A stretch of DNA of 64,000 nucleotides from Pseudooceanicola marinus (GTDB taxonomy: Bacteria > Pseudomonadota > Alphaproteobacteria > Rhodobacterales > Rhodobacteraceae), in NCBI RefSeq assembly GCF_002786295.1, contig NZ_PGTC01000015.1, positions 2,501 to 66,500 on the forward strand. The letters run 5' to 3'. The position numbers and the translations under genes are program-made. Below are positions 1 to 64,000 of the stretch, in pieces. Positions within the stretch are counted from its first letter, which is position 1. The number at the start of each line of letters is the position of its first letter. The notes under the pieces were generated by a model. It saw nothing but the letters and a program-made list of their open reading frames with translations, ran no database searches and was not told the origin of the DNA.

Positions 1-114
1 GACGTAGGTCCAGGCGGGAAAATGTATGACTTCTGATCCAGAACAGAGACGCAGCGGACGAACCAGCCCGCACGATACAATGCGTCGCGACAGTTTCCTG
101 TCTTCTTCTGGATC

Positions 115-2947
<2,833 letters not shown>

Positions 2948-3023
2948 GTTCCAGTAGAAATCAGGAACGATCAGAAGTCACTGACGCGGACTGATTGATA
3001 TCTCTCAAGTTGGATTTTTCCTC

Positions 3024-3141
3024 GGTCTGGTGGTCATAGCACGAGCAAAACACCCGGTCCCATTCCGAACCCGGAAGTTAAGTGCCGTCGCGCTGATGGT
3101 ACTGCGGCTTAAGTCGTGGGAGAGTAAGTCGCCGCCAGACC
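3024..3141 (+). rRNA. rrf: 5S ribosomal RNA
   Basis: About 118 nt. The ends GGTCTGG (3024-3030) and CCAGACC (3135-3141) form the terminal helix, and the interior (ACCCGGTCCCATTCCGAACCC, GATGGTACTGCG, GGGAGAGTA) is typical 5S. It follows 23S by about 76 nt. No tRNA follows; many Rhodobacteraceae rrn operons carry an initiator tRNA here, but this one goes straight to a terminator. Confidence 0.97.
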
Positions 3142-3166
3142 TAGTAAAAATCCAAACACGATGAAC

Positions 3167-3203
3167 AAAAACCCGCCGACCCAAAAAGGGACGGCGGGTT
3201 TTT
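3167..3203 (+). terminator. Intrinsic terminator of the rRNA operon
   Basis: AAAAACCCGCCG (3167-3178) pairs with CGGCGGGTTTTT (3192-3203), so the stem ends in a T-run. It lies 25 nt after 5S. The hairpin arms are A/T-flanked on both sides, so it could stop transcription from either strand. Confidence 0.9.
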
Positions 3204-3418
3204 GTCGTTCCCAAACAGAAATATCACGACGCGAAGGCGCGAAACACGCTCGCGCCAAAGGCCAGCATATGACGCTCGCCACCGGGAGAGGACCAGGCCG
3301 CCGGACGGCCATATTGCGATCCATCTCCGGACTTTCCTGGCCCAGCTGGCAGAGAGCACGCGGTTGCCAGGGAGAAGGCCTCTCTGTACCACTGGTGCGG
3401 TCGATACGAGGGATTGCG

Positions 3419-4291
3419 ATGAGAACCGCCTGCGTCACCATGGTGTGGAAGGATCACTTCTTCCTCGATCTCTGGGTACGCTACTACGGAGCGCTTTTCG
3501 GGCGTGACGCGCTCTATGTCATCAGCCACGGCGGTGCGCCGGAGGTGGCGGAAATCGCCCGCGGCTGCAACGTCATCGCCATTCCCCGCGATCCACCGGA
3601 CGAGCGGTTCGATGAAACCCGGTGGGACATGCTCTCCGACTGGGCCTCGGGGCTCACCCGCTACTATGATCGGGTCATCGTCGGGGATGTCGACGAGCTG
3701 ATCATCTCCCTCACGCCCGGAGAGAGCCTCGCCACGCATCTGCAACAGGCCGAGCTGGGCCCGGTCACGGCCCCCGCCGGCTATGAGATTGTGCCGGAAG
3801 ACGACACGCCGCTCGACCCGGTGCGCCCCATCCTCGACCAGTGCCCGCGCGCCCTTCTCAGTGCGACATATTCAAAGCCGTGCCTGCTGGTTGCGCCGGC
3901 GCGGCTGTCGGCTGGCGGGCACGGGTGCAAGGGGCGCTTTGATCTGCGCCCGGAACTCGCCCTGCTGCACCTGAGGTTCCTCAACTCAGAGGAGCAGCTG
4001 CAGCGACGCGCGGAACGGTCGCGGATCGCCGAGGCGGCCACGGCGGGCAGTGACAGGGCCCGGGGCAGCTTCCTGCGCGGTTGGCGCAAGGGCGAGGAGA
4101 TCCGTCAGAAGATCGCCGCGCGCTTTGCCGCGGCCGAGGATGTGCCGTCCTCGCAGGCCGCCGATCGGGCGCGTGCCGTGCTGGAGGGCGCGCGCAAGAC
4201 CAAGGGGCAGACACACCTGTTCAGCGTACCGGCTGTGCGAGCGGATGATTTTCGTATTCTCCTGGACCCGGCGCTGCGCGAATTGTTCTGA
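3419..4291 (+). CDS. Glycosyltransferase family 2-like protein
   Basis: A 290-residue protein with the fold signature of GT-A type transferases: an N-terminal strand (RTACVTMVW) and a DxDE metal/nucleotide-sugar motif (GDVDEL, residues 89-94). The family moves sugars from nucleotide donors onto glycans or lipids; the acceptor is unknown. The ORF is open back to 3161, but that part runs through the rRNA terminator, so I chose the ATG at 3419, which has GAGGGA a few bases upstream. The charged, Arg/Ala-rich C-terminal third has no recognisable domain. It stands alone between the rRNA operon and a lipid A deacylase-like gene on the same strand. Confidence 0.7.
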   Translation: MRTACVTMVWKDHFFLDLWVRYYGALFGRDALYVISHGGAPEVAEIARGCNVIAIPRDPPDERFDETRWDMLSDWASGLTRYYDRVIVGDVDELIISLTPGESLATHLQQAELGPVTAPAGYEIVPEDDTPLDPVRPILDQCPRALLSATYSKPCLLVAPARLSAGGHGCKGRFDLRPELALLHLRFLNSEEQLQRRAERSRIAEAATAGSDRARGSFLRGWRKGEEIRQKIAARFAAAEDVPSSQAADRARAVLEGARKTKGQTHLFSVPAVRADDFRILLDPALRELF

Positions 4292-4362
4292 GTTGGTCGG
4301 ACAACGGATGACACCAAGGGCGCCGTAGGCTAGGACCGGAGCAGGTAGAGGAGTGAAGTGGA

Positions 4363-4872
4363 ATGGACGGAGCACTAGCTGTCTTGTTTCTGGCCGCGGG
4401 CCTGACCGACATGGGGATGAGCCATTGCGGCACCACCGGCTGTCTGGCCGAGGCGCCGGCAGAGCAACGCCTGTCATTCAGCGCGGGCGACGTCTGGTTC
4501 CAAGAAGACCAGATTTCGAAAGAAATCTACATGAAATATGACTTCGGGACCAGCTATGGACCCTTCCAGCCCAGCTTCGGCCTGTCGGTGACTGACGAGG
4601 GGGATGCCTGGGTCGGCCTCGGCGCATCCTGGACGGCAGAGCTGGACCAGCTGTACCTGCAGCTTTCGCTGATGCCGGGCCTCTACGCGCAGGGTGACGG
4701 GCCCGACCTGGGTCATGTGGTGGAATTCCGGTCCGGCATCGAAGTGGGCTTCGAGGCGCGGAACGGCTGGCGCTACGGTCTGGTCTATGACCACCGGTCG
4801 AACGCCGAGATCTCGGGGACGAATCCCGGGATGGAAACCGTCCAGTTCCGGGTCAGTGTTCCGCTCCGCTGA
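4363..4872 (+). CDS. PagL-type lipid A 3-O-deacylase (acyloxyacyl hydrolase family)
   Basis: A 169-residue outer-membrane beta-barrel enzyme candidate. PagL removes the 3-O acyl chain of lipid A with a His-Ser-Glu triad. Here YDHRSN gives His144 and Ser146, and NPGMET gives Glu158: His to Ser is +2 and Ser to Glu +12, the same spacing as H126/S128/E140 in the Pseudomonas enzyme. The rest alternates polar and hydrophobic residues as barrel strands do, and the chain ends in a beta-strand (VQFRVSVPLR). The first 30 residues are hydrophobic but a poor signal peptide. AGGAG lies about 9 nt before the ATG. Activity is inferred. Confidence 0.72.
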   Translation: MDGALAVLFLAAGLTDMGMSHCGTTGCLAEAPAEQRLSFSAGDVWFQEDQISKEIYMKYDFGTSYGPFQPSFGLSVTDEGDAWVGLGASWTAELDQLYLQLSLMPGLYAQGDGPDLGHVVEFRSGIEVGFEARNGWRYGLVYDHRSNAEISGTNPGMETVQFRVSVPLR

Positions 4873-4920
4873 GCGGGGCGCATCTGCGCAGCGGGAGCCC
4901 GCTGCGCACGTCCGGCCGCT

Positions 4921-5493
4921 TCAGGAGGGGCGGCCCTTGAAATCGCCGGTGTCGAGAACCGGCGAGGCATCCAGGTCCTCGGCATCCAGCATCGACGCCA
5001 CACGTTCCAGCGAGGCGACCAGCTGGGCCTGTTCCCAGTCCTTCAGCGATTCGAACTTTCGCACGTAGCGCTGCTGAAGCGGATCGGGGGCATTGGCCAG
5101 CGTCTCGCGTCCGCGCTCGGTCACGGCGATGTTCATCTGCCGGCGGTCCACCTCGGAGCGTTCGCGCGTCAGCATCCCCTGCTTCTGCAGCTTGTCCAGC
5201 AGGGCTGTGATGGTGCCCTGGGTCACGCCCATCTGGACCGACAACGCCTTGGGCGTCGTCAGGCCCTTTTCGGCCACCAGTTGCATCACGCGGAACTGCA
5301 CGGGCGACAAACCCGCCGCCTGCGCCAATTCCTTGCCGAAAAGCTCTGTCGCGCGCAGGATTCTCCGCAGCGCGATCAGGCTGTCATCCGTCCGGTCCAT
5401 ACCCGTAAGCCCCAATCTTGCAGTCCTCGAAGGATCGCATCCTGAGCCGGCGAAGGCAATTCTTTGCTTATCCATATCAATCCGCTTTCGCAT
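4921..5493 (-). CDS. ectR: MarR-family regulator of the ectoine operon (EctR)
   Basis: A 190-residue MarR-type repressor. The winged helix-turn-helix spans about residues 55-130, with the recognition region VTQGTITALLDKLQKQGMLTR and the wing SEVDRRQMNIAVTERG. EctR proteins bind as dimers upstream of ectABC and reduce its transcription at low salinity. The gene is divergent from ectA across 144 AT-rich bases, the usual ectR arrangement. The start is uncertain: ATG 5493, the Met at residue 7 (MDKQ) and the Met at residue 32 (MDRTDD) are all possible, and the first 31 residues lie outside the fold. The C-terminal tail after residue 165 is variable. Confidence 0.85.
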   Translation of the reverse strand: MRKRIDMDKQRIAFAGSGCDPSRTARLGLTGMDRTDDSLIALRRILRATELFGKELAQAAGLSPVQFRVMQLVAEKGLTTPKALSVQMGVTQGTITALLDKLQKQGMLTRERSEVDRRQMNIAVTERGRETLANAPDPLQQRYVRKFESLKDWEQAQLVASLERVASMLDAEDLDASPVLDTGDFKGRPS

Positions 5494-5637
5494 GCTTTAC
5501 GATATTCTTTGTCTCAACTCGGAATTCAAGGTACAGGTCCCTATAAATAAGGGTTCTTAGCAAAAAATACTTTGAGTGGTTGAAATATCTCTCAGCACCA
5601 CTATTTTGTTCATCGAAGCAAAAAGAGTGCGAGACAC
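5494..5637. promoter_or_regulatory. Divergent ectR-ectA control region
   Basis: This 144-bp gap is much more AT-rich than its surroundings. A candidate ectA promoter is TTGAAA (5580-5585), 16 bp, TATTTT (5602-5607). An imperfect inverted repeat CCCTATAAATAAGGG (5540-5554) lies between it and ectR and could be an operator. Both are read by eye; transcription start sites and EctR binding are inferred from the known ectR-ectABC layout. Confidence 0.45.
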
Positions 5638-6177
5638 ATGCTTGACGGAACTGGAACACTTCGACCGACGAACCTGACCCTGCGGAAACCCACCTCCGAG
5701 GATGGCTCAGACATTTGGGAGCTCGTGCGCGCGTGCAAACCGCTGGACGAGAACTCGATGTACTGCAACCTGGTGCAATGCGATCACTTCGCGGATACCT
5801 GCGTGCTGGCCGAGGAGGCAGAGAAGGGCGTGATCGGCTGGATCTCGGGCCATATGGTCCCGACCGAGCCGGGGACGCTGTTCGTCTGGCAGGTTGCTGT
5901 TTCCGCGAAAGCGCGTGGCATGGGCCTGGGCGGCAAGATGCTGTCCCATCTCCTGAATCGCGAAGAGCTTGGCGTGAAGCGGATCAAGACGACGATCACC
6001 AAGGATAACGACGCCTCCTGGGCGCTGTTCCGGCGCTTCACCGAACGCATGGGTGGCAGCCTGACGGATGTGCCGCATTACACCGAGGATGATCACTTCA
6101 ACGGTCATCACGACACCGAGCACATGGTCACCATCGACCTGCGTTCCGAAGAGGGCGGGGCGGCTAAGGCCGCCTGA
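5638..6177 (+). CDS. ectA: L-2,4-diaminobutyrate acetyltransferase
   Basis: A 179-residue GNAT enzyme that transfers acetyl from acetyl-CoA to the gamma-amino group of diaminobutyrate, the second ectoine step. The acetyl-CoA loop RGMGLGGKM is at residues 93-101 after the beta4 strand VWQVAVSA. The sequence WELVRACKPLDENSMYCNLVQCDHF matches the substrate region of EctA. It is the first gene of ectABC-ask; ectB follows after 54 nt. There is no strong Shine-Dalgarno before the ATG. Length is normal for the family. Confidence 0.96.
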   Translation: MLDGTGTLRPTNLTLRKPTSEDGSDIWELVRACKPLDENSMYCNLVQCDHFADTCVLAEEAEKGVIGWISGHMVPTEPGTLFVWQVAVSAKARGMGLGGKMLSHLLNREELGVKRIKTTITKDNDASWALFRRFTERMGGSLTDVPHYTEDDHFNGHHDTEHMVTIDLRSEEGGAAKAA

Positions 6178-6231
6178 GCCCCGCGCGCTCGACTCTACTT
6201 CCCCCAAATCGAACCCCCAGAGGTACCCCCC

Positions 6232-7518
6232 ATGACGACTGTTACGACAGCCGACAAAGAGATTTTTGCACGACGTGAGTCCGAGGCGCGCAGCTACTGC
6301 CGCAGCTTCGACACCGTCTTCACCAAGGCCAGCGGGTCGATCATGACCGACGCGGAAGGGCACGAGTATATCGACTTCCTCGCCGGCTGCTCCTCGCTGA
6401 ACTACGGGCACAATGACCCGGACATGAAGCAGGCCCTGATCGAGCACATCAGCAATGATGGCATCGCCCATGGCCTGGACATGTACACCGAAACTAAGTC
6501 GGCCTTCCTGCAGAGCTTCGAGGACAATATCCTGAAGCCGCGCGGCATGGACCACAAGGTGATGATGGTCGGCCCCACGGGCACCAACGCCGTCGAGGCG
6601 GCGATGAAGCTGGCCCGCAAGGTCACTGGCCGCACCAACATCATTTCCTTCACCAACGGCTTCCACGGCATGACCCTGGGCGCCCTGGCCGCGACCGGCA
6701 ACGAAGGCAAGCGTGGCGGTGCCGGCATGGACCTGCACGGCGTGACCCGCATGCCTTACGAAGGCGCCTTTGGCGATGATGTGGACACCCTGTCGATCAT
6801 CGAACAGATGCTGGACAACCCCAGCTCGGGCATCGACGCCCCTGCGGCCTTCATCCTGGAGCCCGTGCAGGGCGAAGGTGGCCTGAACGCCGCCTCGAAG
6901 GAATGGATCGAAGGCATCGGTCGCCTGGCGAAGAAGCACGGCGCGCTGCTGATCCTCGATGACATCCAGGCCGGCATCGGCCGTACCGGCACCTTCTTCT
7001 CCTTCGAGGAGATGGACGTGGAGCCGGACCTGGTGCCGATGGCCAAGTCGCTGTCGGGCATGGGTCTGCCCTTCGCCGCGCTGCTGGTGCGCCCGCAGCA
7101 CGACGTCTGGAAGCCCGCCGAGCACAATGGCACCTTCCGCGGCAACACCCATGCCTTCGTGACCGCCCGCGTGGCGATCGAGAAGTTCTGGGCCGACGAT
7201 GCCTTCCAGAAGGAAATCGAGACCAAGTCCGCAATCCTCTCCGAGGCCATGCACGAAATGGCGAAGGAAATTCCCGGTGCCAAGATCAAAGGTCGTGGCA
7301 TGATGATGGGTGTCGACGTCGGATCGGGCGATCTGGCCGGCGACATCTGCGCCGAAGCCTTCCGCAACGGCCTGATCATCGAGACCTCGGGCGCCCATGA
7401 CGAAGTCGTCAAGGTGCTGGCCCCCCTGACCACGCCGGTGGAAACCTTCCGCAAGGGTCTGAAGATCCTGCTGGAAGCGGCCGCCAAACAGAACCAGATG
7501 CAAATCGCAGCGGAGTAA
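6232..7518 (+). CDS. ectB: Diaminobutyrate--2-oxoglutarate transaminase
   Basis: A 428-residue class III aminotransferase that makes diaminobutyrate from aspartate-semialdehyde with glutamate as donor, the first committed ectoine step. The PLP lysine is Lys272 in AKSLSGMG, and the PLP-binding Asp lies in LILDDIQAG (239-247). Full length for EctB. The stop is followed after 5 nt by ectC, so the two are probably coupled. Confidence 0.97.
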   Translation: MTTVTTADKEIFARRESEARSYCRSFDTVFTKASGSIMTDAEGHEYIDFLAGCSSLNYGHNDPDMKQALIEHISNDGIAHGLDMYTETKSAFLQSFEDNILKPRGMDHKVMMVGPTGTNAVEAAMKLARKVTGRTNIISFTNGFHGMTLGALAATGNEGKRGGAGMDLHGVTRMPYEGAFGDDVDTLSIIEQMLDNPSSGIDAPAAFILEPVQGEGGLNAASKEWIEGIGRLAKKHGALLILDDIQAGIGRTGTFFSFEEMDVEPDLVPMAKSLSGMGLPFAALLVRPQHDVWKPAEHNGTFRGNTHAFVTARVAIEKFWADDAFQKEIETKSAILSEAMHEMAKEIPGAKIKGRGMMMGVDVGSGDLAGDICAEAFRNGLIIETSGAHDEVVKVLAPLTTPVETFRKGLKILLEAAAKQNQMQIAAE

Positions 7519-7523
7519 CCCCC

Positions 7524-7916
7524 ATGATTGTTCGCGACTTCAACAAGATCACCAAGGACGAAAAAGACCGCGTCGTGTCGGACGCCAACTGGACCTCGGT
7601 CCGGATGCTGCTGGCCGACGACGGCATGGGCTTCTCGTTCCACATCACCTTCCTGGACGCCGGTTCGGAGCATACGTTCCACTACAAGAACCACTTCGAA
7701 AGCGTCTACTGCATGAAGGGCAAGGGGCGGATCACCGACCTCGCCACCGGCGAGACCCACGAGATCGTGCCGGGCGTGATGTACGCGCTGAACGAGCATG
7801 ACAAGCACACGCTGGTCGCCGACGAAGAGCTGGTCATGGCCTGCTGCTTCAACCCGCCGGTCACCGGCAACGAGGTGCACCGCGAAGACGGCTCCTACGC
7901 GCTGGAAGACGCATAA
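7524..7916 (+). CDS. ectC: L-ectoine synthase
   Basis: A 130-residue cupin enzyme that closes the ring of N-gamma-acetyl-diaminobutyrate to give ectoine. Cupin metal-ligand regions are visible: EHTFHYKNHFESVYCMKGKG (about 51-70) and the later NEHDKHTL. The sequence MIVRDFNKITKDEKDRV is a very conserved EctC start. It sits 5 nt after ectB. The ectoine hydroxylase gene ectD does not follow. Confidence 0.97.
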   Translation: MIVRDFNKITKDEKDRVVSDANWTSVRMLLADDGMGFSFHITFLDAGSEHTFHYKNHFESVYCMKGKGRITDLATGETHEIVPGVMYALNEHDKHTLVADEELVMACCFNPPVTGNEVHREDGSYALEDA

Positions 7917-8006
7917 GGCGCGGGCCGGGGCATGCGGCCCCGGCCCCCTTTTCTTCCCCCCCCAAACAAGGAGCTCGGCCAGAGACAAGGGCCGGGAGAC
8001 CCCCAA

Positions 8007-9488
8007 GTGACTGTTGCAAATCATACTGTTGAGAAGATCGGCGGCACCTCCATGTCGAAGGTGCACGAGCTGCGTGACAGCCTGCTGATCGGTAACACTG
8101 AGAACCCCTATGGTCGGGTCTTCGTCGTCTCGGCCTTCGGTGGCATCACCAACCTGCTGCTGGAGCACAAGAAATCGGGCCAGCCCGGCGTCTATGCGCT
8201 GTTCTCCAACGACGACAACGCGCACGGCTGGCTGGATGCCCTGAGCGACGTGGCCGGCGCCATGCGCGAGGCGCACGGCGCGGTGCTGGACCATCCCGCC
8301 GACATCCATGCCGCCGACGAGTTCGTCCGCGAGCGGATCGAGGGCGCGCGCTCGTGCCTCTTCGACCTGCAGCGTCTGTGCTCCTACGGGCACTTCCGTC
8401 TGTCGGACCACATGATGGACATCCGCGAACTGCTGTCGGGCCTGGGCGAAAGCCACTCGGCCTTCGTCACCGTGCTGATGCTGCAGCGCGCCGGCGTGAA
8501 CGCACGTCTGGTGGACCTCAGCGGCTGGCGCGACGAAAGCGAGCTGACGCTGGAACAGCGCATCAAGGCGGGCTTCGACCAGGTCGATTTCGCCACCGAG
8601 CTGCCCATCGTCACCGGCTATGCCCAGTGCACCGAAGGCCTGATGCGCGAGTTCGACCGTGGCTATTCCGAGGTGACCTTTGCCAATATCGCCGCCATCA
8701 CCGGCGCGCGCGAGGCGATCATCCACAAGGAATTCCACCTGTCCTCGGCCGACCCGAACCTGGTCGGCGCCGAGAACGTGCGCAAGCTGGGCCATACCAA
8801 CTACGACGTGGCCGACCAGCTGTCAAACCTCGGCATGGAGGCGATCCACCCCAAGGCGGCGAAGATCCTGCGCAAGGCCGGTATCTCGCTGCGCGTGGCC
8901 AATGCGTTCGAGCCGCAGGACCCCGGCACGCTGATCGACGAGGCCGAGGCCGAAGCCGCGACCGTCGACATCGTCACCGGCCTGGGTGTCGTGGCGCTGG
9001 AGGTGTTCGAACAGGACATGGTCGGCGTGAAGGGCTATGACCAGAAGATCCTGGAGGTGCTGGCGCGTCACAAGGTGCGCATCGTGTCCAAGGCGTCCAA
9101 CGCCAACACGATCACCCACTACCTGGATGCGCCGCTGAAGACGATCCGCCGGGTCGAGCGCGACCTGCTGGAAGCCTTCCCGAACGCCAGCGTGAAGATC
9201 AACCGTCTGGGCCTGGTGTCGGCCATCGGCCGGTCGCTGGAAGGTCTGGGCGTGACCGAGCGCGGTCTGACCGCGCTGCGCGCGGGCGACGTGAAATGCC
9301 TTGCCGTGCAACATCTGCCGGGCAGCGTGGACGTGCAGTTCCTGGTCTCGCAAGAGGCCGAGGACCGGGCGATCAAGCTGCTGCATGACGCCTTCGTCTC
9401 CCCCGAGGCTGTGGCTGGCGAAGCGCACAGCGAAAAGGCCGCGGATTCGAAGAAGAAGGAAACGGCGCGGGCCCTGCAAGCGGCCTGA
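8007..9488 (+). CDS. ask: Ectoine-type aspartokinase (Ask_ect)
   Basis: A 493-residue aspartate kinase that feeds aspartyl phosphate into the ectoine pathway. KIGGTSM near the N-terminus is the ATP/aspartate motif; two ACT domains lie in the C-terminal third, about residues 330-475. I chose the GTG at 8007: in-frame codons upstream to 7932 encode a proline-rich stretch with no family match, while the residues after the GTG (TVANHTVEKIGGTSM) fit the family. It lies 90 nt after ectC and ends the operon. Ask_ect isozymes escape feedback by lysine and threonine; that property is inferred from the clustering. Confidence 0.93.
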   Translation: MTVANHTVEKIGGTSMSKVHELRDSLLIGNTENPYGRVFVVSAFGGITNLLLEHKKSGQPGVYALFSNDDNAHGWLDALSDVAGAMREAHGAVLDHPADIHAADEFVRERIEGARSCLFDLQRLCSYGHFRLSDHMMDIRELLSGLGESHSAFVTVLMLQRAGVNARLVDLSGWRDESELTLEQRIKAGFDQVDFATELPIVTGYAQCTEGLMREFDRGYSEVTFANIAAITGAREAIIHKEFHLSSADPNLVGAENVRKLGHTNYDVADQLSNLGMEAIHPKAAKILRKAGISLRVANAFEPQDPGTLIDEAEAEAATVDIVTGLGVVALEVFEQDMVGVKGYDQKILEVLARHKVRIVSKASNANTITHYLDAPLKTIRRVERDLLEAFPNASVKINRLGLVSAIGRSLEGLGVTERGLTALRAGDVKCLAVQHLPGSVDVQFLVSQEAEDRAIKLLHDAFVSPEAVAGEAHSEKAADSKKKETARALQAA

Positions 9489-9550
9489 GCCACCCCATAG
9501 CCCGGGCCGGCGCTTTCCAGTTCCGCGCCGCCCGGGTCCCCGTTGGGGGA

Positions 9551-9589
9551 GAAGCCGTCCGTGGGTCCGCCTGCGGGCGGCTTCATTTT
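9551..9589 (+). terminator. Intrinsic terminator of the ect operon
   Basis: GAAGCCGTCC (9551-9560) pairs along ten positions (one G-T) with GGGCGGCTTC (9575-9584), followed by ATTTTG. It is 60 nt after the ask stop and separates the operon from the convergent znuA gene. Confidence 0.75.
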
Positions 9590-9623
9590 GTGCGCCCCCC
9601 GATGCAGGGGGCGGGCGCCTAGG

Positions 9624-10724
9624 TCAGCCCTTGCAGGCGAGGAAGCTGGCGGCCATGCCGTCCAGCAGCTGCGGGTAGAGGTCGGCGCCCGGGGTCAGCT
9701 CGGTGCCCAGCGGGTCGATCTCCACCAGGTGGCCGTCGCTTTCCTCGAAGATGCTGCTGGCCAGACCGTCGCCGAACTGCGGTTCGGTGAACAGGCAGTC
9801 GACGCCCGCCTCGGTCACCTTGTCGCGCAGCTCTGCCACGCGGGCGGCGCCGGGGGCGGTGGCGTCGCTGTCCGACACGGCCCCGGAGGAGGTCAGCTCG
9901 AACCGGTTCTCAAAATACTGGTAGGCGTCGTGGTAGACGAGGAAGCGGATCGGCGCGATGGCGTCCAGCTCGGCGCCGATGCGGGCGCTTTGCTCCGCCA
10001 GGGCCGTGCGGGCCGCCTCGGCATTGGCGCGGTAGGTCGCGGCGTTCTCCGGGTCGGCCTCCGCCAGGGCCCCGGCGATGCCCGACAGCCAGATGCGCGC
10101 GTTTTCCGGGTCCAGCCAGCCATGCGGATCCAGCCCTTCGTGCACATGGCCTTCATGGCCCGCCTCGGCGGCATGGTCGTGATCGTCGTGGCCGTGGTCG
10201 TCGTGATGGGCATGGTTGTCGTGCCCATGTTCATCGTGGGCATGATCGTCGCCGTGATCGTGATCCTCATGGTCATGTCCATGATCGTCATGCCCATGGT
10301 CGTCGTGATCGTGCTCATCATGGCCATGATCGTCATGGCCTGCGTCCCCATGCGCCGCGTGCAGGTCAGCGCCTTCGCGGAACTCCAGGTGAATCACCTC
10401 GGGCAGTTCCATCAGTTCGACCACATGGCCGTGGTCGGGCAGGGTGCTCAGCGGGCGTTCCAGCCAGGGGGTCAGGGCCTCGCCCACCCAGAACACCAGG
10501 TCGGCGTCCTGCAGGGCGCGCGCCGAGGAGGGGCGCATGGCGTAGCCGTGCGGCGAAGCGCCCGGCGGCAGGATCAGATCGGCCTCGCCCAGATCGCCCA
10601 TGACCATCGACACCAGGGAATGCACCGGTGCGATGTCGGTCACCACCTGCGGCGTTTCGGCCGCGGCCAGCCCGGTGCCGGCGATCAGTGCCGCCAGGGA
10701 CACGTTCAGCGTCTTGAGTTTCAT
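9624..10724 (-). CDS. znuA: Zinc ABC transporter substrate-binding protein ZnuA
   Basis: A 366-residue periplasmic zinc-binding protein. A signal peptide (MKLKTLNVSLAALIAGTGLAAAE) leads into the mature fold. Family zinc ligands are recognisable in PPGASPHGYAMRP, in a DPHGW motif after the acidic loop, and in VYHDAYQYF. Between about residues 120 and 190 is a His/Asp-rich loop with roughly 25 histidines, longer than in most homologues, thought to scavenge or sense zinc. A candidate Zur box lies 17 bp upstream of the start, which faces zur-znuC-znuB. Confidence 0.95.
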   Translation of the reverse strand: MKLKTLNVSLAALIAGTGLAAAETPQVVTDIAPVHSLVSMVMGDLGEADLILPPGASPHGYAMRPSSARALQDADLVFWVGEALTPWLERPLSTLPDHGHVVELMELPEVIHLEFREGADLHAAHGDAGHDDHGHDEHDHDDHGHDDHGHDHEDHDHGDDHAHDEHGHDNHAHHDDHGHDDHDHAAEAGHEGHVHEGLDPHGWLDPENARIWLSGIAGALAEADPENAATYRANAEAARTALAEQSARIGAELDAIAPIRFLVYHDAYQYFENRFELTSSGAVSDSDATAPGAARVAELRDKVTEAGVDCLFTEPQFGDGLASSIFEESDGHLVEIDPLGTELTPGADLYPQLLDGMAASFLACKG

Positions 10725-10740
10725 GTTTGCCTGCCTTGAG

Positions 10741-10759
10741 TATGTGATAGTATAACGTA
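10741..10759. promoter_or_regulatory. Candidate Zur box 1 (znuA side)
   Basis: TATGTGATAGTATAACGTA is near-palindromic and matches 16 of 18 fixed positions of a TATGTTATAnTATAACATA-like Zur operator. It is 17 bp from the znuA start, a position that would block its promoter. Confidence 0.7.
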
Positions 10760-10772
10760 CCGCATCTTGATA

Positions 10773-10791
10773 GCGAAGATACTATAACATA
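10773..10791. promoter_or_regulatory. Candidate Zur box 2 (zur side)
   Basis: The right half, GATACTATAACATA, fits the operator fully; the left half is degenerate (12 of 18 overall). It lies 32 bp before the zur ATG, which suggests autoregulation of zur-znuCB. Confidence 0.55.
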
Positions 10792-10822
10792 TCAAGAGGA
10801 GGAGTGAGCACAGGAGGCTGTC

Positions 10823-11302
10823 ATGGAAGCGACCGGATTCGCACGTCACGATCACGGAGCATGCATCCGCGAGGGGGTTGCCCTTGTCGATGCGCGTTGC
10901 CGCGAGGAAGGCTGGCAGTTCACGCCGGTGCGACGCCGGGTGCTGGAACTGCTGCTGGAAGGGCACCGCGCCATGGGCGCCTACGACATCCTGGACAGGC
11001 TGCGCGAAGAGGGGCTGGGCAGCCAGCCGCCCGTCGCCTACCGGGCGCTGGATTTCCTGGTGAAACACGGCTTCGCCCACAAGATCGAGCGGCTGAATTC
11101 CTTCATCGCCTGCGCCCATCCCGGCGAACATCACGCGCCCGCCTTTCTGATCTGCCGCAGCTGCGACACCGTGGCCGAGGCCGAGCTGGACATGCGCGAG
11201 GGGCGCCTGGGCGCCAGCGCCGCCGATCTGGGCTTCGTCATCGAACGGGCCGTGGTCGAGGCCGAGGGGCTGTGCCCCAATTGCCGGGACGCCGCTGCGT
11301 GA
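10823..11302 (+). CDS. zur: Fur-family zinc uptake regulator Zur
   Basis: A 159-residue Fur-family repressor. The winged helix covers about residues 30-90 (TPVRRRVLELLL, AYDILDRL, VAYRALDFLVKHGFAHKIE). Two CxxC pairs, Cys111/Cys114 and Cys151/Cys154, form the structural zinc site. Position next to znu genes and the two nearby boxes support zinc rather than iron sensing. AGGAGG precedes the ATG by 5 nt. Its stop overlaps the GTG start of znuC by 4 nt. Confidence 0.93.
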   Translation: MEATGFARHDHGACIREGVALVDARCREEGWQFTPVRRRVLELLLEGHRAMGAYDILDRLREEGLGSQPPVAYRALDFLVKHGFAHKIERLNSFIACAHPGEHHAPAFLICRSCDTVAEAELDMREGRLGASAADLGFVIERAVVEAEGLCPNCRDAAA

Positions 11303-12099
11303 GCCCCCTTGTCAGCCTGACGGGGGCCTCCGCCAGCCTCGGCACCCAGGAGGTGCTGAGTGGCGTCGACCTGCGCATCGACCGGGGCGAGATCGTCACC
11401 ATCGTTGGCCCGAACGGGTCGGGCAAGTCCACGCTGATGCGGGTCATCATCGGCGCCGTGCCCCTGCGGCAGGGCCGACTGGAGCATGCCCCGGGCCTGC
11501 GCATTGGCTACGTGCCGCAGAAGCTGCATATCGACCCGACCCTGCCGATGACCGTGCGCCGTTTCCTGTCGCTGCCGCGCCGGGTCAGCGATGCCGCTGC
11601 GACGGAGGCCCTGACCCATGCCGGCGGCGCGGGGTTGGCCGGGCGGCAGATGTCGGATCTGTCCGGCGGCCAGTTCCAGCGCGTGCTGCTGGCCCGCGCC
11701 CTGCTGAACCGGCCCGACCTGCTGATCCTCGACGAGGCGACCCAGGGGCTGGACCAGCCCGGCTCCGCCGCCTTCTACCGGCTGATCGAACAGCTGCGGA
11801 CCGAGCTGGGCTGCGGCGTGTTGATGGTCAGCCACGAATTGCACGTGGTCATGGCCGCCTCAGACCGGGTGATCTGCCTGAACCATCATGTGTGCTGCGA
11901 AGGCGCGCCGGAGCACGTGGCCAGCGCGCCGGAGTACCGGGCGCTGTTCGGCACCGGCACCCAGGGCGCGCTGGCGCTCTATCGCCACCAGCACGACCAT
12001 CATCACGATGAGGGTTGCAGCCACGGCGACCATGACCATGCCCACGATCATGACCACGACGCCGAGGCGCCGACGACCCATAGCCACGAGGCCCGCTGA
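11299..12099 (+). CDS. znuC: Zinc ABC transporter ATP-binding protein ZnuC
   Basis: A 266-residue ABC ATPase. Walker A GPNGSGKST (37-45), Q-loop VPQK (72-75), signature LSGGQ (121-125), Walker B LLILDE (141-146) and switch His in VSHE are all present. The start is the GTG at 11299 in a GTGA overlap with zur; the frame is open further upstream but that part is a shadow of zur. The last 40 residues hold a His-rich tail (HQHDHHHDEG and on), which may bind zinc on the cytoplasmic side. ZnuB follows with a 1-nt TGATG overlap. Confidence 0.94.
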   Translation: MSPLVSLTGASASLGTQEVLSGVDLRIDRGEIVTIVGPNGSGKSTLMRVIIGAVPLRQGRLEHAPGLRIGYVPQKLHIDPTLPMTVRRFLSLPRRVSDAAATEALTHAGGAGLAGRQMSDLSGGQFQRVLLARALLNRPDLLILDEATQGLDQPGSAAFYRLIEQLRTELGCGVLMVSHELHVVMAASDRVICLNHHVCCEGAPEHVASAPEYRALFGTGTQGALALYRHQHDHHHDEGCSHGDHDHAHDHDHDAEAPTTHSHEAR

Positions 12100-12923
12100 T
12101 GCTTGACGATTTCCTGGTACGCGCGGCCCTGGCCGGGCTGGGGGTGGCGCTGGCGGCGGGTCCGCTGGGGTGCCTCGTGGTTTGGCGCCGCATGGCCTAT
12201 TTCGGCGATGCCACGGCCCACGCCGCCATGCTGGGGGTGGCTCTGGCGCTGGCCTTCGACGTGTCGATCTTCGCCGGGGTGCTGGTGGTGTCGATGCTCA
12301 TGGCGACGCTGGTCTCGACCCTGTCGGGGCGGGGCTTTGCCATGGATACCCTGCTGGGGGTGCTGGCCCATTCCGCCATCGCCTTCGGGCTGGTGGCGGT
12401 GTCCTTCCTCAGCGGCGTGCGGATCGACCTGATGGCCTATCTCTTCGGCGACATCCTGGCGGTGTCGAAGGGGGACCTGGCGATCATCTGGGGCGGTGCC
12501 GTGCTGGTGCTGGCGCTGCTGGCCTGGCGCTGGCAGGCGCTGCTGACGGCGACGCTGAACCCGGACCTGGCCCAGGCCTCCGGCCTCGATCCGCGGCGCG
12601 AACAGCTGGTGCTGACCGTGGCGCTGGCGCTGGTGGTGGCGGTGGCGATCAAGGTGGTGGGCTCTCTGCTGATCGCGGCGCTGATGATCATCCCGGCGGC
12701 CACCGCGCGGCCCCTGGCCCGCACGCCCGAAGGGATGGCCCTGACCGCCGCCGGCATCGGCGCGCTGTCCGCCCTGGGCGGGCTTCAGGGATCCCTGTGG
12801 TTCGACACGCCGACGGGCCCCAGCATGGTCTGCATCGCGGCGCTGCTGTTCCTGGTCACGCTGCTGCTGGACGGGCTGCGCCGGGGCCTGGCACAGCGCC
12901 GGTCGGGCCGCGCCTCCGGCTAG
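12099..12923 (+). CDS. znuB: Zinc ABC transporter permease ZnuB
   Basis: A 274-residue ABC-3 family permease with about eight hydrophobic segments. The stretch VVWRRMAYFGDATAHAAMLGVALA (about 27-50) is the family's conserved region, and KVVGSLLIAALMIIPAATAR (about 186-205) is the EAA-like contact loop area. With ZnuA and ZnuC it makes the high-affinity zinc importer in the inner membrane. It starts inside the znuC stop. The convergent dinB gene ends 17 nt away. Confidence 0.94.
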   Translation: MLDDFLVRAALAGLGVALAAGPLGCLVVWRRMAYFGDATAHAAMLGVALALAFDVSIFAGVLVVSMLMATLVSTLSGRGFAMDTLLGVLAHSAIAFGLVAVSFLSGVRIDLMAYLFGDILAVSKGDLAIIWGGAVLVLALLAWRWQALLTATLNPDLAQASGLDPRREQLVLTVALALVVAVAIKVVGSLLIAALMIIPAATARPLARTPEGMALTAAGIGALSALGGLQGSLWFDTPTGPSMVCIAALLFLVTLLLDGLRRGLAQRRSGRASG

Positions 12924-12940
12924 GTCGGGCGGGCCAGCTG

Positions 12941-13465
12941 TCAGTCCAGGTAGTCGCGGGCCGAGGGAGCGCGGTCATAGTCCAGGTAGAACTCGTCCAG
13001 CTGCGGCGGCAGGATGCCGGTGGTCTGCAACTGCACATGGGCCTGGCCGCGATGGTGGATCTGGTGCTGGAAGAGGTGCAGCAAGAGCCTCTCGACCTTT
13101 TCCGGCACGGGCCCGCTTTCACGCTCGGTCACGCGCGTTTCGGCCAGCATTTCCGGCGTCAACGCCTCGCAGAAGGCCGTCAGACGGGCATCGCTTTCGG
13201 CCTGCGCCACGGCCAGCGCGGCGACATCGCGGGTCTCCTCGCGGTCGCGCAGGGCGCGGCCCTGGTCGCCGCCGGTCAGCGCGTCGATGTAGTAAAGGTC
13301 CACCGTCAGGATATGGTTCATCGTGGCGCGCAGCGAGGGGAAGAAGCCGGGGCGCTTCTGGCGGAACTCCACCGGGCCCATGCCGCGCATGGCGTGGTAG
13401 AACCGGGCGTTGGACCAGGCGTTGTTCAGCGCCATCAGGCGGTAGGGGCGGGTGGCGTCGGTCAT
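12941..13465 (-). CDS. DinB-family (DUF664-like) metal-binding protein
   Basis: A 174-residue four-helix-bundle protein of the DinB/YfiT superfamily. These proteins hold a metal with three histidines; here candidates are His51 in ATMNHILTVD and the cluster HLFQHQIHHRGQ (about 130-142). Some relatives are thiol-dependent transferases; the role of this one is unknown. It is convergent with znuB. A short gap of 34 nt separates its start from the mipZ stop on the same strand. Confidence 0.85.
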   Translation of the reverse strand: MTDATRPYRLMALNNAWSNARFYHAMRGMGPVEFRQKRPGFFPSLRATMNHILTVDLYYIDALTGGDQGRALRDREETRDVAALAVAQAESDARLTAFCEALTPEMLAETRVTERESGPVPEKVERLLLHLFQHQIHHRGQAHVQLQTTGILPPQLDEFYLDYDRAPSARDYLD

Positions 13466-13499
13466 GTCGATGTCCCTTTCGACAGCAGGGGGCGCGGCG

Positions 13500-14309
13500 T
13501 CAGAAATCGACCTTCACGCCGGGCAGATCCAGCGCCTTGATCAGGTCGCGCATTTCCTGGCGCGCCGCGATGTTGGAAATGCTCAGGCTGCTGACGCCCA
13601 CGTCCTTCAGGTCGAGCAGGGTCAGCCCCTTGGGAAACAGCTCGCGGAAGATCACCCGCTCGGAGAAGCCGGGCGCGACGCGGAAGCCGATCCGCTTGGC
13701 CAACCGTTCGATCGCCGCTTCCATCTTCTTCTTGTTGGTCATCGCCTGGGCGCCGACCCGGTTGCGCAGCACGACCCAGTCGATCGGCTTCAGCCCGGCC
13801 TTGGCGCGCAGCTGGCGCGCGGCCCAGACCATCTCGGAATAGACGGAGGGGCCGAGGATCTTCTCCCCCTCGCTGTCGATCCGGGCCAGCAGGTCGAAGT
13901 CGACGAAACTGTCGTTCAGAGGCGTCACCAGCGTGTCGGCCAGCGAATGCGCGTTCTGGCTGAGGCGGGTGTGCGAGCCGGGGCAGTCGATCAGGATGAA
14001 ATCCGCCTCCGCCTCATGCAGCTCCATCGCGCGGGCCAGTTGCACGTCGAAGATGTTCTCGCCCGGCGCCAGGGTGGAGGCGTCGATTTCCGGCAGTTCG
14101 CAGAACAGCGGCGAGGGCAGTTTCAGCCCCGCTTTGTCCAGCGTTGCCATGCGGTTGGAGGTATAGCGCGCGAAGCTGCGCTGGCGCAGGTCGAAATCGA
14201 AGGCATGCACGCGATGGCCCATCCGGGACAGCGCGGTGCCGATGTGCATGGAGACGGTGGACTTGCCCGCCCCGCCCTTTTCGTTTCCGACGACGATGAT
14301 ATGTGCCAC
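13500..14309 (-). CDS. mipZ: Division-plane positioning ATPase MipZ
   Basis: A 269-residue ParA/MinD-superfamily ATPase. The deviant Walker A is GNEKGGAGKST (8-18), the switch I region has FDFDLRQRSFARY, and FILIDCPGSHTRLS carries Walker B. MipZ forms a gradient from the ParB-bound poles and inhibits FtsZ away from midcell in alphaproteobacteria without Min. The frame is open 30 codons upstream to 14399, but the proline/arginine-rich extension has no family counterpart; the GTG at 14309 gives MAHIIVVGNEKGG, the usual start, with GGGAACGG before it. Confidence 0.92.
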   Translation of the reverse strand: MAHIIVVGNEKGGAGKSTVSMHIGTALSRMGHRVHAFDFDLRQRSFARYTSNRMATLDKAGLKLPSPLFCELPEIDASTLAPGENIFDVQLARAMELHEAEADFILIDCPGSHTRLSQNAHSLADTLVTPLNDSFVDFDLLARIDSEGEKILGPSVYSEMVWAARQLRAKAGLKPIDWVVLRNRVGAQAMTNKKKMEAAIERLAKRIGFRVAPGFSERVIFRELFPKGLTLLDLKDVGVSSLSISNIAARQEMRDLIKALDLPGVKVDF

Positions 14310-14508
14310 GTTCCGTTCCCGGGAAGAGAGGGGTCGCGGCCGCCCTGGGCGCCGCGGGGTCTTTCCTTCCGCATACGGGATCGGGGGCGGGGACGGCAAG
14401 ATCTCGCTGGGAAGGAAAACCGATTTCCCGGCACCTGCATCATGTGGGCATCATGTGGGCATCAGGGGGAGGCAGGAGGGCCCCCAGGCCGGCCGATCTG
14501 CCCCTGCG

Positions 14509-15708
14509 TCAGCCCTCGACCGGCTGGCCGAAAAGCGCGATGGCGGCGGCCAGCAGCGCCAGTGCGCCCCAGAGAAACCGGCGGGCGCCGGTGGCGTGGC
14601 GCGCCGCGATCGCCGCCTGCACCATGTAGTAGAGCGCGAAGGCCCGCGAGGCGTAGCTGATGATCTGGAACACATCCGCCGTCCAAGTCAGCGCCAGCCC
14701 GGCGAGGCACAGCACCAGGTAGCCCTGACGCGCGCTGATGCGCTGGCCGCTGAGTTCGGCGATCAGCCCGCCCGATCCGCCGGTGTCGGCCACCGCCGCG
14801 CTGAACTGCGCCGCCAGGGCCGCGCCGATCAGCATCCAGGGCAGCAGGGTGGAGACGTCGCGCATCATCTCGATCACCGCCGTCTCGCTCAGGGCGCCTT
14901 CGGGGACGTGGTGGGCGTAGACCAGCAGCAGCACGTAGACCACGTAGATCGCCGTCGCCACGCCTTGCGCCAGCCGCATCGACCGGATCCGCGTGCCCGC
15001 GTCATAGCTGTCGCCCAGGTAGCGCGAGGTCTCGAACCCCTGCACCGTCACCAGCAGGCCGAAGCCCAGGGTCAGCGCGCCCCAGCCCTGTTCGCTGCCC
15101 TGCGGCAGGAACAGCCCGCCGGTCTGCACCGCGCCGCCGAAGAAGACGGTCAGCCCCGCCAGCAGGCCCGCGATGATCGCCAGTTTCAGGGTCACGGTCA
15201 GGTATTCCGCGCGTTCCAGCATGGCGAAGCCGCGGCCGTAGCCCAGCACCAGGATCAGGACGAAAACGACCGAGGTCACCAGCCGCGCGACCCACTGGTC
15301 CTGCCAGGGGCCAAGCTGCACCGCGAAGCTGCCGAAGAGGTTCAGGTAGTAGGCGACCGAGATCACGTAGGCGAAGGCCAGCAGCGCCGAGGCCAGCTGC
15401 TCCAGCCGCGTTTCGGGGCCGGGCGTGTCGCCGAGGCGGGCGATATTGGCCCGGATCGCGGCGCCGAACGCCCAGGCGGCCAGGCACAGCACGCCCATCA
15501 TCGCGGGCGCCCAGGCGCCGAAGCCATGGGCCAGGATCGGCCCCAGCACCAGGAAGCCCGAGCCGATGATCGAGGCCAGCGGCGTGACCATGGCCCGCCA
15601 GGTGGGCCAGTGGCGCAGCTGCGGCAGCCACAGCAGGGCACCGGCGATCAGGGTCAGGGCGAGGATGGAAAGGGTCAGGGGCCTGGGCCTTCTGCGGCGG
15701 ATGGTGAT
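14509..15708 (-). CDS. APC-superfamily permease-like membrane protein, start codon unclear
   Basis: A multi-spanning protein with about ten hydrophobic helices; SIIGSGFLVLGPILAH resembles the first unwound helix of amino acid permeases (APC superfamily), and the rest fits in length. Substrate unknown. The first standard start in frame is ATG 15591 (360 residues), but the frame is open for 41 codons more, to a TAG at 15715-15717. Those codons read like a real N-terminus: basic RRRRPRP then a hydrophobic helix LTLSILALTLIAGALLWLP. They contain no ATG, GTG or TTG. I extended to an ATC at 15708 as the likeliest site (399 residues). A mutated or non-standard start, or a sequence error, are the options. 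Confidence 0.6.
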   Translation of the reverse strand: MTIRRRRPRPLTLSILALTLIAGALLWLPQLRHWPTWRAMVTPLASIIGSGFLVLGPILAHGFGAWAPAMMGVLCLAAWAFGAAIRANIARLGDTPGPETRLEQLASALLAFAYVISVAYYLNLFGSFAVQLGPWQDQWVARLVTSVVFVLILVLGYGRGFAMLERAEYLTVTLKLAIIAGLLAGLTVFFGGAVQTGGLFLPQGSEQGWGALTLGFGLLVTVQGFETSRYLGDSYDAGTRIRSMRLAQGVATAIYVVYVLLLVYAHHVPEGALSETAVIEMMRDVSTLLPWMLIGAALAAQFSAAVADTGGSGGLIAELSGQRISARQGYLVLCLAGLALTWTADVFQIISYASRAFALYYMVQAAIAARHATGARRFLWGALALLAAAIALFGQPVEG

Positions 15709-15783
15709 CCGGGCCTACGACCTGGGGCCGGCAGAGGCAAGAGGGCCGGGCGTCGCGCCCGGCGCGTGCCCCCGGAACGCGAA

Positions 15784-15808
15784 AAGGGCCCGCCACTGGC
15801 GAGCCCTT
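15784..15808 (-). terminator. Intrinsic terminator after rplS-rpmE
   Basis: Read on the minus strand, AAGGGCTCGCC, loop AGT, GGCGGGCCCTT with one mismatch, followed by TTCG. It lies 24 nt after the rpmE stop. Confidence 0.7.
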
Positions 15809-15831
15809 CCGTACATCACATGGCGCGAAGC

Positions 15832-16053
15832 TTAGAAGCCCAGGCCGGAGTACTTGTTCTTGAACTTCGACACGCGGCCACCGGCGTCCATCAGGCGCGA
15901 GTTGCCGCCGGTCCAGGCGGGGTGCACCGAGGGGTCGATGTCGAGCGACAGGGTTTCGCCTTCGGCGCCCCAGGTGGAGCGCATCTGGACGATGGTGCCG
16001 TCGGTCATCTTCACGTCGATGAAGTGGTAGTCGGGATGGATATCCTTTTTCAT
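15832..16053 (-). CDS. rpmE: 50S ribosomal protein L31
   Basis: A 73-residue L31 ([20 protein letters not shown]... HPAWTGG... [16 protein letters not shown]). It has no cysteines, so it is the zinc-independent (C-minus) form, as is usual in alphaproteobacteria. It lies 11 nt after rplS in the same transcript. Confidence 0.97.
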
Positions 16054-16064
16054 GACGCGGCTCC

Positions 16065-16442
16065 TCAGGCGTTGGATTTGGGCTTGTAGTTGGTGACTTC
16101 GGCGATACGAGCCGACTTACCGCGACGCGAACGCAGGTAGTACAGCTTGGCACGACGAACGCGGCCACGACGCACGACTTCGATGCTGTCGATGTTGGTC
16201 GAGTAGAGCGGGAACACACGTTCCACGCCTTCGCCGAAGGAAATCTTGCGGACGGTGAACGAACCGGCAATGCCGTCGCCGTTCTTGCGGCTGATGCACA
16301 CGCCTTCGTAGGCCTGCACACGGGTGCGGGTGCCTTCGGTCACCTTGTAGCCGACGCGGATGGTGTCACCGGCCTTGAAGTCGGGGATGGTCTTCCCCAG
16401 CGAAGCGATCTGCTCCGCTTCCAGTTCTGCGATCAGGTCCAT
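16065..16442 (-). CDS. rplS: 50S ribosomal protein L19
   Basis: A 125-residue L19. The conserved block is [28 protein letters not shown], followed by [34 protein letters not shown] chose the ATG at 16442 ([13 protein letters not shown]), the standard L19 start; the frame is open 14 codons further but without similarity. AGGAGA lies just upstream. In most bacteria rplS follows trmD; here it heads its own rplS-rpmE unit. Confidence 0.97.
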
Positions 16443-16760
16443 CGCATGTCTCCTATCTGCTCGCGGTTGGTCCGCGAAGGTCATTTCCGCCCCAGAGCTC
16501 CGCTCTTCGTCCGGGTCCCGGCCCTGATCGGATCAGGGGCAGCCCGGCGGAGGTACAGGTCGCCGTTTGCTTGCTCTGTCCCGACCGGCCGCGCCGAAGA
16601 CGCGGGGCCATGGGTCACAAGGGACAGGTCCGGCTGGCCGATTCCGGCCCCGGACAGGCGGCGTATAGGCGATGGACCTCCGCAGAGCAAGGGGTTTGAG
16701 GGGCTCCGGGCCCTTATTTCGCGCGCTCTGCGCCTGGTCGGCCGGGGCGCGGCCCGGCCC
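16443..16760. other. 318-bp gap upstream of rplS; leader and promoter region
   Basis: No gene is supported. It holds an inverted repeat CCCTGATC/GATCAGGG (16522-16538) and GC-rich stretches that could fold in the rplS mRNA leader. Ribosomal protein leaders are often regulatory, but I recognise no known motif. The rodA end lies at its other side. Confidence 0.5.
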
Positions 16761-17900
16761 TTAGCGGGGCTTGTGGATATGCGCGCTTTGCACCAGGCCG
16801 AAGGCCAGCATCAGCACCAGCATGGCCGAGCCGCCGTAGCTGACCAGCGGCAGGGGCACGCCCACCACCGGGGCCAGCCCCATGACCATTGACATGTTCA
16901 CCGCGAAGAACAGGAAGAACGTGGTGGCGATGCCCAGGGTCAGCAGCGAGGCGTAGCGGTTCTGGTTATTCATCGCCGAGCCGACGCAGAAGACCATGAT
17001 GAGGGCATAAAGCGCCAGCAGTGAGACCGAGCCCACGAAACCGAATTCCTCCGCCAGGGTGGTGAAGATGAAGTCGGTGTGCTTTTCGGGCAGGAAGTTC
17101 AGCCGCGATTGCGTGCCCTGCATGTAGCCCCGCCCGGTCCAGCCGCCGGAGCCCAGGGCGATCTTCGACTGGGTGATGTGATAGCCCGCGCCCAGCTGGT
17201 CCTGTGACGGGTCGAGGAAGGTGTCGATGCGGCGGAACTGGTAGTCCTTGATCAGCTGCCAGTCGGTGCCCCGGCTCTGGAACACCGCCCAGACCAGGCC
17301 GACGGCCGCGCTGATGACGGTGGCGAAATAGGCCCAGTGGACACCGGCCAGGAACATCACCGCCCCGCCGCCGGTCAGCAGCAGGATGGCGGTGCCCAGG
17401 TCGGGCTGTTTCACCACCAGGAAGGTGGGCAGCACGATGATCAGCACCGGGATCAGCACCCAGAGCGGATGGCTGACCTTCTTCACCGGCAGCCAGTCGT
17501 AGTAGGCGGCCAAGAACATCACCAGGGCGATCTTCATCAGCTCCGAGGGTTGCAGGCGGATGAACCCGAGGTTGATCCAGCGCTGCGCGCCCATGCCGAC
17601 GTGGCCGAAGAATTCGACGTAGAGCAGCAGCAGCAGCGACAGCCCGTAGGCCACGCCCGAGACGTTGCGCCAGAACCAGACGGGCACCATGGCGATCACG
17701 AACATGCCGATCAGGCCCACGCCGAAGCGTTTCATCTGCGGCTCCGCCCAGGGCGACAGGCTGCCGCCCGAGACGGAATAGAGCATCAGGAACCCGACCG
17801 AGGCCACCGCCGTCAGCAGCAGCACCAGAGGCCAGTTCAGGTAGAGGACCTTGCGCAGCCCCGAGGGCGTCGTCTTTACGGCATACTCTAGATAGCTCAT
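16761..17900 (-). CDS. rodA: Peptidoglycan glycosyltransferase RodA
   Basis: A 379-residue SEDS-family protein with about ten membrane helices that polymerises lipid II glycan strands in lateral-wall growth. Family regions seen: QRWINLGFIRLQPSELMKIALV (about 106-127), VVKQPDLGTAILLL (about 162-175), and PLPLVSYGGSAML near the C-terminus. It overlaps mrdA by 4 nt, and the two products form the PBP2-RodA synthase. Last gene of mreBCD-mrdA-rodA. Confidence 0.96.
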   Translation of the reverse strand: MSYLEYAVKTTPSGLRKVLYLNWPLVLLLTAVASVGFLMLYSVSGGSLSPWAEPQMKRFGVGLIGMFVIAMVPVWFWRNVSGVAYGLSLLLLLYVEFFGHVGMGAQRWINLGFIRLQPSELMKIALVMFLAAYYDWLPVKKVSHPLWVLIPVLIIVLPTFLVVKQPDLGTAILLLTGGGAVMFLAGVHWAYFATVISAAVGLVWAVFQSRGTDWQLIKDYQFRRIDTFLDPSQDQLGAGYHITQSKIALGSGGWTGRGYMQGTQSRLNFLPEKHTDFIFTTLAEEFGFVGSVSLLALYALIMVFCVGSAMNNQNRYASLLTLGIATTFFLFFAVNMSMVMGLAPVVGVPLPLVSYGGSAMLVLMLAFGLVQSAHIHKPR

Positions 17901-19846
17901 GCGCGGCTCTTGCTGTCCTGGCCGAGATCGGGGCGCAGGGCGCGCAGGCGGTCCTGCTGCTCGGCGATGCGGTCACGGTCCTTTGCCGGGTAGGCGTCCA
18001 GCGGCGGATCGCCGTTGTAGAGCGCCTGCAGGGTGATGTCGCGCGCGATCGGGGCCGCGACGGAGGAGCCGCCGCCGCCATGTTCCACCACCACGGCCAC
18101 GGCGATCTTCGGATCGTCGAAGGGCGCGAAATCGACCCAGAGCGCATGGTCGCGCCGTTCCCAGGGCAGGTCGTCGTTGGAGGTCACGCCGGCCGCGCGT
18201 TCGGCGGCGGTGATGTTGCGCACCTGGCTGGTGCCCGACTTGCCCGCCATGCGCATCGTCTCGGCGATGATGCGGCTGGAGTACCCGGTGCCCTTGCGGC
18301 TGTTGGAGACCTCGTACATGCCGTCGCGCACATAGTTCAGATGGGTGGGGTTCAGGCCCAGGCTCTCTCCCGAGCCGGAGGGCTGTTCGACCCCGTCGAT
18401 CGACTTGATCAGCCGCGGCGTGACGCTGCGGCCGGTGGCGACGCGGGCAGTCATCACCGCCAGTTGCAGCGGCGAGGCCAGAACGAACCCCTGGCCGATC
18501 GAGGCGTTGACGGTATCGCCGATCAGCCAGTCCTCGCCGCGCACTTCCTTCTTCCAGGCCTTGGTGGGCGCCAGGCCCGCGGCCACCGCCGACAGCGGCA
18601 GGTCGTGGCGAATGCCCAGCCCGAGGCGGTTGGCCATGGCCGACACCTTCTCGATGCCGACGCGGCTGGCCAGCTCGTAGTAGTAGACGTCGCAGCTTTC
18701 GCGCAGGGATTGCGCCATGTTGACGTGGCCGTGCCCGCCGCGCTTCCAGCAGTGGAAGCGGCGGTTGGCCACCTCCAGGTATCCGCCGCACCAGAAGGTT
18801 TCCTCCGGCGTGATCAGCCCCTCGTCGAGGCCGGCAAGGGCCACCACCATCTTGAAGGTCGAGCCAGGCGGGTAGATGCCCTGCACCGACTTCGCTGCCA
18901 GCGGGCGGTGGTTGTTCTGCGTCAGGGCGCGGTAGTCGCTGACCGAGATACCGCGCACGAAGAGGTTCGGGTCGAAGCTGGGCGCCGATCCCACGGCCAG
19001 CAGGTCGCCGTTGGTGGTGTCGATCACCACTGCCGCGGCGCTTTCGTCGCCCAGGCGGGCCTGCACGTAGTTCTGCAGCATCACGTCTGTGGTCAGCTGC
19101 AGGTTCGCACCGGGCTGGCCCTCCTGACGGTCCAGTTCCCGCATGACGCGGCCCACGGCGTTGACCTCCACCCGGCGGGTGCCGGCGGAGCCGCGCAGCT
19201 CGTCCTCCATCCGGGCCTCCAGCCCGACCTTGCCGATCTGGAACCGCGGGATGCGCAACAGCTGATCCGGGTCCTCGATCTTCGACAGGTCGTAGTCGGA
19301 GACGGGCCCGACGTAGCCGACGACATGGGCGAAATCCTTCGCCAGCGGGTAGAAACGCGACAGGCCCACGTCCGGCGTGATGCCGGGCAGGGCGGGGGTG
19401 TTCACGGCGATCTTGCTGACGTCCTCCCAGCTGACACGCTCGGCCAGGGTGATCGGCAGGAAGGGGGCGGAGCGGTCCATCTCCGCCTTGGCGCGTTCGA
19501 TGTCGGCCGGGTCCAGGTCGATCAACTGCGACAGGCGGGTCAGCACCGCGTCGACGTCGCCCGCGTCCTCGCGCACGATGGTGATGCGGTAGGCGGGTTC
19601 GTTGCTGGCAATGGCCGCGCCGTTGCGGTCGAAGATCTCGCCGCGCGACGGCGGGATCAGGCGGATGTTGATCCGGTTTTCCTCGGCCAGCATGCGGAAT
19701 TCATCGGCCTGGTCCACCTGCAGGTGGCGCATGCGCCAACCCAGCAGACCCATGAAGCTCAGCTGCGCGCCTCCCAGAAGGGCGGCGCGGCGGGTCAGGC
19801 GGCGGCCGGAGGCCTGTTGATCGCGGGCGTTGCGGTGGCTTCTCAT
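17897..19846 (-). CDS. mrdA: Penicillin-binding protein 2 (transpeptidase MrdA)
   Basis: A 649-residue class B PBP that cross-links new glycan in elongation. A cytoplasmic Arg-rich start and one membrane anchor (about 20-40) precede the dimerisation domain (RLIPPSRGEIFDRNG). Catalytic motifs are STFK (Ser329 to Lys332), SCD (in RESCDVYYYE) and KSGT (in AGKSGTSQV). The frame is open upstream to 20356, but that is a shadow of mreD; ATG 19846 (MRSHRNARDQQ) overlaps the mreD stop by 4 nt. Confidence 0.95.
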   Translation of the reverse strand: MRSHRNARDQQASGRRLTRRAALLGGAQLSFMGLLGWRMRHLQVDQADEFRMLAEENRINIRLIPPSRGEIFDRNGAAIASNEPAYRITIVREDAGDVDAVLTRLSQLIDLDPADIERAKAEMDRSAPFLPITLAERVSWEDVSKIAVNTPALPGITPDVGLSRFYPLAKDFAHVVGYVGPVSDYDLSKIEDPDQLLRIPRFQIGKVGLEARMEDELRGSAGTRRVEVNAVGRVMRELDRQEGQPGANLQLTTDVMLQNYVQARLGDESAAAVVIDTTNGDLLAVGSAPSFDPNLFVRGISVSDYRALTQNNHRPLAAKSVQGIYPPGSTFKMVVALAGLDEGLITPEETFWCGGYLEVANRRFHCWKRGGHGHVNMAQSLRESCDVYYYELASRVGIEKVSAMANRLGLGIRHDLPLSAVAAGLAPTKAWKKEVRGEDWLIGDTVNASIGQGFVLASPLQLAVMTARVATGRSVTPRLIKSIDGVEQPSGSGESLGLNPTHLNYVRDGMYEVSNSRKGTGYSSRIIAETMRMAGKSGTSQVRNITAAERAAGVTSNDDLPWERRDHALWVDFAPFDDPKIAVAVVVEHGGGGSSVAAPIARDITLQALYNGDPPLDAYPAKDRDRIAEQQDRLRALRPDLGQDSKSRA

Positions 19847-20391
19847 ATCCGGTGTCCAAGGCTGTCGACCTCGCCCAGGGCCGCGCGACGCAGGCCGAAG
19901 ACGGCCGAGGAGAAGGCGGCGAGGACGGGATAGAACAGGGCGGTCATGACAAGCTGCGTCAGCACCACCGGCACCGGCGGCTTGTCGAGGAAGAACAGGC
20001 CGAGCGCCAGCCAGTAGCCCAGCAGGACCAGCGTGGCGGCGATGCTGGCGGTCATCCATTCGGCCAGGAAGGAGCGGTCGCGCATGGGGCGCGCGCGGCG
20101 TTGCGTGCGGTAGATCACATAGGTGGCGATGGCGGCCATCAGCCCCGGCGGACGCATCTGCAGCAGGTCCGACAGCAGGAAGATCGCCGCGATCAGTGGC
20201 AGCGGCGCCAGTTCCGGGCGGCGCAGCGACCAGACCAGGGTCAGCCCCAGCAACAGGTCCGGCCCGGCCCAGAGGCGCGGTACGGTTTCCAGCGGCAGCA
20301 GGGCGAACATGATCAGCGCAAGACAGAGCGCCGCATAGGCAACGCGCAGGGCCCACTGGCGGGGGGCGGAGGCGCGGATCGCGTCAGCCAT
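19843..20391 (-). CDS. mreD: Rod shape-determining protein MreD
   Basis: A 182-residue inner-membrane protein with five or six hydrophobic helices, linking MreC to the cell-wall machinery. Position between mreC and mrdA and the pattern ETVPRLWAGPDLLLGLTLVWSLRRPELAP support the call; MreD sequences are poorly conserved. The start at 20391 (MADAIRASAPRQW) overlaps mreC by 8 nt; the longer open frame upstream is a Pro/Arg-rich shadow of the mreC tail. Confidence 0.85.
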   Translation of the reverse strand: MADAIRASAPRQWALRVAYAALCLALIMFALLPLETVPRLWAGPDLLLGLTLVWSLRRPELAPLPLIAAIFLLSDLLQMRPPGLMAAIATYVIYRTQRRARPMRDRSFLAEWMTASIAATLVLLGYWLALGLFFLDKPPVPVVLTQLVMTALFYPVLAAFSSAVFGLRRAALGEVDSLGHRI

Positions 20392-21352
20392 CCAACCCTC
20401 CCGCGGCCAGGGGCAGGGTTTCGGGCTGGGCCGCGCCGGCGTCGGGCGCGCCCTCCTGGCTCGGGGCGGGCACGGGGGGCAGGGCGGCACTGCCCCCGGG
20501 CAGGATCATGCCGCCGGGCTGGGTCAGGTTTTCGGTGCCCAGGTGACGCAGCACGCGCAGGAACTCCAGCCGCTCGTAATCGGCGGCCAGGCGCACCCGC
20601 AGGCGGCCCGCCTTGTCCTCGGCCACCTGGCCGACCAGCAGGCCCGCTGGGAAGACCCCACCGTCGCCCGAGCTGACCACCCGGTCGCCGGGGCGCACCA
20701 GATCGTTGTCCTCGATGAAATCGAGGGCCGGGGCGGCGGTGTTGTCGCCCATGACCATGGCGGTCTGGCCCGAGGGCTGGATGGTGACGGGCATGCGCGA
20801 GGAGGTGTCGGTCAGCAGGATCACCCGGCTGATCTTGTCGCCGACGCCGGAAATCCGGCCGACCAGGCCGATCCCGTCCATCGCGGCCCAGCCATCGACG
20901 ATGCCGTCGCGCGCGCCGATGTTCAGCAGAACCGACTGCCGGTAGGGCGAGCCACTGTCGGCCATCACCACGCCGGTGATATAGGTCAGCCGCGGATCCA
21001 GCTGCACGTTGTTCAGGTCCAGCAGGCGGGCGTTTTCCTGTTCCAGCTGCAGCGCGGCCTCTTTCCAGGCCTTCATCTGCTGCAACTCGCGGCGCAACTC
21101 GTTGTTCTGCTCGACGATGCGCTGGTAGCTCTGGAAATCGCGGATCAGGTTCACCGCGCCGGTCACCGGCGCCATGGCCCAGTCCATCGAGGGCACGACG
21201 CGGTCGATCACCTCGGCGCGGAACCGTTCCACGCGCGGGCTGTCGATGCGCCAGACCAGGAAGATCCCGATCAGCAGCAGCACGATCACGGACAGGATCA
21301 GCCGCCGGAGCGGGGTGATGTAATCCTCGTCCTGTGGTCTGTCCTTGGCCAT
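20384..21352 (-). CDS. mreC: Rod shape-determining protein MreC
   Basis: A 322-residue protein with one N-terminal membrane helix (about 18-35), a coiled coil (about 75-115, ELRRELQQMKAWKEAALQLEQENARLL) and two periplasmic beta domains carrying GVVMADSGSPYRQSVLLNIGARDGI and VVSSGDGGVFPAGLLVGQV. It activates PBP2-RodA. A disordered Pro/Ala-rich tail follows residue 285. It starts 68 nt after mreB. Confidence 0.94.
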   Translation of the reverse strand: MAKDRPQDEDYITPLRRLILSVIVLLLIGIFLVWRIDSPRVERFRAEVIDRVVPSMDWAMAPVTGAVNLIRDFQSYQRIVEQNNELRRELQQMKAWKEAALQLEQENARLLDLNNVQLDPRLTYITGVVMADSGSPYRQSVLLNIGARDGIVDGWAAMDGIGLVGRISGVGDKISRVILLTDTSSRMPVTIQPSGQTAMVMGDNTAAPALDFIEDNDLVRPGDRVVSSGDGGVFPAGLLVGQVAEDKAGRLRVRLAADYERLEFLRVLRHLGTENLTQPGGMILPGGSAALPPVPAPSQEGAPDAGAAQPETLPLAAGGLDG

Positions 21353-21420
21353 GTGGACCCCCAGAAAGACAGGGAAACGGCCCGTGCGAGGCCCGTTGTC
21401 AGGTCCTCAGCTTCGGGTGC

Positions 21421-23463
<2,043 letters not shown>

Positions 23464-23467
<4 letters not shown>

Positions 23468-24036
23468 GCGAGGAGGGCATCAGCCAGGACGGGCGCAGCG
23501 AGCTGGAGAAGTTCCGCGCCGGCGGCACCTGGTACGACGGCATGGACCCGGAGATCGACGCCCTGCGCGCCCCCGCACGGCGGGCCTGCTGGGCGCATAA
23601 CACCATGGACCCGGAGGCGCGTGGCGCAATGGCGCCGGAGCTGCGGGCCCTGCTGGGCGACGCCGGCAGCGCCTTCCTGGAGGCGCCGTTCCACTGTGTC
23701 TACGGGTTCAACCTGTCGCTGGGCGAGAACGTCTACATGAACAGCGGCTGCGTGGTGCTGGATTGCGCGCCGGTGCGCATCGGGGATCGCACCATGCTGG
23801 GCCCGCAGGTGAAACTGCTGTGCCCCGAACACCACCATGACCCGAAACTGCGCGGCGAGGGGCAGGAGATCGCCTGGCCGATCACCCTGGGCGCGGATGT
23901 CTGGATCGGCGCCGGGGCAATCGTGATGGGCGGCGTGACCATCGGCGACGGGGCTATCGTGGCCGCCGGGGCCGTGGTGACCCGCGACGTGGCCCCGGGG
24001 GCCAAGGTCGCGGGGGTGCCGGCGCGGCAGATGTAG
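23464..24036 (+). CDS. Sugar O-acetyltransferase (maltose/nodulation-type, LbH fold)
   Basis: A 190-residue acetyl-CoA dependent transferase of the LacA/Maa/NodL group. After a helical N-terminus ([20 protein letters not shown]) come hexapeptide repeats: [26 protein letters not shown], and [33 protein letters not shown]. The catalytic His lies in [10 protein letters not shown]. The ATG at 23464 overlaps the rlmJ stop; the frame is open upstream only as a shadow of rlmJ. The sugar substrate cannot be told. Confidence 0.88.
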
Positions 24037-24064
24037 CGGTCTCCCGACCGGACCCCCTTGGGCC

Positions 24065-24451
24065 TCAGGCCAGGTCGACGGGGCGCGACTTGCCGCTTTC
24101 GTCGACGGCAACCATGGTGAATTTCGCTTCGGTCACATGCTCGCGCACGGCGGCATAGGCACGGCGGGCCCAGACCTCGATCCGGATCACCATGGAGGTG
24201 CGGCCCACGTGATCGACGGCGGTGTAAACGCACAGGGTATCGCCCACCTTCACCGGCTTCTTGAACACGATCTGATCGGCGGCGATGGTCACTGTGCGAC
24301 CATTGCTGCGCTCGTTGGCGCGGATCGCCGCGGCTAGGTCCATCTGGGACATGACCCAGCCGCCGAAGATGTCGCCGGCGGCATTGGTGTCGGCCGGCAT
24401 GGCCAGGGTTCTGAGGGTCAGTTCCATTCCCTCGGGCGTTTGGTCCGGCAT
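24065..24451 (-). CDS. Acyl-CoA thioesterase, YciA-like hot-dog fold
   Basis: A 128-residue hot-dog thioesterase. Family marks are PADTNAAGDIFGGWVMSQMDLAAAI (about 19-43), with the catalytic Asp in GDIFGGW, and FKKPVKVGDTLCVYTAVDHVGRTSM. YciA-type enzymes hydrolyse short to medium acyl-CoA. The ORF is open 484 codons upstream but the family starts at MPDQTPEGMELTLRTLAMP (24451). Convergent with the acetyltransferase gene. Confidence 0.9.
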   Translation of the reverse strand: MPDQTPEGMELTLRTLAMPADTNAAGDIFGGWVMSQMDLAAAIRANERSNGRTVTIAADQIVFKKPVKVGDTLCVYTAVDHVGRTSMVIRIEVWARRAYAAVREHVTEAKFTMVAVDESGKSRPVDLA

Positions 24452-24685
24452 CTCGGGCCTCCGTTGCTGCCCTCCCCGGCGCCGAAATAGGCCCTGATCC
24501 GGCGAAGGTACAGGCGCGGCGCCTGCAAGGGTGTTATGCATCCTCAGGCCAGCGGGTCCGGCCAAGCGGCGGGAATGGTTGGGCAATTCGGTGCCCCTCC
24601 GCCCGGCGTCCATAGAGTCTGGCGATTTCAGGTGGTACTGGCCGCCTCCCGCGCTATCTTCCGCGCGAGGCAGAGAGGGAACGGC

Positions 24686-25648
24686 ATGAGCGGACTTCTG
24701 GCACTTCTCGATGATGTGGCGGCCATCGCCAAGGTGGCGGCATCGTCGGTGGACGACGTGGTGGGACAGGCGGTGAAGGCCTCGACCAAGGCCACGGGCG
24801 CGCTGATCGACGACGCGGCGGTGACGCCGAAATACGTGCAGGGCTTCTCGGCCGAGCGCGAACTGCCCATCGTGTGGAAGATCGCGCGCGGCTCGCTGTT
24901 CAACAAGCTGGTGCTGCTCTTGCCCGTGGCGCTGTTGCTTGCGGCCTTTGCGCCGATGCTGATCTATCCGCTGCTGATGATCGGTGGCGCCTACCTGAGT
25001 TTCGAGGGGGCGGAGAAGGTCTGGCACGTGATCAGCCCCGCCCACCATGACATCGACGAGCAGGTGGAGAAGAAGACCCACGGCGAGATCGGTCTGGAAG
25101 AGCAGAAGGTTCAGGGCGCCATCAAGACGGATTTCATCCTGTCGGCGGAGATCATGACGATCACCCTCTCGGCCCTGCCGCCCGACCTGTCCTTCTGGAC
25201 AGAGGCCGGGGCGCTGGCGGTGGCCGGTGTTCTCATCACGCTTGTGGTCTATGGCGCCGTGGCGGTGATCGTGAAGGCCGATGATCTGGGTCTGCTGATG
25301 GCCTCCTCCGGGCGGCTGGGGATCACCCGCTGGCTGGGCCGGATGATCGTGCGTGGCATGCCCCTGCTGCTGAAGCTGCTGATGATCGTCGGCACCGCGG
25401 CGATGATCTGGGTCGGCGGCTCGATCATCGTGCACGGGCTGCATGAGCTGGGCTGGCACTGGCCCTATGAGAGCATCCATCACGTCGCCGTCGGTGCAGC
25501 CGCCGGCGTGGCCGAGCAGTGGCAGGGCGCGGTGGAATGGATCGTGACGGCGGCACTGGACGGGGTGATCGGCCTTGTCCTGGGCGCGGTGATCGTCGCG
25601 CTTTACAACGCGATCGCGCCGATCTTCCGCCCGCGGGGGGCGCATTGA
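24686..25648 (+). CDS. DUF808 family inner-membrane protein
   Basis: A 320-residue protein of the DUF808 (YedI) family, recognised by MSGLLALLDDVAAIAKVAASSVDDVVGQ and the later GAYLSFEGAEKVWH. There are about six membrane helices, including two near residues 70-105 and others at 175-210 and 230-260. Function unknown. AGAGGGA lies 8 nt before ATG 24686; the open frame upstream is not supported. The stop overlaps the TTG start of the kinase gene. Confidence 0.87.
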   Translation: MSGLLALLDDVAAIAKVAASSVDDVVGQAVKASTKATGALIDDAAVTPKYVQGFSAERELPIVWKIARGSLFNKLVLLLPVALLLAAFAPMLIYPLLMIGGAYLSFEGAEKVWHVISPAHHDIDEQVEKKTHGEIGLEEQKVQGAIKTDFILSAEIMTITLSALPPDLSFWTEAGALAVAGVLITLVVYGAVAVIVKADDLGLLMASSGRLGITRWLGRMIVRGMPLLLKLLMIVGTAAMIWVGGSIIVHGLHELGWHWPYESIHHVAVGAAAGVAEQWQGAVEWIVTAALDGVIGLVLGAVIVALYNAIAPIFRPRGAH

Positions 25649-26289
25649 CCGCTCCGGTGGCGACCGACGCGGACGCCCTGGCCGGTCAGCTGGCGCTGCG
25701 CGCCGAGGCGCGGGCGGGCCGGCTGGTGGTGGCGCTGGCCGGGCCGCCCGGTGCGGGCAAGTCGACCATTGTCGAGCCGCTGTGTGGGGCGCTGCGCGCC
25801 CGCGGCCTGGCGACCGAGATCCTGCCGATGGATGGCTACCATTACGACAATGGCGTGCTGGAGGTACGGGGACTGCTGTCGCGCAAGGGCGCGCCCGAGA
25901 CATTCGATGCCGCCGGACTGGCCCTGTCGCTTCGGGCGCTGACGGCGCCGGGCGCCCCGGACCTGGCAGTTCCGGTCTTCGACCGGGCCCTCGATCTGTC
26001 GCGCGGCTCTGCCCGCCTCATTGCGGCCGAGACCCGCGTGCTGCTGGTCGAGGGCAACTACCTGCTGCTGAACCGCGCCCCATGGGACCGGCTGCGCCCG
26101 CTCTTCGACGTGACGGTGGAGCTGAGTTGCCCGCTGGAGGTGCTGGAGGCGCGGCTGATGGCGCGCTGGCTGGACCTGGGCTTGCCGGAGGCCGTGGCAC
26201 GGGAGAAGGTCGAGGGCAACGACCTGCCCAATGCCCGCACCGTGGCCGAGGAAAGCGTTCCGGCGGAGTTCCGCATCGCGACCGGCTGA
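25645..26289 (+). CDS. P-loop nucleoside/nucleotide kinase family protein
   Basis: A 214-residue kinase-like P-loop protein of the uridine kinase/PanK-like superfamily. Walker A is GPPGAGKST (33-41); LPMDGYHYDN is the substrate-phosphate segment seen in this group; VLLVEGNYLLLN and a basic LMARWLDLG follow. Relatives include fructose-transport and nucleoside kinases; substrate unknown. The best start is TTG 25645, in a TTGA overlap with the DUF808 stop; GTG 25657 is an alternative. The two are likely cotranscribed. Confidence 0.8.
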   Translation: MTAPVATDADALAGQLALRAEARAGRLVVALAGPPGAGKSTIVEPLCGALRARGLATEILPMDGYHYDNGVLEVRGLLSRKGAPETFDAAGLALSLRALTAPGAPDLAVPVFDRALDLSRGSARLIAAETRVLLVEGNYLLLNRAPWDRLRPLFDVTVELSCPLEVLEARLMARWLDLGLPEAVAREKVEGNDLPNARTVAEESVPAEFRIATG

Positions 26290-26318
26290 GCGCCGATCCC
26301 GCGACCCTGAAACGACAG

Positions 26319-26340
26319 AAGCCGGCCCCGGGGCCGGCTT
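26319..26340. terminator. Bidirectional hairpin between convergent genes
   Basis: AAGCCGGCCCC directly abuts GGGGCCGGCTT, a perfect 22-nt palindrome, 30 nt after the kinase stop and 30 nt after the leuA stop. T-runs are short (TTCGTC), so efficiency is uncertain. Confidence 0.65.
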
Positions 26341-26369
26341 CGTCGCATCAGGGGTCAGTGGGCTGGGCC

Positions 26370-27950
26370 TCAGCTGACGTCCTTGTAGCTGATCTCGCGC
26401 GAATCGGCGCCTGCGCCGACCTTGCCGCGGCGCAGGATCAGGCGGTTCAGCGCGTGGATATAGGCCTCGACCGAGGCGACCACGGTATCCGTCGCGGCGC
26501 TGGAGCCGGTGACGATGCGACCGTCCTCGTTCAGTCGTACGCTGACGGTGGCCTGGGCATCGGTGCCCTTGGTCACGGCGGAAACCTGGTAAAGCTCCAG
26601 CTTGGCTTCATGCGGGAAGATCTCCTTCACCGCGTTGAAGGCCGCGTCTACGGGGCCGTCGCCAGTCGTCTTCGCCGTCTTCTCCTCGCCGTCCACCATC
26701 ATGGTGATGTCCGCCGATTGGCCGCCGGTGCCGCAGACCACGGTCAGCTCCTTCAGCGACAGGTAGTCGGGCGTCGCATCGTCGGACACGCGCACGAGGG
26801 CCAGGATGTCGTCGTCGTAGACTTCCTTCTTGCGGTCGGCGAGGTCCTTGAAGCGGGTGAAGACATCCATCAGCTGGTTGTCGGCCAGTTCCACGCCAAG
26901 CTGCTTGAGCTTGTCCTTCAGCGCGGCGCGGCCCGAATGCTTGCCCATCACCAGGTTGGTGGCGGCCAGGCCCACGTCCTCGGGGCGCATGATCTCGAAG
27001 GTCTCGGCGTTCTTCAGCATGCCGTCCTGGTGGATGCCGGATTCATGCGCGAAGGCGTTTTTGCCGACGATCGCCTTGTTAAACTGCACCGGGAAGCCCG
27101 AAACCGAGGCCACGCGGCGGGAGATGTTCATGATCTTCCGCGTGTCGATACCGGTGGTGTAGGGCATGATGTCGTGGCGCACCTTCAGCGCCATGGCGAC
27201 CTCTTCCAGCGCGGTGTTGCCGGCGCGTTCGCCCAGGCCGTTGATCGTGCATTCCACCTGGCGCGCGCCCGCCTCGACGGCGGCGAGGGAGTTGGCCGTC
27301 GCCATGCCGAGGTCGTTGTGACAATGGGTGGCAAAGACGATTTCGTCAGCGCCCGGCACGCGCTCGATCAGCATGCGGATCAGGTCGGCCGATTCCTTCG
27401 GCGCGGTGTAGCCCACCGTGTCGGGGATGTTGATCGTGGTGGCGCCGGCCTTGATGGCGATCTCGACCACGCGGCAGAGATAGTCATGTTCGGTCCGGGT
27501 CGCGTCCATCGGCGACCACTGGATGTTGTCGCAGAGGTTGCGCGCATGGGTCACCGTTTCGTGGATCCGCTCGGCCATCTGGTCCTGGTCGAGGTTGGGG
27601 ATCGCGCGGTGCAGCGGCGAGGTGCCGATGAAGGTATGGATCCGCGGGGAGTTGGCGTGTTTCACGGCCTCCCAGCAGCGGTCGATATCCTTGAAGTTGG
27701 CCCGGCTGAGGCCGCAGATCGTCGCGTTCTTCGACAGTTTCGCGATCTCGGACACGGCGTTGAAATCGCCCTCGGAGGCGATGGGGAAGCCGGCCTCGAT
27801 GATGTCGACGCCCATCTCGTCCAGAAGCTGGGCAATCTCCAGCTTTTCCTCGTGGGACATGGTGGCGCCGGGCGATTGCTCGCCATCACGCAGGGTGGTG
27901 TCGAAAATGAGTACGCGACCGGGGTCGCTGGGGACGATGTTCGATGTCAT
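26370..27950 (-). CDS. leuA: 2-isopropylmalate synthase
   Basis: A 526-residue LeuA that condenses acetyl-CoA with 2-oxoisovalerate, the first leucine step. The TIM-barrel domain has FDTTLRDGEQSPG (about 16-28) and the metal motif HCHND; GLGERAGNTALEEV is also typical. From about residue 390 is the C-terminal LeuA dimer domain that binds leucine for feedback control. GAGAGAGA and AGGAG lie before the ATG. Upstream is a leucine-rich leader ORF and a hairpin that suggest attenuation. Confidence 0.97.
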   Translation of the reverse strand: MTSNIVPSDPGRVLIFDTTLRDGEQSPGATMSHEEKLEIAQLLDEMGVDIIEAGFPIASEGDFNAVSEIAKLSKNATICGLSRANFKDIDRCWEAVKHANSPRIHTFIGTSPLHRAIPNLDQDQMAERIHETVTHARNLCDNIQWSPMDATRTEHDYLCRVVEIAIKAGATTINIPDTVGYTAPKESADLIRMLIERVPGADEIVFATHCHNDLGMATANSLAAVEAGARQVECTINGLGERAGNTALEEVAMALKVRHDIMPYTTGIDTRKIMNISRRVASVSGFPVQFNKAIVGKNAFAHESGIHQDGMLKNAETFEIMRPEDVGLAATNLVMGKHSGRAALKDKLKQLGVELADNQLMDVFTRFKDLADRKKEVYDDDILALVRVSDDATPDYLSLKELTVVCGTGGQSADITMMVDGEEKTAKTTGDGPVDAAFNAVKEIFPHEAKLELYQVSAVTKGTDAQATVSVRLNEDGRIVTGSSAATDTVVASVEAYIHALNRLILRRGKVGAGADSREISYKDVS

Positions 27951-27995
27951 GGGATCTCTCTCTTTTCTCCTGATGCCTGGGCGCGAAAGGCGTGT

Positions 27996-28033
27996 CCTCT
28001 GAGCGAGTCGCGCCGAAACGGCACGCTCAGAGG
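27996..28033 (-). promoter_or_regulatory. Candidate leuA attenuator hairpin
   Basis: On the minus strand CCTCTGAGCG (28033-28024) pairs perfectly with CGCTCAGAGG (28005-27996), and GCCG/CGGC closes a smaller hairpin in the loop. The first arm contains the stop codon and last Leu codon of the leader ORF, so a ribosome's position would decide whether it forms. No T-run follows, so it may act by Rho, by pausing, or on translation. Confidence 0.55.
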
Positions 28034-28116
28034 CGGATTAGGAGAAGCAGGCCGGCAGCCAGAGCGGCGCCCGAGATCGGACGCTGTGCGGTGGGGATAT
28101 AGGCCTGGGTCATCAT
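28027..28116 (-). CDS. Leucine-rich leader peptide of leuA
   Basis: A 29-residue ORF that begins MMTQAYIPTAQRPIS and ends AGLLLLIRL: five of the last seven codons are leucine (CTG CTT CTC CTA and final CTC), including the rare CTA. AGGAAGG is 5 nt before the ATG, a strong ribosome site. It ends 76 nt before leuA. Leader peptides of this kind sense charged tRNA-Leu by ribosome stalling. A longer open frame upstream to 28227 is not supported. Function is inferred. Confidence 0.65.
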   Translation of the reverse strand: MMTQAYIPTAQRPISGAALAAGLLLLIRL

Positions 28117-28368
28117 GGGGCCTTCCTTAGCGGATGCGCCGTCTGATGGGAAGGCAAAAAGCGGCAAAGGCGCCGGGATGTTTGTTGACAGATCAGGGAA
28201 CGGCCGATCAGTCAGCAATGCTGACAAATCTTGTTGAGGCGGTTATATTTTTTTCTATCAGTGATTTGAATTGATGTCGGGCCATTGCGGGCCCCGGAGG
28301 TCTGCGTCGGATCGGGCTGATCCGGCGGGCGAGGGGCGGGCTGTTCCACCCCTCGCAGGGCCCTGGGG

Positions 28369-29001
28369 TCAGGCGATCTCGTGCACCAGTTCGTCCAGCG
28401 GCTTGCGCACCTTCTTCATCGGCAGCAGCCAGTCGCCCCCCGTTTCATCGCGGTATCCCAGCGGCAGGATCAGCACGGCATGCAGGCCCTTTTCCGGCAG
28501 GCCGAGGATGGCGTCGACCTCGGCGGCGTCGAAGCCTTCCATCGGGGTCGAATCCACCTTCAGCTCGGCGGCGGCAGCCAGGGCGAAGCCAAGGGCGATA
28601 TAGGCCTGGCGCGCGGCGTGGTCGTGATTCACCTCCGCCGGGCGGGGCAGGTACATGGATTTCAGCCGCTCGTAATAGGCCTGCAGACCGGGGTTGGTCC
28701 CGCGTTCGGCCTCGGCCTGGGCCAGCACGGCGTCGATACGTTCAGGCGTGTAGTTGTCCCAGGCGGCGAAGACGAGGACATGGGAGCCTTCGGTCAGCTG
28801 CGCCTGGTCCCAGGCGGCCTCGCGCAGCTTTGCGCGGATCTCGGGGTTCTTCACGACGAACAGCTCGAAGGGCTGGGTGCCGGAAGAGGTGGGGGCCATC
28901 TGGATCGCCTCGACGATCTGGGCGACCTTCTCCTCGGGGACGGATTTCGTCGGGTCCATCTTCTTGGTGGCATAGCGCCAGGTCAGGGCATCGTTGAGCA
29001 T
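28369..29001 (-). CDS. Nitroreductase-family NAD(P)H-dependent oxidoreductase
   Basis: A 210-residue FMN enzyme of the NfsB type. RYATKKMDPTKSVPEEKV, AIQMAPTSSGTQPFELFVV (about 33-51) and the C-terminal GLHAVLILPLGYRDE are the FMN-binding segments. Such enzymes reduce nitroaromatics, quinones or dihydropteridine; physiological substrate unknown. It stands alone on the minus strand; a GC-rich hairpin GCGAGGGG/CCCCTCGC lies just after its stop (28329-28356) without a T-run. Confidence 0.88.
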   Translation of the reverse strand: MLNDALTWRYATKKMDPTKSVPEEKVAQIVEAIQMAPTSSGTQPFELFVVKNPEIRAKLREAAWDQAQLTEGSHVLVFAAWDNYTPERIDAVLAQAEAERGTNPGLQAYYERLKSMYLPRPAEVNHDHAARQAYIALGFALAAAAELKVDSTPMEGFDAAEVDAILGLPEKGLHAVLILPLGYRDETGGDWLLPMKKVRKPLDELVHEIA

Positions 29002-29337
29002 GTGGAAAGCTCCGTTGTTTCAATATCTGGCCGTCATCTGAGGAAGCGAACGGGCAAGTTCAATGGGCCGCGCGGTGTCGCTGGGCGGGGGATTGGCGGC
29101 AATACATTGATGTTATAGGGAAAAGGACGCTTTGCGCATACTTGCACAGGGCAGGCGCAGTCTGTCGGTTGCCGGTTTTTGACCCCTCGGGGACGGGGGC
29201 GCTGCCCCCGTCGCGGCAGGCCGCGACTCCCCGGAGTATTTTCGGCCTGCGTATGGAAGGGGGAAGGGGTACTAGCCGGAGCCGGGGCGCGCCAAGTCTC
29301 GGTCGAGGGAAAAGGCGGGGTCGGCAGCGGGCGCGCC
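29002..29337. other. 336-bp gap containing a double-hairpin repeat
   Basis: No gene is supported. Between 29193 and 29247 is the dispersed repeat described separately. The part near 29002-29130 is the upstream region of the nitroreductase gene. Nothing else is recognisable. Confidence 0.5.
29193..29247 (+). repeat. Double-hairpin intergenic repeat, copy 1
   Basis: ACGGGGGC-GCT-GCCCCCGT (29193-29211) is followed at once by TCGCGGC-AG-GCCGCGA (29211-29226) and then CTCCCCGGAGTATTTTCGGC. Copy 2 at 47032-47086 has the same order on the other strand with covarying stems. It lies beyond the 3' end of cmk. Confidence 0.65.
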
Positions 29338-29949
29338 CTAGTCCTGCATTGCCGCGCGGATCACTTCGCAGGCGCGGGCGACGGCTTCCTCTATGCTCAT
29401 GGTCGAAGTGTCCAGTTCGACGGCATCCGCGGCGGGTTTCAGCGGCGCCGTGGCGCGGGCGCTGTCGCGGGCGTCACGTTCGCGCAGGTCGGCCAGCACC
29501 GCTTCGGGCGTGGTGTCGACGCCCTTGCCGATCAGCTCGCGGTAGCGGCGGTCGGCGCGGATGGAATCGCTGGCGGTGACGAAGAGCTTCACCTCCGCCT
29601 CGGGGCAGATCACCGTGCCGATGTCGCGCCCGTCCAGGACGGCGCCGCCCTGACGGCGGGCGAAGGCGCGCTGGAAATCGACCAGGGCCGTGCGCACCTC
29701 GGGGATTGCGGCCACTTCGGAGGCGGCGCGGGCCACGTCCGGGCTGCGCAGGTCGTCGCGGTCCAGATCCTCGGCGCGCAGGGCCTGGGCGGCCTCCAGC
29801 GGCGCCATGCCATCCAGACGGCGGGCGCCGGTGGCCCGGTACAGCAGCCCGGTGTCCAGGTGTGCGAGCCCGAAGAGTCGCGCGACCTCCTTGGAGATCG
29901 TGCCCTTGCCGGCGGCGGCCGGCCCGTCGATGGCGATGGTGAAGCTCAT
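29338..29949 (-). CDS. cmk: (d)CMP kinase
   Basis: A 203-residue nucleoside monophosphate kinase. P-loop GPAAAGKGT (9-17), CMP-site region [11 protein letters not shown], and [24 protein letters not shown] are typical. It recycles CMP and dCMP to diphosphates. In many relatives cmk directly precedes rpsA; here it is on the other strand and 6.6 kb away. It lies 79 nt after the small membrane protein gene of the aroA unit. Confidence 0.96.
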
Positions 29950-30028
29950 GTCCGTTCCCTTTTCTGGACCTGCTTTCTAGCGCTTCTGGCTGCACGGGGC
30001 CAGAGGAAGGGGGCGAATCGTCCCGTCG

Positions 30029-30520
30029 TTACCGACGGCGCAGCCGACGGAACGTCAGGGCGGCGGCGGCGCTCAGCCCTGCGCCCAGGATCAGCAGGAG
30101 ATTGAACGCGAAGAGTTGCGAAAGCAATGCCGGCAGGTTGCCCTGGGCCAGAGTTGGCGAACCGGGGGCGACGAGGAAGCCGAGACCCGTCACCATGCCG
30201 AAGGCGACGCCGGGCAATGCGAAGACCGCGCTGCAGCGCCCCAGCAGGGGGCGGAGCATCAACGGGGGCAGCGACAGGCACAGCGCGACCCAGCCCGCGG
30301 CGGCAAGCGCGGCCACCGGCGTGGGGGCACCGCCCATCGACGCAGGCATGGGGCCGGGCGGAGACAGCATCGTCACGAAGGGGGCGCTGACTTCCAGCAC
30401 GTAGGCGTCGAGGTCTGAAGTGCCCTGTGGGGCATGGGCAGAAGAGAGCCAGGCTGTCGCGAGCAAGACAAGGCCCGCGACCGCGAGGGAGGACCAGCGA
30501 AGACCGGCGCTCCGGTTCAC
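30029..30520 (-). CDS. Hypothetical membrane protein between aroA and cmk
   Basis: A 163-residue protein with three or four hydrophobic segments: an N-terminal signal or anchor (about 10-29), then about 69-86, 98-117 and 134-155, and a basic RRLRRR tail. I do not recognise a family. It starts within the last codon of aroA (ATGA overlap), which argues for a real, coupled gene despite overlapping shadow ORFs. Confidence 0.6.
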
Positions 30521-31857
30521 TCCAGCGTGGCGCCGAGCTGGCGCATGAGATCCATGAAGATGGGGAAGGAGGTGGCGATGGGACCCGCGTCATCCACCGT
30601 TACCGGCGCCTGCGTCGACAGGCCGAGGCAGAGGAAGGACATGGCGATGCGGTGGTCGAGGAAGGTCTCGCAGGTGAATCCGCCGGGCACCTTGCCCGCG
30701 CCCATGCCGTCGACTTCCCACCAGTCCTCGCCGTCGCGCACGGTCACGCCGTTGCCGCGCAGCCCGCGCGCCATGGCGTCGATCCGGTCGCTTTCCTTCA
30801 CCCGCAGCTCCTTCACCCCGGTCATCCGGGTGGTGCCCGTGGCATTGGCGGCCACGACCGACAGCACCGGGTATTCGTCGATCATCGAGGCGGCGCGGGC
30901 GGGGGGCACGTCGATCCCCTGCATCGCGGGCGAATAACGGGCGCGCAGATCGGCCACCGGCTCGCCGCCCTCTTCGCGCAGGTTCTCGTAGGTCAGGTCG
31001 GCGCCCATTTCCTTCAGCGTGGTGAAAAGGCCCGCGCGGGTCGGGTTCAACCCGATGTTGGGTACCAGCACGTCGGAACCGGGCGTGATCAGCGCGGCAC
31101 AGACCGGGAAGGCGGCCGAGGAGGGATCGCGCGGGACCACGATGGTCTGCGGTTTCAGCTCGGGCTGGCCCTTCAGGGTGATGACGTGACCCTCGTCGGT
31201 CTCTTCGGTGGAGATCTGGGCGCCGAAACCCGCCAGCATCCGCTCGGTATGGTCGCGGGTGGCCTCCTTCTCGATCACCACGGTTTCGCCGGGGGTGTTC
31301 AGGCCCGCCAGCAGCACCGCGGATTTCACCTGGGCCGAGGGGACGGGGGTGGTGTAGCGCACCGGCACCGGGTTCTGCGCACCCACGAGGGTCAGCGGCA
31401 GGCGCCCGCCCGCGCGACCTACGGCCCTTGTGCCAAAGAGGGCCAGCGGATCGGTGACCCGTGCCATGGGGCGCGAATTCAGCGAGGCATCGCCGGTGAA
31501 GGTGACCGAGATCGGGCAGGTCGCCACCGCGCCCATGATCAGCCGCACCCCGGTGCCGGAGTTGCCGCAGTCGATCACGTGATCGGGCTCGGCAAAGCCG
31601 CCGGTGCCCACCCCATGGACGCGCCAGTTGCCGTCGCCGAGATTTTCCACCGTGGCGCCGAAGCTCTGCATCGCCTTGGCGGTGTCCAGCACGTCCTGAC
31701 CTTCCAGCAGGCCGGAGATATTGGTCTCCCCCACGGCCATGGCGCCGAAGATCAGCGCGCGGTGGCTGATGGACTTGTCGCCGGGCACATGGGCCTCGCC
31801 CTGCAGCGGGCCGGAGGCGCGGGCGGTCATCGGTTTGGGGGCGCCGTGGGCGGACAT
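30517..31857 (-). CDS. aroA: 3-phosphoshikimate 1-carboxyvinyltransferase (class II-like EPSP synthase)
   Basis: A 446-residue EPSP synthase of the shikimate pathway. It has the class II signature set: GDKS (26-29), SAQVK, RDHTE and NPTR, and strong resemblance to the Agrobacterium CP4 type. The active-site loop reads GNSGTG (98-103), with Gly101 where CP4 has Ala100. I chose ATG 31857 ([10 protein letters not shown]), with AGGAG 5 nt before; a Met 5 codons upstream lacks such a site. First gene of aroA-membrane protein-cmk. Confidence 0.95.
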
Positions 31858-31940
31858 GGGAACTCCTCGCATCTTGCGCGGGTCTGATAGCGCAAGCGAG
31901 GAAGCGGGTCACGCCAATTCAGTGAGGGCGCGGCGCGGGC

Positions 31941-32606
31941 TCAGAACGGCACGGGTGTGCCGTGCTGGTCGAAGAAGCCTCCCGAGTCGGCGGCGGTCAG
32001 CCCGGCCAGGACCGACAGCAGACGCTGGGCGGCCTCTTCGGTCGAAACAGACGGATGGCGGCCCAGGTATCTGCGCGTCAGATCCGTGGCCACGGTGCCC
32101 GGGTGCAGCGCCACGCAGATCGCCTGGGGGTGGGTGCGGCCCAGTTCCACCGCGCCACAGCGGATCACCTGGTTCAATGCCGCCTTCGCCGCGCGGTAGC
32201 TGGTCCAGCCGCCCAGCCGGTTGTCCCCGATGGACCCGACCCGGGCCGAAAGCGCGGCGAAACGCGCAGGCCGGTTGCGGGGCAGCAGCCGTGTGGAATG
32301 TTTCAGCACCATCGCCGGGCCGATGCAGTTCAGCGCGTATTGTGCCGCCATCGCCTCCGGCGTGAGCTGCGACAGGGCCTTTTCAGGCCCATGGTCGCCG
32401 ATCTGCAGCCCGCCGGTGGCGCAGAAGATCAGGTCGAAGCCGGGGTCGAGCGCGCCCAGGTGTGCCGACACCGAGGCCTCGTCGGTCACGTCGAAGCCGT
32501 CCGCGCTGCGCGACAGGCAGGTGACGCGGGTGCCGTTCGTTTCCAGTGCCGCGGCCAGCGCCGCGCCGATCCCGCCCGAGGCGCCGAGGATAAGAGCGTT
32601 TTCCAT
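31941..32606 (-). CDS. Short-chain dehydrogenase/reductase family protein
   Basis: A 221-residue SDR. The cofactor motif is GASGGIG (about 8-14), and the catalytic YxxxK is SYRAAK, preceded by [11 protein letters not shown]. It is shorter than classical SDRs, close to the C-factor/CsgA-like group. I used ATG 32606 ([12 protein letters not shown]); a GTG five codons upstream (32621) is possible. It is divergent from the COG0523 gene. Substrate unknown. Confidence 0.85.
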
Positions 32607-32677
32607 GGCAAGGGTACGCACCGGAGGCCTGAGCGGATCAATGAGGGATTGCAGTCCGGGGGAGGGTCTGGGTATGT

Positions 32678-32696
32678 AATGTTATACGATAACGTT
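32678..32696. promoter_or_regulatory. Candidate Zur box 3 (COG0523 GTPase gene)
   Basis: AATGTTATACGATAACGTT matches 14 of 18 positions of the operator pattern seen at znuA/zur and ends 15 nt before the GTPase start codon. A weak TTGCAG (32649-32654) is a possible -35 element. The placement fits repression when zinc is plentiful. Confidence 0.65.
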
Positions 32697-32711
32697 AATC
32701 GGGAGATCCAA

Positions 32712-33944
32712 ATGCCGCGCGCGCCCTCCAGTGCCTCCGCCCCTGCCGACCCGCGCCTGCCCGTCACCGTGCTGTCGGGCTTCCTCGGGGCGGGCAAGAC
32801 CACCCTTCTGAACGACGTGCTGACCAACCGCGAGGGGCGACGCGTCGCCGTCATCGTCAACGATATGTCCGAGGTGAACATCGACGCCGACCTGGTGCGC
32901 GGCGGCGAGGCGGCGCTGAGCCATACGGACGAGAAGCTGGTCGAGATGACCAACGGCTGCATTTGCTGCACCCTGCGGGATGACCTGCTGACCGAGGTGC
33001 GCCGCCTGGCCGCCGAGGGGCGGTTCGACTACCTGCTGATCGAATCCACCGGCATCGCCGAGCCGCTGCCCGTCGCCGCCACCTTCGAGTTTCGCGACGA
33101 GGCCGGCGACAGCCTGTCGGACGTGGCGCGGCTGGATACGATGGTGACCGTGGTCGATACGGTGAACCTGCTGAACGACTATTCCAGCCATGACTTCATT
33201 CGCGACCGGGGCGAAAGCCTGGGCGACGAAGACGACCGGACGCTGGTCGATCTGCTGGTCGATCAGATCGAGTTCGCGGACGTGGTGGTGCTGAACAAGG
33301 TCAGCGATGCCGGTCCCGACCGGCTAACGGCGGCGCGGGCCATCGTCACCGCCCTGAACCCCGATGCGCAGATCCTGGAAACGGATTTCGGTCGCGTCGA
33401 CCAGGGGCGGATCTTCGACACTGGGCTCTTCGATTTCGAGACGGCCCACGACCATCCGCTCTGGGCGAAGGAGCTTTACGGTTTCTCCGACCATGTGCCC
33501 GAGACCGAAGAGTACGGCGTCAGCTCCTTCGTCTACCGGGCCCGGCGACCCTTCCACCCGGAACGGCTGCACGCGGTGCTGAACGGGCCGCTGCCGGGGG
33601 TGATCCGCGCCAAGGGGCATTTCTGGATCGCCACCCGCCCCGACTGGCTGGCGGAGTTCTCGCTGGCGGGCGCGCTCAGCCGCGTGGCCCCTCTGGGCCA
33701 GTGGTGGGCGACGGTGCCCGAGGCGCGGCGGCCCGACCACCCGCAGGGCCGGGCCTACCTGGCGCAGCACTGGGCCGAGCCATGGGGCGATCGACGGCAG
33801 GAGTTGGTGTTCATCGGGGCGGGTCTGGACCGCGCGGCGATCACCGCGGCGTTGGATGCCGCCCTGATGCCGGATGAGGATTTCACGCCGAAGGCCTGGG
33901 CGGGCCTGCCCGACCCCTTCCCCGGCTGGCGCCGGGCCGGATGA
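32712..33944 (+). CDS. COG0523-family zinc GTPase/metallochaperone (CobW C-terminal)
   Basis: A 410-residue G3E GTPase. Walker A is GFLGAGKTT (23-31), the metal motif CICC (83-86, [12 protein letters not shown]), ESTGIAEP is the switch region and NKVS the base-recognition motif; a CobW_C domain follows from about residue 285. Zur-controlled members (ZigA, ZagA/YciC) hand zinc to key enzymes in deficiency. The Zur-like box directly upstream supports that subgroup over cobalamin or nitrile hydratase roles. GGGAG lies 6 nt before the ATG; the open frame upstream is a shadow of the SDR gene. Confidence 0.9.
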
Positions 33945-34243
33945 GGCAGGCGAAACCCATGGGCGGACGACAGAGGGAGATGCGGCAGTGCGCGGATGGC
34001 AACCTGCGCACGGGGCTGGCGCGGCGCCGGCGGGCGACGGACCCTATGACGGAGTTTGACCAACTGCCTCCCGTCCTGCGTGGTTGGCTGGCCGAGGCCG
34101 CGCTGCCCTGGTCGGCCCGGTCGGTGCGGCGCGTCTACACCCGCGCCCTGGCGGAAAGCGGCGGGGATGAGGCCGCCGCCCTGGCGCGCCTTTCGGCGGT
34201 CGAGCAGCAGCGGCTGAGCCGGGACGGGATAACGCCAGGGTGA
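33941..34243 (+). CDS. DUF6525 family protein
   Basis: A small protein of up to 100 residues. The family core is [25 protein letters not shown], then [39 protein letters not shown]. Function unknown; it is basic and helical. Starts at 33941 (ATGA overlap with the GTPase gene), 33959 and 33980 are all possible; I kept the overlap start because it suggests coupling. It may be cotranscribed with the Zur-linked GTPase gene. Confidence 0.7.
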
Positions 34244-34334
34244 GGCCTCAGCGGGCGCTTTTGGTTTCCGGGTGACCGGGGCGTCGGGATGGGGCCGGGC
34301 GCGCGCAGGCTTGGCCCACCGATGCACCCTGATC

Positions 34335-35171
34335 TCAGGCGGCGGCGCAGAGCGGGGCGAAACGGGTCCAGAACAGCTCTCCCCAACGGGCATTGCCGTG
34401 CAGGAAGTCGCGGTCGGGCTGGTCGCCGCCACCGATCCGCTTCGCCCCGTCGGCATAGCTGTCCGCAGACAGGATGCCATGCGCAGAGAGGGTTTCGGGC
34501 GGCTGCGGCAGCAGGGTCATCCCGGCGCGCGCCTGCAGGGCCTCGGTCAGATCGGCCAGGTAGGCCTGGATACAGGGCACATAGGCGGGGTTTGCCCGGA
34601 TCTCTTCCGTGATCTGGGCCCCAAGGCGCCCGCCGACCTCCGGCCGCAGGACCTTCTCGAAGGGCAGGGGCGGGGCCATGACGAACAGCCGCTTGCCCGC
34701 CAGCGCGGTGAAATCCCAGGCCGGGATCGCCCGGTCGATCATCCGCGCCGCGATCCCCTCCAGGGCCTCTGGCGACAGAAGGGTGCCGCGCGCGGCGGCG
34801 GTGTCGGGGTCGTGCATGCCGTCGACCCCCACCTGGGGCAGCAGGCGGATCATCGGGTCCAGCCCGTTGAAGGTGCCCGCGAGGCAGATCACGTCGAAGG
34901 GCGCCAGATCGACCTCCTCGGTGCCGTCATTGATCGCCCGGGCCTGTTCGCGACATTGCGAGGCCAGCGCCGGGGCAACGTCGTCGCGCAGGCGAAACTG
35001 GCCGGCGGCATCGACGGTGTAGTGGGAAATCAGGCTGCCCCCGAGCGCGAAGAAGGTCACGTCCAGCGCCGCACGCAGTTCCTCGGGCAGGCGGGCATGC
35101 CCCTCCTTCAGAGCGACGGTATGGGAGGATCCCAGGACCAGGATGCGCGGCGGGGCGGTTGGTTGGGTCAT
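34335..35171 (-). CDS. SGNH/GDSL-type hydrolase-like protein
   Basis: A 278-residue protein. It has a block I-like start ILVLGSSHTVAL (about 10-21), GG and N positions further on (ALGGSLISHY; CLAGTFNGLD), and a C-terminal DFLHGNARWGE with the Asp/His of such esterases. The nucleophile region SSHT differs from the classical GDSL. It starts in a 4-nt overlap with the GSCFA gene; the pair probably modifies an extracellular glycan, by inference. Confidence 0.6.
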   Translation of the reverse strand: MTQPTAPPRILVLGSSHTVALKEGHARLPEELRAALDVTFFALGGSLISHYTVDAAGQFRLRDDVAPALASQCREQARAINDGTEEVDLAPFDVICLAGTFNGLDPMIRLLPQVGVDGMHDPDTAAARGTLLSPEALEGIAARMIDRAIPAWDFTALAGKRLFVMAPPLPFEKVLRPEVGGRLGAQITEEIRANPAYVPCIQAYLADLTEALQARAGMTLLPQPPETLSAHGILSADSYADGAKRIGGGDQPDRDFLHGNARWGELFWTRFAPLCAAA

Positions 35172-36244
35172 TGTCCGGCGAACCTTTCCAACAGCATTTC
35201 CTCGCAGATCACATCCTCGTCGCTGGCTGGGGTCGGGCCGGGTGGAGTGCCCGGGGCGCGCTGGGCCGCAGGGACGGCCCCTTCGCCGGTCTGGGCAGCC
35301 AGGAAGGCGCCCATGGCGGTGGCCACCCCTTCCTCGGAGACCGAGCGCAGGTTGGGGCGATAGAAGCTGCCGCGCGCCGCCTGGGCGGTGATGATCTCGT
35401 AGCTGGGGAAATAGTCGACATCCTCCAGCGTCTCGTAAAGTTCGGCACAGACGGCGCGCAGCAGGGACTTCGAGCGGCTGGTGGCGACCTCCACATGCTG
35501 GTCGGTCGCGGTGGCGGTCAGCGGCACGGGGGAGACGGTGATCAGGAAGCGGTAATCGGGCGCCAGCCCGCGCAGCAGGCTGCGGACGGCGAGGAAATCC
35601 TCGACCATCTCGGCAAAGCGGAAGTTGTGGAAGCGGTAGCGCGCGGGGTCATATTCCCCGGCCAGGGTGCCCGGCGCGGTGGGAAAGACGGTGGCGCCGT
35701 CGGCGCTCATCCAGGCCTCGGTGAGGCCGAAGGTAAAGACCAGCAGCCGCGCCTTGGTGAACAGCTCTCGCAGCCGGGACAGGTGGAAGGCACGGTGCCG
35801 CAGAACCGTTGCCGCATCGGGCAGGCCCCCGGGATCGACGCCCGGGCGCTGCGCATCGAAGAACCGCCCCTCGGCGGCGCCGAAGCCAGACCAGACCCGC
35901 TCGGTGGGCCGCCGGTCGACAAAGGCCTCCTCCAGCAGCTGCCGCATCTGGCGGATCGTGTAGATGTTGCCGTAGCGCCCGGAATAGAGGCCGTAGCCCC
36001 AGGTCTGGGCGATGTCGCGCGGCACGATAGGCGGCAGCGGTTCGGCATCCAGCACCTTGAATCCGTGCTCGCGCAGGGTGCGGCCCACGTGCTGGGCAAA
36101 GCAGGATCCGGCGGTGGCGATGGGATCGGCCCGGGTGATCCGGTGCCGGGGCTGGTAGAAATCGGCCACCTCGTCGGCCGCGCGCCGGGCGGCGGTACGG
36201 CTCCAGAAAGCCGAGGGAGGGGCCTGGTCATAGGGGGATGTCAT
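35168..36244 (-). CDS. GSCFA domain protein
   Basis: A 358-residue protein named for GSCFAQHVG (about 47-55: IATAGSCFAQHVGRTLREHGF). Other conserved parts are TWGYGLYSGRYGNIYTIRQM, FTFGLTEAW and ITVSPVPLTAT. GSCFA is an SGNH-hydrolase-related fold often near polysaccharide genes. I chose ATG 36244 (MTSPYDQAPPSAFW) with AAGGG upstream; the open frame to 36352 has no similarity. It heads the two-gene unit. Confidence 0.85.
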   Translation of the reverse strand: MTSPYDQAPPSAFWSRTAARRAADEVADFYQPRHRITRADPIATAGSCFAQHVGRTLREHGFKVLDAEPLPPIVPRDIAQTWGYGLYSGRYGNIYTIRQMRQLLEEAFVDRRPTERVWSGFGAAEGRFFDAQRPGVDPGGLPDAATVLRHRAFHLSRLRELFTKARLLVFTFGLTEAWMSADGATVFPTAPGTLAGEYDPARYRFHNFRFAEMVEDFLAVRSLLRGLAPDYRFLITVSPVPLTATATDQHVEVATSRSKSLLRAVCAELYETLEDVDYFPSYEIITAQAARGSFYRPNLRSVSEEGVATAMGAFLAAQTGEGAVPAAQRAPGTPPGPTPASDEDVICEEMLLERFAGQ

Positions 36245-36579
36245 CTCGTCGCCCTTCGCTGGGATCTGGCCCAAGCCAAGCGGGGAATCGGTTTCAATCG
36301 GGTTAACGTCGCCCGGGCCGCGACCGCTGCCAGCGCCGTCGAGGCCCGACAAAACCCGCCCAGAGCGGGTGTGGAGTCGCTTTTCCCTTGATTTGCAGGC
36401 CCGTCTTGGCTACCTCCCCGGCGTCGACAGGCGTAAACGCCGCGCAACGAAGGATCGAGCAGGGGTCGGGACTAAACCGGCCCTCTTTGTTTTGCGGTGA
36501 CCCAAATGACCAACCCCAAGACCGGCGGAGACAACCGCTCGGCCAGCATAGCGATATACGTTAGGACACCAGAGACCAC
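36245..36579. other. 335-bp divergent gap: GSCFA upstream region and rpsA promoter/leader
   Basis: No gene is supported. A candidate rpsA promoter lies at 36388-36416. The roughly 160-nt rpsA leader that would result lacks a good Shine-Dalgarno sequence before the ATG (CACCAGAGACCAC), as is common for rpsA, whose product binds its own leader in enterobacteria. Confidence 0.5.
36388..36416 (+). promoter_or_regulatory. Candidate rpsA promoter
   Basis: TTGATT (36388-36393), 17 bp, TACCTC (36411-36416), followed by a GC-rich discriminator. The -10 is weak but resembles growth-rate-controlled alphaproteobacterial promoters. Read by eye only. Confidence 0.35.
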
Positions 36580-38262
36580 ATGGCTCAGAACACATCGATG
36601 GAGGAATTCGAAGCCCTCCTGAACGAAAGCTTCGAAATGGACACCCCGAACGAAGGTTCGGTTGTCAAAGGCAAGGTCATCGCGATCGAAGCGGGCCAGG
36701 CCATCATCGACGTCGGCTACAAGATGGAAGGCCGCGTCGAGCTGAAAGAATTCGCGAACCCCGGTGAAGCGCCCGAGATCTCCGTCGGTGACGAGGTCGA
36801 GGTCTACCTGCGCGCTGCCGAGAACGCCCGTGGCGAAGCCGTCATCTCGCGCGAGATGGCCCGCCGCGAAGAAGCTTGGGACCGTCTGGAAAAAGCCTAT
36901 GCCGACGACCAGCGCGTCGAAGGTGCGATCTTCGGTCGCGTCAAGGGTGGCTTCACCGTCGACCTGGGCGGTGCCGTGGCCTTCCTGCCCGGCTCCCAAG
37001 TCGATGTGCGCCCCGTGCGCGATGCCGGCCCGCTGATGGGTCTGAAGCAGCCGTTCCAGATCCTGAAGATGGACCGCCGTCGCGGCAACATCGTGGTGTC
37101 GCGTCGTGCGATCCTCGAAGAGTCCCGTGCCGAGCAGCGTGCCGAGGTCATCTCGAACCTGCAGGAAGGTCAGGCCGTGGAAGGCGTGGTCAAGAACATC
37201 ACCGAGTACGGCGCCTTCGTCGACCTGGGCGGTGTGGACGGCCTGCTGCACGTCACCGACATGGCATGGCGCCGCGTCAACCACCCCTCGGAGATCCTGT
37301 CGATCGGCGAGACCGTCAAGGTCCAGGTCATCAAGATCAACAAGGAAACCCACCGTATCAGCCTGGGCATGAAGCAGCTGCAGGAAGATCCGTGGGATCT
37401 GGTTGCCGCCAAGTACCCGCTGTCTTCGGTTCACACCGGCCGCGTCACGAACATCACCGACTACGGTGCATTCGTGGAGCTGGAGCCCGGTGTCGAAGGT
37501 CTGGTCCACGTCTCGGAAATGTCCTGGACCAAGAAGAACGTGCACCCCGGCAAGATCGTCTCCACCTCGCAAGAGGTCGAAGTCATGGTTCTGGAAATCG
37601 ACCAGGCCAAGCGCCGCGTTTCGCTGGGTCTCAAGCAGACCATGCGTAACCCGTGGGAAGTCTTCTCCGAGACGCACCCCGAGGGCACCGTTGTCGAAGG
37701 CGAAGTCAAGAACATCACCGAATTCGGTCTGTTCGTCGGCCTGCCGGGCGACATCGACGGCATGGTTCACCTGTCCGACCTCAGCTGGGACGAGCGTGGC
37801 GAAGACGCCATCCAGAACTACCGCAAGGGCGACATGGTTCAGGCCGTGGTTTCCGAAGTCGACATCGACAAGGAACGCATCTCGCTGTCCATCAAGAACG
37901 TCGGCGGCGACAAGTTCGCCGAAGCCGTTGGTGGCGTGAAGCGCGGTTCGATCATCACCGTCAACGTGACGGCGATCGAAGACGGCGGCATCGAAGTGGA
38001 ATACGAAGGCATGAAGTCCTTCATCCGCCGCTCCGACCTGTCGCGTGACCGTGCCGAACAGCGCCCCGAGCGTTTCTCGGTCGGTGACCACGTCGATGTG
38101 CGCGTGACCAACGTGGACAGCAAGTCCCGTCGTCTGGGTCTGTCGATCAAGGCGCGCGAGATCGCCGAAGAGAAAGAGGCCGTGGAACAGTACGGTTCCT
38201 CCGACTCCGGTGCATCGCTGGGCGACATCCTGGGCGCCGCGCTGAAAGGCGACGACGAGTAA
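36580..38262 (+). CDS. rpsA: 30S ribosomal protein S1
   Basis: A 560-residue S1 with six S1/OB repeats (about residues 25-95, 110-175, 195-265, 280-350, 365-440, 455-525), such as EGQAVEGVVKNITEYGAFVDLGGVDGLLHVTDMAW. It brings mRNAs to the ribosome. Codon use is strongly biased and C-rich, as for highly expressed genes. It begins with MAQNTSMEEFEALLNESF, the alphaproteobacterial form. A strong terminator follows 28 nt after the stop. Confidence 0.98.
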   Translation: MAQNTSMEEFEALLNESFEMDTPNEGSVVKGKVIAIEAGQAIIDVGYKMEGRVELKEFANPGEAPEISVGDEVEVYLRAAENARGEAVISREMARREEAWDRLEKAYADDQRVEGAIFGRVKGGFTVDLGGAVAFLPGSQVDVRPVRDAGPLMGLKQPFQILKMDRRRGNIVVSRRAILEESRAEQRAEVISNLQEGQAVEGVVKNITEYGAFVDLGGVDGLLHVTDMAWRRVNHPSEILSIGETVKVQVIKINKETHRISLGMKQLQEDPWDLVAAKYPLSSVHTGRVTNITDYGAFVELEPGVEGLVHVSEMSWTKKNVHPGKIVSTSQEVEVMVLEIDQAKRRVSLGLKQTMRNPWEVFSETHPEGTVVEGEVKNITEFGLFVGLPGDIDGMVHLSDLSWDERGEDAIQNYRKGDMVQAVVSEVDIDKERISLSIKNVGGDKFAEAVGGVKRGSIITVNVTAIEDGGIEVEYEGMKSFIRRSDLSRDRAEQRPERFSVGDHVDVRVTNVDSKSRRLGLSIKAREIAEEKEAVEQYGSSDSGASLGDILGAALKGDDE

Positions 38263-38290
38263 GGATCGCACCGACCGTGCGAAAGACAGG

Positions 38291-38320
38291 AAGGCCCCGC
38301 GTATTGCGCGGGGCCTTTTT
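38291..38320 (+). terminator. Intrinsic terminator of rpsA
   Basis: AAGGCCCCGC (38291-38300) pairs with GCGGGGCCTT (38308-38317), loop GTATTGC, followed by TTT and C. Confidence 0.9.
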
Positions 38321-38577
38321 CGTGGCCGGACGGGGGCGTATGCGACCGGGTTGGACTTGCCTGGCGGATGTGCGGGGGGATGGATTTTCCGGGGGTCTAT
38401 CTGACTGCCGCGACAGGGATTCGACGGGGGCCATAAACCTTGGCGAATCAATCTCTTGGCTGCAGTGCAGCATCGCGCCCGCGCCGCCATTGCCGGAAAA
38501 AGCCGCGCCATGATCGCGGCGAAAGGCGACGAACCGCCGGATTTCTGCGGAAATTGTCTCCTCGTGGGACGTCTCTC

Positions 38578-38608
38578 TTGTTCCCGTGTCGCCGGAAAGC
38601 TCTTATAT
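38578..38608 (+). promoter_or_regulatory. Candidate ihfB promoter
   Basis: TTGTTC (38578-38583), 19 bp, TTATAT (38603-38608), 52 nt before the ihfB ATG. The long spacer makes it a moderate match. Confidence 0.35.
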
Positions 38609-38659
38609 TCCCGGAACATGGTGTGAAAAAAAGACCATCGCTCGGGGAGACATAACCAG

Positions 38660-38950
38660 ATGATCCGTTCTGAACTGATCCAGAAAATCGCAGATGAGAA
38701 TCCGCACCTGTATCAACGGGACGTGGAGCGGATCGTGAACACGATCTTCGAGGAGATCACCGAGGCCATGGCACGCGGCAACCGCGTGGAACTGCGCGGC
38801 TTCGGCGCCTTCTCGGTGAAGAAGCGCGAGGCGCGCACCGGGCGGAACCCGCGGACGGGCGAAGCCGTTGAGGTCGAGGAGAAGCATGTGCCGTTCTTCA
38901 AGACCGGCAAGCTGCTGCGCGATCGCCTGAACGGGAATGCCGACGAATGA
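38660..38950 (+). CDS. ihfB: Integration host factor subunit beta
   Basis: A 96-residue DNA-bending protein of the HU/IHF family. The DNA-binding arm is GRNPRTGE (about 61-68) and the body [16 protein letters not shown]. It pairs with IHF-alpha (not in the window). Conserved position after rpsA and before lapA, which it overlaps by 4 nt. Confidence 0.96.
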
Positions 38951-39285
38951 AATACATCCGCTACGCCATCTGGGCCGTGATCGCCATCGCGCTGGTCGCC
39001 GTCGCCCTGGGGAACCGCCAGCCGGTGGAGCTGACCCTGCTGCCCGAAGGTCTGGCCGACATCTTTGCCTTCAACACCGGGGTCACGCTGCCGCTTTACG
39101 CGGTGATCTTCGGCGGCATCGTCGTGGGCCTGCTGATCGGCTTCCTCTGGGAGTGGATGCGCGAGCACAAGCACCGCGCCGAGGCCCGTCGCCAGTCGCG
39201 TGAGGCCCACAAGCTGAAGCGGGAAGTGAAGAGGTTGAAGGGCGAGAAGCACGGCCAGGACGATGTCCTGGCGCTGCTGGAGTGA
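38947..39285 (+). CDS. lapA: LapA domain (DUF1049) inner-membrane protein
   Basis: A 112-residue protein with two membrane helices (about 6-23 and 48-70) and a basic coiled-coil tail ([29 protein letters not shown]). Family members take part in lipopolysaccharide assembly and membrane signalling in enterobacteria; the role here is inferred from family. It overlaps ihfB by an ATGA. Confidence 0.82.
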
Positions 39286-39346
39286 TCCGCGCGGCGTGAG
39301 GGCGTGCCCCTCGCGCTGGTCACGCCCCGCCGTCAGGTGTAGGACC

Positions 39347-39383
39347 AGACCGCCGGCGCTTGTGCGCCCGGCGGTCTTTCGTT
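39347..39383 (+). terminator. Intrinsic terminator after ihfB-lapA
   Basis: AGACCGCCGG (39347-39356) pairs with CCGGCGGTCT (39368-39377), with an inner GCGC/GCGC, followed by TTCGTTT. It sits just before trpF, so trpF must have its own start or depend on readthrough. Confidence 0.8.
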
Positions 39384-39396
39384 TCCGAGGTGCCCC

Positions 39397-40071
39397 ATGC
39401 CCGTGCTCGTCCAGCCCAACCGTGCCCCCGCCGTCCGCGTGAAGATCTGCGGGCTGACGCGCCCTGCGGATGTCGAGGCCGCGGCGCGCGCCGGCGCTGT
39501 CTACGGCGGCTTCGTCTTCTTCCCCAAAAGCCCGCGGCACGTCGAGATCGAGACCGCCCGCGCCCTGGCCGTCGAGGCGCCCCTGGGGCTGGCGAAGGTC
39601 GCGCTGATGGTGAACCCCGATGATGCTCTGCTGCACGCCGTCACCGACGCGGTGCCGTTGGACATGATCCAGCTTCACGGCAAGGAAAGCCCCGAACGGG
39701 TGGCCGAGGTTCGTGCGCTAACCGGCCTGCCGGTGATGAAGGCCGTGGGCGTGGCCGAGGAGGCCGACTTGGCGGCCCTGGCTGATTACGAGGAAGTCGC
39801 CGACCAGGTGCTGGTCGATGCCAAGGCGCCCAAAGGGGCCGATCTGCCCGGCGGCAACGGGTTGTCCTTCGACTGGCGCCTGATCGCGGGCCGCACCTGG
39901 AAGGCGCCCTGGATGCTGGCCGGGGGCCTGAGCCCCGACAACGTGGCCGAGGCGATCCGCCTGACCGGCGCGCGCCAGGTTGATGTCAGCTCGGGCGTGG
40001 AACGCGCCCCGGGCGAGAAGGACGCGGAGAAGATCGCCGCCTTCACCGCCGCGGCCCTCGCCGCCGTCTGA
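39397..40071 (+). CDS. trpF: Phosphoribosylanthranilate isomerase
   Basis: A 224-residue TIM-barrel enzyme of tryptophan synthesis. The catalytic Cys is in VKICGLTR (about 15-22), the general acid Asp in VLVDAKAP, and phosphate binding in [11 protein letters not shown] and [15 protein letters not shown]. Slightly long at the N-terminus. GAGG lies before the ATG. The next gene on this strand is trpB, but a reversed sulfotransferase gene lies between. Confidence 0.96.
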
Positions 40072-40087
40072 TCCGCCTGATCCCGGC

Positions 40088-40849
40088 TCAGGCCATCGTG
40101 TCCTCCTGGAAACGCCGGATCCAGTCGCGGCTTTCGTCGTCGCCCGCGTCGGGAACCTGCTCCGGGGCGGGGGCCGCCCCTTCCGCCGCGGCAGGGTCAA
40201 GGCCCAGCTCCGTCAGCAGCCGGGCGAGGACCCCTTCGGGATCGGCCGCCAGGTCGTCATACTCCAGCAGAATCGGCTCGATGCCCTCGGAGGCGAACCA
40301 GCTCTCCCAGGTGGCGTCCATCTCGGCAAATTGTTCCATCTTCCCGGCGATCGCAGTGCGGTCGTAGACGGGGATACTGTCCGGGGCGGTGCCGTCGGTC
40401 TCGTTGCCCTCGGCATCCTCGTACCAGTAGCCGGTCTGCAGCGTGCGCAGCATCGAGACGGCGCGGCCCAGAAGGTCGGCGCGCCTCAGGTAGATGATCC
40501 GGTGGCGCCCCATGTCCGCCGCGATGCGGGCGGCGTCGTTCGGCTGGTCGGGGTGCAGGGCCTTCAGGGCAAGGCGGAAGGTCGCCAGGCTGCTGGGTTG
40601 CAGGCGCAGGGCAAAGATCCCGTCTCGGGTCCCCTTCGCGCGCGCCAGACGATAGCCCTCGCGGGCCAGCTCGGCCGCGGTGACGTCGCCGGGCACCTCG
40701 GCCTCCATGCTGTGCAGCCGCGCCCGCATGCCCGCGCCGCGCACATAGGCGCCAGGCCATCCTGCGACGCCGCTGTCGCGCAGCATGTTGGTCAACAGGG
40801 TCGCGCCGCTGCGCGGGGAGGAGCACAGGATATAGCCGTCAATCATCAC
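40088..40849 (-). CDS. Stf0-family sulfotransferase
   Basis: A 253-residue PAPS-dependent sulfotransferase resembling Stf0/NodH. The 5'-phosphosulfate loop is CSSPRSGATLL (9-19); the 3'-phosphate region is IIYLRRADLLGRAVSMLRTLQTGYW (about 118-142). Stf0 sulfates trehalose in mycobacteria; the acceptor here is unknown, perhaps a surface glycan. It is inserted in reverse between trpF and trpB, its stop only 16 nt after trpF. Confidence 0.85.
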   Translation of the reverse strand: MMIDGYILCSSPRSGATLLTNMLRDSGVAGWPGAYVRGAGMRARLHSMEAEVPGDVTAAELAREGYRLARAKGTRDGIFALRLQPSSLATFRLALKALHPDQPNDAARIAADMGRHRIIYLRRADLLGRAVSMLRTLQTGYWYEDAEGNETDGTAPDSIPVYDRTAIAGKMEQFAEMDATWESWFASEGIEPILLEYDDLAADPEGVLARLLTELGLDPAAAEGAAPAPEQVPDAGDDESRDWIRRFQEDTMA

Positions 40850-41147
40850 CCAAACCTCATCACTCTTAACATCTCAGCTCGTATTTAATTCAACCTGAGG
40901 GCGTCTTGTGGCGGTTTTGTGGCACGGGGGCGGGCGCAATGGGCAGACCGGAGGGCCGGTGGTGCTGCCCCCTTGCGCGAGGCGCGCGCAATTCACCTCA
41001 CGGGGGGGATATGTCCGGCAAAGAGAAGACCGGGCGCTGGTCCCCGTGTGGCGCCGCCGGTGCCTGCGGCGTGGCGTTTCCCTTGCCCGGTGGGGTCCTT
41101 CCGGCTACATCAGGCGAAACCCCGCAGCCCGGAAACAGGAGCTTTCC

Positions 41148-42410
41148 ATGGACGATCTCATCAACAGCTTCATGACCGGCCCGGACGAGAAGGGGCGCTT
41201 CGGCCTGCATGGCGGACGCTTCGTCAGCGAGACCCTGATGCCGCTGATCCTCGACCTGGAGGCCGAGTACGAGAAGGCCAAGACCGACGACGACTTCTGG
41301 GCGGAGATGCGGGAGCTCTGGACCCATTACGTCGGCCGTCCCTCGCCACTGTATTACGCCGAGCGGATGACCGAGGAGCTGGGTGGCGCGAAGATCTACA
41401 TGAAGCGCGAGGAGCTGAATCACACCGGCGCGCACAAGATCAACAACGTGCTGGGGCAGATCCTGCTGGCGCGGCGCATGGGCAAGACCCGGATCATCGC
41501 GGAAACAGGCGCGGGCCAGCACGGCGTGGCCACCGCCACCGTCTGTGCCAAGTTCGGCCTGAAGTGCATCGTCTACATGGGCGCCCATGACGTGAAGCGC
41601 CAGGCGCCCAACGTCTTCCGCATGCGCCTGCTGGGCGCCGAGGTGGTGCCGGTCAAATCCGGCCGCGGCACCCTGAAGGACGCGATGAACGACGCGCTGC
41701 GCGACTGGGTGACCAACGTGCACGATACCTTCTACTGCATCGGCACCGTCGCCGGGCCGCACCCCTATCCGGCCATGGTCCGCGATTTCCAGTCGGTGAT
41801 CGGCAAGGAAACCCGCTGGCAGCTGGAAGAGCAGGAAGGCAAGGGCCGCCTGCCCGATACCGTCATCGCCTCGGTCGGCGGCGGGTCCAATGCCATGGGC
41901 CTTTTCTATCCCTTCCTCGACGACAAGGAGGTGGCGATCATCGGTGTCGAGGCCGGCGGCAAGGGCGTCGACGACCGGATGGAGCATTGTGCCTCGCTGA
42001 CCGGCGGGCGTCCGGGCGTTCTGCACGGCAACCGGACCTACCTGCTGCAGGACGATGACGGCCAGATCCTGGAAGGCTACTCGATCTCCGCCGGTCTGGA
42101 TTATCCCGGCATCGGCCCCGAACACAGCTGGCTGCACGACATTGGCCGGGCGCAATACGTCCCCGTCACCGACAAGGAGGCGCTGGACGCCTTCCAGATG
42201 TGCTGTCGCACCGAAGGCATCATCCCGGCGCTGGAAAGCAGCCACGCCGTCGCCCACGTGATGAAGATCGCGGGCGACCTGCCCAAGGACCACATCATCG
42301 TCATCAACCTGTCGGGCCGTGGCGACAAGGACATCTTCACCGTGGCCGATTACCTGGGCTTCGACATGACCGACACCGGCGGGGCCGCCGAGGGCCGCAA
42401 GGTCGAGTGA
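41148..42410 (+). CDS. trpB: Tryptophan synthase beta chain
   Basis: A 420-residue PLP enzyme that joins indole and serine. The PLP lysine is Lys97 in [10 protein letters not shown]; the glycine-rich phosphate site is [15 protein letters not shown] lies 6 nt before ATG 41148; the frame is open 80 codons upstream but without similarity. The alpha partner trpA is not adjacent: it lies at 50391 on the other strand. Confidence 0.97.
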
Positions 42411-42449
42411 GCGGCGCGTGACGCGGCCCCGGTCCGCCTGAAACCACTG

Positions 42450-42480
42450 CGACCCCGCTCCGGCGGGGTCGTTTCGTTTC
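42450..42480 (+). terminator. Intrinsic terminator of trpB
   Basis: CGACCCCGC (42450-42458) and GCGGGGTCG (42463-42471) flank a TCCG loop, followed by TTTCGTTTC. Confidence 0.85.
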
Positions 42481-42565
42481 GGCCCATCTCTCTTCCGCCA
42501 AGGCAGGACTGGCCAAGGGGCAGACGGGGCGGCAGACTGGCCGGACCCGAAAGGACGGAGGGGTA

Positions 42566-43327
42566 ATGAAGGCGAAGATCCGCGAGCTATACGAAGGCCA
42601 CAGCGCGGCGGCGCATCGGTTCCGCTACGCCCTTCTGGCCTTTGATGCGGTGACGATCCTTTTCGTCATCGTCACCTCCTTCTTCCACCATGCGCGGGCG
42701 GTGGAGATCGCCGATGCGGTCTTCGGCGTGCTGATCCTGGCGGATTTCCTGGTGCGGGTCTGGCTGGAACGGCGGCGGGGGCGGATGTTCCTGCGTCCGG
42801 CCACCTGGGCCGACATCGCGGCGCTGGTGTCCTTCCTGGCGCCGATCGCCGGCGAGGGGCTGGGTTTCCTGCGGATCCTGCGCACCCTGCGGCTTCTGCA
42901 TGCCTACCAGACGCTGATCCGCCTGCGCCAGGACCTGCCCTTCTTCCGCGCCAACGAGGAAGTGGTGCTGGCCATCGTCAACCTGACGGTCTTCCTCTTC
43001 GTGATGACCGGGCTGATCTATGCCTCGCAATACGGGGTGAACCCCGACATCGGGAACTATGCCGATGCACTGTACTTCACCGTGACCACGCTGACCACGA
43101 CGGGCTTCGGCGATATCACTCCGATGGGCACCTGGGGCCGAATGCTGGCCGTGGGGGTGATGATCTTCGGCGTGTCGCTGTTCCTGCGCCTATTGCAGGT
43201 GCTGTTCCGCCCCACCAAGGTGCGCCACGAATGCGACGAGTGCGGGCTGTTGCTGCATGACCCGGACGCGGTGCATTGCAAGCATTGCGGCGCCCTGGTC
43301 CATATCCGCACCGACGGAGAGGTCTAG
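42566..43327 (+). CDS. Voltage-sensor K+ channel with C-terminal zinc ribbon
   Basis: A 253-residue six-helix channel. The voltage sensor has an Arg-rich S4 (FLRILRTLRLLHAYQTLIRLR, about 101-121). The pore loop carries the selectivity filter TTTGFGD (177-183) between S5 (136-153) and S6 (191-212). After S6 comes a short cytoplasmic domain with Cys223, Cys226, Cys238 and Cys241, a CxxC-x11-CxxC zinc ribbon. GGAGGGG precedes the ATG. The gene is alone after the trpB terminator. Confidence 0.88.
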   Translation: MKAKIRELYEGHSAAAHRFRYALLAFDAVTILFVIVTSFFHHARAVEIADAVFGVLILADFLVRVWLERRRGRMFLRPATWADIAALVSFLAPIAGEGLGFLRILRTLRLLHAYQTLIRLRQDLPFFRANEEVVLAIVNLTVFLFVMTGLIYASQYGVNPDIGNYADALYFTVTTLTTTGFGDITPMGTWGRMLAVGVMIFGVSLFLRLLQVLFRPTKVRHECDECGLLLHDPDAVHCKHCGALVHIRTDGEV

Positions 43328-43370
43328 GCGCCAGGCCACGGGCGACAGGATTTGCCGCCCGGGCAGAGGA

Positions 43371-43691
43371 TCAGCTCTCTTCCAGGAAGCTCTCGAAGCC
43401 CTCGAAGCTGGGCGGGCCCATCAGGGCGTCCTTGGTCTTGCTGTTGCCGGCGTTCTTGTGCGCATCGCGGAACTGCTCGGACTTGGTCCAGGCCTCGAAG
43501 GACTCCTTGCTGTCCCAGACCGTGTGGGAGGAATAGAGCCGGTGATCCTCGGCCTCGGGGCCGCGCAGCATGCGGAACTCGACGAAGCCGGGCATCTCCT
43601 TCAGGCGGCTTTCGCGGGTGGCCCAGATCTCCTCGAAGGCGGCCTCGTGGCCGGGGCGCACCTTGAATCGGTTCATGGCAATGAAGGTCAT
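43371..43691 (-). CDS. IsdG-like/antibiotic biosynthesis monooxygenase domain protein
   Basis: A 106-residue dimeric alpha/beta-barrel (ABM) protein. Asn7, Trp68 and His78 match in order and almost in spacing the Asn7-Trp67-His77 triad of the heme-degrading IsdG, so heme oxygenase activity is plausible. No heme transport genes are nearby. Alternatively it is a generic ABM protein. Confidence 0.75.
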   Translation of the reverse strand: MTFIAMNRFKVRPGHEAAFEEIWATRESRLKEMPGFVEFRMLRGPEAEDHRLYSSHTVWDSKESFEAWTKSEQFRDAHKNAGNSKTKDALMGPPSFEGFESFLEES

Positions 43692-43936
43692 GTCGTGTCT
43701 TTCGCTGATGTGGGGGGAGGAGCGGGCAGGACGCGACAGGGCGCCGGGCTGGCATCACCCGTGATATGGACCCAGGCGCGCCGCAGGGTCAAGGGCAGGG
43801 GGTGCGGCCCGCCGCCGCCCGGGCGCGGGCATGGGGGAGAGGGACCAAAACGCGCCATGTGCGCGGCAGACGGTGCCTGGGGGCGAATCCCGCTTCCCTT
43901 CGCGCAGGAATCCGTGTAAGCGCGCGGGACTTGAAC

Positions 43937-43965
43937 GCGGGTATACAGCCTTGGAGGATACCCGC
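43937..43965 (+). promoter_or_regulatory. Hairpin in the rplY leader
   Basis: GCGGGTAT (43937-43944) pairs perfectly with ATACCCGC (43958-43965); the 13-nt loop ends in GGAGG. The real ribosome site TAGGAGA follows 7 nt later. It may control translation of L25 but no known motif is recognised. Confidence 0.4.
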
Positions 43966-43983
43966 CCCATTAGGAGAATGAAA

Positions 43984-44613
43984 ATGGCTGGAGAAATTCC
44001 TGATCTCGTGGCCCAGGAACGTGCGGGGACGGGCAAGGGCGCCGCTCGCGCAGCGCGTCGCGCTGGCATGGTTCCTGGTGTCGTTTACGGTGGCGATGTT
44101 GAGCCCCTGGCAATCGAGCTGCCCTTCAACGACCTGCTGACCCGCCTGAAGAAAGGCCGCTTCCTGGCGACCCTCTACAACCTGAAGGTTGAGGGCCAGG
44201 AAGACGTGCGCGTGATCTGCCGCGCCGTTCAGCGTGACGTCGTGAAGGACCTGCCGACCCACGTCGACTTCCTGCGTCTGCGTCGCACCACCCGCGTGAA
44301 CCTGCACATCCCCGTCGAGTTCGTCGGCCACGAAGCGGCCCCCGGCCTGAAGCGTGGTGGCGTGCTGACCGTGGTGCGTGCCGACGTCGACCTGTCGGTC
44401 ATCGCCGGTGACATCCCCGATCACATCACCGTCGACCTGACGGGCAAGCAGATCGGTGACACCATCACCATCAGCGAAGTGACCCTGCCCGAAGGCGTGA
44501 AGCCCACCATCGAGCGTGACTTCGTGATCGCCAACATCACCGCCCCCTCCGGCCTGGCTGCCCAGGACGACGCAGAGGACGAAGCGGAAACCGAAGAGGG
44601 CGGCGAGGAGTAA
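43984..44613 (+). CDS. rplY: 50S ribosomal protein L25/general stress protein Ctc
   Basis: A 209-residue long form of L25 with the N-terminal 5S-binding domain (about 1-95, [25 protein letters not shown]) and the C-terminal CTC beta domain (about 98-190), followed by an acidic tail ([15 protein letters not shown]). I used ATG 43984 ([11 protein letters not shown]), 7 nt after AGGAG; an ATG two codons earlier is too close to it. Confidence 0.95.
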
Positions 44614-44641
44614 TCCTCCCCTCCCATCGGGATCTGATGAC

Positions 44642-44678
44642 AGACCCCCGCCCGGCGCAGGCCCGGCGGGGGTCTTGC
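44642..44678 (+). terminator. Intrinsic terminator of rplY
   Basis: AGACCCCCGCC (44642-44652) pairs with GGCGGGGGTCT (44665-44675), followed by TGCGTTT. Confidence 0.75.
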
Positions 44679-44760
44679 GTTTCAGGGGGCCGCCCGCCGC
44701 GCCCGGCTGGACCCGCCCCCACCCTTCCACTAGATATTGCCGGGCAGAAGGAGGGTTCCC

Positions 44761-45489
44761 ATGCAGCTTTTCGTCGGCCTCGGAAATCCCGGGGGCAAAT
44801 ACGCCGGCAACCGCCACAACATCGGTTTCATGGCGCTGGACCGGATCGCCGAAGATCACGGTTTCGGGCCGTGGAAGGGCAAGTTCCAGGGCGAGATCAC
44901 CGAGGGTGTGCTGGGGCGCGAGAAAGTGCTGCTGCTGAAGCCGATGACCTTCATGAACAACTCCGGCCAGTCGGTGGGCGAGGCCATGCGCTTCTACAAG
45001 CTGACGCCGGCCGATGTGACCGTCTTCCATGACGAGCTGGACCTGGCGCCGGGCAAGCTGCGGCTGAAACAGGGCGGCGGGCACGCGGGGCACAACGGCC
45101 TGCGTTCCATCCATCAGCACATCGGGGCGGAGTACCAGCGGGTGCGCATGGGCGTGGGCCATCCAGGGCACAAGGACAAGGTGGCGCCCTACGTGCTGTC
45201 CGATTTCGCCAAGGCCGATCAGGGCTGGCTGGACGACGTGCTGCGCGGCTGCGCCGAGGGCGCGCCGGAGCTGGCGGCGGGCGAGGGCGGCAAGTTCCAG
45301 AACGCCGTGGCCCTGCGGGTGAACCCGCCGCGCAACAAGGACAATGCGGCAAGCAAGACGTCCGACAAGCCGGCCCCCGCCTCCGGCAGCCAGGCCGCTG
45401 CCGCCCAGAAGGCGCAGCAGATGAAGGCCGCCGCCGATGCCAGGGACCGCCGCACGCCCCTGCAGAAGCTGAAGGACAAGTTCCGGTGA
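44761..45489 (+). CDS. pth: Peptidyl-tRNA hydrolase
   Basis: A 242-residue Pth that frees peptidyl-tRNA from drop-off. Catalytic residues are Asn9 (GLGNPG), His19 (NRHNIGF) and Asp91 (FHDELDL). After residue 187 there is a 55-residue Ala/Lys-rich, probably disordered tail, common in this order but absent in E. coli. GGAGGG precedes ATG 44761. The rplY-pth order is widely conserved. Confidence 0.96.
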   Translation: MQLFVGLGNPGGKYAGNRHNIGFMALDRIAEDHGFGPWKGKFQGEITEGVLGREKVLLLKPMTFMNNSGQSVGEAMRFYKLTPADVTVFHDELDLAPGKLRLKQGGGHAGHNGLRSIHQHIGAEYQRVRMGVGHPGHKDKVAPYVLSDFAKADQGWLDDVLRGCAEGAPELAAGEGGKFQNAVALRVNPPRNKDNAASKTSDKPAPASGSQAAAAQKAQQMKAAADARDRRTPLQKLKDKFR

Positions 45490-46523
45490 CCGGCGCGGCC
45501 CCGGCCCCCTGGCAGGCGCATTTCCTGCACCAGGCCGAGTCCTGCGAGGGGCTTGGATCCGATTTCACCGCCGGGCTGCTGCGCCTGCTGTCACAGCGGA
45601 TGCGCGGCGGCGCCGTGGCGCGGCGGGTGGCCCATTGGGCGCCCGATCAGCTGGGCCCAGACGCGGTGGCCCTGCGGCTGGCCGGTGGTCTGCACGCGCT
45701 GGTCCTGATGGGCCGCGACCGGGCGCTGGCGGCGGTGTATCCGCCGCATCACGTTGGGGGCGAAGCCCTTTGGGAGGCTCTGGCCCCGGCGCTGCTGACC
45801 CATGAGGCGCATCTGCTGCACTGGCTCGACAGCGCGCCGCAGACCAACGAGATCCGCCGCGCTGCCGGGCTGATCCTCGGCGCACAGATCCTCGCGGCAC
45901 GGTTTCCGGGCCTGCCGCTGAAACTCTCCGAACTGGGGGCCTCGGCGGGTCTGAACCTGGGGTTCGACCGCTATGCCTTGCAGGTGGGGGGGCGAGGCTG
46001 GGGCGCGCGTGATCCGGTGCTGACGCTCTCACCCGACTGGGAGGGGCCGCTGCCGCCCGAGGGCACCTTCCAGGTGGCCGATGCCCGCGGGGTCGATCTG
46101 AACCCGCTTGATCCCGGCAAACCGGAGGACGTGCTGCGCCTGCGCAGCTATCTCTGGCCCGATCAGCCCGAGCGGCGCGCCTTGCTTGACGCGGCGCTGG
46201 CCGTGAAGGCCCCCCGCGTCGATCGGGGCGATGCGGCCGCCTGGCTGGCCGAACGGCTGGCGCCCCCGGCGGAAGGCCGGCTGCATCTGGTCTATCACAC
46301 CATTGCCTGGCAGTATTTCCCGGAGGTGACCAAGGCCGCCTGCCTCGCCGCGCTGGAGGCCGCCGGCGCCCGGGCGACCGAGGCGGCGCCCCTGGCGCGC
46401 CTGTCCTTCGAGGCGGACGGCAACCGGCCCGGCGCGCTTCTGCGGCTGACCACCTGGCCCGACGGCGCGGTGCAGGTGCTGGGGCGGATGGATTTCCACG
46501 GCCGCTGGTTTCACGCGGCCTGA
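45486..46523 (+). CDS. DUF2332 family protein
   Basis: A 345-residue protein of the DUF2332 family: WQAHFLHQAESCEGLGSDFTAGLL at the start, QTNEIRRAAGLILGA and LSELGASAGLNLGFDRY (about 138-154) are its marks. The last resembles a methyltransferase glycine loop, but activity is not known. Starts with GTG in a GTGA overlap with pth. Confidence 0.85.
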   Translation: MTGAAPAPWQAHFLHQAESCEGLGSDFTAGLLRLLSQRMRGGAVARRVAHWAPDQLGPDAVALRLAGGLHALVLMGRDRALAAVYPPHHVGGEALWEALAPALLTHEAHLLHWLDSAPQTNEIRRAAGLILGAQILAARFPGLPLKLSELGASAGLNLGFDRYALQVGGRGWGARDPVLTLSPDWEGPLPPEGTFQVADARGVDLNPLDPGKPEDVLRLRSYLWPDQPERRALLDAALAVKAPRVDRGDAAAWLAERLAPPAEGRLHLVYHTIAWQYFPEVTKAACLAALEAAGARATEAAPLARLSFEADGNRPGALLRLTTWPDGAVQVLGRMDFHGRWFHAA

Positions 46524-46589
46524 GCGCCCCCTCGCCGCAGGCCGTTCATGCTGTTAAGCTGAGGGTGAAATCCGGAAAGGAGCGGCGCC

Positions 46590-46991
46590 ATGACCATGGA
46601 CAAGGACCCCTCGATCAACGCCCTGGGCGGCGTGCTCGAACCCTGCTCGACCCATCCGATGACGGGCTTCTTCCGCAATGGCCAGTGCGACACCTGCGCC
46701 CAGGACCAGGGCAGCCACACGGTCTGCGCGGTGATGACGGCGGAATTCCTGGCCTATTCGAAATACGTCGGCAACGACCTTTCGACACCCATCCCGCAGT
46801 TCAACTTCCCCGGGTTGCGCCCCGGGGACCGCTGGTGCCTTTGCGCCGCGCGGTTCCTGCAGGCCCATGACGAGGGCTGCGCGCCCCAGGTCCGGCTGGA
46901 GGCCACGCATATCCGCGCGCTGGAAGTCGTGCCCCTGGAGGTGCTGCAGCTTTACGACGATACCGGCGCCGGATCCGCGTCCGACCGGTAG
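46590..46991 (+). CDS. DUF2237 family protein
   Basis: A 133-residue protein of the DUF2237 family, with NALGGVLEPCSTHPMTGFFRNGQCDTC (about 10-36), GSHTVCAVMTAEFLAYSK and RPGDRWCLCAARFLQAHDEGCAPQVRLEATH. Six cysteines and several histidines are conserved, suggesting metal binding. Function unknown. GGAG lies upstream of the ATG. Confidence 0.88.
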   Translation: MTMDKDPSINALGGVLEPCSTHPMTGFFRNGQCDTCAQDQGSHTVCAVMTAEFLAYSKYVGNDLSTPIPQFNFPGLRPGDRWCLCAARFLQAHDEGCAPQVRLEATHIRALEVVPLEVLQLYDDTGAGSASDR

Positions 46992-47031
46992 CGCCCCGCG
47001 CGGCGGCATCCGCCGCCCCAGTCTTCTCTTT

Positions 47032-47086
47032 GCCAAGAATATCCCGGGGGACTCAGCGTGCTGAGACGGGGGGCAGAGCCCCCCGT
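47032..47086 (-). repeat. Double-hairpin intergenic repeat, copy 2
   Basis: Read on the minus strand: ACGGGGGGC-TCT-GCCCCCCGT, then CTCAGC-AC-GCTGAG, then a CCCCCGGGATATTCTTGGC tail that aligns with the tail of copy 1 at 29193-29247. It fills the gap between the convergent DUF2237 and lldD genes and could act as a terminator. Confidence 0.6.
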
Positions 47087-47113
47087 GTTCGCTTCGCCTT
47101 CGGCCCCCGGCGC

Positions 47114-48280
47114 TCAGGCCGTCCAGCGACCCGAGAAATCTTCCGGGATCAGCAGGTCGTCGCGGGACATGTCGGTGATCTTGCGCTTGCCGCACAGCGC
47201 CATGGAGATGTCCATCTCCTTGGCGATCACCTCCAGCGCCTTCTCCACCCCCTCGCGGCCCATGGCGCCCAGCCCGTGGACGAAGGCGCGGCCGATGAAG
47301 GTGCCAGTGGCGCCCATCGACACCGCCTTCAGCACGTCCTGGCCCGACCGGATGCCGCTATCCAGATGCACCTCGACCTCGCCGCCCACGGCCTGCAGGA
47401 TCGGGTCCAGCGCCCGGATCGAGCTGAGCGCGCCATCCTGCTGGCGCCCGCCGTGGTTCGACACCAGAATCGCGTCGCAGCCCACCTTGGCGGCCATCTT
47501 CGCATCCTCGGGGTCCAGGATCCCCTTCAGGATCACCTTGCCGCCCCACATCTCCTTGATCTGCTCGATCTTCTTCCAGTCCAGACGCGGGTCGAACTGT
47601 TCCGAGGTCCAGGACATCAGCGACGAGGGATCGGTGATCCCGTCCACGTGGCCCACGATGTTGCCGAAGCCGCGGCGCTTCGTCTGCAGCATCTTCAGCC
47701 CCCAGGACCAGCGGGTCGCCAGGTCGGCCATGGATTTCGGGGTCAGTTTCGGCGGGGCCGAAAGACCGTTCTTCAGGTCCATGTGCCGCTGGCCCAGGAT
47801 CTGCAGGTCCAGCGTGATGACCAGCGCCGAACATTTCGCCGCCTTGGCGCGCTCGATCAGCCGGCGCAGGTAATCGTCGTCCTTCATCGTGTAGAGCTGG
47901 AACCAGAAGGGGGCCGAGGTGTTCTCGGCCACGTCCTCGATCGAACAGATCGACATGGTGGACAGGGTGAAGGGCACGCCGAATTTCTCGGCCGCCTGGG
48001 CGGCCAGGATCTCGCCATCGGCGTGCTGCATCCCGGTCAGGCCGACGGGGGCCAGGGCCACGGGCATGGCGACCTTCTGACCGATCATTTCGGTCTCCAG
48101 GCTGCGGTCGCTCATGTCCACCGCGACCCGCTGTTTCAGGCGGATCTTCTGGAAGTCGGTGGTGTTCTCGCGGAAGGTCTGTTCCGTCCAGGAGCCGCTT
48201 TCGCAGTAGTCGTAGAACATCTTCGGCGTGCGCCGCTTGTGCAGGCGTTTCAGGTCGTCGATGCAGGTGATGACGGGCAT
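47114..48280 (-). CDS. lldD: FMN-dependent alpha-hydroxy-acid dehydrogenase (L-lactate dehydrogenase type)
   Basis: A 388-residue TIM-barrel flavoenzyme. The catalytic His lies in LVSNHGGRQQDG (about 270-281), and GIRSGQDVLKAVSMGATGTFIGRAF is the FMN phosphate region. PVALAPVGLTGMQHADGE and FWFQLYTMKDDDY also match. It oxidises L-lactate or a related hydroxy acid at the membrane. It stands alone; substrate is inferred from family. Confidence 0.9.
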   Translation of the reverse strand: MPVITCIDDLKRLHKRRTPKMFYDYCESGSWTEQTFRENTTDFQKIRLKQRVAVDMSDRSLETEMIGQKVAMPVALAPVGLTGMQHADGEILAAQAAEKFGVPFTLSTMSICSIEDVAENTSAPFWFQLYTMKDDDYLRRLIERAKAAKCSALVITLDLQILGQRHMDLKNGLSAPPKLTPKSMADLATRWSWGLKMLQTKRRGFGNIVGHVDGITDPSSLMSWTSEQFDPRLDWKKIEQIKEMWGGKVILKGILDPEDAKMAAKVGCDAILVSNHGGRQQDGALSSIRALDPILQAVGGEVEVHLDSGIRSGQDVLKAVSMGATGTFIGRAFVHGLGAMGREGVEKALEVIAKEMDISMALCGKRKITDMSRDDLLIPEDFSGRWTA

Positions 48281-48445
48281 GGGCAGGCTCCCCGGGATAG
48301 GTGGTCAGGTTTTCTTACCAATCCTGCCGCGGCGCGGCAAGGGACAGGGGCGCACAGGCCCGGACACCGCCGCAAGAGCGGCAGAGATTGACTTGGCCGC
48401 GCCGATGCCTCAGGCGAGAGCCGGACCAAAGATGGGGAGAGGCGC

Positions 48446-49417
48446 GTGAGCTTTCTGAAACGTATCGGGATCGACACCTACATGATCCTGCTGTTCGTCA
48501 TGGTGCTGGCCGGCGCCCTGCTGCCTGCGCGCGGGATCGCCGCCGAAGGGCTGGGCATCGCCAGCTATTGGGCGGTCACGCTGTTGTTCTTCCTCTACGG
48601 GGCGAAGCTGGACCCGGGGTCGGTCCGGGCGGGCTTCCTGAACTGGCGGCTGCAGGGGTTGACCTTCGCCGCCACCTACCTGCTGTTCCCGGCGCTCGGG
48701 CTGCTGATGGCCGCGCTTTTCGGCGGGGTGCTGGGGCCGCAGATGACGACGGGGCTGCTGTTCCTGTCGATCCTGCCCTCCACGGTACAAAGCTCCATCG
48801 CCTTCACCTCCATCGCCGGTGGCAACGTGCCCGCCGCCATCTGTGCCGCCTCGGTGTCGAACATGGTGGGGGTCGTGCTGACGCCCCTGCTGGCGGCGCT
48901 GGTGCTGCACCAGGAGGGCGGCGGCGTTTCGCTGGACGCGGTGATCCGCATCGGCGAACAGATCGTGCTGCCCTTCGTCATCGGCCAGTTGCTGCGCCGC
49001 TGGATCGGTGGCTTCGTCGCACGGCACAAGGTCCTGACGATGCTGGTGGACCGGGGCGCGATCCTGCTGATCGTCTATTCCGCCTTCAGCGCCGGCACCG
49101 TGGCGGGGCTGTGGACGCAGATCCCGGCGCTCAGCCTGGTGATCCTGCTGGCGGTGGTCTGGCTGTTCCTGGCGCTGGCCTTCGGGCTGATGGCGGGGAT
49201 GGGCCGGCGCTTCGGCCTGCCGGGGGAGGATCGGGTCGTGCTGCTGTTCTGCGGCTCGACCAAGAGCCTGGCCAGCGGTCTGCCCATTGCCTCGGCCCTG
49301 TTCCCGGCGGCGGCCGTGGGCGCCATCGTCCTGCCGACGATGCTGTTCCACCTCTCGCAGCTGCTGCTGAGCTCAATCCTGGCGCAACGCTGGGCGCGGT
49401 CCCCGCTGCGCGACTGA
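48446..49417 (+). CDS. SBF-like (bile acid:sodium symporter) family transporter, YfeH type
   Basis: A 323-residue protein with about ten membrane helices of the SBF-like family. FFLYGAKLDPGSVRAGFLNWRLQ, SILPSTVQSSIAFTSIAGGNVPAAICAASVSNMVG (about 110-144, the crossover motif) and CGSTKSLASGLPIASALFP are typical. Substrate unknown; it need not be bile acids. GTG start with GGGGAGAGG before it. Confidence 0.88.
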   Translation: MSFLKRIGIDTYMILLFVMVLAGALLPARGIAAEGLGIASYWAVTLLFFLYGAKLDPGSVRAGFLNWRLQGLTFAATYLLFPALGLLMAALFGGVLGPQMTTGLLFLSILPSTVQSSIAFTSIAGGNVPAAICAASVSNMVGVVLTPLLAALVLHQEGGGVSLDAVIRIGEQIVLPFVIGQLLRRWIGGFVARHKVLTMLVDRGAILLIVYSAFSAGTVAGLWTQIPALSLVILLAVVWLFLALAFGLMAGMGRRFGLPGEDRVVLLFCGSTKSLASGLPIASALFPAAAVGAIVLPTMLFHLSQLLLSSILAQRWARSPLRD

Positions 49418-49602
49418 GGCGCATTCGGCGCGTGCCCGGCGGGGGCGTGCGCTTTGGTGGGCCGGAACTGGTCCGAAAACACTCGAAAACCCTGCATTTT
49501 CACCTGATTAGGGGGTGCCTTCGGGGCCACTGCGGCGCTGACCGGGCGCCCGGGCCGTGCTAGGCTGTGGCCGAACAGCTGTCAGATGCGAGGGATCTAA
49601 GG

Positions 49603-50316
49603 ATGGGCAGAATTGCGGCGTTTCTACTGGGTGTCTCTCTTTCGCTTCTTGGAACGGGCGCGGCGCGGGCCCAGCTGGGGGTGGAAATCATGGTGCCCCG
49701 GGGTGTCGACATGCGCTTCGATCCCTCCGCCATCACGCAGCGCGACTATGGCGCCTCGGTGATCGGCTCGGTGCGGGCGCTGTCCGGTCACAGCATCCTG
49801 CCGCCGGAGGTCACGGGCCACGACCTGACCTCGGGCGAGGTCGATCCCTATCGGCGCACGGCCGTCCTGCGGGCACAGCGCGACAGCACGTCGGGGCCGC
49901 TCGGTGCGGGCTACCCGGGGTCCCTGACCGCCGAGGCGCGCGCTGTGGTCGATGATTATCGCCTGCAAAGCAACCCGTTGACCTCCCTGTCGGGCAACGT
50001 GGCGGAGCTGGGCGGAAGCGAACCCTTGCTGAACCTCTCGCCGGCGGAGCTGCTGCGTTACGAGGAACTGTCGCGGGGCGTGTCGACGCTGACCTTCGAT
50101 CAGCTGGCCGAGATGCAGGAGCTCTATCGGCGCGGGATGGGCAACCCCGACCCGGGCACGCCCGGCGTGCCGTCGCAGGTGCCGGGCACCCTGCCGCAGG
50201 GGCCGCTGGTGCTGCGCGGCATGGAGGCCTGCTCCAAGGTCGTCGACAACGGGTTGCTGTGCCGGCACCTGGACCCCGAAGGCCCGTCGTACCAGCAGTA
50301 TTGCACCTGCAACTAG
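49603..50316 (+). CDS. Hypothetical secreted protein
   Basis: A 237-residue protein with a clear signal peptide (MGRIAAFLLGVSLSLLGTGAARAQ) after the start at 49603; GAGGGA lies 8 nt before it. The ORF is open 12 codons earlier but those would bury the signal. The mature part has no domain I know; two cysteine pairs near the C-terminus (ACSKVV, LLCRHL, YCTCN) may form disulfides. It is alone between two terminated units. Confidence 0.7.
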   Translation: MGRIAAFLLGVSLSLLGTGAARAQLGVEIMVPRGVDMRFDPSAITQRDYGASVIGSVRALSGHSILPPEVTGHDLTSGEVDPYRRTAVLRAQRDSTSGPLGAGYPGSLTAEARAVVDDYRLQSNPLTSLSGNVAELGGSEPLLNLSPAELLRYEELSRGVSTLTFDQLAEMQELYRRGMGNPDPGTPGVPSQVPGTLPQGPLVLRGMEACSKVVDNGLLCRHLDPEGPSYQQYCTCN

Positions 50317-50337
50317 ACGGCCTCGGATGCCATGAAA

Positions 50338-50360
50338 AAGGCCGCCCTTGGGGCGGCCTT
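50338..50360. terminator. Terminator between the secreted protein gene and trpA
   Basis: AAGGCCGCCC-TTG-GGGCGGCCTT. Read on the minus strand it ends in a T-run (TTTTTC), so it is a good terminator for trpA; on the plus strand the T-tract is poor. Confidence 0.8.
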
Positions 50361-50390
50361 CGGTCTGTCCGGCAATCAGGCCACCGGCGC

Positions 50391-51182
50391 TCAGGCGCTG
50401 TGGGCGCCGTCGGCCAGGCTCTTGATGAAGGCCAGGATCTCCTCGACCGGCTTGCCCGAGGCGATTTCGTTCACGATGGCGGACCCCACGACGCAGCCAT
50501 CGGCCACGCCCGCGATGTTTTTCGCGGTCTCGGGGGATTTCACGCCGAAGCCCACGATGATCGGCAGGTCGGTGCCCGCCTTGATCCGCTGCACTTCCGG
50601 CGCGACCATCTCGGCGGAGGCCTCGGCCGAGCCGGTGATCCCGGTGATCGACACGTAGTAGACGAAGCCCGAGGTATTGGTCAGCACCTTCGGCAGACGT
50701 TTGTCGTCGGTGGTGGGCGTCGCCAGGCGGATGAAGTTCAGCCCCTTGGCCTGGGCGGGCAGGCAGAGCTCGTCATCTTCCTCGGGGGGCAGGTCGACGA
50801 TGATCAGCCCGTCGATGCCGGCGGCCTTGGCCTGATCCAGGAAGGTGTCCACGCCGCGCGAGTAGATCGGGTTGTAGTAGCCCATCAGGACGATCGGGGT
50901 GGTGTCGTCCTCCTCGCGGAAGGCCTTGGCCATCGCCAGGGTCTTGTCCAGGGTCATGCCCGCTTCCAGCGCGCGCTGGCCGGCCAGTTGGATCGTCGGG
51001 CCGTCGGCCATGGGATCGGTGAAGGGCAGGCCCAGTTCGATCACGTCGACCCCTGCGGCGGGCATCCCCTTCATCACCGCGAGCGAGCGTGCCTCGTCCG
51101 GGTCGCCAGCCATGATGTAGGCGACGAAGCCCTTCTTCCCCTGCGCCTTCAGATCGGCGAATTTCGCGTCGATACGGCTCAT
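50391..51182 (-). CDS. trpA: Tryptophan synthase alpha chain
   Basis: A 263-residue TIM-barrel enzyme that cleaves indole-3-glycerol phosphate. Catalytic Glu49 and Asp60 ([15 protein letters not shown]) are at the same numbers as in the enteric enzyme. It is not next to trpB, which is 8 kb away on the other strand, so the two subunits must be made from separate transcripts. Confidence 0.97.
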
Positions 51183-51317
51183 TCCGGCCCCCTTGTTTCG
51201 TCCCGTCGGGTTTGGCGGAAAACCGTTGCTCTGGCAAGGGTGGTGGCGGGGGAGGGGCTCTGCCCAAGCCGCTGGAGCGCGGCAGATGGAAGGGGGAGGC
51301 CCTGTCCCGATGAGGTG

Positions 51318-51824
51318 TCAGAGACCGAAGAGGGGCGGGATCGTGATCTCCGAGCCCGGGGGCAGGGCGCACGCCAGGGCGTGCAGGTGGTCGCGGCGCA
51401 GGGCCAGGCAGCCCTCGGTCGGAAAGCGGGGGTGGCGCCATTGGTGCAGGAAGATGGCCGAGCCCCGCCCCGGTGTCGCCTCGGGCCAGTTCCAGTCCAG
51501 CACGAAGACCAGGTCGTAAAGCGGATCGGCACGGCGCAGCCGTTCGTGGCTGGCGGCAAAGGGCGCGCGGACATGGTGGTTGTAGTCGGGGTGGTCGGGC
51601 GCGTCGCACCACAGGTCGCCGGGGCCGATGGGACGGGCCCAGGGGGCCGGGCGGGCCAGGCGGTCGGCGCGATACCACAGCTCGCCCACGCGCAGGGTCT
51701 CAATCGGTGTGGCACCGTCCCCTTCGCGCTTTGCGTCGCTCAGCCCGCCGCGGCCGATGGCGCAGGGGAAGGTGCGGTTGCCGATCCGCAGGCCCTGCGG
51801 TGTGAGGCGCGCGCGGAGGCTCAC
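51318..51824 (-). CDS. L,D-transpeptidase (YkuD) family protein
   Basis: A 168-residue YkuD-domain protein. The catalytic motif is [18 protein letters not shown], with His127 and Cys139; the usual SHGC is TEGC. There is no signal peptide, so its access to peptidoglycan is unclear; such short cytoplasmic-looking YkuD proteins are common in this group. It overlaps the ribA stop by 4 nt. Confidence 0.8.
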
Positions 51825-52912
51825 AGCAGATGCCCCGACTTCGAGGCCTTGGTGGCGAGGTAGCCGCGGTTGTGGGCATTTTCGCCGACCTTCAGGGCCA
51901 CGCGGTCAACCACGTCGATGCCGTTCTTTTCCATCATCGCGATCTTGCGCGGGTTGTTGGTCAGCAGCCGGACGGAGGAGAAGCCCAGCCGGTCGAGCAG
52001 TTCGGCCCCCAGGCGGAAGTCCCGCTCGTCATCCTCGAAGCCCAGCCGGTGGTTGGCCTCCACCGTGTCGAAGCCCTGGTCCTGCAGGGAATAGGCGCGC
52101 ATCTTGTTGGCCAGACCGATGCCGCGTCCCTCCTGATTGAGGTAGAGCAGCACGCCCGCGCCCTCCTGGCCCATCTGGGCCAGGGCCGCGTGCAACTGCG
52201 GGCCGCAGTCGCATTTCAGCGATCCCAGGACGTCGCCGGTGAAACAGGCCGAATGCAGCCGCGCCAGCACGGGGGTGTCGCGGGCAGGGCGGCCGATTTC
52301 TACCGCGTAGTGCTCCTCGCCGCCGTCCTCGGGGCGGAAGATGTGCAGGCGTCCGGCCTCCGAGACCTCGATCGGCAGCCGGGCGGAGACCACGGGGCGC
52401 ATCGGGCTGAACCGGTCGAGGTGCAGCGCCGCGTCATCGGCCGCCAGCAGGGTGAGGTTCCAGTTGCGGGCGAAGGCCTCGGGCGCGTCCAGTGGCAGCA
52501 GCAGGGCGGCGGGCAGCAGGCGGGCGGTTTTCGCCAGCTTCAGCGCGATGCGGTGCAGCGCCGCCTCGCCGTCGCGGCGCGCCATCAGCGGGCCCTTCAT
52601 CGGGTGGCGCAGGTCATCCGCCGGGTCTGCCAGCGCCCGGACCCAGCTGGTTTCGGCGCCCTTCGGCAGCGGCAGGCGGGCCAGGTCGCCGTCATAGGGG
52701 CGGGCCTTCAGCGTCTCGGCCCGGCGGGCGGTCAGGGCCAGGTCGGCAGTGCCGGGCAGGCCCTGCACCTCGGCCAGTCGGGCTGGCGTCAGGGTCTCCG
52801 CCGCCAGCACCAGCGCGCCGCCGCCATGGGCCGCCAACACCACCGGCACGCCCAGGCGCAGGTCGGTCCGCGCACGGGCCAGGCATTCGGTGATGTCGGG
52901 GGCGAGACTCAT
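51821..52912 (-). CDS. ribA: GTP cyclohydrolase II
   Basis: A 363-residue protein. The C-terminal half is GTP cyclohydrolase II, first step of riboflavin synthesis: zinc ligands Cys223, Cys234 and Cys236 ([18 protein letters not shown]) and [12 protein letters not shown]. The N-terminal 170 residues are an extension without catalytic motifs of dihydroxybutanone phosphate synthase. Not in a rib operon here; it precedes the YkuD gene. Confidence 0.92.
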
Positions 52913-53040
52913 CGGGCGCTTCCTTGAAACTGGCGGTTGTCATAGCCTGACTTGACGGTGTTTGAAACAATCCCCGCGTGGGGGACACGGATGCGTGAGA
53001 TATTTGCAGCAAATCTTGTCACCCTTGCAGCCCCCGTCCA

Positions 53041-53053
53041 CCTGTCTGACAGG
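53041..53053. promoter_or_regulatory. Palindrome upstream of the response regulator gene
   Basis: CCTGTC-T-GACAGG is a perfect 6-1-6 inverted repeat 31 nt before the start codon. It could be an operator or an mRNA hairpin; no known factor is recognised. Confidence 0.35.
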
Positions 53054-53083
53054 ACAGATGAAATTGCAGCGGAGGCGCGCGCC

Positions 53084-53773
53084 ATGGCACAACAACTGAA
53101 GAAGATCCTGCTGGTCGACGATGATGACGATCTGCGCGAAGCGCTGAGCGAACAGCTGGTGATGACCGAGGATTTCGACGTCTTCGAGGCCGGGTCCGGC
53201 GCGGAGGCGATGCAGAAGGTCAAGGAAGGCCTGTTCGAGCTGATCATCCTCGACGTGGGTCTGCCCGACACCGACGGGCGCGAGCTGTGCCGGCTGATGC
53301 GCAAGCAGGGCGTGAAGAGCCCGGTGCTGATGCTGACGGGGCATGACAGCGACGCCGACACGATCCTGGGTCTGGATTCCGGCGCCAATGACTACGTCAC
53401 CAAGCCCTTCAAGTTCCCGGTCCTGCTGGCCCGCATTCGGGCGCAACTGCGCCAGCATGAGCAAAGCGAGGACGCCGTGTTCCAGCTGGGCCCGTATTCC
53501 TTCCGCCCGGCGATGAAGCTGCTGGTGACCGAGGAGGATAGGAAGATCCGGCTGACCGAGAAGGAAACCAATATCCTGAAGTTCCTCTACCGCTCGACCG
53601 AGAGCGTGGTGCCGCGCGATGTGCTGCTGCATGAGGTCTGGGGCTACAACGCCGGGGTCACGACCCATACGCTGGAGACGCATATCTATCGCCTGCGCCA
53701 GAAAATCGAGCCCGACCCATCCAATGCCCGCCTTTTGGTGACCGAAAGCGGCGGATATCGGCTGGTGGCGTGA
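53084..53773 (+). CDS. OmpR/PhoB-family response regulator
   Basis: A 229-residue regulator. The receiver domain has the acidic cluster DDDDD (about 11-15), phospho-acceptor Asp in LIILDVGLPDTDG (about 54), Thr in MLTGHD and Lys in VTKPFKFP. The winged helix from about residue 132 ends THTLETHIYRLRQKI and ESGGYRLV. No histidine kinase is adjacent, so it is an orphan here. I used ATG 53084 (MAQQLKKILLVDDD) with GGAGG 9 nt before; the longer open frame is not supported. Confidence 0.9.
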   Translation: MAQQLKKILLVDDDDDLREALSEQLVMTEDFDVFEAGSGAEAMQKVKEGLFELIILDVGLPDTDGRELCRLMRKQGVKSPVLMLTGHDSDADTILGLDSGANDYVTKPFKFPVLLARIRAQLRQHEQSEDAVFQLGPYSFRPAMKLLVTEEDRKIRLTEKETNILKFLYRSTESVVPRDVLLHEVWGYNAGVTTHTLETHIYRLRQKIEPDPSNARLLVTESGGYRLVA

Positions 53774-53821
53774 ACCCGCTTCGAATGTAAGGAATTCCGG
53801 ACTTTCTCCTTTGGGCTGTGC

Positions 53822-53921
53822 CGCGTAACAAGAGAAAGGTTCCCGGGAACCAACCCGCACATATCCGGGTTAGATATGTACCTCCCTGTTGGACTGGCCC
53901 GGGCTTTGCCCGGGCTTTTTC
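53822..53921 (+). ncRNA. Candidate small RNA or structured 3' UTR
   Basis: Downstream of the response regulator is a run of structure: the perfect palindrome GGTTCCCGGGAACC (53838-53851); AACCCG/CGGGTT (53852-53857 with 53866-53871); the competing CATATC/GATATG (53860-53865 with 53873-53878); an unpaired ACCTCCC (53880-53886) able to pair with ribosome sites; and a terminator at 53897. Such CCTCC-loop RNAs are known in alphaproteobacteria. It may be processed from the regulator mRNA or have its own promoter. Confidence 0.35.
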
Positions 53922-53922
53922 T
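53897..53922 (+). terminator. Intrinsic terminator after the response regulator
   Basis: GCCCGGGC-TTT-GCCCGGGC (53897-53915) followed by TTTTTCTT. It lies 123 nt beyond the stop codon, which leaves room for a 3' RNA. Confidence 0.9.
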
Positions 53923-54068
53923 TGCCCAGCCCCCGCACAGACCGCCTTTGACACCTGGGCGCAGGACACATCTCGTGGATCAGCTGGGTGTGGATCAGCG
54001 GGCCGATACCCTCGTCTGTCGGTCCGGCAGGATGGGCGCAGGGCGACGCCCGGGCCCAGGGGGATGCG

Positions 54069-55709
54069 TCAGAACTCGCTCCATTCGTCGCTGGCCGCAG
54101 CGGGCGGGGCGTTGACCACCTTTTTCTGCGCCACGGGGGCGCGGGGCGCGCTGTCCAACGGAGTGAAGATCCCCATACTGTCGTCGCCCGTCTCATGGTC
54201 CTCGCCGGTCTGGAACCGTAGCATCAGTGTCGACAGGGCCTCCGCCTCGCGGTTCAGAGCCGAGGAGGCGGCGTTGGTTTCCTCGAACATGGCGGCGTTC
54301 TGTTGCGTGACCTGGTCCAGCTCCTTCATGGCCTGATCGATTAGCGCGATGGAGCCGGATTGTTCGTTGGCGGAGGAGGCGATCTGCGCCACCAGTTCGG
54401 CCACGTCCGAGACCGCTTCGGCAATGCTGCGCAGGGCCTCGCCGGTTTCGTTCACCAGGTCGACGCCGTTCTGCACCTGCTCCGAAGACCTGGCGATCAG
54501 TTGCGAGATCTCGCGGGCGGAGGTGGAGGAGCGCGCAGCCAGGGCCCGCACCTCGGTTGCCACGACGGAGAAGCCGCGCCCGGCCTCGCCCGCCCGGGCA
54601 GCCTCGACCCCGGCGTTTAGGGCCAGCAGGTTGGTCTGGAAGGCGATGTCCTCGATCACCTGGATGATTTTGTGGATCTCCGACGAAGAGGTTTCGATGG
54701 CCGCCATGGCGTTGACCGTGCGCTGCACCACCGTATCCGAAACCGCCGAGCGCGAGCGTGCTTCCTCCGCCACGCCGGAGGCGCTGCGTGCGGCCTCGGC
54801 GGTGGAGCGGACATTCTGGTTGATCTCCTGGATGGCGTTCGCGGTTTCCTGCAGGGAATGGGCCTGGCGTTCCGTCCGGTTGGCCAGCGAATCCGAGGCA
54901 GTGGCGATGGAATCCGCGTCTTCGGAGACCGAGCGGGCGTTGCGGATCACCTGTTGCACGGTGCCTCGCAGTTCCGCGATGGCCTCGTTGAAGTTCTGGC
55001 GCAGGCTGTCGTGGGCCGGATCGAAGGCCGTCTGGATGGAGACCGACAGGTCGCGCCGCGCCAGGCGGGTCAGGGCATCGCCCAACTGTTGCACCACCTG
55101 TTCCTGCACGCGGACTGCCTCGCGCTGCATCTTCTGTTCGCGCTCGGCGGCGCGGACGCTGGCCTCCGTCGCCTCGGCCATGTGGGTGTCCAGCCGCTGG
55201 CGTTCGCGGATCAACAGGTAGAGCACGGCGGCCTCCAGCGCGACGATGGTGCCGTGCAACCCGGTGCGGGCGAGGTTTTCCACGAGGTCGACCGAGGGGT
55301 AGATCAGCCCCGGCATCGCCACCGTCAGGACGACGTGCTGCACGGCGATGGCGGCGGCGGAGGTCAGGATGACCCGCCCATCCGACAGCGACATCGTCAC
55401 CGCCAGCAGCGCGAAATAGAGCATGTGGCTGTCCATCTGCCAGGGATGGCCGGTCAGCGCGGCGGAGAAGGCCATGGCCTGGCCGGTCAGGGCCAGGCCG
55501 ATCAACACCCGCCCGTGCCGCCCGCCGGTCATCGTGCCGAAGAGGGCGACGGCGGCCATGAGCACGGCGAAGGCGCCGACCGGGAACCAGGCGTTGCCCA
55601 CTAGAAACGCCGCCCCCGGCGCCAGCGGCACCAGCGCGACGGTCAGCTGCGCCAGGCGCGTCATGGCCCGAACCTGGGCCTCCTTGAACTCTGTGTTCTT
55701 GGGTATCAT
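54069..55709 (-). CDS. Methyl-accepting chemotaxis protein
   Basis: A 546-residue chemoreceptor. The N-terminal 160 residues are about six membrane helices with almost no periplasmic part; [17 protein letters not shown] (about 85-101) is a motif seen in such receptors. A HAMP-like region follows (about 190-250) and then the signalling domain, with hairpin tip [30 protein letters not shown]. The C-terminus DEWSEF resembles the xWxxF tether for CheR/CheB. Overlaps the small gene upstream by 4 nt. No che genes are in the window. Confidence 0.92.
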
Positions 55710-56005
55710 CCGCTGTCTCCGCAGAGGGACGCAAGGGCGCCCCCGTCAAGGACGAGGAACGGACCCGCCGCCCGCAGGCTGGCCCCGAAACCGGGGCTGT
55801 CGGCCTGGACCAGCGTGCCCAGCAGGCTGACCGTCGTGCCCAAGGCGCGGGCGCCCGCGCGGGCGATCGCCCCGTCGCGGTCCACCCAGGGGGGTGAAAC
55901 GACCAGCACCAGCCCGCTGTCCGCCGGTGGCAGCGACATCAGCGCCACCGCCGGGCCGCCGAGGGCCAGCATCAGGGCTGTCACGGTGATCTGCATGACC
56001 TGCAC
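55706..56005 (-). CDS. Small membrane-anchored hypothetical protein
   Basis: A 99-residue protein with an N-terminal hydrophobic helix (about 4-23) and a small domain [24 protein letters not shown] ... [13 protein letters not shown]. No named family that I can confirm. It starts 29 nt from the left edge of a short gap and its stop overlaps the chemoreceptor start (ATGA), so the two are probably cotranslated. Confidence 0.6.
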
Positions 56006-56083
56006 GGGGCATGTCCTCCTTACCGGTTCAGCCGATAAGGGGATTCCCGTTGCAGCCGCGTTAACGCCTGCTGTCTTTGCCCG

Positions 56084-56947
56084 CTACATCGGCGCGATCT
56101 GCACCGCGCCCAGATCCAGGGCGCGGCCACCGTCACTGCGGAGGACGCGCAGGCCCAGGGACGTCTCGCTGAAGGTGAAACAGCCCGCCGCATGGGTCGT
56201 CCAGCAAAGCTGCCCGTCCGTGTGCAACTGCCACTGCCCGTGCAGGGCGGTTTCCGTCCCGTTCAGGGCCGTGGCACCCACCAGCGTGCCGTCGGGGCGG
56301 AAGAGCATCCGGCTGGTGCCCGCGCCGTTCGACCAACTCAGCGTGCGCCCGATCAGCCGTGTCTGCACCTGGGCCGCGGTCAGCGTGTAATTCGCCGGCT
56401 CTTCAGGCGGTTGCGGGCGGTAGGGGCGCAGTGTCGCCTCCGGCTTGGCGGTGCCACGGGTCAGCGGATCCGGGCAGAGCGTGCCAAGCTGGGAGATCGC
56501 CTTGTTCGACCCCGCAAGGCCCAGGTGATGGGTGACCGCCCCGGCCCCTTCGCCGAGGGTCAGCCGGGCGCGCAGCCCCTTGGCCAGCCGGGTCAGCAGC
56601 AGGCCATGAGCCTTGCGGTCGAAGGACCCGGCGTAGGCCTCCACCCCGGTGCCTTCGTCGCGCCGGTGCAGGGCGATGTCCTGCGCGGGACCGTGATCCA
56701 CCGCCAGCGTCATGGGCAGCGCCCCCTGGCCCAGGGCCGTGCCTTCGTAGCGGATGATCCATTCCATCGCGGCGCCGGGCTGTGCGCAGGTCAGGAGAAG
56801 ACAGAAGAAGGGATCGCCGCCTCCCGCCTCGGGCTGGCAGGTGCTGACGCCGGCGCCGTCGTGATCGTTGAAGGCGATCCAATCGGTGGCCCGCGCGGCC
56901 CCGGGCAGGGCGAGGAACATCGCAAGAACAAAAAGGGCGGCCTTCAT
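56084..56947 (-). CDS. Hypothetical secreted protein
   Basis: A 287-residue protein with a signal peptide (MKAALFVLAMFLALPGAARA). The mature part has a Cys-containing N-terminal region (VSTCQPEAGGGDPFFCLLLTC) and a C-terminal half with lipocalin-like repeats (TLSWSNGAGTSRMLFRPDGTLVGATALNGTETALHGQW). No function can be given. It lies 78 nt upstream of the small membrane protein gene on the same strand. Confidence 0.7.
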   Translation of the reverse strand: MKAALFVLAMFLALPGAARATDWIAFNDHDGAGVSTCQPEAGGGDPFFCLLLTCAQPGAAMEWIIRYEGTALGQGALPMTLAVDHGPAQDIALHRRDEGTGVEAYAGSFDRKAHGLLLTRLAKGLRARLTLGEGAGAVTHHLGLAGSNKAISQLGTLCPDPLTRGTAKPEATLRPYRPQPPEEPANYTLTAAQVQTRLIGRTLSWSNGAGTSRMLFRPDGTLVGATALNGTETALHGQWQLHTDGQLCWTTHAAGCFTFSETSLGLRVLRSDGGRALDLGAVQIAPM

Positions 56948-57028
56948 GGTCGGATCGCTTTCATTGGCTGGCGTCAGATGGTAGCGAAAGGCTAAGCGTC
57001 CCCCCTTGAACGAGGCAAGTGAAAGAAG

Positions 57029-57817
57029 ATGTCATTTACCCTGGCCACCTGGAACATCAATTCCGTCCGCCTGCGCGAGCCGCTGGTCTGCCAGCTGCTG
57101 GAGGCCGAGGGGCCCGACGTGCTCTGCCTGCAGGAATGCAAATCCCCCGTCGACAAGATCCCGATGGAGCGGTTCCGCGAGCTGGGCTATCAGCACATCG
57201 TGGCGCGCGGGCAGAAGGGCTACAACGGCGTAGCCATCCTGTCGAAACTGCCGCTGGAGGATGCGGGTGACCGGGATTTCGCGCAGCTGGGCCATGCCCG
57301 CCACGTGGCGGCGCGACTGGAAAACGGTGTGACCATCCACAACTTCTACGTCCCCGCCGGCGGCGACAAGCCGGACCGCGAGATCAACGAGAAGTTCGGC
57401 CAGAAGCTCGATTACCTCACCGAAATGCGGGACTGGTTCCACAGCGAACGCCCCGAGAAGGCGATCCTGGTGGGCGATCTGAACATCGCGCCGCGCGAGG
57501 ACGACGTCTGGGATCACAAGAAGCTGCTGAAGATCGTCAGCCACACGCCGGTCGAGGTCGAGCATCTGGGCGAAGCGCAGGAGGCCGGGGCCTGGGTGGA
57601 CGTGACGCGCGCCGACATCCCGGAGGGCAACCTCTATTCCTGGTGGTCCTACCGCAGCCCCGACTGGAATGCCGCCGACAAGGGGCGGCGTCTGGACCAC
57701 GTCTGGGCGACGCCCGACATCTCCAACGCGGCCCATGGCTCGCGCATCCTGCGAGAGGCCCGCGGCTGGGAAAAACCGTCGGACCACGTGCCGGTCTTCG
57801 CCACCTTCGATCTGTGA
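57029..57817 (+). CDS. xth: Exodeoxyribonuclease III (AP endonuclease)
   Basis: A 262-residue EEP-family nuclease of base excision repair. Catalytic motifs are LQECKS (Glu36), GDLNIAP (Asp and Asn), RRLDHVWA and SDHVPV (His near the C-terminus). It starts MSFTLATWNINSVRLR with GAAAGAAG before it. A terminator follows, facing the convergent CoA ligase gene. Confidence 0.95.
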   Translation: MSFTLATWNINSVRLREPLVCQLLEAEGPDVLCLQECKSPVDKIPMERFRELGYQHIVARGQKGYNGVAILSKLPLEDAGDRDFAQLGHARHVAARLENGVTIHNFYVPAGGDKPDREINEKFGQKLDYLTEMRDWFHSERPEKAILVGDLNIAPREDDVWDHKKLLKIVSHTPVEVEHLGEAQEAGAWVDVTRADIPEGNLYSWWSYRSPDWNAADKGRRLDHVWATPDISNAAHGSRILREARGWEKPSDHVPVFATFDL

Positions 57818-57845
57818 TCAGGGGCAGGGGGCATCCCGCTGTTTC

Positions 57846-57876
57846 AAGGGCCGGCGCCTGACGGGGCCGGCCCTTT
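57846..57876. terminator. Hairpin between convergent xth and CoA ligase genes
   Basis: AAGGGCCGGC (57846-57855) pairs with GCCGGCCCTT (57866-57875), followed by TGGGG on the plus strand and GAAAC on the minus strand (TTTC reading the other way). T-runs are short on both sides. Confidence 0.6.
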
Positions 57877-57891
57877 GGGGTCCCGGGCGCC

Positions 57892-59523
57892 TCAGCCCTC
57901 GCGCAGGCTGCGGCGCAGCTGGAACTTCTGGATCTTGCCGGTCGGGGTCTTCGGTAGCTCGCCGAAGCGCACGGCCTTGGGCGTCTTGAACCCGGCCAGG
58001 TGGTCGCGGGCATAGGCGATCAGCGCCTCTTCGGTCACCTGCTTGCCATCCTTCAGCTCGACGAAGGCACAGGGCACCTCGCCCCATTTCTCGTCCGGCA
58101 TGGCCACCACGGCACAGAGCATCACCGCCGGGTGGGCCATCAGCACGCCCTCCACCTCGACGGAGGAGATGTTCTCGCCACCCGAAATGATGATGTCCTT
58201 CGCCCGGTCGGAGATCTGCAGGTAGTTGTCGGGATGCTGGATCCCGATGTCGCCGGTGTGGAACCAGCCGCCGGCGAAGGCCCGTTCGGTGGCGCGGGGG
58301 TTCTTCAGGTAGCCCTTCATGACGGAGTTGCCGCGAATGGCGATCTCCCCCTGGGTCTTGCCGTCGCGCGGCAGGATCTCTCCGTCCTCGCCCAGCAGGA
58401 CCGTTTCATCGACCGAGGGCAGGGGCACGCCCTGGCGCGCCTTGCGTGCGGCGCGGTCGGCCTGCGACAGGGCGCCGTCGCGGTCCTCGTCCCAGGTGCA
58501 AAGCGAAATGGCGCCGTAGGTTTCGGTCAGGCCGAAGACCTGGGTCACCTCGAAACCCATGGGCTCCAGCGCGCCGAGGGTGGCGGCGGCGGGGGGCGCG
58601 CCGGCGGTCATCACCTGCACCACGTGATCCAGCGGGCGGCGCTCCTCCTCCGGGGCGTTGACCAGCAGCGACAGCACGATGGGCGCGCCGCCGAAATGGG
58701 TCACCCCCTCATCCGCCAGAGCGTCGAAGATAGTGGCGGCGCTGATGTCGCGGATGCAGTGCATGCAGCCACCGAGCTGCGGCAGCAGCCAGGGTTTCGA
58801 CCAGCCGTTGCAGTGGAAGAAGGGCACCACCCCCAGGTAGCGCAGATACAGCGGCATCCCCCAGCCGGTGGCATAGCCGAGCGCGTTCATATGCGCCCCG
58901 CGATGGGAATAGACCACGCCCTTGGGCCGTCCGGTGGTGCCGGAGGTGTAGTTGAGCGCGATGCTCTCCCATTCGTCGCCCGGCATGATCCAGTCGAAAT
59001 CGGGATCACCCGAGGCCAGGAAATCCTCGTATTCCATGTAGTCGCCGAAGGGCCGCACCCCGGCCTGACGGTCGGCCACCTCGATCACCAGCGGGGGCGC
59101 GTCGCGGTCCATGTCCTCGATCGCATCGGCCAGCACCGGAATCAGCTGCGGATCGCACAGCACCACCTTGGCGCCGCCGTGGTCCAGGATGTAGCTGATG
59201 GTCTGGCTTTCCAGCCGGGTGTTGATCGTGTTCAGCACCGCGCCGCAGGCGGGCACCCCGAAATGCGCCTCGGCATGGGCAGGGACGTTCGGGAGAAGCG
59301 TGGCCACCACGTCTCCGGGCTGTACGCCAGCCCCTGCCAATGCCGAGGCCAGCCGCGTGGCCCGCTCGTGGTATTCGGCGAATGTCGTGCGGAAGGTGCC
59401 GTAGACCAGCCCCTCGCGGTCGGGCCAGATCGCCGCGGCGCGCTTGAGGTTGTTCAGCGGGGTGAGGGGGGCAAAGTTCGCCTCGCAGCGCCCGAGCCCG
59501 GTTTCGTCGGCCATCCAGCCCAT
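57892..59523 (-). CDS. Acyl-CoA synthetase, DmdB-like (AMP-binding)
   Basis: A 543-residue adenylate-forming ligase. The AMP motif is TSGTTGRPKG (193-202); GLTETYG and WFHTGDIG follow; the acyl-adenylate Lys is Lys530 (TPTGKIQK). The start MGWMADETGLGRCEANF and the overall pattern closely resemble 3-methylmercaptopropionyl-CoA ligases (DmdB) of roseobacters, which act in DMSP demethylation. Other members of this clade use short or medium fatty acids, so DMSP use is not proven. No other dmd genes are nearby. Confidence 0.88.
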   Translation of the reverse strand: MGWMADETGLGRCEANFAPLTPLNNLKRAAAIWPDREGLVYGTFRTTFAEYHERATRLASALAGAGVQPGDVVATLLPNVPAHAEAHFGVPACGAVLNTINTRLESQTISYILDHGGAKVVLCDPQLIPVLADAIEDMDRDAPPLVIEVADRQAGVRPFGDYMEYEDFLASGDPDFDWIMPGDEWESIALNYTSGTTGRPKGVVYSHRGAHMNALGYATGWGMPLYLRYLGVVPFFHCNGWSKPWLLPQLGGCMHCIRDISAATIFDALADEGVTHFGGAPIVLSLLVNAPEEERRPLDHVVQVMTAGAPPAAATLGALEPMGFEVTQVFGLTETYGAISLCTWDEDRDGALSQADRAARKARQGVPLPSVDETVLLGEDGEILPRDGKTQGEIAIRGNSVMKGYLKNPRATERAFAGGWFHTGDIGIQHPDNYLQISDRAKDIIISGGENISSVEVEGVLMAHPAVMLCAVVAMPDEKWGEVPCAFVELKDGKQVTEEALIAYARDHLAGFKTPKAVRFGELPKTPTGKIQKFQLRRSLREG

Positions 59524-59628
59524 GTGTCTTCCCTTCGTCTTCGGTGCATTTTGCGGATTTTCTGCAACTGCGAAGGTACGCCTCAGGGATTTGGCGTCAA
59601 ATGGATGGCCGGGCGAGCGGTGGCGCGG

Positions 59629-61047
59629 TCAGGCCAGCAGCAGCACCCAGGCGGTCAGCGCCACCCCGAGGATCAGCACGTAGGGGCCGTTCCAGCGGTG
59701 GCTGACCTCCAGCGGATCCGCATCGCCCAGGCGGGCAGTCAGCATCACCGAGGCGGTGAAGGGCGAGGTGACGCCAGCCATGGCCCAGCCCCCGGTGAAG
59801 GCCAGGACCATCGGTACCGGGGAGATGCCCAGGGCATCGGGCGTGGGCAGCAGCGGGCCGAACAGCGAGACGAAGAGGATCGGGTTCATGCCGATCTGTC
59901 CGCCCAGCGGGATCAGCCAGATCGGCAGCACCAGCACCAGCCAGACCGGCAGGGCGCTCATGTCGAAGCCGGCGGCTGTGACCAGCGGCGCCAGCAGCGT
60001 GCCCGCGCCGGTCCCCAGGAACCCCGCCATGGTCAGCAGCACGATCTCGGACCGCAGGGCCGGCAGTTCGGAGAAGAGGAAGGCGCCGGAGTGTTCGGCC
60101 AGGTAGCGGCCCTGCCGCCCCGCGGGGCCCATGCGCCACAGCCAGACCGCCGCGACCAGCGGGACCACGGCCAGCACGATGCGCGAGGCGGGCAGCCCGG
60201 TCAGCAGGTGCACGGCGGAGACGGGCAGGGCGATCAGCGCCAGCAGGGCCAGCACCGGCAGCAGCACCCGGGGGCCATCGCTGTCCGCCGGGTCGGCGCG
60301 CGTCGGCACCTGTCCGGGGCGCAGCTTCGGCTTGTAGATCCGGTCGATGGTCCAGCCGATCCCGGCCATCAGGGCCGCCGAGACCAGCGAGGGCAGGACG
60401 ACGCTGCCCCAGGTCGCGCCGGGAATCACGGTTGTCGAGATCACCACCGCCAGGGCCAGGGGCGACCAGACCAGCGAGGCGGCAAACCCGCGTTGCACCG
60501 CCAGCAGCATGCGTCGGGTGCGGATGCGGGCGATCTCCGGGTCCGGCTCCGACCGGGCCGAGCTGCGCGCCATGGCGCCCAGCAGGGAGATCGAGCCGTA
60601 GTTCAGCACCAGTGCGAAGACCTGCGCGCCCAGGGTCAGCGCGGTGTAGCGCCGCCCCGGCGGCTGCTGCGCGAGGTAGACGGCGGCGCGGGTGATGCTG
60701 TCGGACAGTTCCGCCGCGTGGCGCAGGGTCGCCAGGGCGCAGAAGAAGGCGAGGATGAAACTGGCCTGGGCCAGCGAGGCGGCCAGCACCTCGCCCGCGT
60801 GGGGCGCGGCGATCACCGCGTAGATGGCCAGGGCGGCGCCCAGCAGGACGAAGACCTGCCGCCCCGCGCGCACCGTGGGCGTCAACCACAGGATCGCCGC
60901 CAGCGTGCCGCCCTCGGCCAGCCAGGCGGCCCCTCGCCAGCCGGTGAAGGCGCTGAGGATGACCCCCAGGACGGCCAGGCACAGCAAGACCCCGGTGATC
61001 CGGTCGTGGCGGGGGCTGGCGGTCAGGTGGGGGATGCGGAGGGTCAT
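59629..61047 (-). CDS. Putative ion-transporter-superfamily membrane protein
   Basis: A 472-residue protein with about twelve membrane helices. A repeated layout, with GTGAGTLLAPLVTAAGF and GGQIGMNPILFVSLFGPLL in the second half, recalls the IT superfamily (DASS, GntP, NhaD types). Substrate unknown. ATG 61047 (MTLRIPHLTASP) is the likely start; the frame is open 110 codons more without similarity. It lies 105 nt from the CoA ligase start, same strand, and could be cotranscribed ahead of it. Confidence 0.72.
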   Translation of the reverse strand: MTLRIPHLTASPRHDRITGVLLCLAVLGVILSAFTGWRGAAWLAEGGTLAAILWLTPTVRAGRQVFVLLGAALAIYAVIAAPHAGEVLAASLAQASFILAFFCALATLRHAAELSDSITRAAVYLAQQPPGRRYTALTLGAQVFALVLNYGSISLLGAMARSSARSEPDPEIARIRTRRMLLAVQRGFAASLVWSPLALAVVISTTVIPGATWGSVVLPSLVSAALMAGIGWTIDRIYKPKLRPGQVPTRADPADSDGPRVLLPVLALLALIALPVSAVHLLTGLPASRIVLAVVPLVAAVWLWRMGPAGRQGRYLAEHSGAFLFSELPALRSEIVLLTMAGFLGTGAGTLLAPLVTAAGFDMSALPVWLVLVLPIWLIPLGGQIGMNPILFVSLFGPLLPTPDALGISPVPMVLAFTGGWAMAGVTSPFTASVMLTARLGDADPLEVSHRWNGPYVLILGVALTAWVLLLA

Positions 61048-61336
61048 GGCGGGTCTTTCGTGACGCCAGTTAGCGGCCCGACCGCGGGGATGGCAAGGGA
61101 AGGGGCGGCTGTCAGGCGCCCTCGCATGGCTGGGCGGCGTGGGGTGCATGGCGGCGCCGAGCGGCGCGCGGGCTGCAGGAACCGGCCACCGCCGGGCCGG
61201 TCGCGCCAAGGGGGGGCCGCGGGCCCGGTCCGCGTCCCTCTGCCGCTTGGAAAACACCGACGAAGGGTCCATATAGGCGGCTAGCAGGCGCACGGGGACG
61301 TGCGCGGGACGAGATACAGCACCAGGGGAGCCAGCC

Positions 61337-62257
61337 ATGATCGAGCTCGGAACCGGCCAGAACACCGATGCGCCCAAGGGCGATTACGTCAAGGATGTCA
61401 GCGAAGCGACCTTCATGCAGGACGTGGTCGAGGCCAGCCAGGAAGTGCCGGTCATCGTCGACTTCTGGGCGCCCTGGTGTGGCCCCTGCAAGACCTTGGG
61501 CCCGGCGCTGGAAGAGGCGGTGAACGCCGCCGGTGGCGCGGTGAAGATGGCCAAGGTCAACGTCGACGAGAACCAGATGATCGCCAGCCAGATGCGGGTG
61601 CAGTCGATCCCCACGGTTTACGCCTTCTTCCAGGGTCAGCCGGTCGACGGCTTCCAGGGTGCGCTGCCGCCCTCGGAGGTGAAGACCTTCGTTGACAAGC
61701 TGGTGGCGATGTCGCCGGGCGGCGCCGATGGCGGGCTGGACGATGCGATTGCCGCCGCCGAGGAGATGCTGGCCGAGGGGGCCGCCGCCGACGCGGCCCA
61801 GACCTTTGCCGCCATCCTGCAGGAAGACCCGGCCAACGCCCCGGCCTACGGCGGGCTGGTGCGCGCCCACCTGGCGCTGGATGAGGTCGAGCAGGCCGAG
61901 GCGATCCTGAACGGCGCGCCGGCCGAGATCAGCACCGCGCCCGAGCTGGAGGCGGCCCATGCCCAGCTGGAACTGGCCAAGCAGGCCGCCGAAGCCGGCC
62001 CTGTGGCCGAGCTTCAGACCAAGGTCGAGGCCAACCCCGAGGATCACCAGGCCCGGTTCGACCTTGCACAGGCGCTTTACGCCTCGGGGCAGGTGCAGGA
62101 GGCCGTCGACCAGCTGTTGGAGCTGTTCCGCCGCGATCGGGAATGGAACGACGCCGCCGCCAAGCAGCAGCTGTTCACCATCTTCGACGCGCTGAAGCCG
62201 CAGGATCCGATCGTCCTGGCCGGACGCCGCAAATTGTCCTCGATGATTTTCGCCTGA
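61337..62257 (+). CDS. Thioredoxin-TPR protein (CnoX/YbbN type)
   Basis: A 306-residue protein. The thioredoxin domain (about 20-125) has the full active site WCGPC (47-51), unlike E. coli CnoX, which has SxxC. TPR-like helices follow (about 135-300). These are redox-linked holdase chaperones. GGGGAG lies 6 nt before the ATG. The next gene follows after 19 nt; an operon with the Lon-N and Trm112-like genes is likely. Confidence 0.92.
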   Translation: MIELGTGQNTDAPKGDYVKDVSEATFMQDVVEASQEVPVIVDFWAPWCGPCKTLGPALEEAVNAAGGAVKMAKVNVDENQMIASQMRVQSIPTVYAFFQGQPVDGFQGALPPSEVKTFVDKLVAMSPGGADGGLDDAIAAAEEMLAEGAAADAAQTFAAILQEDPANAPAYGGLVRAHLALDEVEQAEAILNGAPAEISTAPELEAAHAQLELAKQAAEAGPVAELQTKVEANPEDHQARFDLAQALYASGQVQEAVDQLLELFRRDREWNDAAAKQQLFTIFDALKPQDPIVLAGRRKLSSMIFA

Positions 62258-62276
62258 CGGGCTTTCCGGGTGCGCC

Positions 62277-62942
62277 ATGCGGTCTAGCTTCTACCAGATG
62301 ATGACGCCCGCTGACCTGCCCGACGTGATTCCCGTCTTTCCCCTGCCAGGCGCGTTGCTTCTGCCGCGCGCCCGGCTTCCGCTGCACCTGTTCGAGCCGC
62401 GCTACCTGGCGATGTTCGAGGATGTGCTGAAGACACCGCATCGCCTGATCGGTATGATCCAGCCCAACGAGATGGCCGGCGAGGGGCAGCACGGGCTGCA
62501 CCGCATCGGCTGCGCCGGTCGGGTCACCCAGTTCTCCGAAACCGAGGACGGGCGCTACATGATCACCCTGACCGGCATCTCGCGCTACCGCATGGGGGAT
62601 GAGGTCACGGGGTTCACCCCCTACAGGCGCTTTTCGGTCGACTGGGCCGGGTTCGAACACGACCTGGCGCCCAGTGACAGCGACCCCGATTTCCGCCGCG
62701 ATGCCTTCATGCCGTTGCTGTCGCGCTATTTCGAGGATCAGGGCCTGTCGACCGATTGGGAGACGCTGAAGGAAGCGGATGACGAATTGCTCATCAACTC
62801 CTTGTCCATGCTCCTGAATTTCTCCAATGATGAGAAACAGGCGCTGCTGGAGGCGCCCTCGCTGACAACACGCCGCGAAACGCTTGTGACGCTACTGGAA
62901 TATGCGCTGCGCGGTGGAGACGGACAGGAATTGCTGCAATGA
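62277..62942 (+). CDS. Lon N-terminal (LON substrate-binding) domain protein
   Basis: A 221-residue protein that is only the LON-N domain: [35 protein letters not shown] (about 17-51), and [15 protein letters not shown]. There is no ATPase or protease part. Probable substrate-binding or adaptor protein. The Met at residue 8 is another possible start. Ends in a 4-nt overlap with the next gene. Confidence 0.88.
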
Positions 62943-63145
62943 CCGACACCCCCGAGGCCCCGGCGCCCGCCCAGCCCCTTTTCGACCGCCGCATGCTGGA
63001 GGCGCTGGTCTGTCCGCAGAGCCATGCGACCCTGCGCTACGACGCCGCGGCGGATGAGCTGATTTCCGACGCGGCCGGCCTGGCCTTCCCGATCCGCAAC
63101 GGCATCCCGGTGATGCTGGTGGACGAGGCGCGCCGGCTGGACTGA
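62939..63145 (+). CDS. Trm112-family (YcaR-like) small protein
   Basis: A 68-residue protein of the Trm112/UPF0434 family: [19 protein letters not shown] and [21 protein letters not shown]. Only one cysteine of the zinc ribbon remains, so zinc binding is doubtful. In eukaryotes Trm112 activates methyltransferases; in bacteria its role is unknown. Confidence 0.88.
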
Positions 63146-63180
63146 CCGCCGCTGCGGCTGTCGGCCCATTTAAATGATAT

Positions 63181-63213
63181 GGCCCCGTTGCCGATGGCGG
63201 CGGGGCCTTTTGT
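63181..63213 (+). terminator. Intrinsic terminator after the trx-lonN-trm112 unit
   Basis: GGCCCCG (63181-63187) pairs with CGGGGCC (63201-63207), with an inner TGCCG/CGGCG-like part, followed by TTTTGTT. It also divides this unit from the convergent ubiH-type gene. Confidence 0.8.
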
Positions 63214-63249
63214 TCCTGCGGCCGGGGCGGGACATTGTCCGCCCAGGTC

Positions 63250-64000
63250 TCAGCGCATCAGGTCGGGCAGATCGCCGGTCAGGCCCGCCGCCTCGCGGAT
63301 GAAGGTGCGGCGCAGTCCGGGCATCCGGTTGACCAGCCCCAGGCCGAGGTCGCGGCCGGCGCGCAAAAGCGGGTTGTCGTTGGAAAACAGCTTGTTCGTC
63401 AGGTCCGTGGCCATCGCCAGGCTGGCGGTGTCGAAGCGGCGCCATTCCTCGTAGCGTTTCAGCACATCCAGCGCGCCGATGTCCTCGCCCCGGTCCTTCG
63501 CCTCGGTCAGCACCTGCGCCAGAGCGCCAACGTCGCGCAACCCCGCGTTCAGCCCCTGGCCCGCGATCGGGTGCATGCCATGGGCCGCATCACCGACAAG
63601 CGCCAGGCGCCAGCCGGCGAATTCCTCGCAGACCGACAAGACGAGCGGGTAGAGGAACCGCTGTCCTTCGAGGGAAATCTCGCCCAGAAAATCGCCGAAG
63701 CGGGGGCGCAGCGCCTCCAGGTACTCGTCGTCGGACAGGGCCTGGATGGCCTTGGCGGTGGCGTCCCGTTCGCTCCAGACGATGGAGGAGCGGTTGCCAG
63801 GCAGGGGCAGGATCGCCAGCGGGCCCGGCGGCATGAAGAACTGATGCGCGACGCCGTGGTGCGGTTTTTCGTGGGCAATGGCGCAGACCAGCGCGGTCTG
63901 GCCGTAGCCCCAGCCATGGCGGCGGATGCCAGCGCGCTGCGCGGTGGCGCTTTTCTTGCCGTCGCAGCCGATAACCACGCGCCCGCGCAGCACTTCGCCG
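63250..64000 (-). CDS. UbiH/COQ6-family FAD-dependent hydroxylase, partial
   Basis: The C-terminal 250 residues of a flavin monooxygenase in ubiquinone synthesis; the N-terminal FAD-binding part lies beyond the window end. VVIGCDGKKSATAQRAGI is the second FAD region (DG motif), and LVGDAAHGMHPIAGQGLNAGLRDVGAL the GD motif. The first in-window codon that could look like a start (GTG 63993) is internal, because the frame continues to 64000. The exact ring position hydroxylated cannot be told. Confidence 0.9.
   Translation of the reverse strand, partial: GEVLRGRVVIGCDGKKSATAQRAGIRRHGWGYGQTALVCAIAHEKPHHGVAHQFFMPPGPLAILPLPGNRSSIVWSERDATAKAIQALSDDEYLEALRPRFGDFLGEISLEGQRFLYPLVLSVCEEFAGWRLALVGDAAHGMHPIAGQGLNAGLRDVGALAQVLTEAKDRGEDIGALDVLKRYEEWRRFDTASLAMATDLTNKLFSNDNPLLRAGRDLGLGLVNRMPGLRRTFIREAAGLTGDLPDLMR

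Follow-up and report, generated by a model that had tools for sequence, protein, structure and literature searches.

A SorX-family small RNA in the 3' UTR of a response-regulator gene of Pseudooceanicola marinus, with a possible 5' pseudoknot

What kind of RNA lies behind the OmpR-type response regulator gene in this part of the Pseudooceanicola marinus genome, and how is it folded? A preliminary description of positions 53822-53921 of the 64,000-nucleotide stretch analysed here (the window) listed a perfect palindrome, two mutually exclusive hairpins, a free ACCTCCC and a strong terminator, and read them as a small RNA or a switching 3' UTR. All four elements are present as described: the palindrome GGTTCCCGGGAACC, two helices with positions 53860-53871 in common (AACCCG at 53852-53857 with CGGGTT at 53866-53871, and ACATATC with GATATGT; Table 1), ACCTCCC at 53880-53886, and the terminator hairpin.

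Identity and distribution of the RNA

The covariance search that the preliminary description had proposed as a check, run with Rfam over the whole window, returned a match to SorX (RF02784) at 53852-53921 on the forward strand, with 74 bits against a cut-off of 46.6 and an E value of 2.8e-16 for the whole window, which places it beyond chance. The match covers the model at full length (positions 1-73 of 73) and begins behind the regulator stop codon, which ends at 53773, i.e., inside the 3' UTR. The SorX RNA of Rhodobacter sphaeroides, formerly named RSs2461, is cut from the 3' UTR of the mRNA of an OmpR-type regulator according to passages of PMC6238624. The element at 53852-53921 is identified with high confidence as a SorX RNA, a member of the published family. 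A plain 3' UTR that ends in a terminator and gives rise to no separate small RNA would suit the fold of the whole stretch 53822-53921, which is just mildly more stable than its shuffles (z -1.95; 9 of 200 shuffles equally good), but it is highly improbable in view of the full-length SorX match, the co-variation of both stems in relatives described below, and the RNA published from the corresponding position in R. sphaeroides.

Table 1. Features of the window around the SorX element, with strand and basis of assignment
Feature	Position	Strand	Basis
23S ribosomal RNA gene, window start	116-2948		
5S ribosomal RNA gene, window start	3026-3140		
OmpR-type response regulator gene, with SorX in its 3' UTR	53084-53773	+	ORF, ATG at 53084
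Perfect 14-bp palindrome GGTTCCCGGGAACC, immediately before the predicted 5' end of the mature RNA	53838-53851	.	sequence; not conserved
Mature SorX small RNA, predicted, 70 nt	53852-53921	+	RF02784 match
Putative pseudoknot stem 1, 5' strand CCCG, extendable to 53852	53854-53857	+	sequence; co-varies with the loop among relatives
Stem 2, 5' strand ACATATC	53859-53865	+	Rfam consensus helix; several kinds of pair at each position among 84 copies
Putative pseudoknot stem 1, 3' strand CGGG, within the stem 2 loop	53866-53869	+	co-variation
Stem 2, 3' strand GATATGT	53873-53879	+	Rfam consensus helix; pair types in 84 copies
Unpaired core CCTCCCTGTTGGAC, presumed target-pairing segment	53881-53894	+	near-invariant in 145 copies (core-selected); also in the SorY-like sibling
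Intrinsic terminator and 3' end	53896-53921	+	9 pairs, 8 of them G-C; T-rich tail
Terminator hairpin proper	53896-53916	+	T-rich tail behind
Convergent gene, reads like a methyl-accepting chemotaxis protein	54069-55709	-	frame read by eye

The same genome contains a SorY-like sibling RNA (G000:C17:316369-316450; L002:1465-1546) with a core and terminator as in SorX, which scores 55.2 bits with the SorX model (over the cut-off) and 66.1 with the SorY model (under the cut-off of 111). A weak third match of 29.1 bits (G000:C17:209154-209231; L005:1501-1578) contains CCTCCCTGTCAGACTGG and a terminator-like hairpin.

SorX-like matches are widespread among the family genomes, with RF02784 matches at E 0.001 or better in 282 of 295 genomes (over the cut-off in 232), the 282 being an upper bound for true SorX because genomes often have several matches, SorY-like copies among them. 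Only 1 of 14 control genomes has an RF02784 match, and that one is below the cut-off. A draw at the order level gave a match in all 81 genomes (70 over the cut-off), although it is silent on other families, since its 81 genomes come without exception from that one family and many of them also figure in the family draw. For comparison of individual copies, a first set of 80 loci (84 copies) and then a held-out set of 60 loci (61 copies) were taken from the higher-scoring among the matches listed. The 145 copies were chosen by their match to a 13-base core, one mismatch being allowed; three second copies of the first set (L052, L089, L115) were excluded by eye before counting, and two loci without the core (L195, L200) were dropped from the held-out set. 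Across these sets the genomic setting is nearly constant, with an orthologue of the regulator (80-91% identical) upstream of SorX on the same strand at 79 of 80 first-set loci and an orthologue found at 59 of 60 held-out loci (60 of 61 copies). At these first-set loci the core of the nearest copy lies 33-185 nt behind the regulator stop codon, and the regulator of the window is 88.9% identical to that at the mapped R. sphaeroides SorX (L041). Five loci (L102, L104, L120, L186, L198) carry tandem SorX pairs behind a single regulator gene, and both copies of each pair were parsed as the two-stem fold.

Two overlapping helices: pseudoknot or switch

In a nested folding model of the predicted mature RNA, in which the two helices exclude each other, stem 1 has a probability of about 0.96-0.97 and stem 2 of about 0.03. 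A model of this kind settles on stem 1 and leaves no place for stem 2, which leads to the switch reading of the preliminary description. In the alignment of relatives, however, the loop of the Rfam helix contains a GGG that matches the 5' CCC, an arrangement in which the two helices would interlock as the stems of an H-type pseudoknot.

The relation between tail and loop was examined blind to pairing by setting stem 2 from the hairpin alone, taking the last C-run of the tail, and then reading both the base behind that run and the base that opens the loop. In the first set, C opens the loop in all 59 copies that have a CCCG tail, and G does so in 21 of the 23 that have a CCCT or CCCA tail (2 of 84 copies in neither class); in the held-out set the figures are 30 of 34 and 23 of 25 (2 of 61 in neither class), the counts 21/23 and 23/25 including copies with loop base A. 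Of the counts used here, those in these two tables alone are pairing-blind. An earlier pairing-blind table, built on the first CCC of each tail, had 49 G-C, 17 C-G and 16 other combinations, with 2 copies lacking CCC or GGG omitted; that rule was less clean and has been superseded by the last C-run rule. Eight of the 61 held-out copies fall outside the G-C, T-G and A-G cells, and inspection by eye indicates that four of them, the G-G cases, are still complementary in CCC/GGG, that L191 pairs T with A, and that a clear stem 1 is lacking in the second copy at L153.

Counts of a second kind come from a joint parser that favours pairing, an L2 linker of 0 and a loop near 8, and that requires an L1 of at least 1 and an L3 of at least 2. 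Under this parser the first pair of stem 1 is GC in 91, CG in 48, TA in 3 and TG in 3 of the 145 copies, and 142 of the 145 copies can form a stem 1 of at least four pairs, compared with 54% when tails are shuffled. Because more than half of the shuffled tails can also pair, complementarity alone is weak evidence, and it is the co-variation that carries the case for a pseudoknot.

The number of independent changes was estimated on trees of the regulator genes. With 80 genes, the tail and loop states each change at least 7 times; with 137 genes, the 5' base changes at least 23 times, the 3' base at least 20 times and the pair 23 times. On supported branches the smaller tree has 3 independent pairs, with the loop base following in about two thirds of cases, and the larger has 4, with the loop base following in all 4, although three or four supported changes are too few for significance and single-gene trees are weakly resolved. 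Since few of the paired changes lie on supported branches, their independence is likely rather than proven.

As expected of an H-type pseudoknot, the two stems interlock in these RNAs and each of them shows compensatory changes. The comparison suggests that an H-type pseudoknot is a better reading of the two helices than mutually exclusive hairpins: as a pair of co-varying stems the putative pseudoknot is well supported by the aligned copies, and as one fold with both stems present at once it is moderately supported. The hairpins of the preliminary description are exclusive in nested folding, as it claimed, but the tail and loop co-variation explains them better as pseudoknot stems; likewise, its alternative of a small RNA or a switching 3' UTR holds for a terminator-ended small RNA in the 3' UTR and probably gives way, in its second half, to the pseudoknot. 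A literature search for SorX and pseudoknot together found no paper, the original SorX paper, which might describe one, lying outside that search; a conserved pseudoknot in SorX is possibly a new structural feature.

A true switch, with stem 1 (AACCCG/CGGGTT) and stem 2 belonging to different states of the RNA (e.g., before versus after cleavage, or on binding of a target or Hfq), would fit the co-variation of both stems equally well. It would also agree with the share of about 97% that nested folding gives to stem 1 in the mature RNA, and with the behaviour of a longer transcript beginning at 53810 (this start being an assumption based on the distance in R. sphaeroides; the stretch from 53822 folds alike), which folds with stem 2 while the tail CCCG pairs with the upstream palindrome. 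Yet that competing palindrome occurs in the window alone of 84 copies, and the spacing between the stems is near-fixed, with L1 of 1-2 nt in 135 of 145 copies, L2 of 0 in 140 (the value that the parser favours) and L3 of 3-4 nt in 135; the window has 1, 0 and 3 nt. Fixed spacing counts against a switch because a pseudoknot needs it and alternative hairpins do not, and a switch is regarded as rather unlikely.

The palindrome itself was described correctly as perfect, but it lies outside the SorX RNA. Perfect palindromes of 14 bp number 13 in the window and average 9.1 in 20 base shuffles, which is near chance level, and the 40 nt upstream of SorX are weakly structured overall (p under 0.05 in 11 of 84 copies, a test in which the window's own row was placed 12 nt too far upstream because the palindrome contains a CCC, an offset that leaves the palindrome count unaffected). 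With conservation in 1 of 84 copies, namely the window's own, the palindrome is ruled out as a conserved regulatory or processing element. It also scores as a weak minus-strand terminator-like site behind the convergent gene.

Origin of the 5' end: cleavage and promoters

The model for the formation of the 5' end is R. sphaeroides, where a 116-nt precursor and a 75-nt product have been mapped and where, in the passages of PMC6238624 that deal with processing, another nuclease (the first cleavage being ascribed to other enzymes) yields the precursor and RNase E the 75-nt product, whose 5' end is the RNase E site. Passages of PMC3320616 report that SorX is co-transcribed there with RSP_0847 from an RpoHI/II promoter. 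The SorX match in genome G051 starts at C4:2,598,225, adjoining the RNase E position 2,598,224 given for R. sphaeroides in the same parts of PMC6238624, and this sets the distance from the mature end to stem 1 at 2-3 nt. By homology, the SorX RNA of P. marinus would be the tail of the response-regulator mRNA, released by cleavage just upstream of 53852.

A second source of 5' ends is suggested by the region between the regulator and SorX in relatives, where the commonest 7-mers are parts of an FNR-like box. A perfect box of the FNR/FnrL type, defined as TTGAY-N4-RTCAA, occurs in 25 of 84 first-set copies and in 16 of 61 copies of the held-out loci, which were fetched after the idea of a box had been formed. 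In 38 of the 145 copies a perfect box lies 38-56 nt before the 5' end (mode 41; 25 at 38-43 nt, 10 at 46-48 nt and 3 further off), the 5' ends of boxed copies being predicted positions. TTTA follows from 19-21 nt behind the box in 26 of these 38 copies (18 of 25 in the first set, 8 of 13 in the held-out set), and the upstream CTTTA motif counted separately (16 of 84 copies against 4.4 in shuffles) was later understood as part of the boxed promoters. Perfect boxes are rare in the controls (0.0 per 145 in shuffles, 0 of 143 in regulator coding sequence, 3 of 143 in downstream stretches). At L149, L162 and L184 the perfect box lies just 8-10 nt before the predicted 5' end, where it would hinder rather than activate a start. 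A relation between the presence of a box and the distance from regulator to SorX (a box in 0 of 30 cases with a short gap and in 36 of 108 with a long one) was discarded as evidence; it is close to a tautology, since a box has no space in a short gap. The box is taken here to be an FnrL site, presumably so from its consensus and class II geometry, which stand beside a ChIP-seq report for R. sphaeroides. That report, in the passages of PMC4263372 concerned, places an FnrL site where the promoter of RSs2461 (= SorX) is presumed to lie; the FnrL passages of PMC8307010 contain nothing on FnrL control of SorX.

These boxed copies (38 of 145, with TTTA in 26) and the ChIP-seq site at RSs2461 raise the alternative that SorX of P. 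marinus is transcribed from a promoter of its own within the 3' UTR and not cleaved from the regulator mRNA. The P. marinus genome does encode Crp/Fnr-type proteins; the best candidate for a box near -41.5 in the window copy agrees at 7 of 10 positions, and a simple consensus scan of 52900-54060 gave no match to a sigma-70-type promoter. The only other genome of the genus in the draw (G192) likewise has no box (5 of 10). An own promoter is considered decidedly unlikely for P. marinus, and cleavage is retained for the window copy.

For the family as a whole, the distribution of boxes suggests that some relatives may give SorX its own oxygen-sensor switch. The wider proposal, whose chances appear evenly balanced, is of a pseudoknot-capped SorX whose 5' end can arise along either of two routes that come out almost alike, cleavage of the regulator mRNA or initiation at a class II promoter of the FNR/FnrL type; the cleavage route would apply in R. 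sphaeroides and presumably in the window too, and the promoter route in about a quarter of the sampled copies. If this is true, the SorX family would form a natural series from a by-product of mRNA decay to a gene with its own oxygen-responsive promoter. The uneven occurrence of the FNR-type boxes would make the gain of own promoters by 3' UTR-derived RNAs comparable within one family.

Proposed function and relation to known small RNAs

The free ACCTCCC noted in the preliminary description corresponds to a conserved segment, CCTCCC, whose six bases are identical in 145 of 145 copies, an invariance that is partly due to selection because the copies were picked on the 13-base core, allowing one mismatch. 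That this segment blocks ribosome sites of other mRNAs, as had been proposed, is plausible, and a search of potA-like loci and of core antisense sites in the genome gave support for no target. The antisense of the 13-base core occurs with at most one mismatch at 12 places in the P. marinus genome, compared with 2 for the reversed control, and two of the 12 are SorX and the SorY-like copy themselves. Among the other ten, frames start 6-11 nt behind the site at L211 (ATG, 54 codons) and L216 (TTG, 75 codons), and these short frames were judged unconvincing as ribosome-site targets; the remaining near-matches have no frame behind them or frames of 11-12 codons. Pairing with potA was not above background for the best 8 of 146 P. 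marinus and the best 8 of 131 G051 potA-like matches, in a test of little power, since the best duplexes with potA reach the 11% level of the background in both genomes.

Taken as a whole, the account that appears probable is of a SorX RNA cut from the tail of the regulator mRNA and composed of pseudoknot, core and terminator, with 5' capping and target pairing as its putative functions. The mature RNA would have three parts, namely a 5' H-type pseudoknot (CCCG/CGGG and ACATATC/GATATGT), the unpaired CCTCCCTGTTGGAC, and a terminator hairpin presumably of the kind bound by Hfq. The pseudoknot may cap the 5' end, guarding it against decay that depends on the 5' end and fixing where processing stops, and CCTCCC would pair with target mRNAs at or near their ribosome-binding sites and lower translation in oxidative stress, by extension from SorX of R. 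sphaeroides. The region is thereby assigned to a known stress regulator, and the idea of a switch gives way to a testable fold; a pseudoknot, if real, would offer a simple reason for the fixed 5' end of a processed small RNA.

Among known systems, FnrS of E. coli resembles the present RNA in that FNR-type control would apply to the SorX copies of some relatives, but it has no sequence kinship with SorX (RSs2461 is stated, in the literature passage concerned, to have no similarity to FnrS), and the window copy is without an FNR box. SorY of R. sphaeroides (RF02651) has its core and terminator in common with the window RNA, whose 39.3 bits nevertheless fall far under the SorY cut-off of 111 and whose 5' half is unlike, which places it outside SorY; passages of PMC6238624 report an own promoter for SorY in R. 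sphaeroides, and Rfam gives no clan for SorX or SorY. The closest relative is SorX of R. sphaeroides (RF02784), with a full-length match in sequence and structure, an OmpR-type regulator upstream, the CCTCCCTGTTGGA core and the terminator. Cleavage, Hfq binding, induction by singlet oxygen and stress, and regulation of potA are, in the published passages concerned, properties of the R. sphaeroides RNA only.
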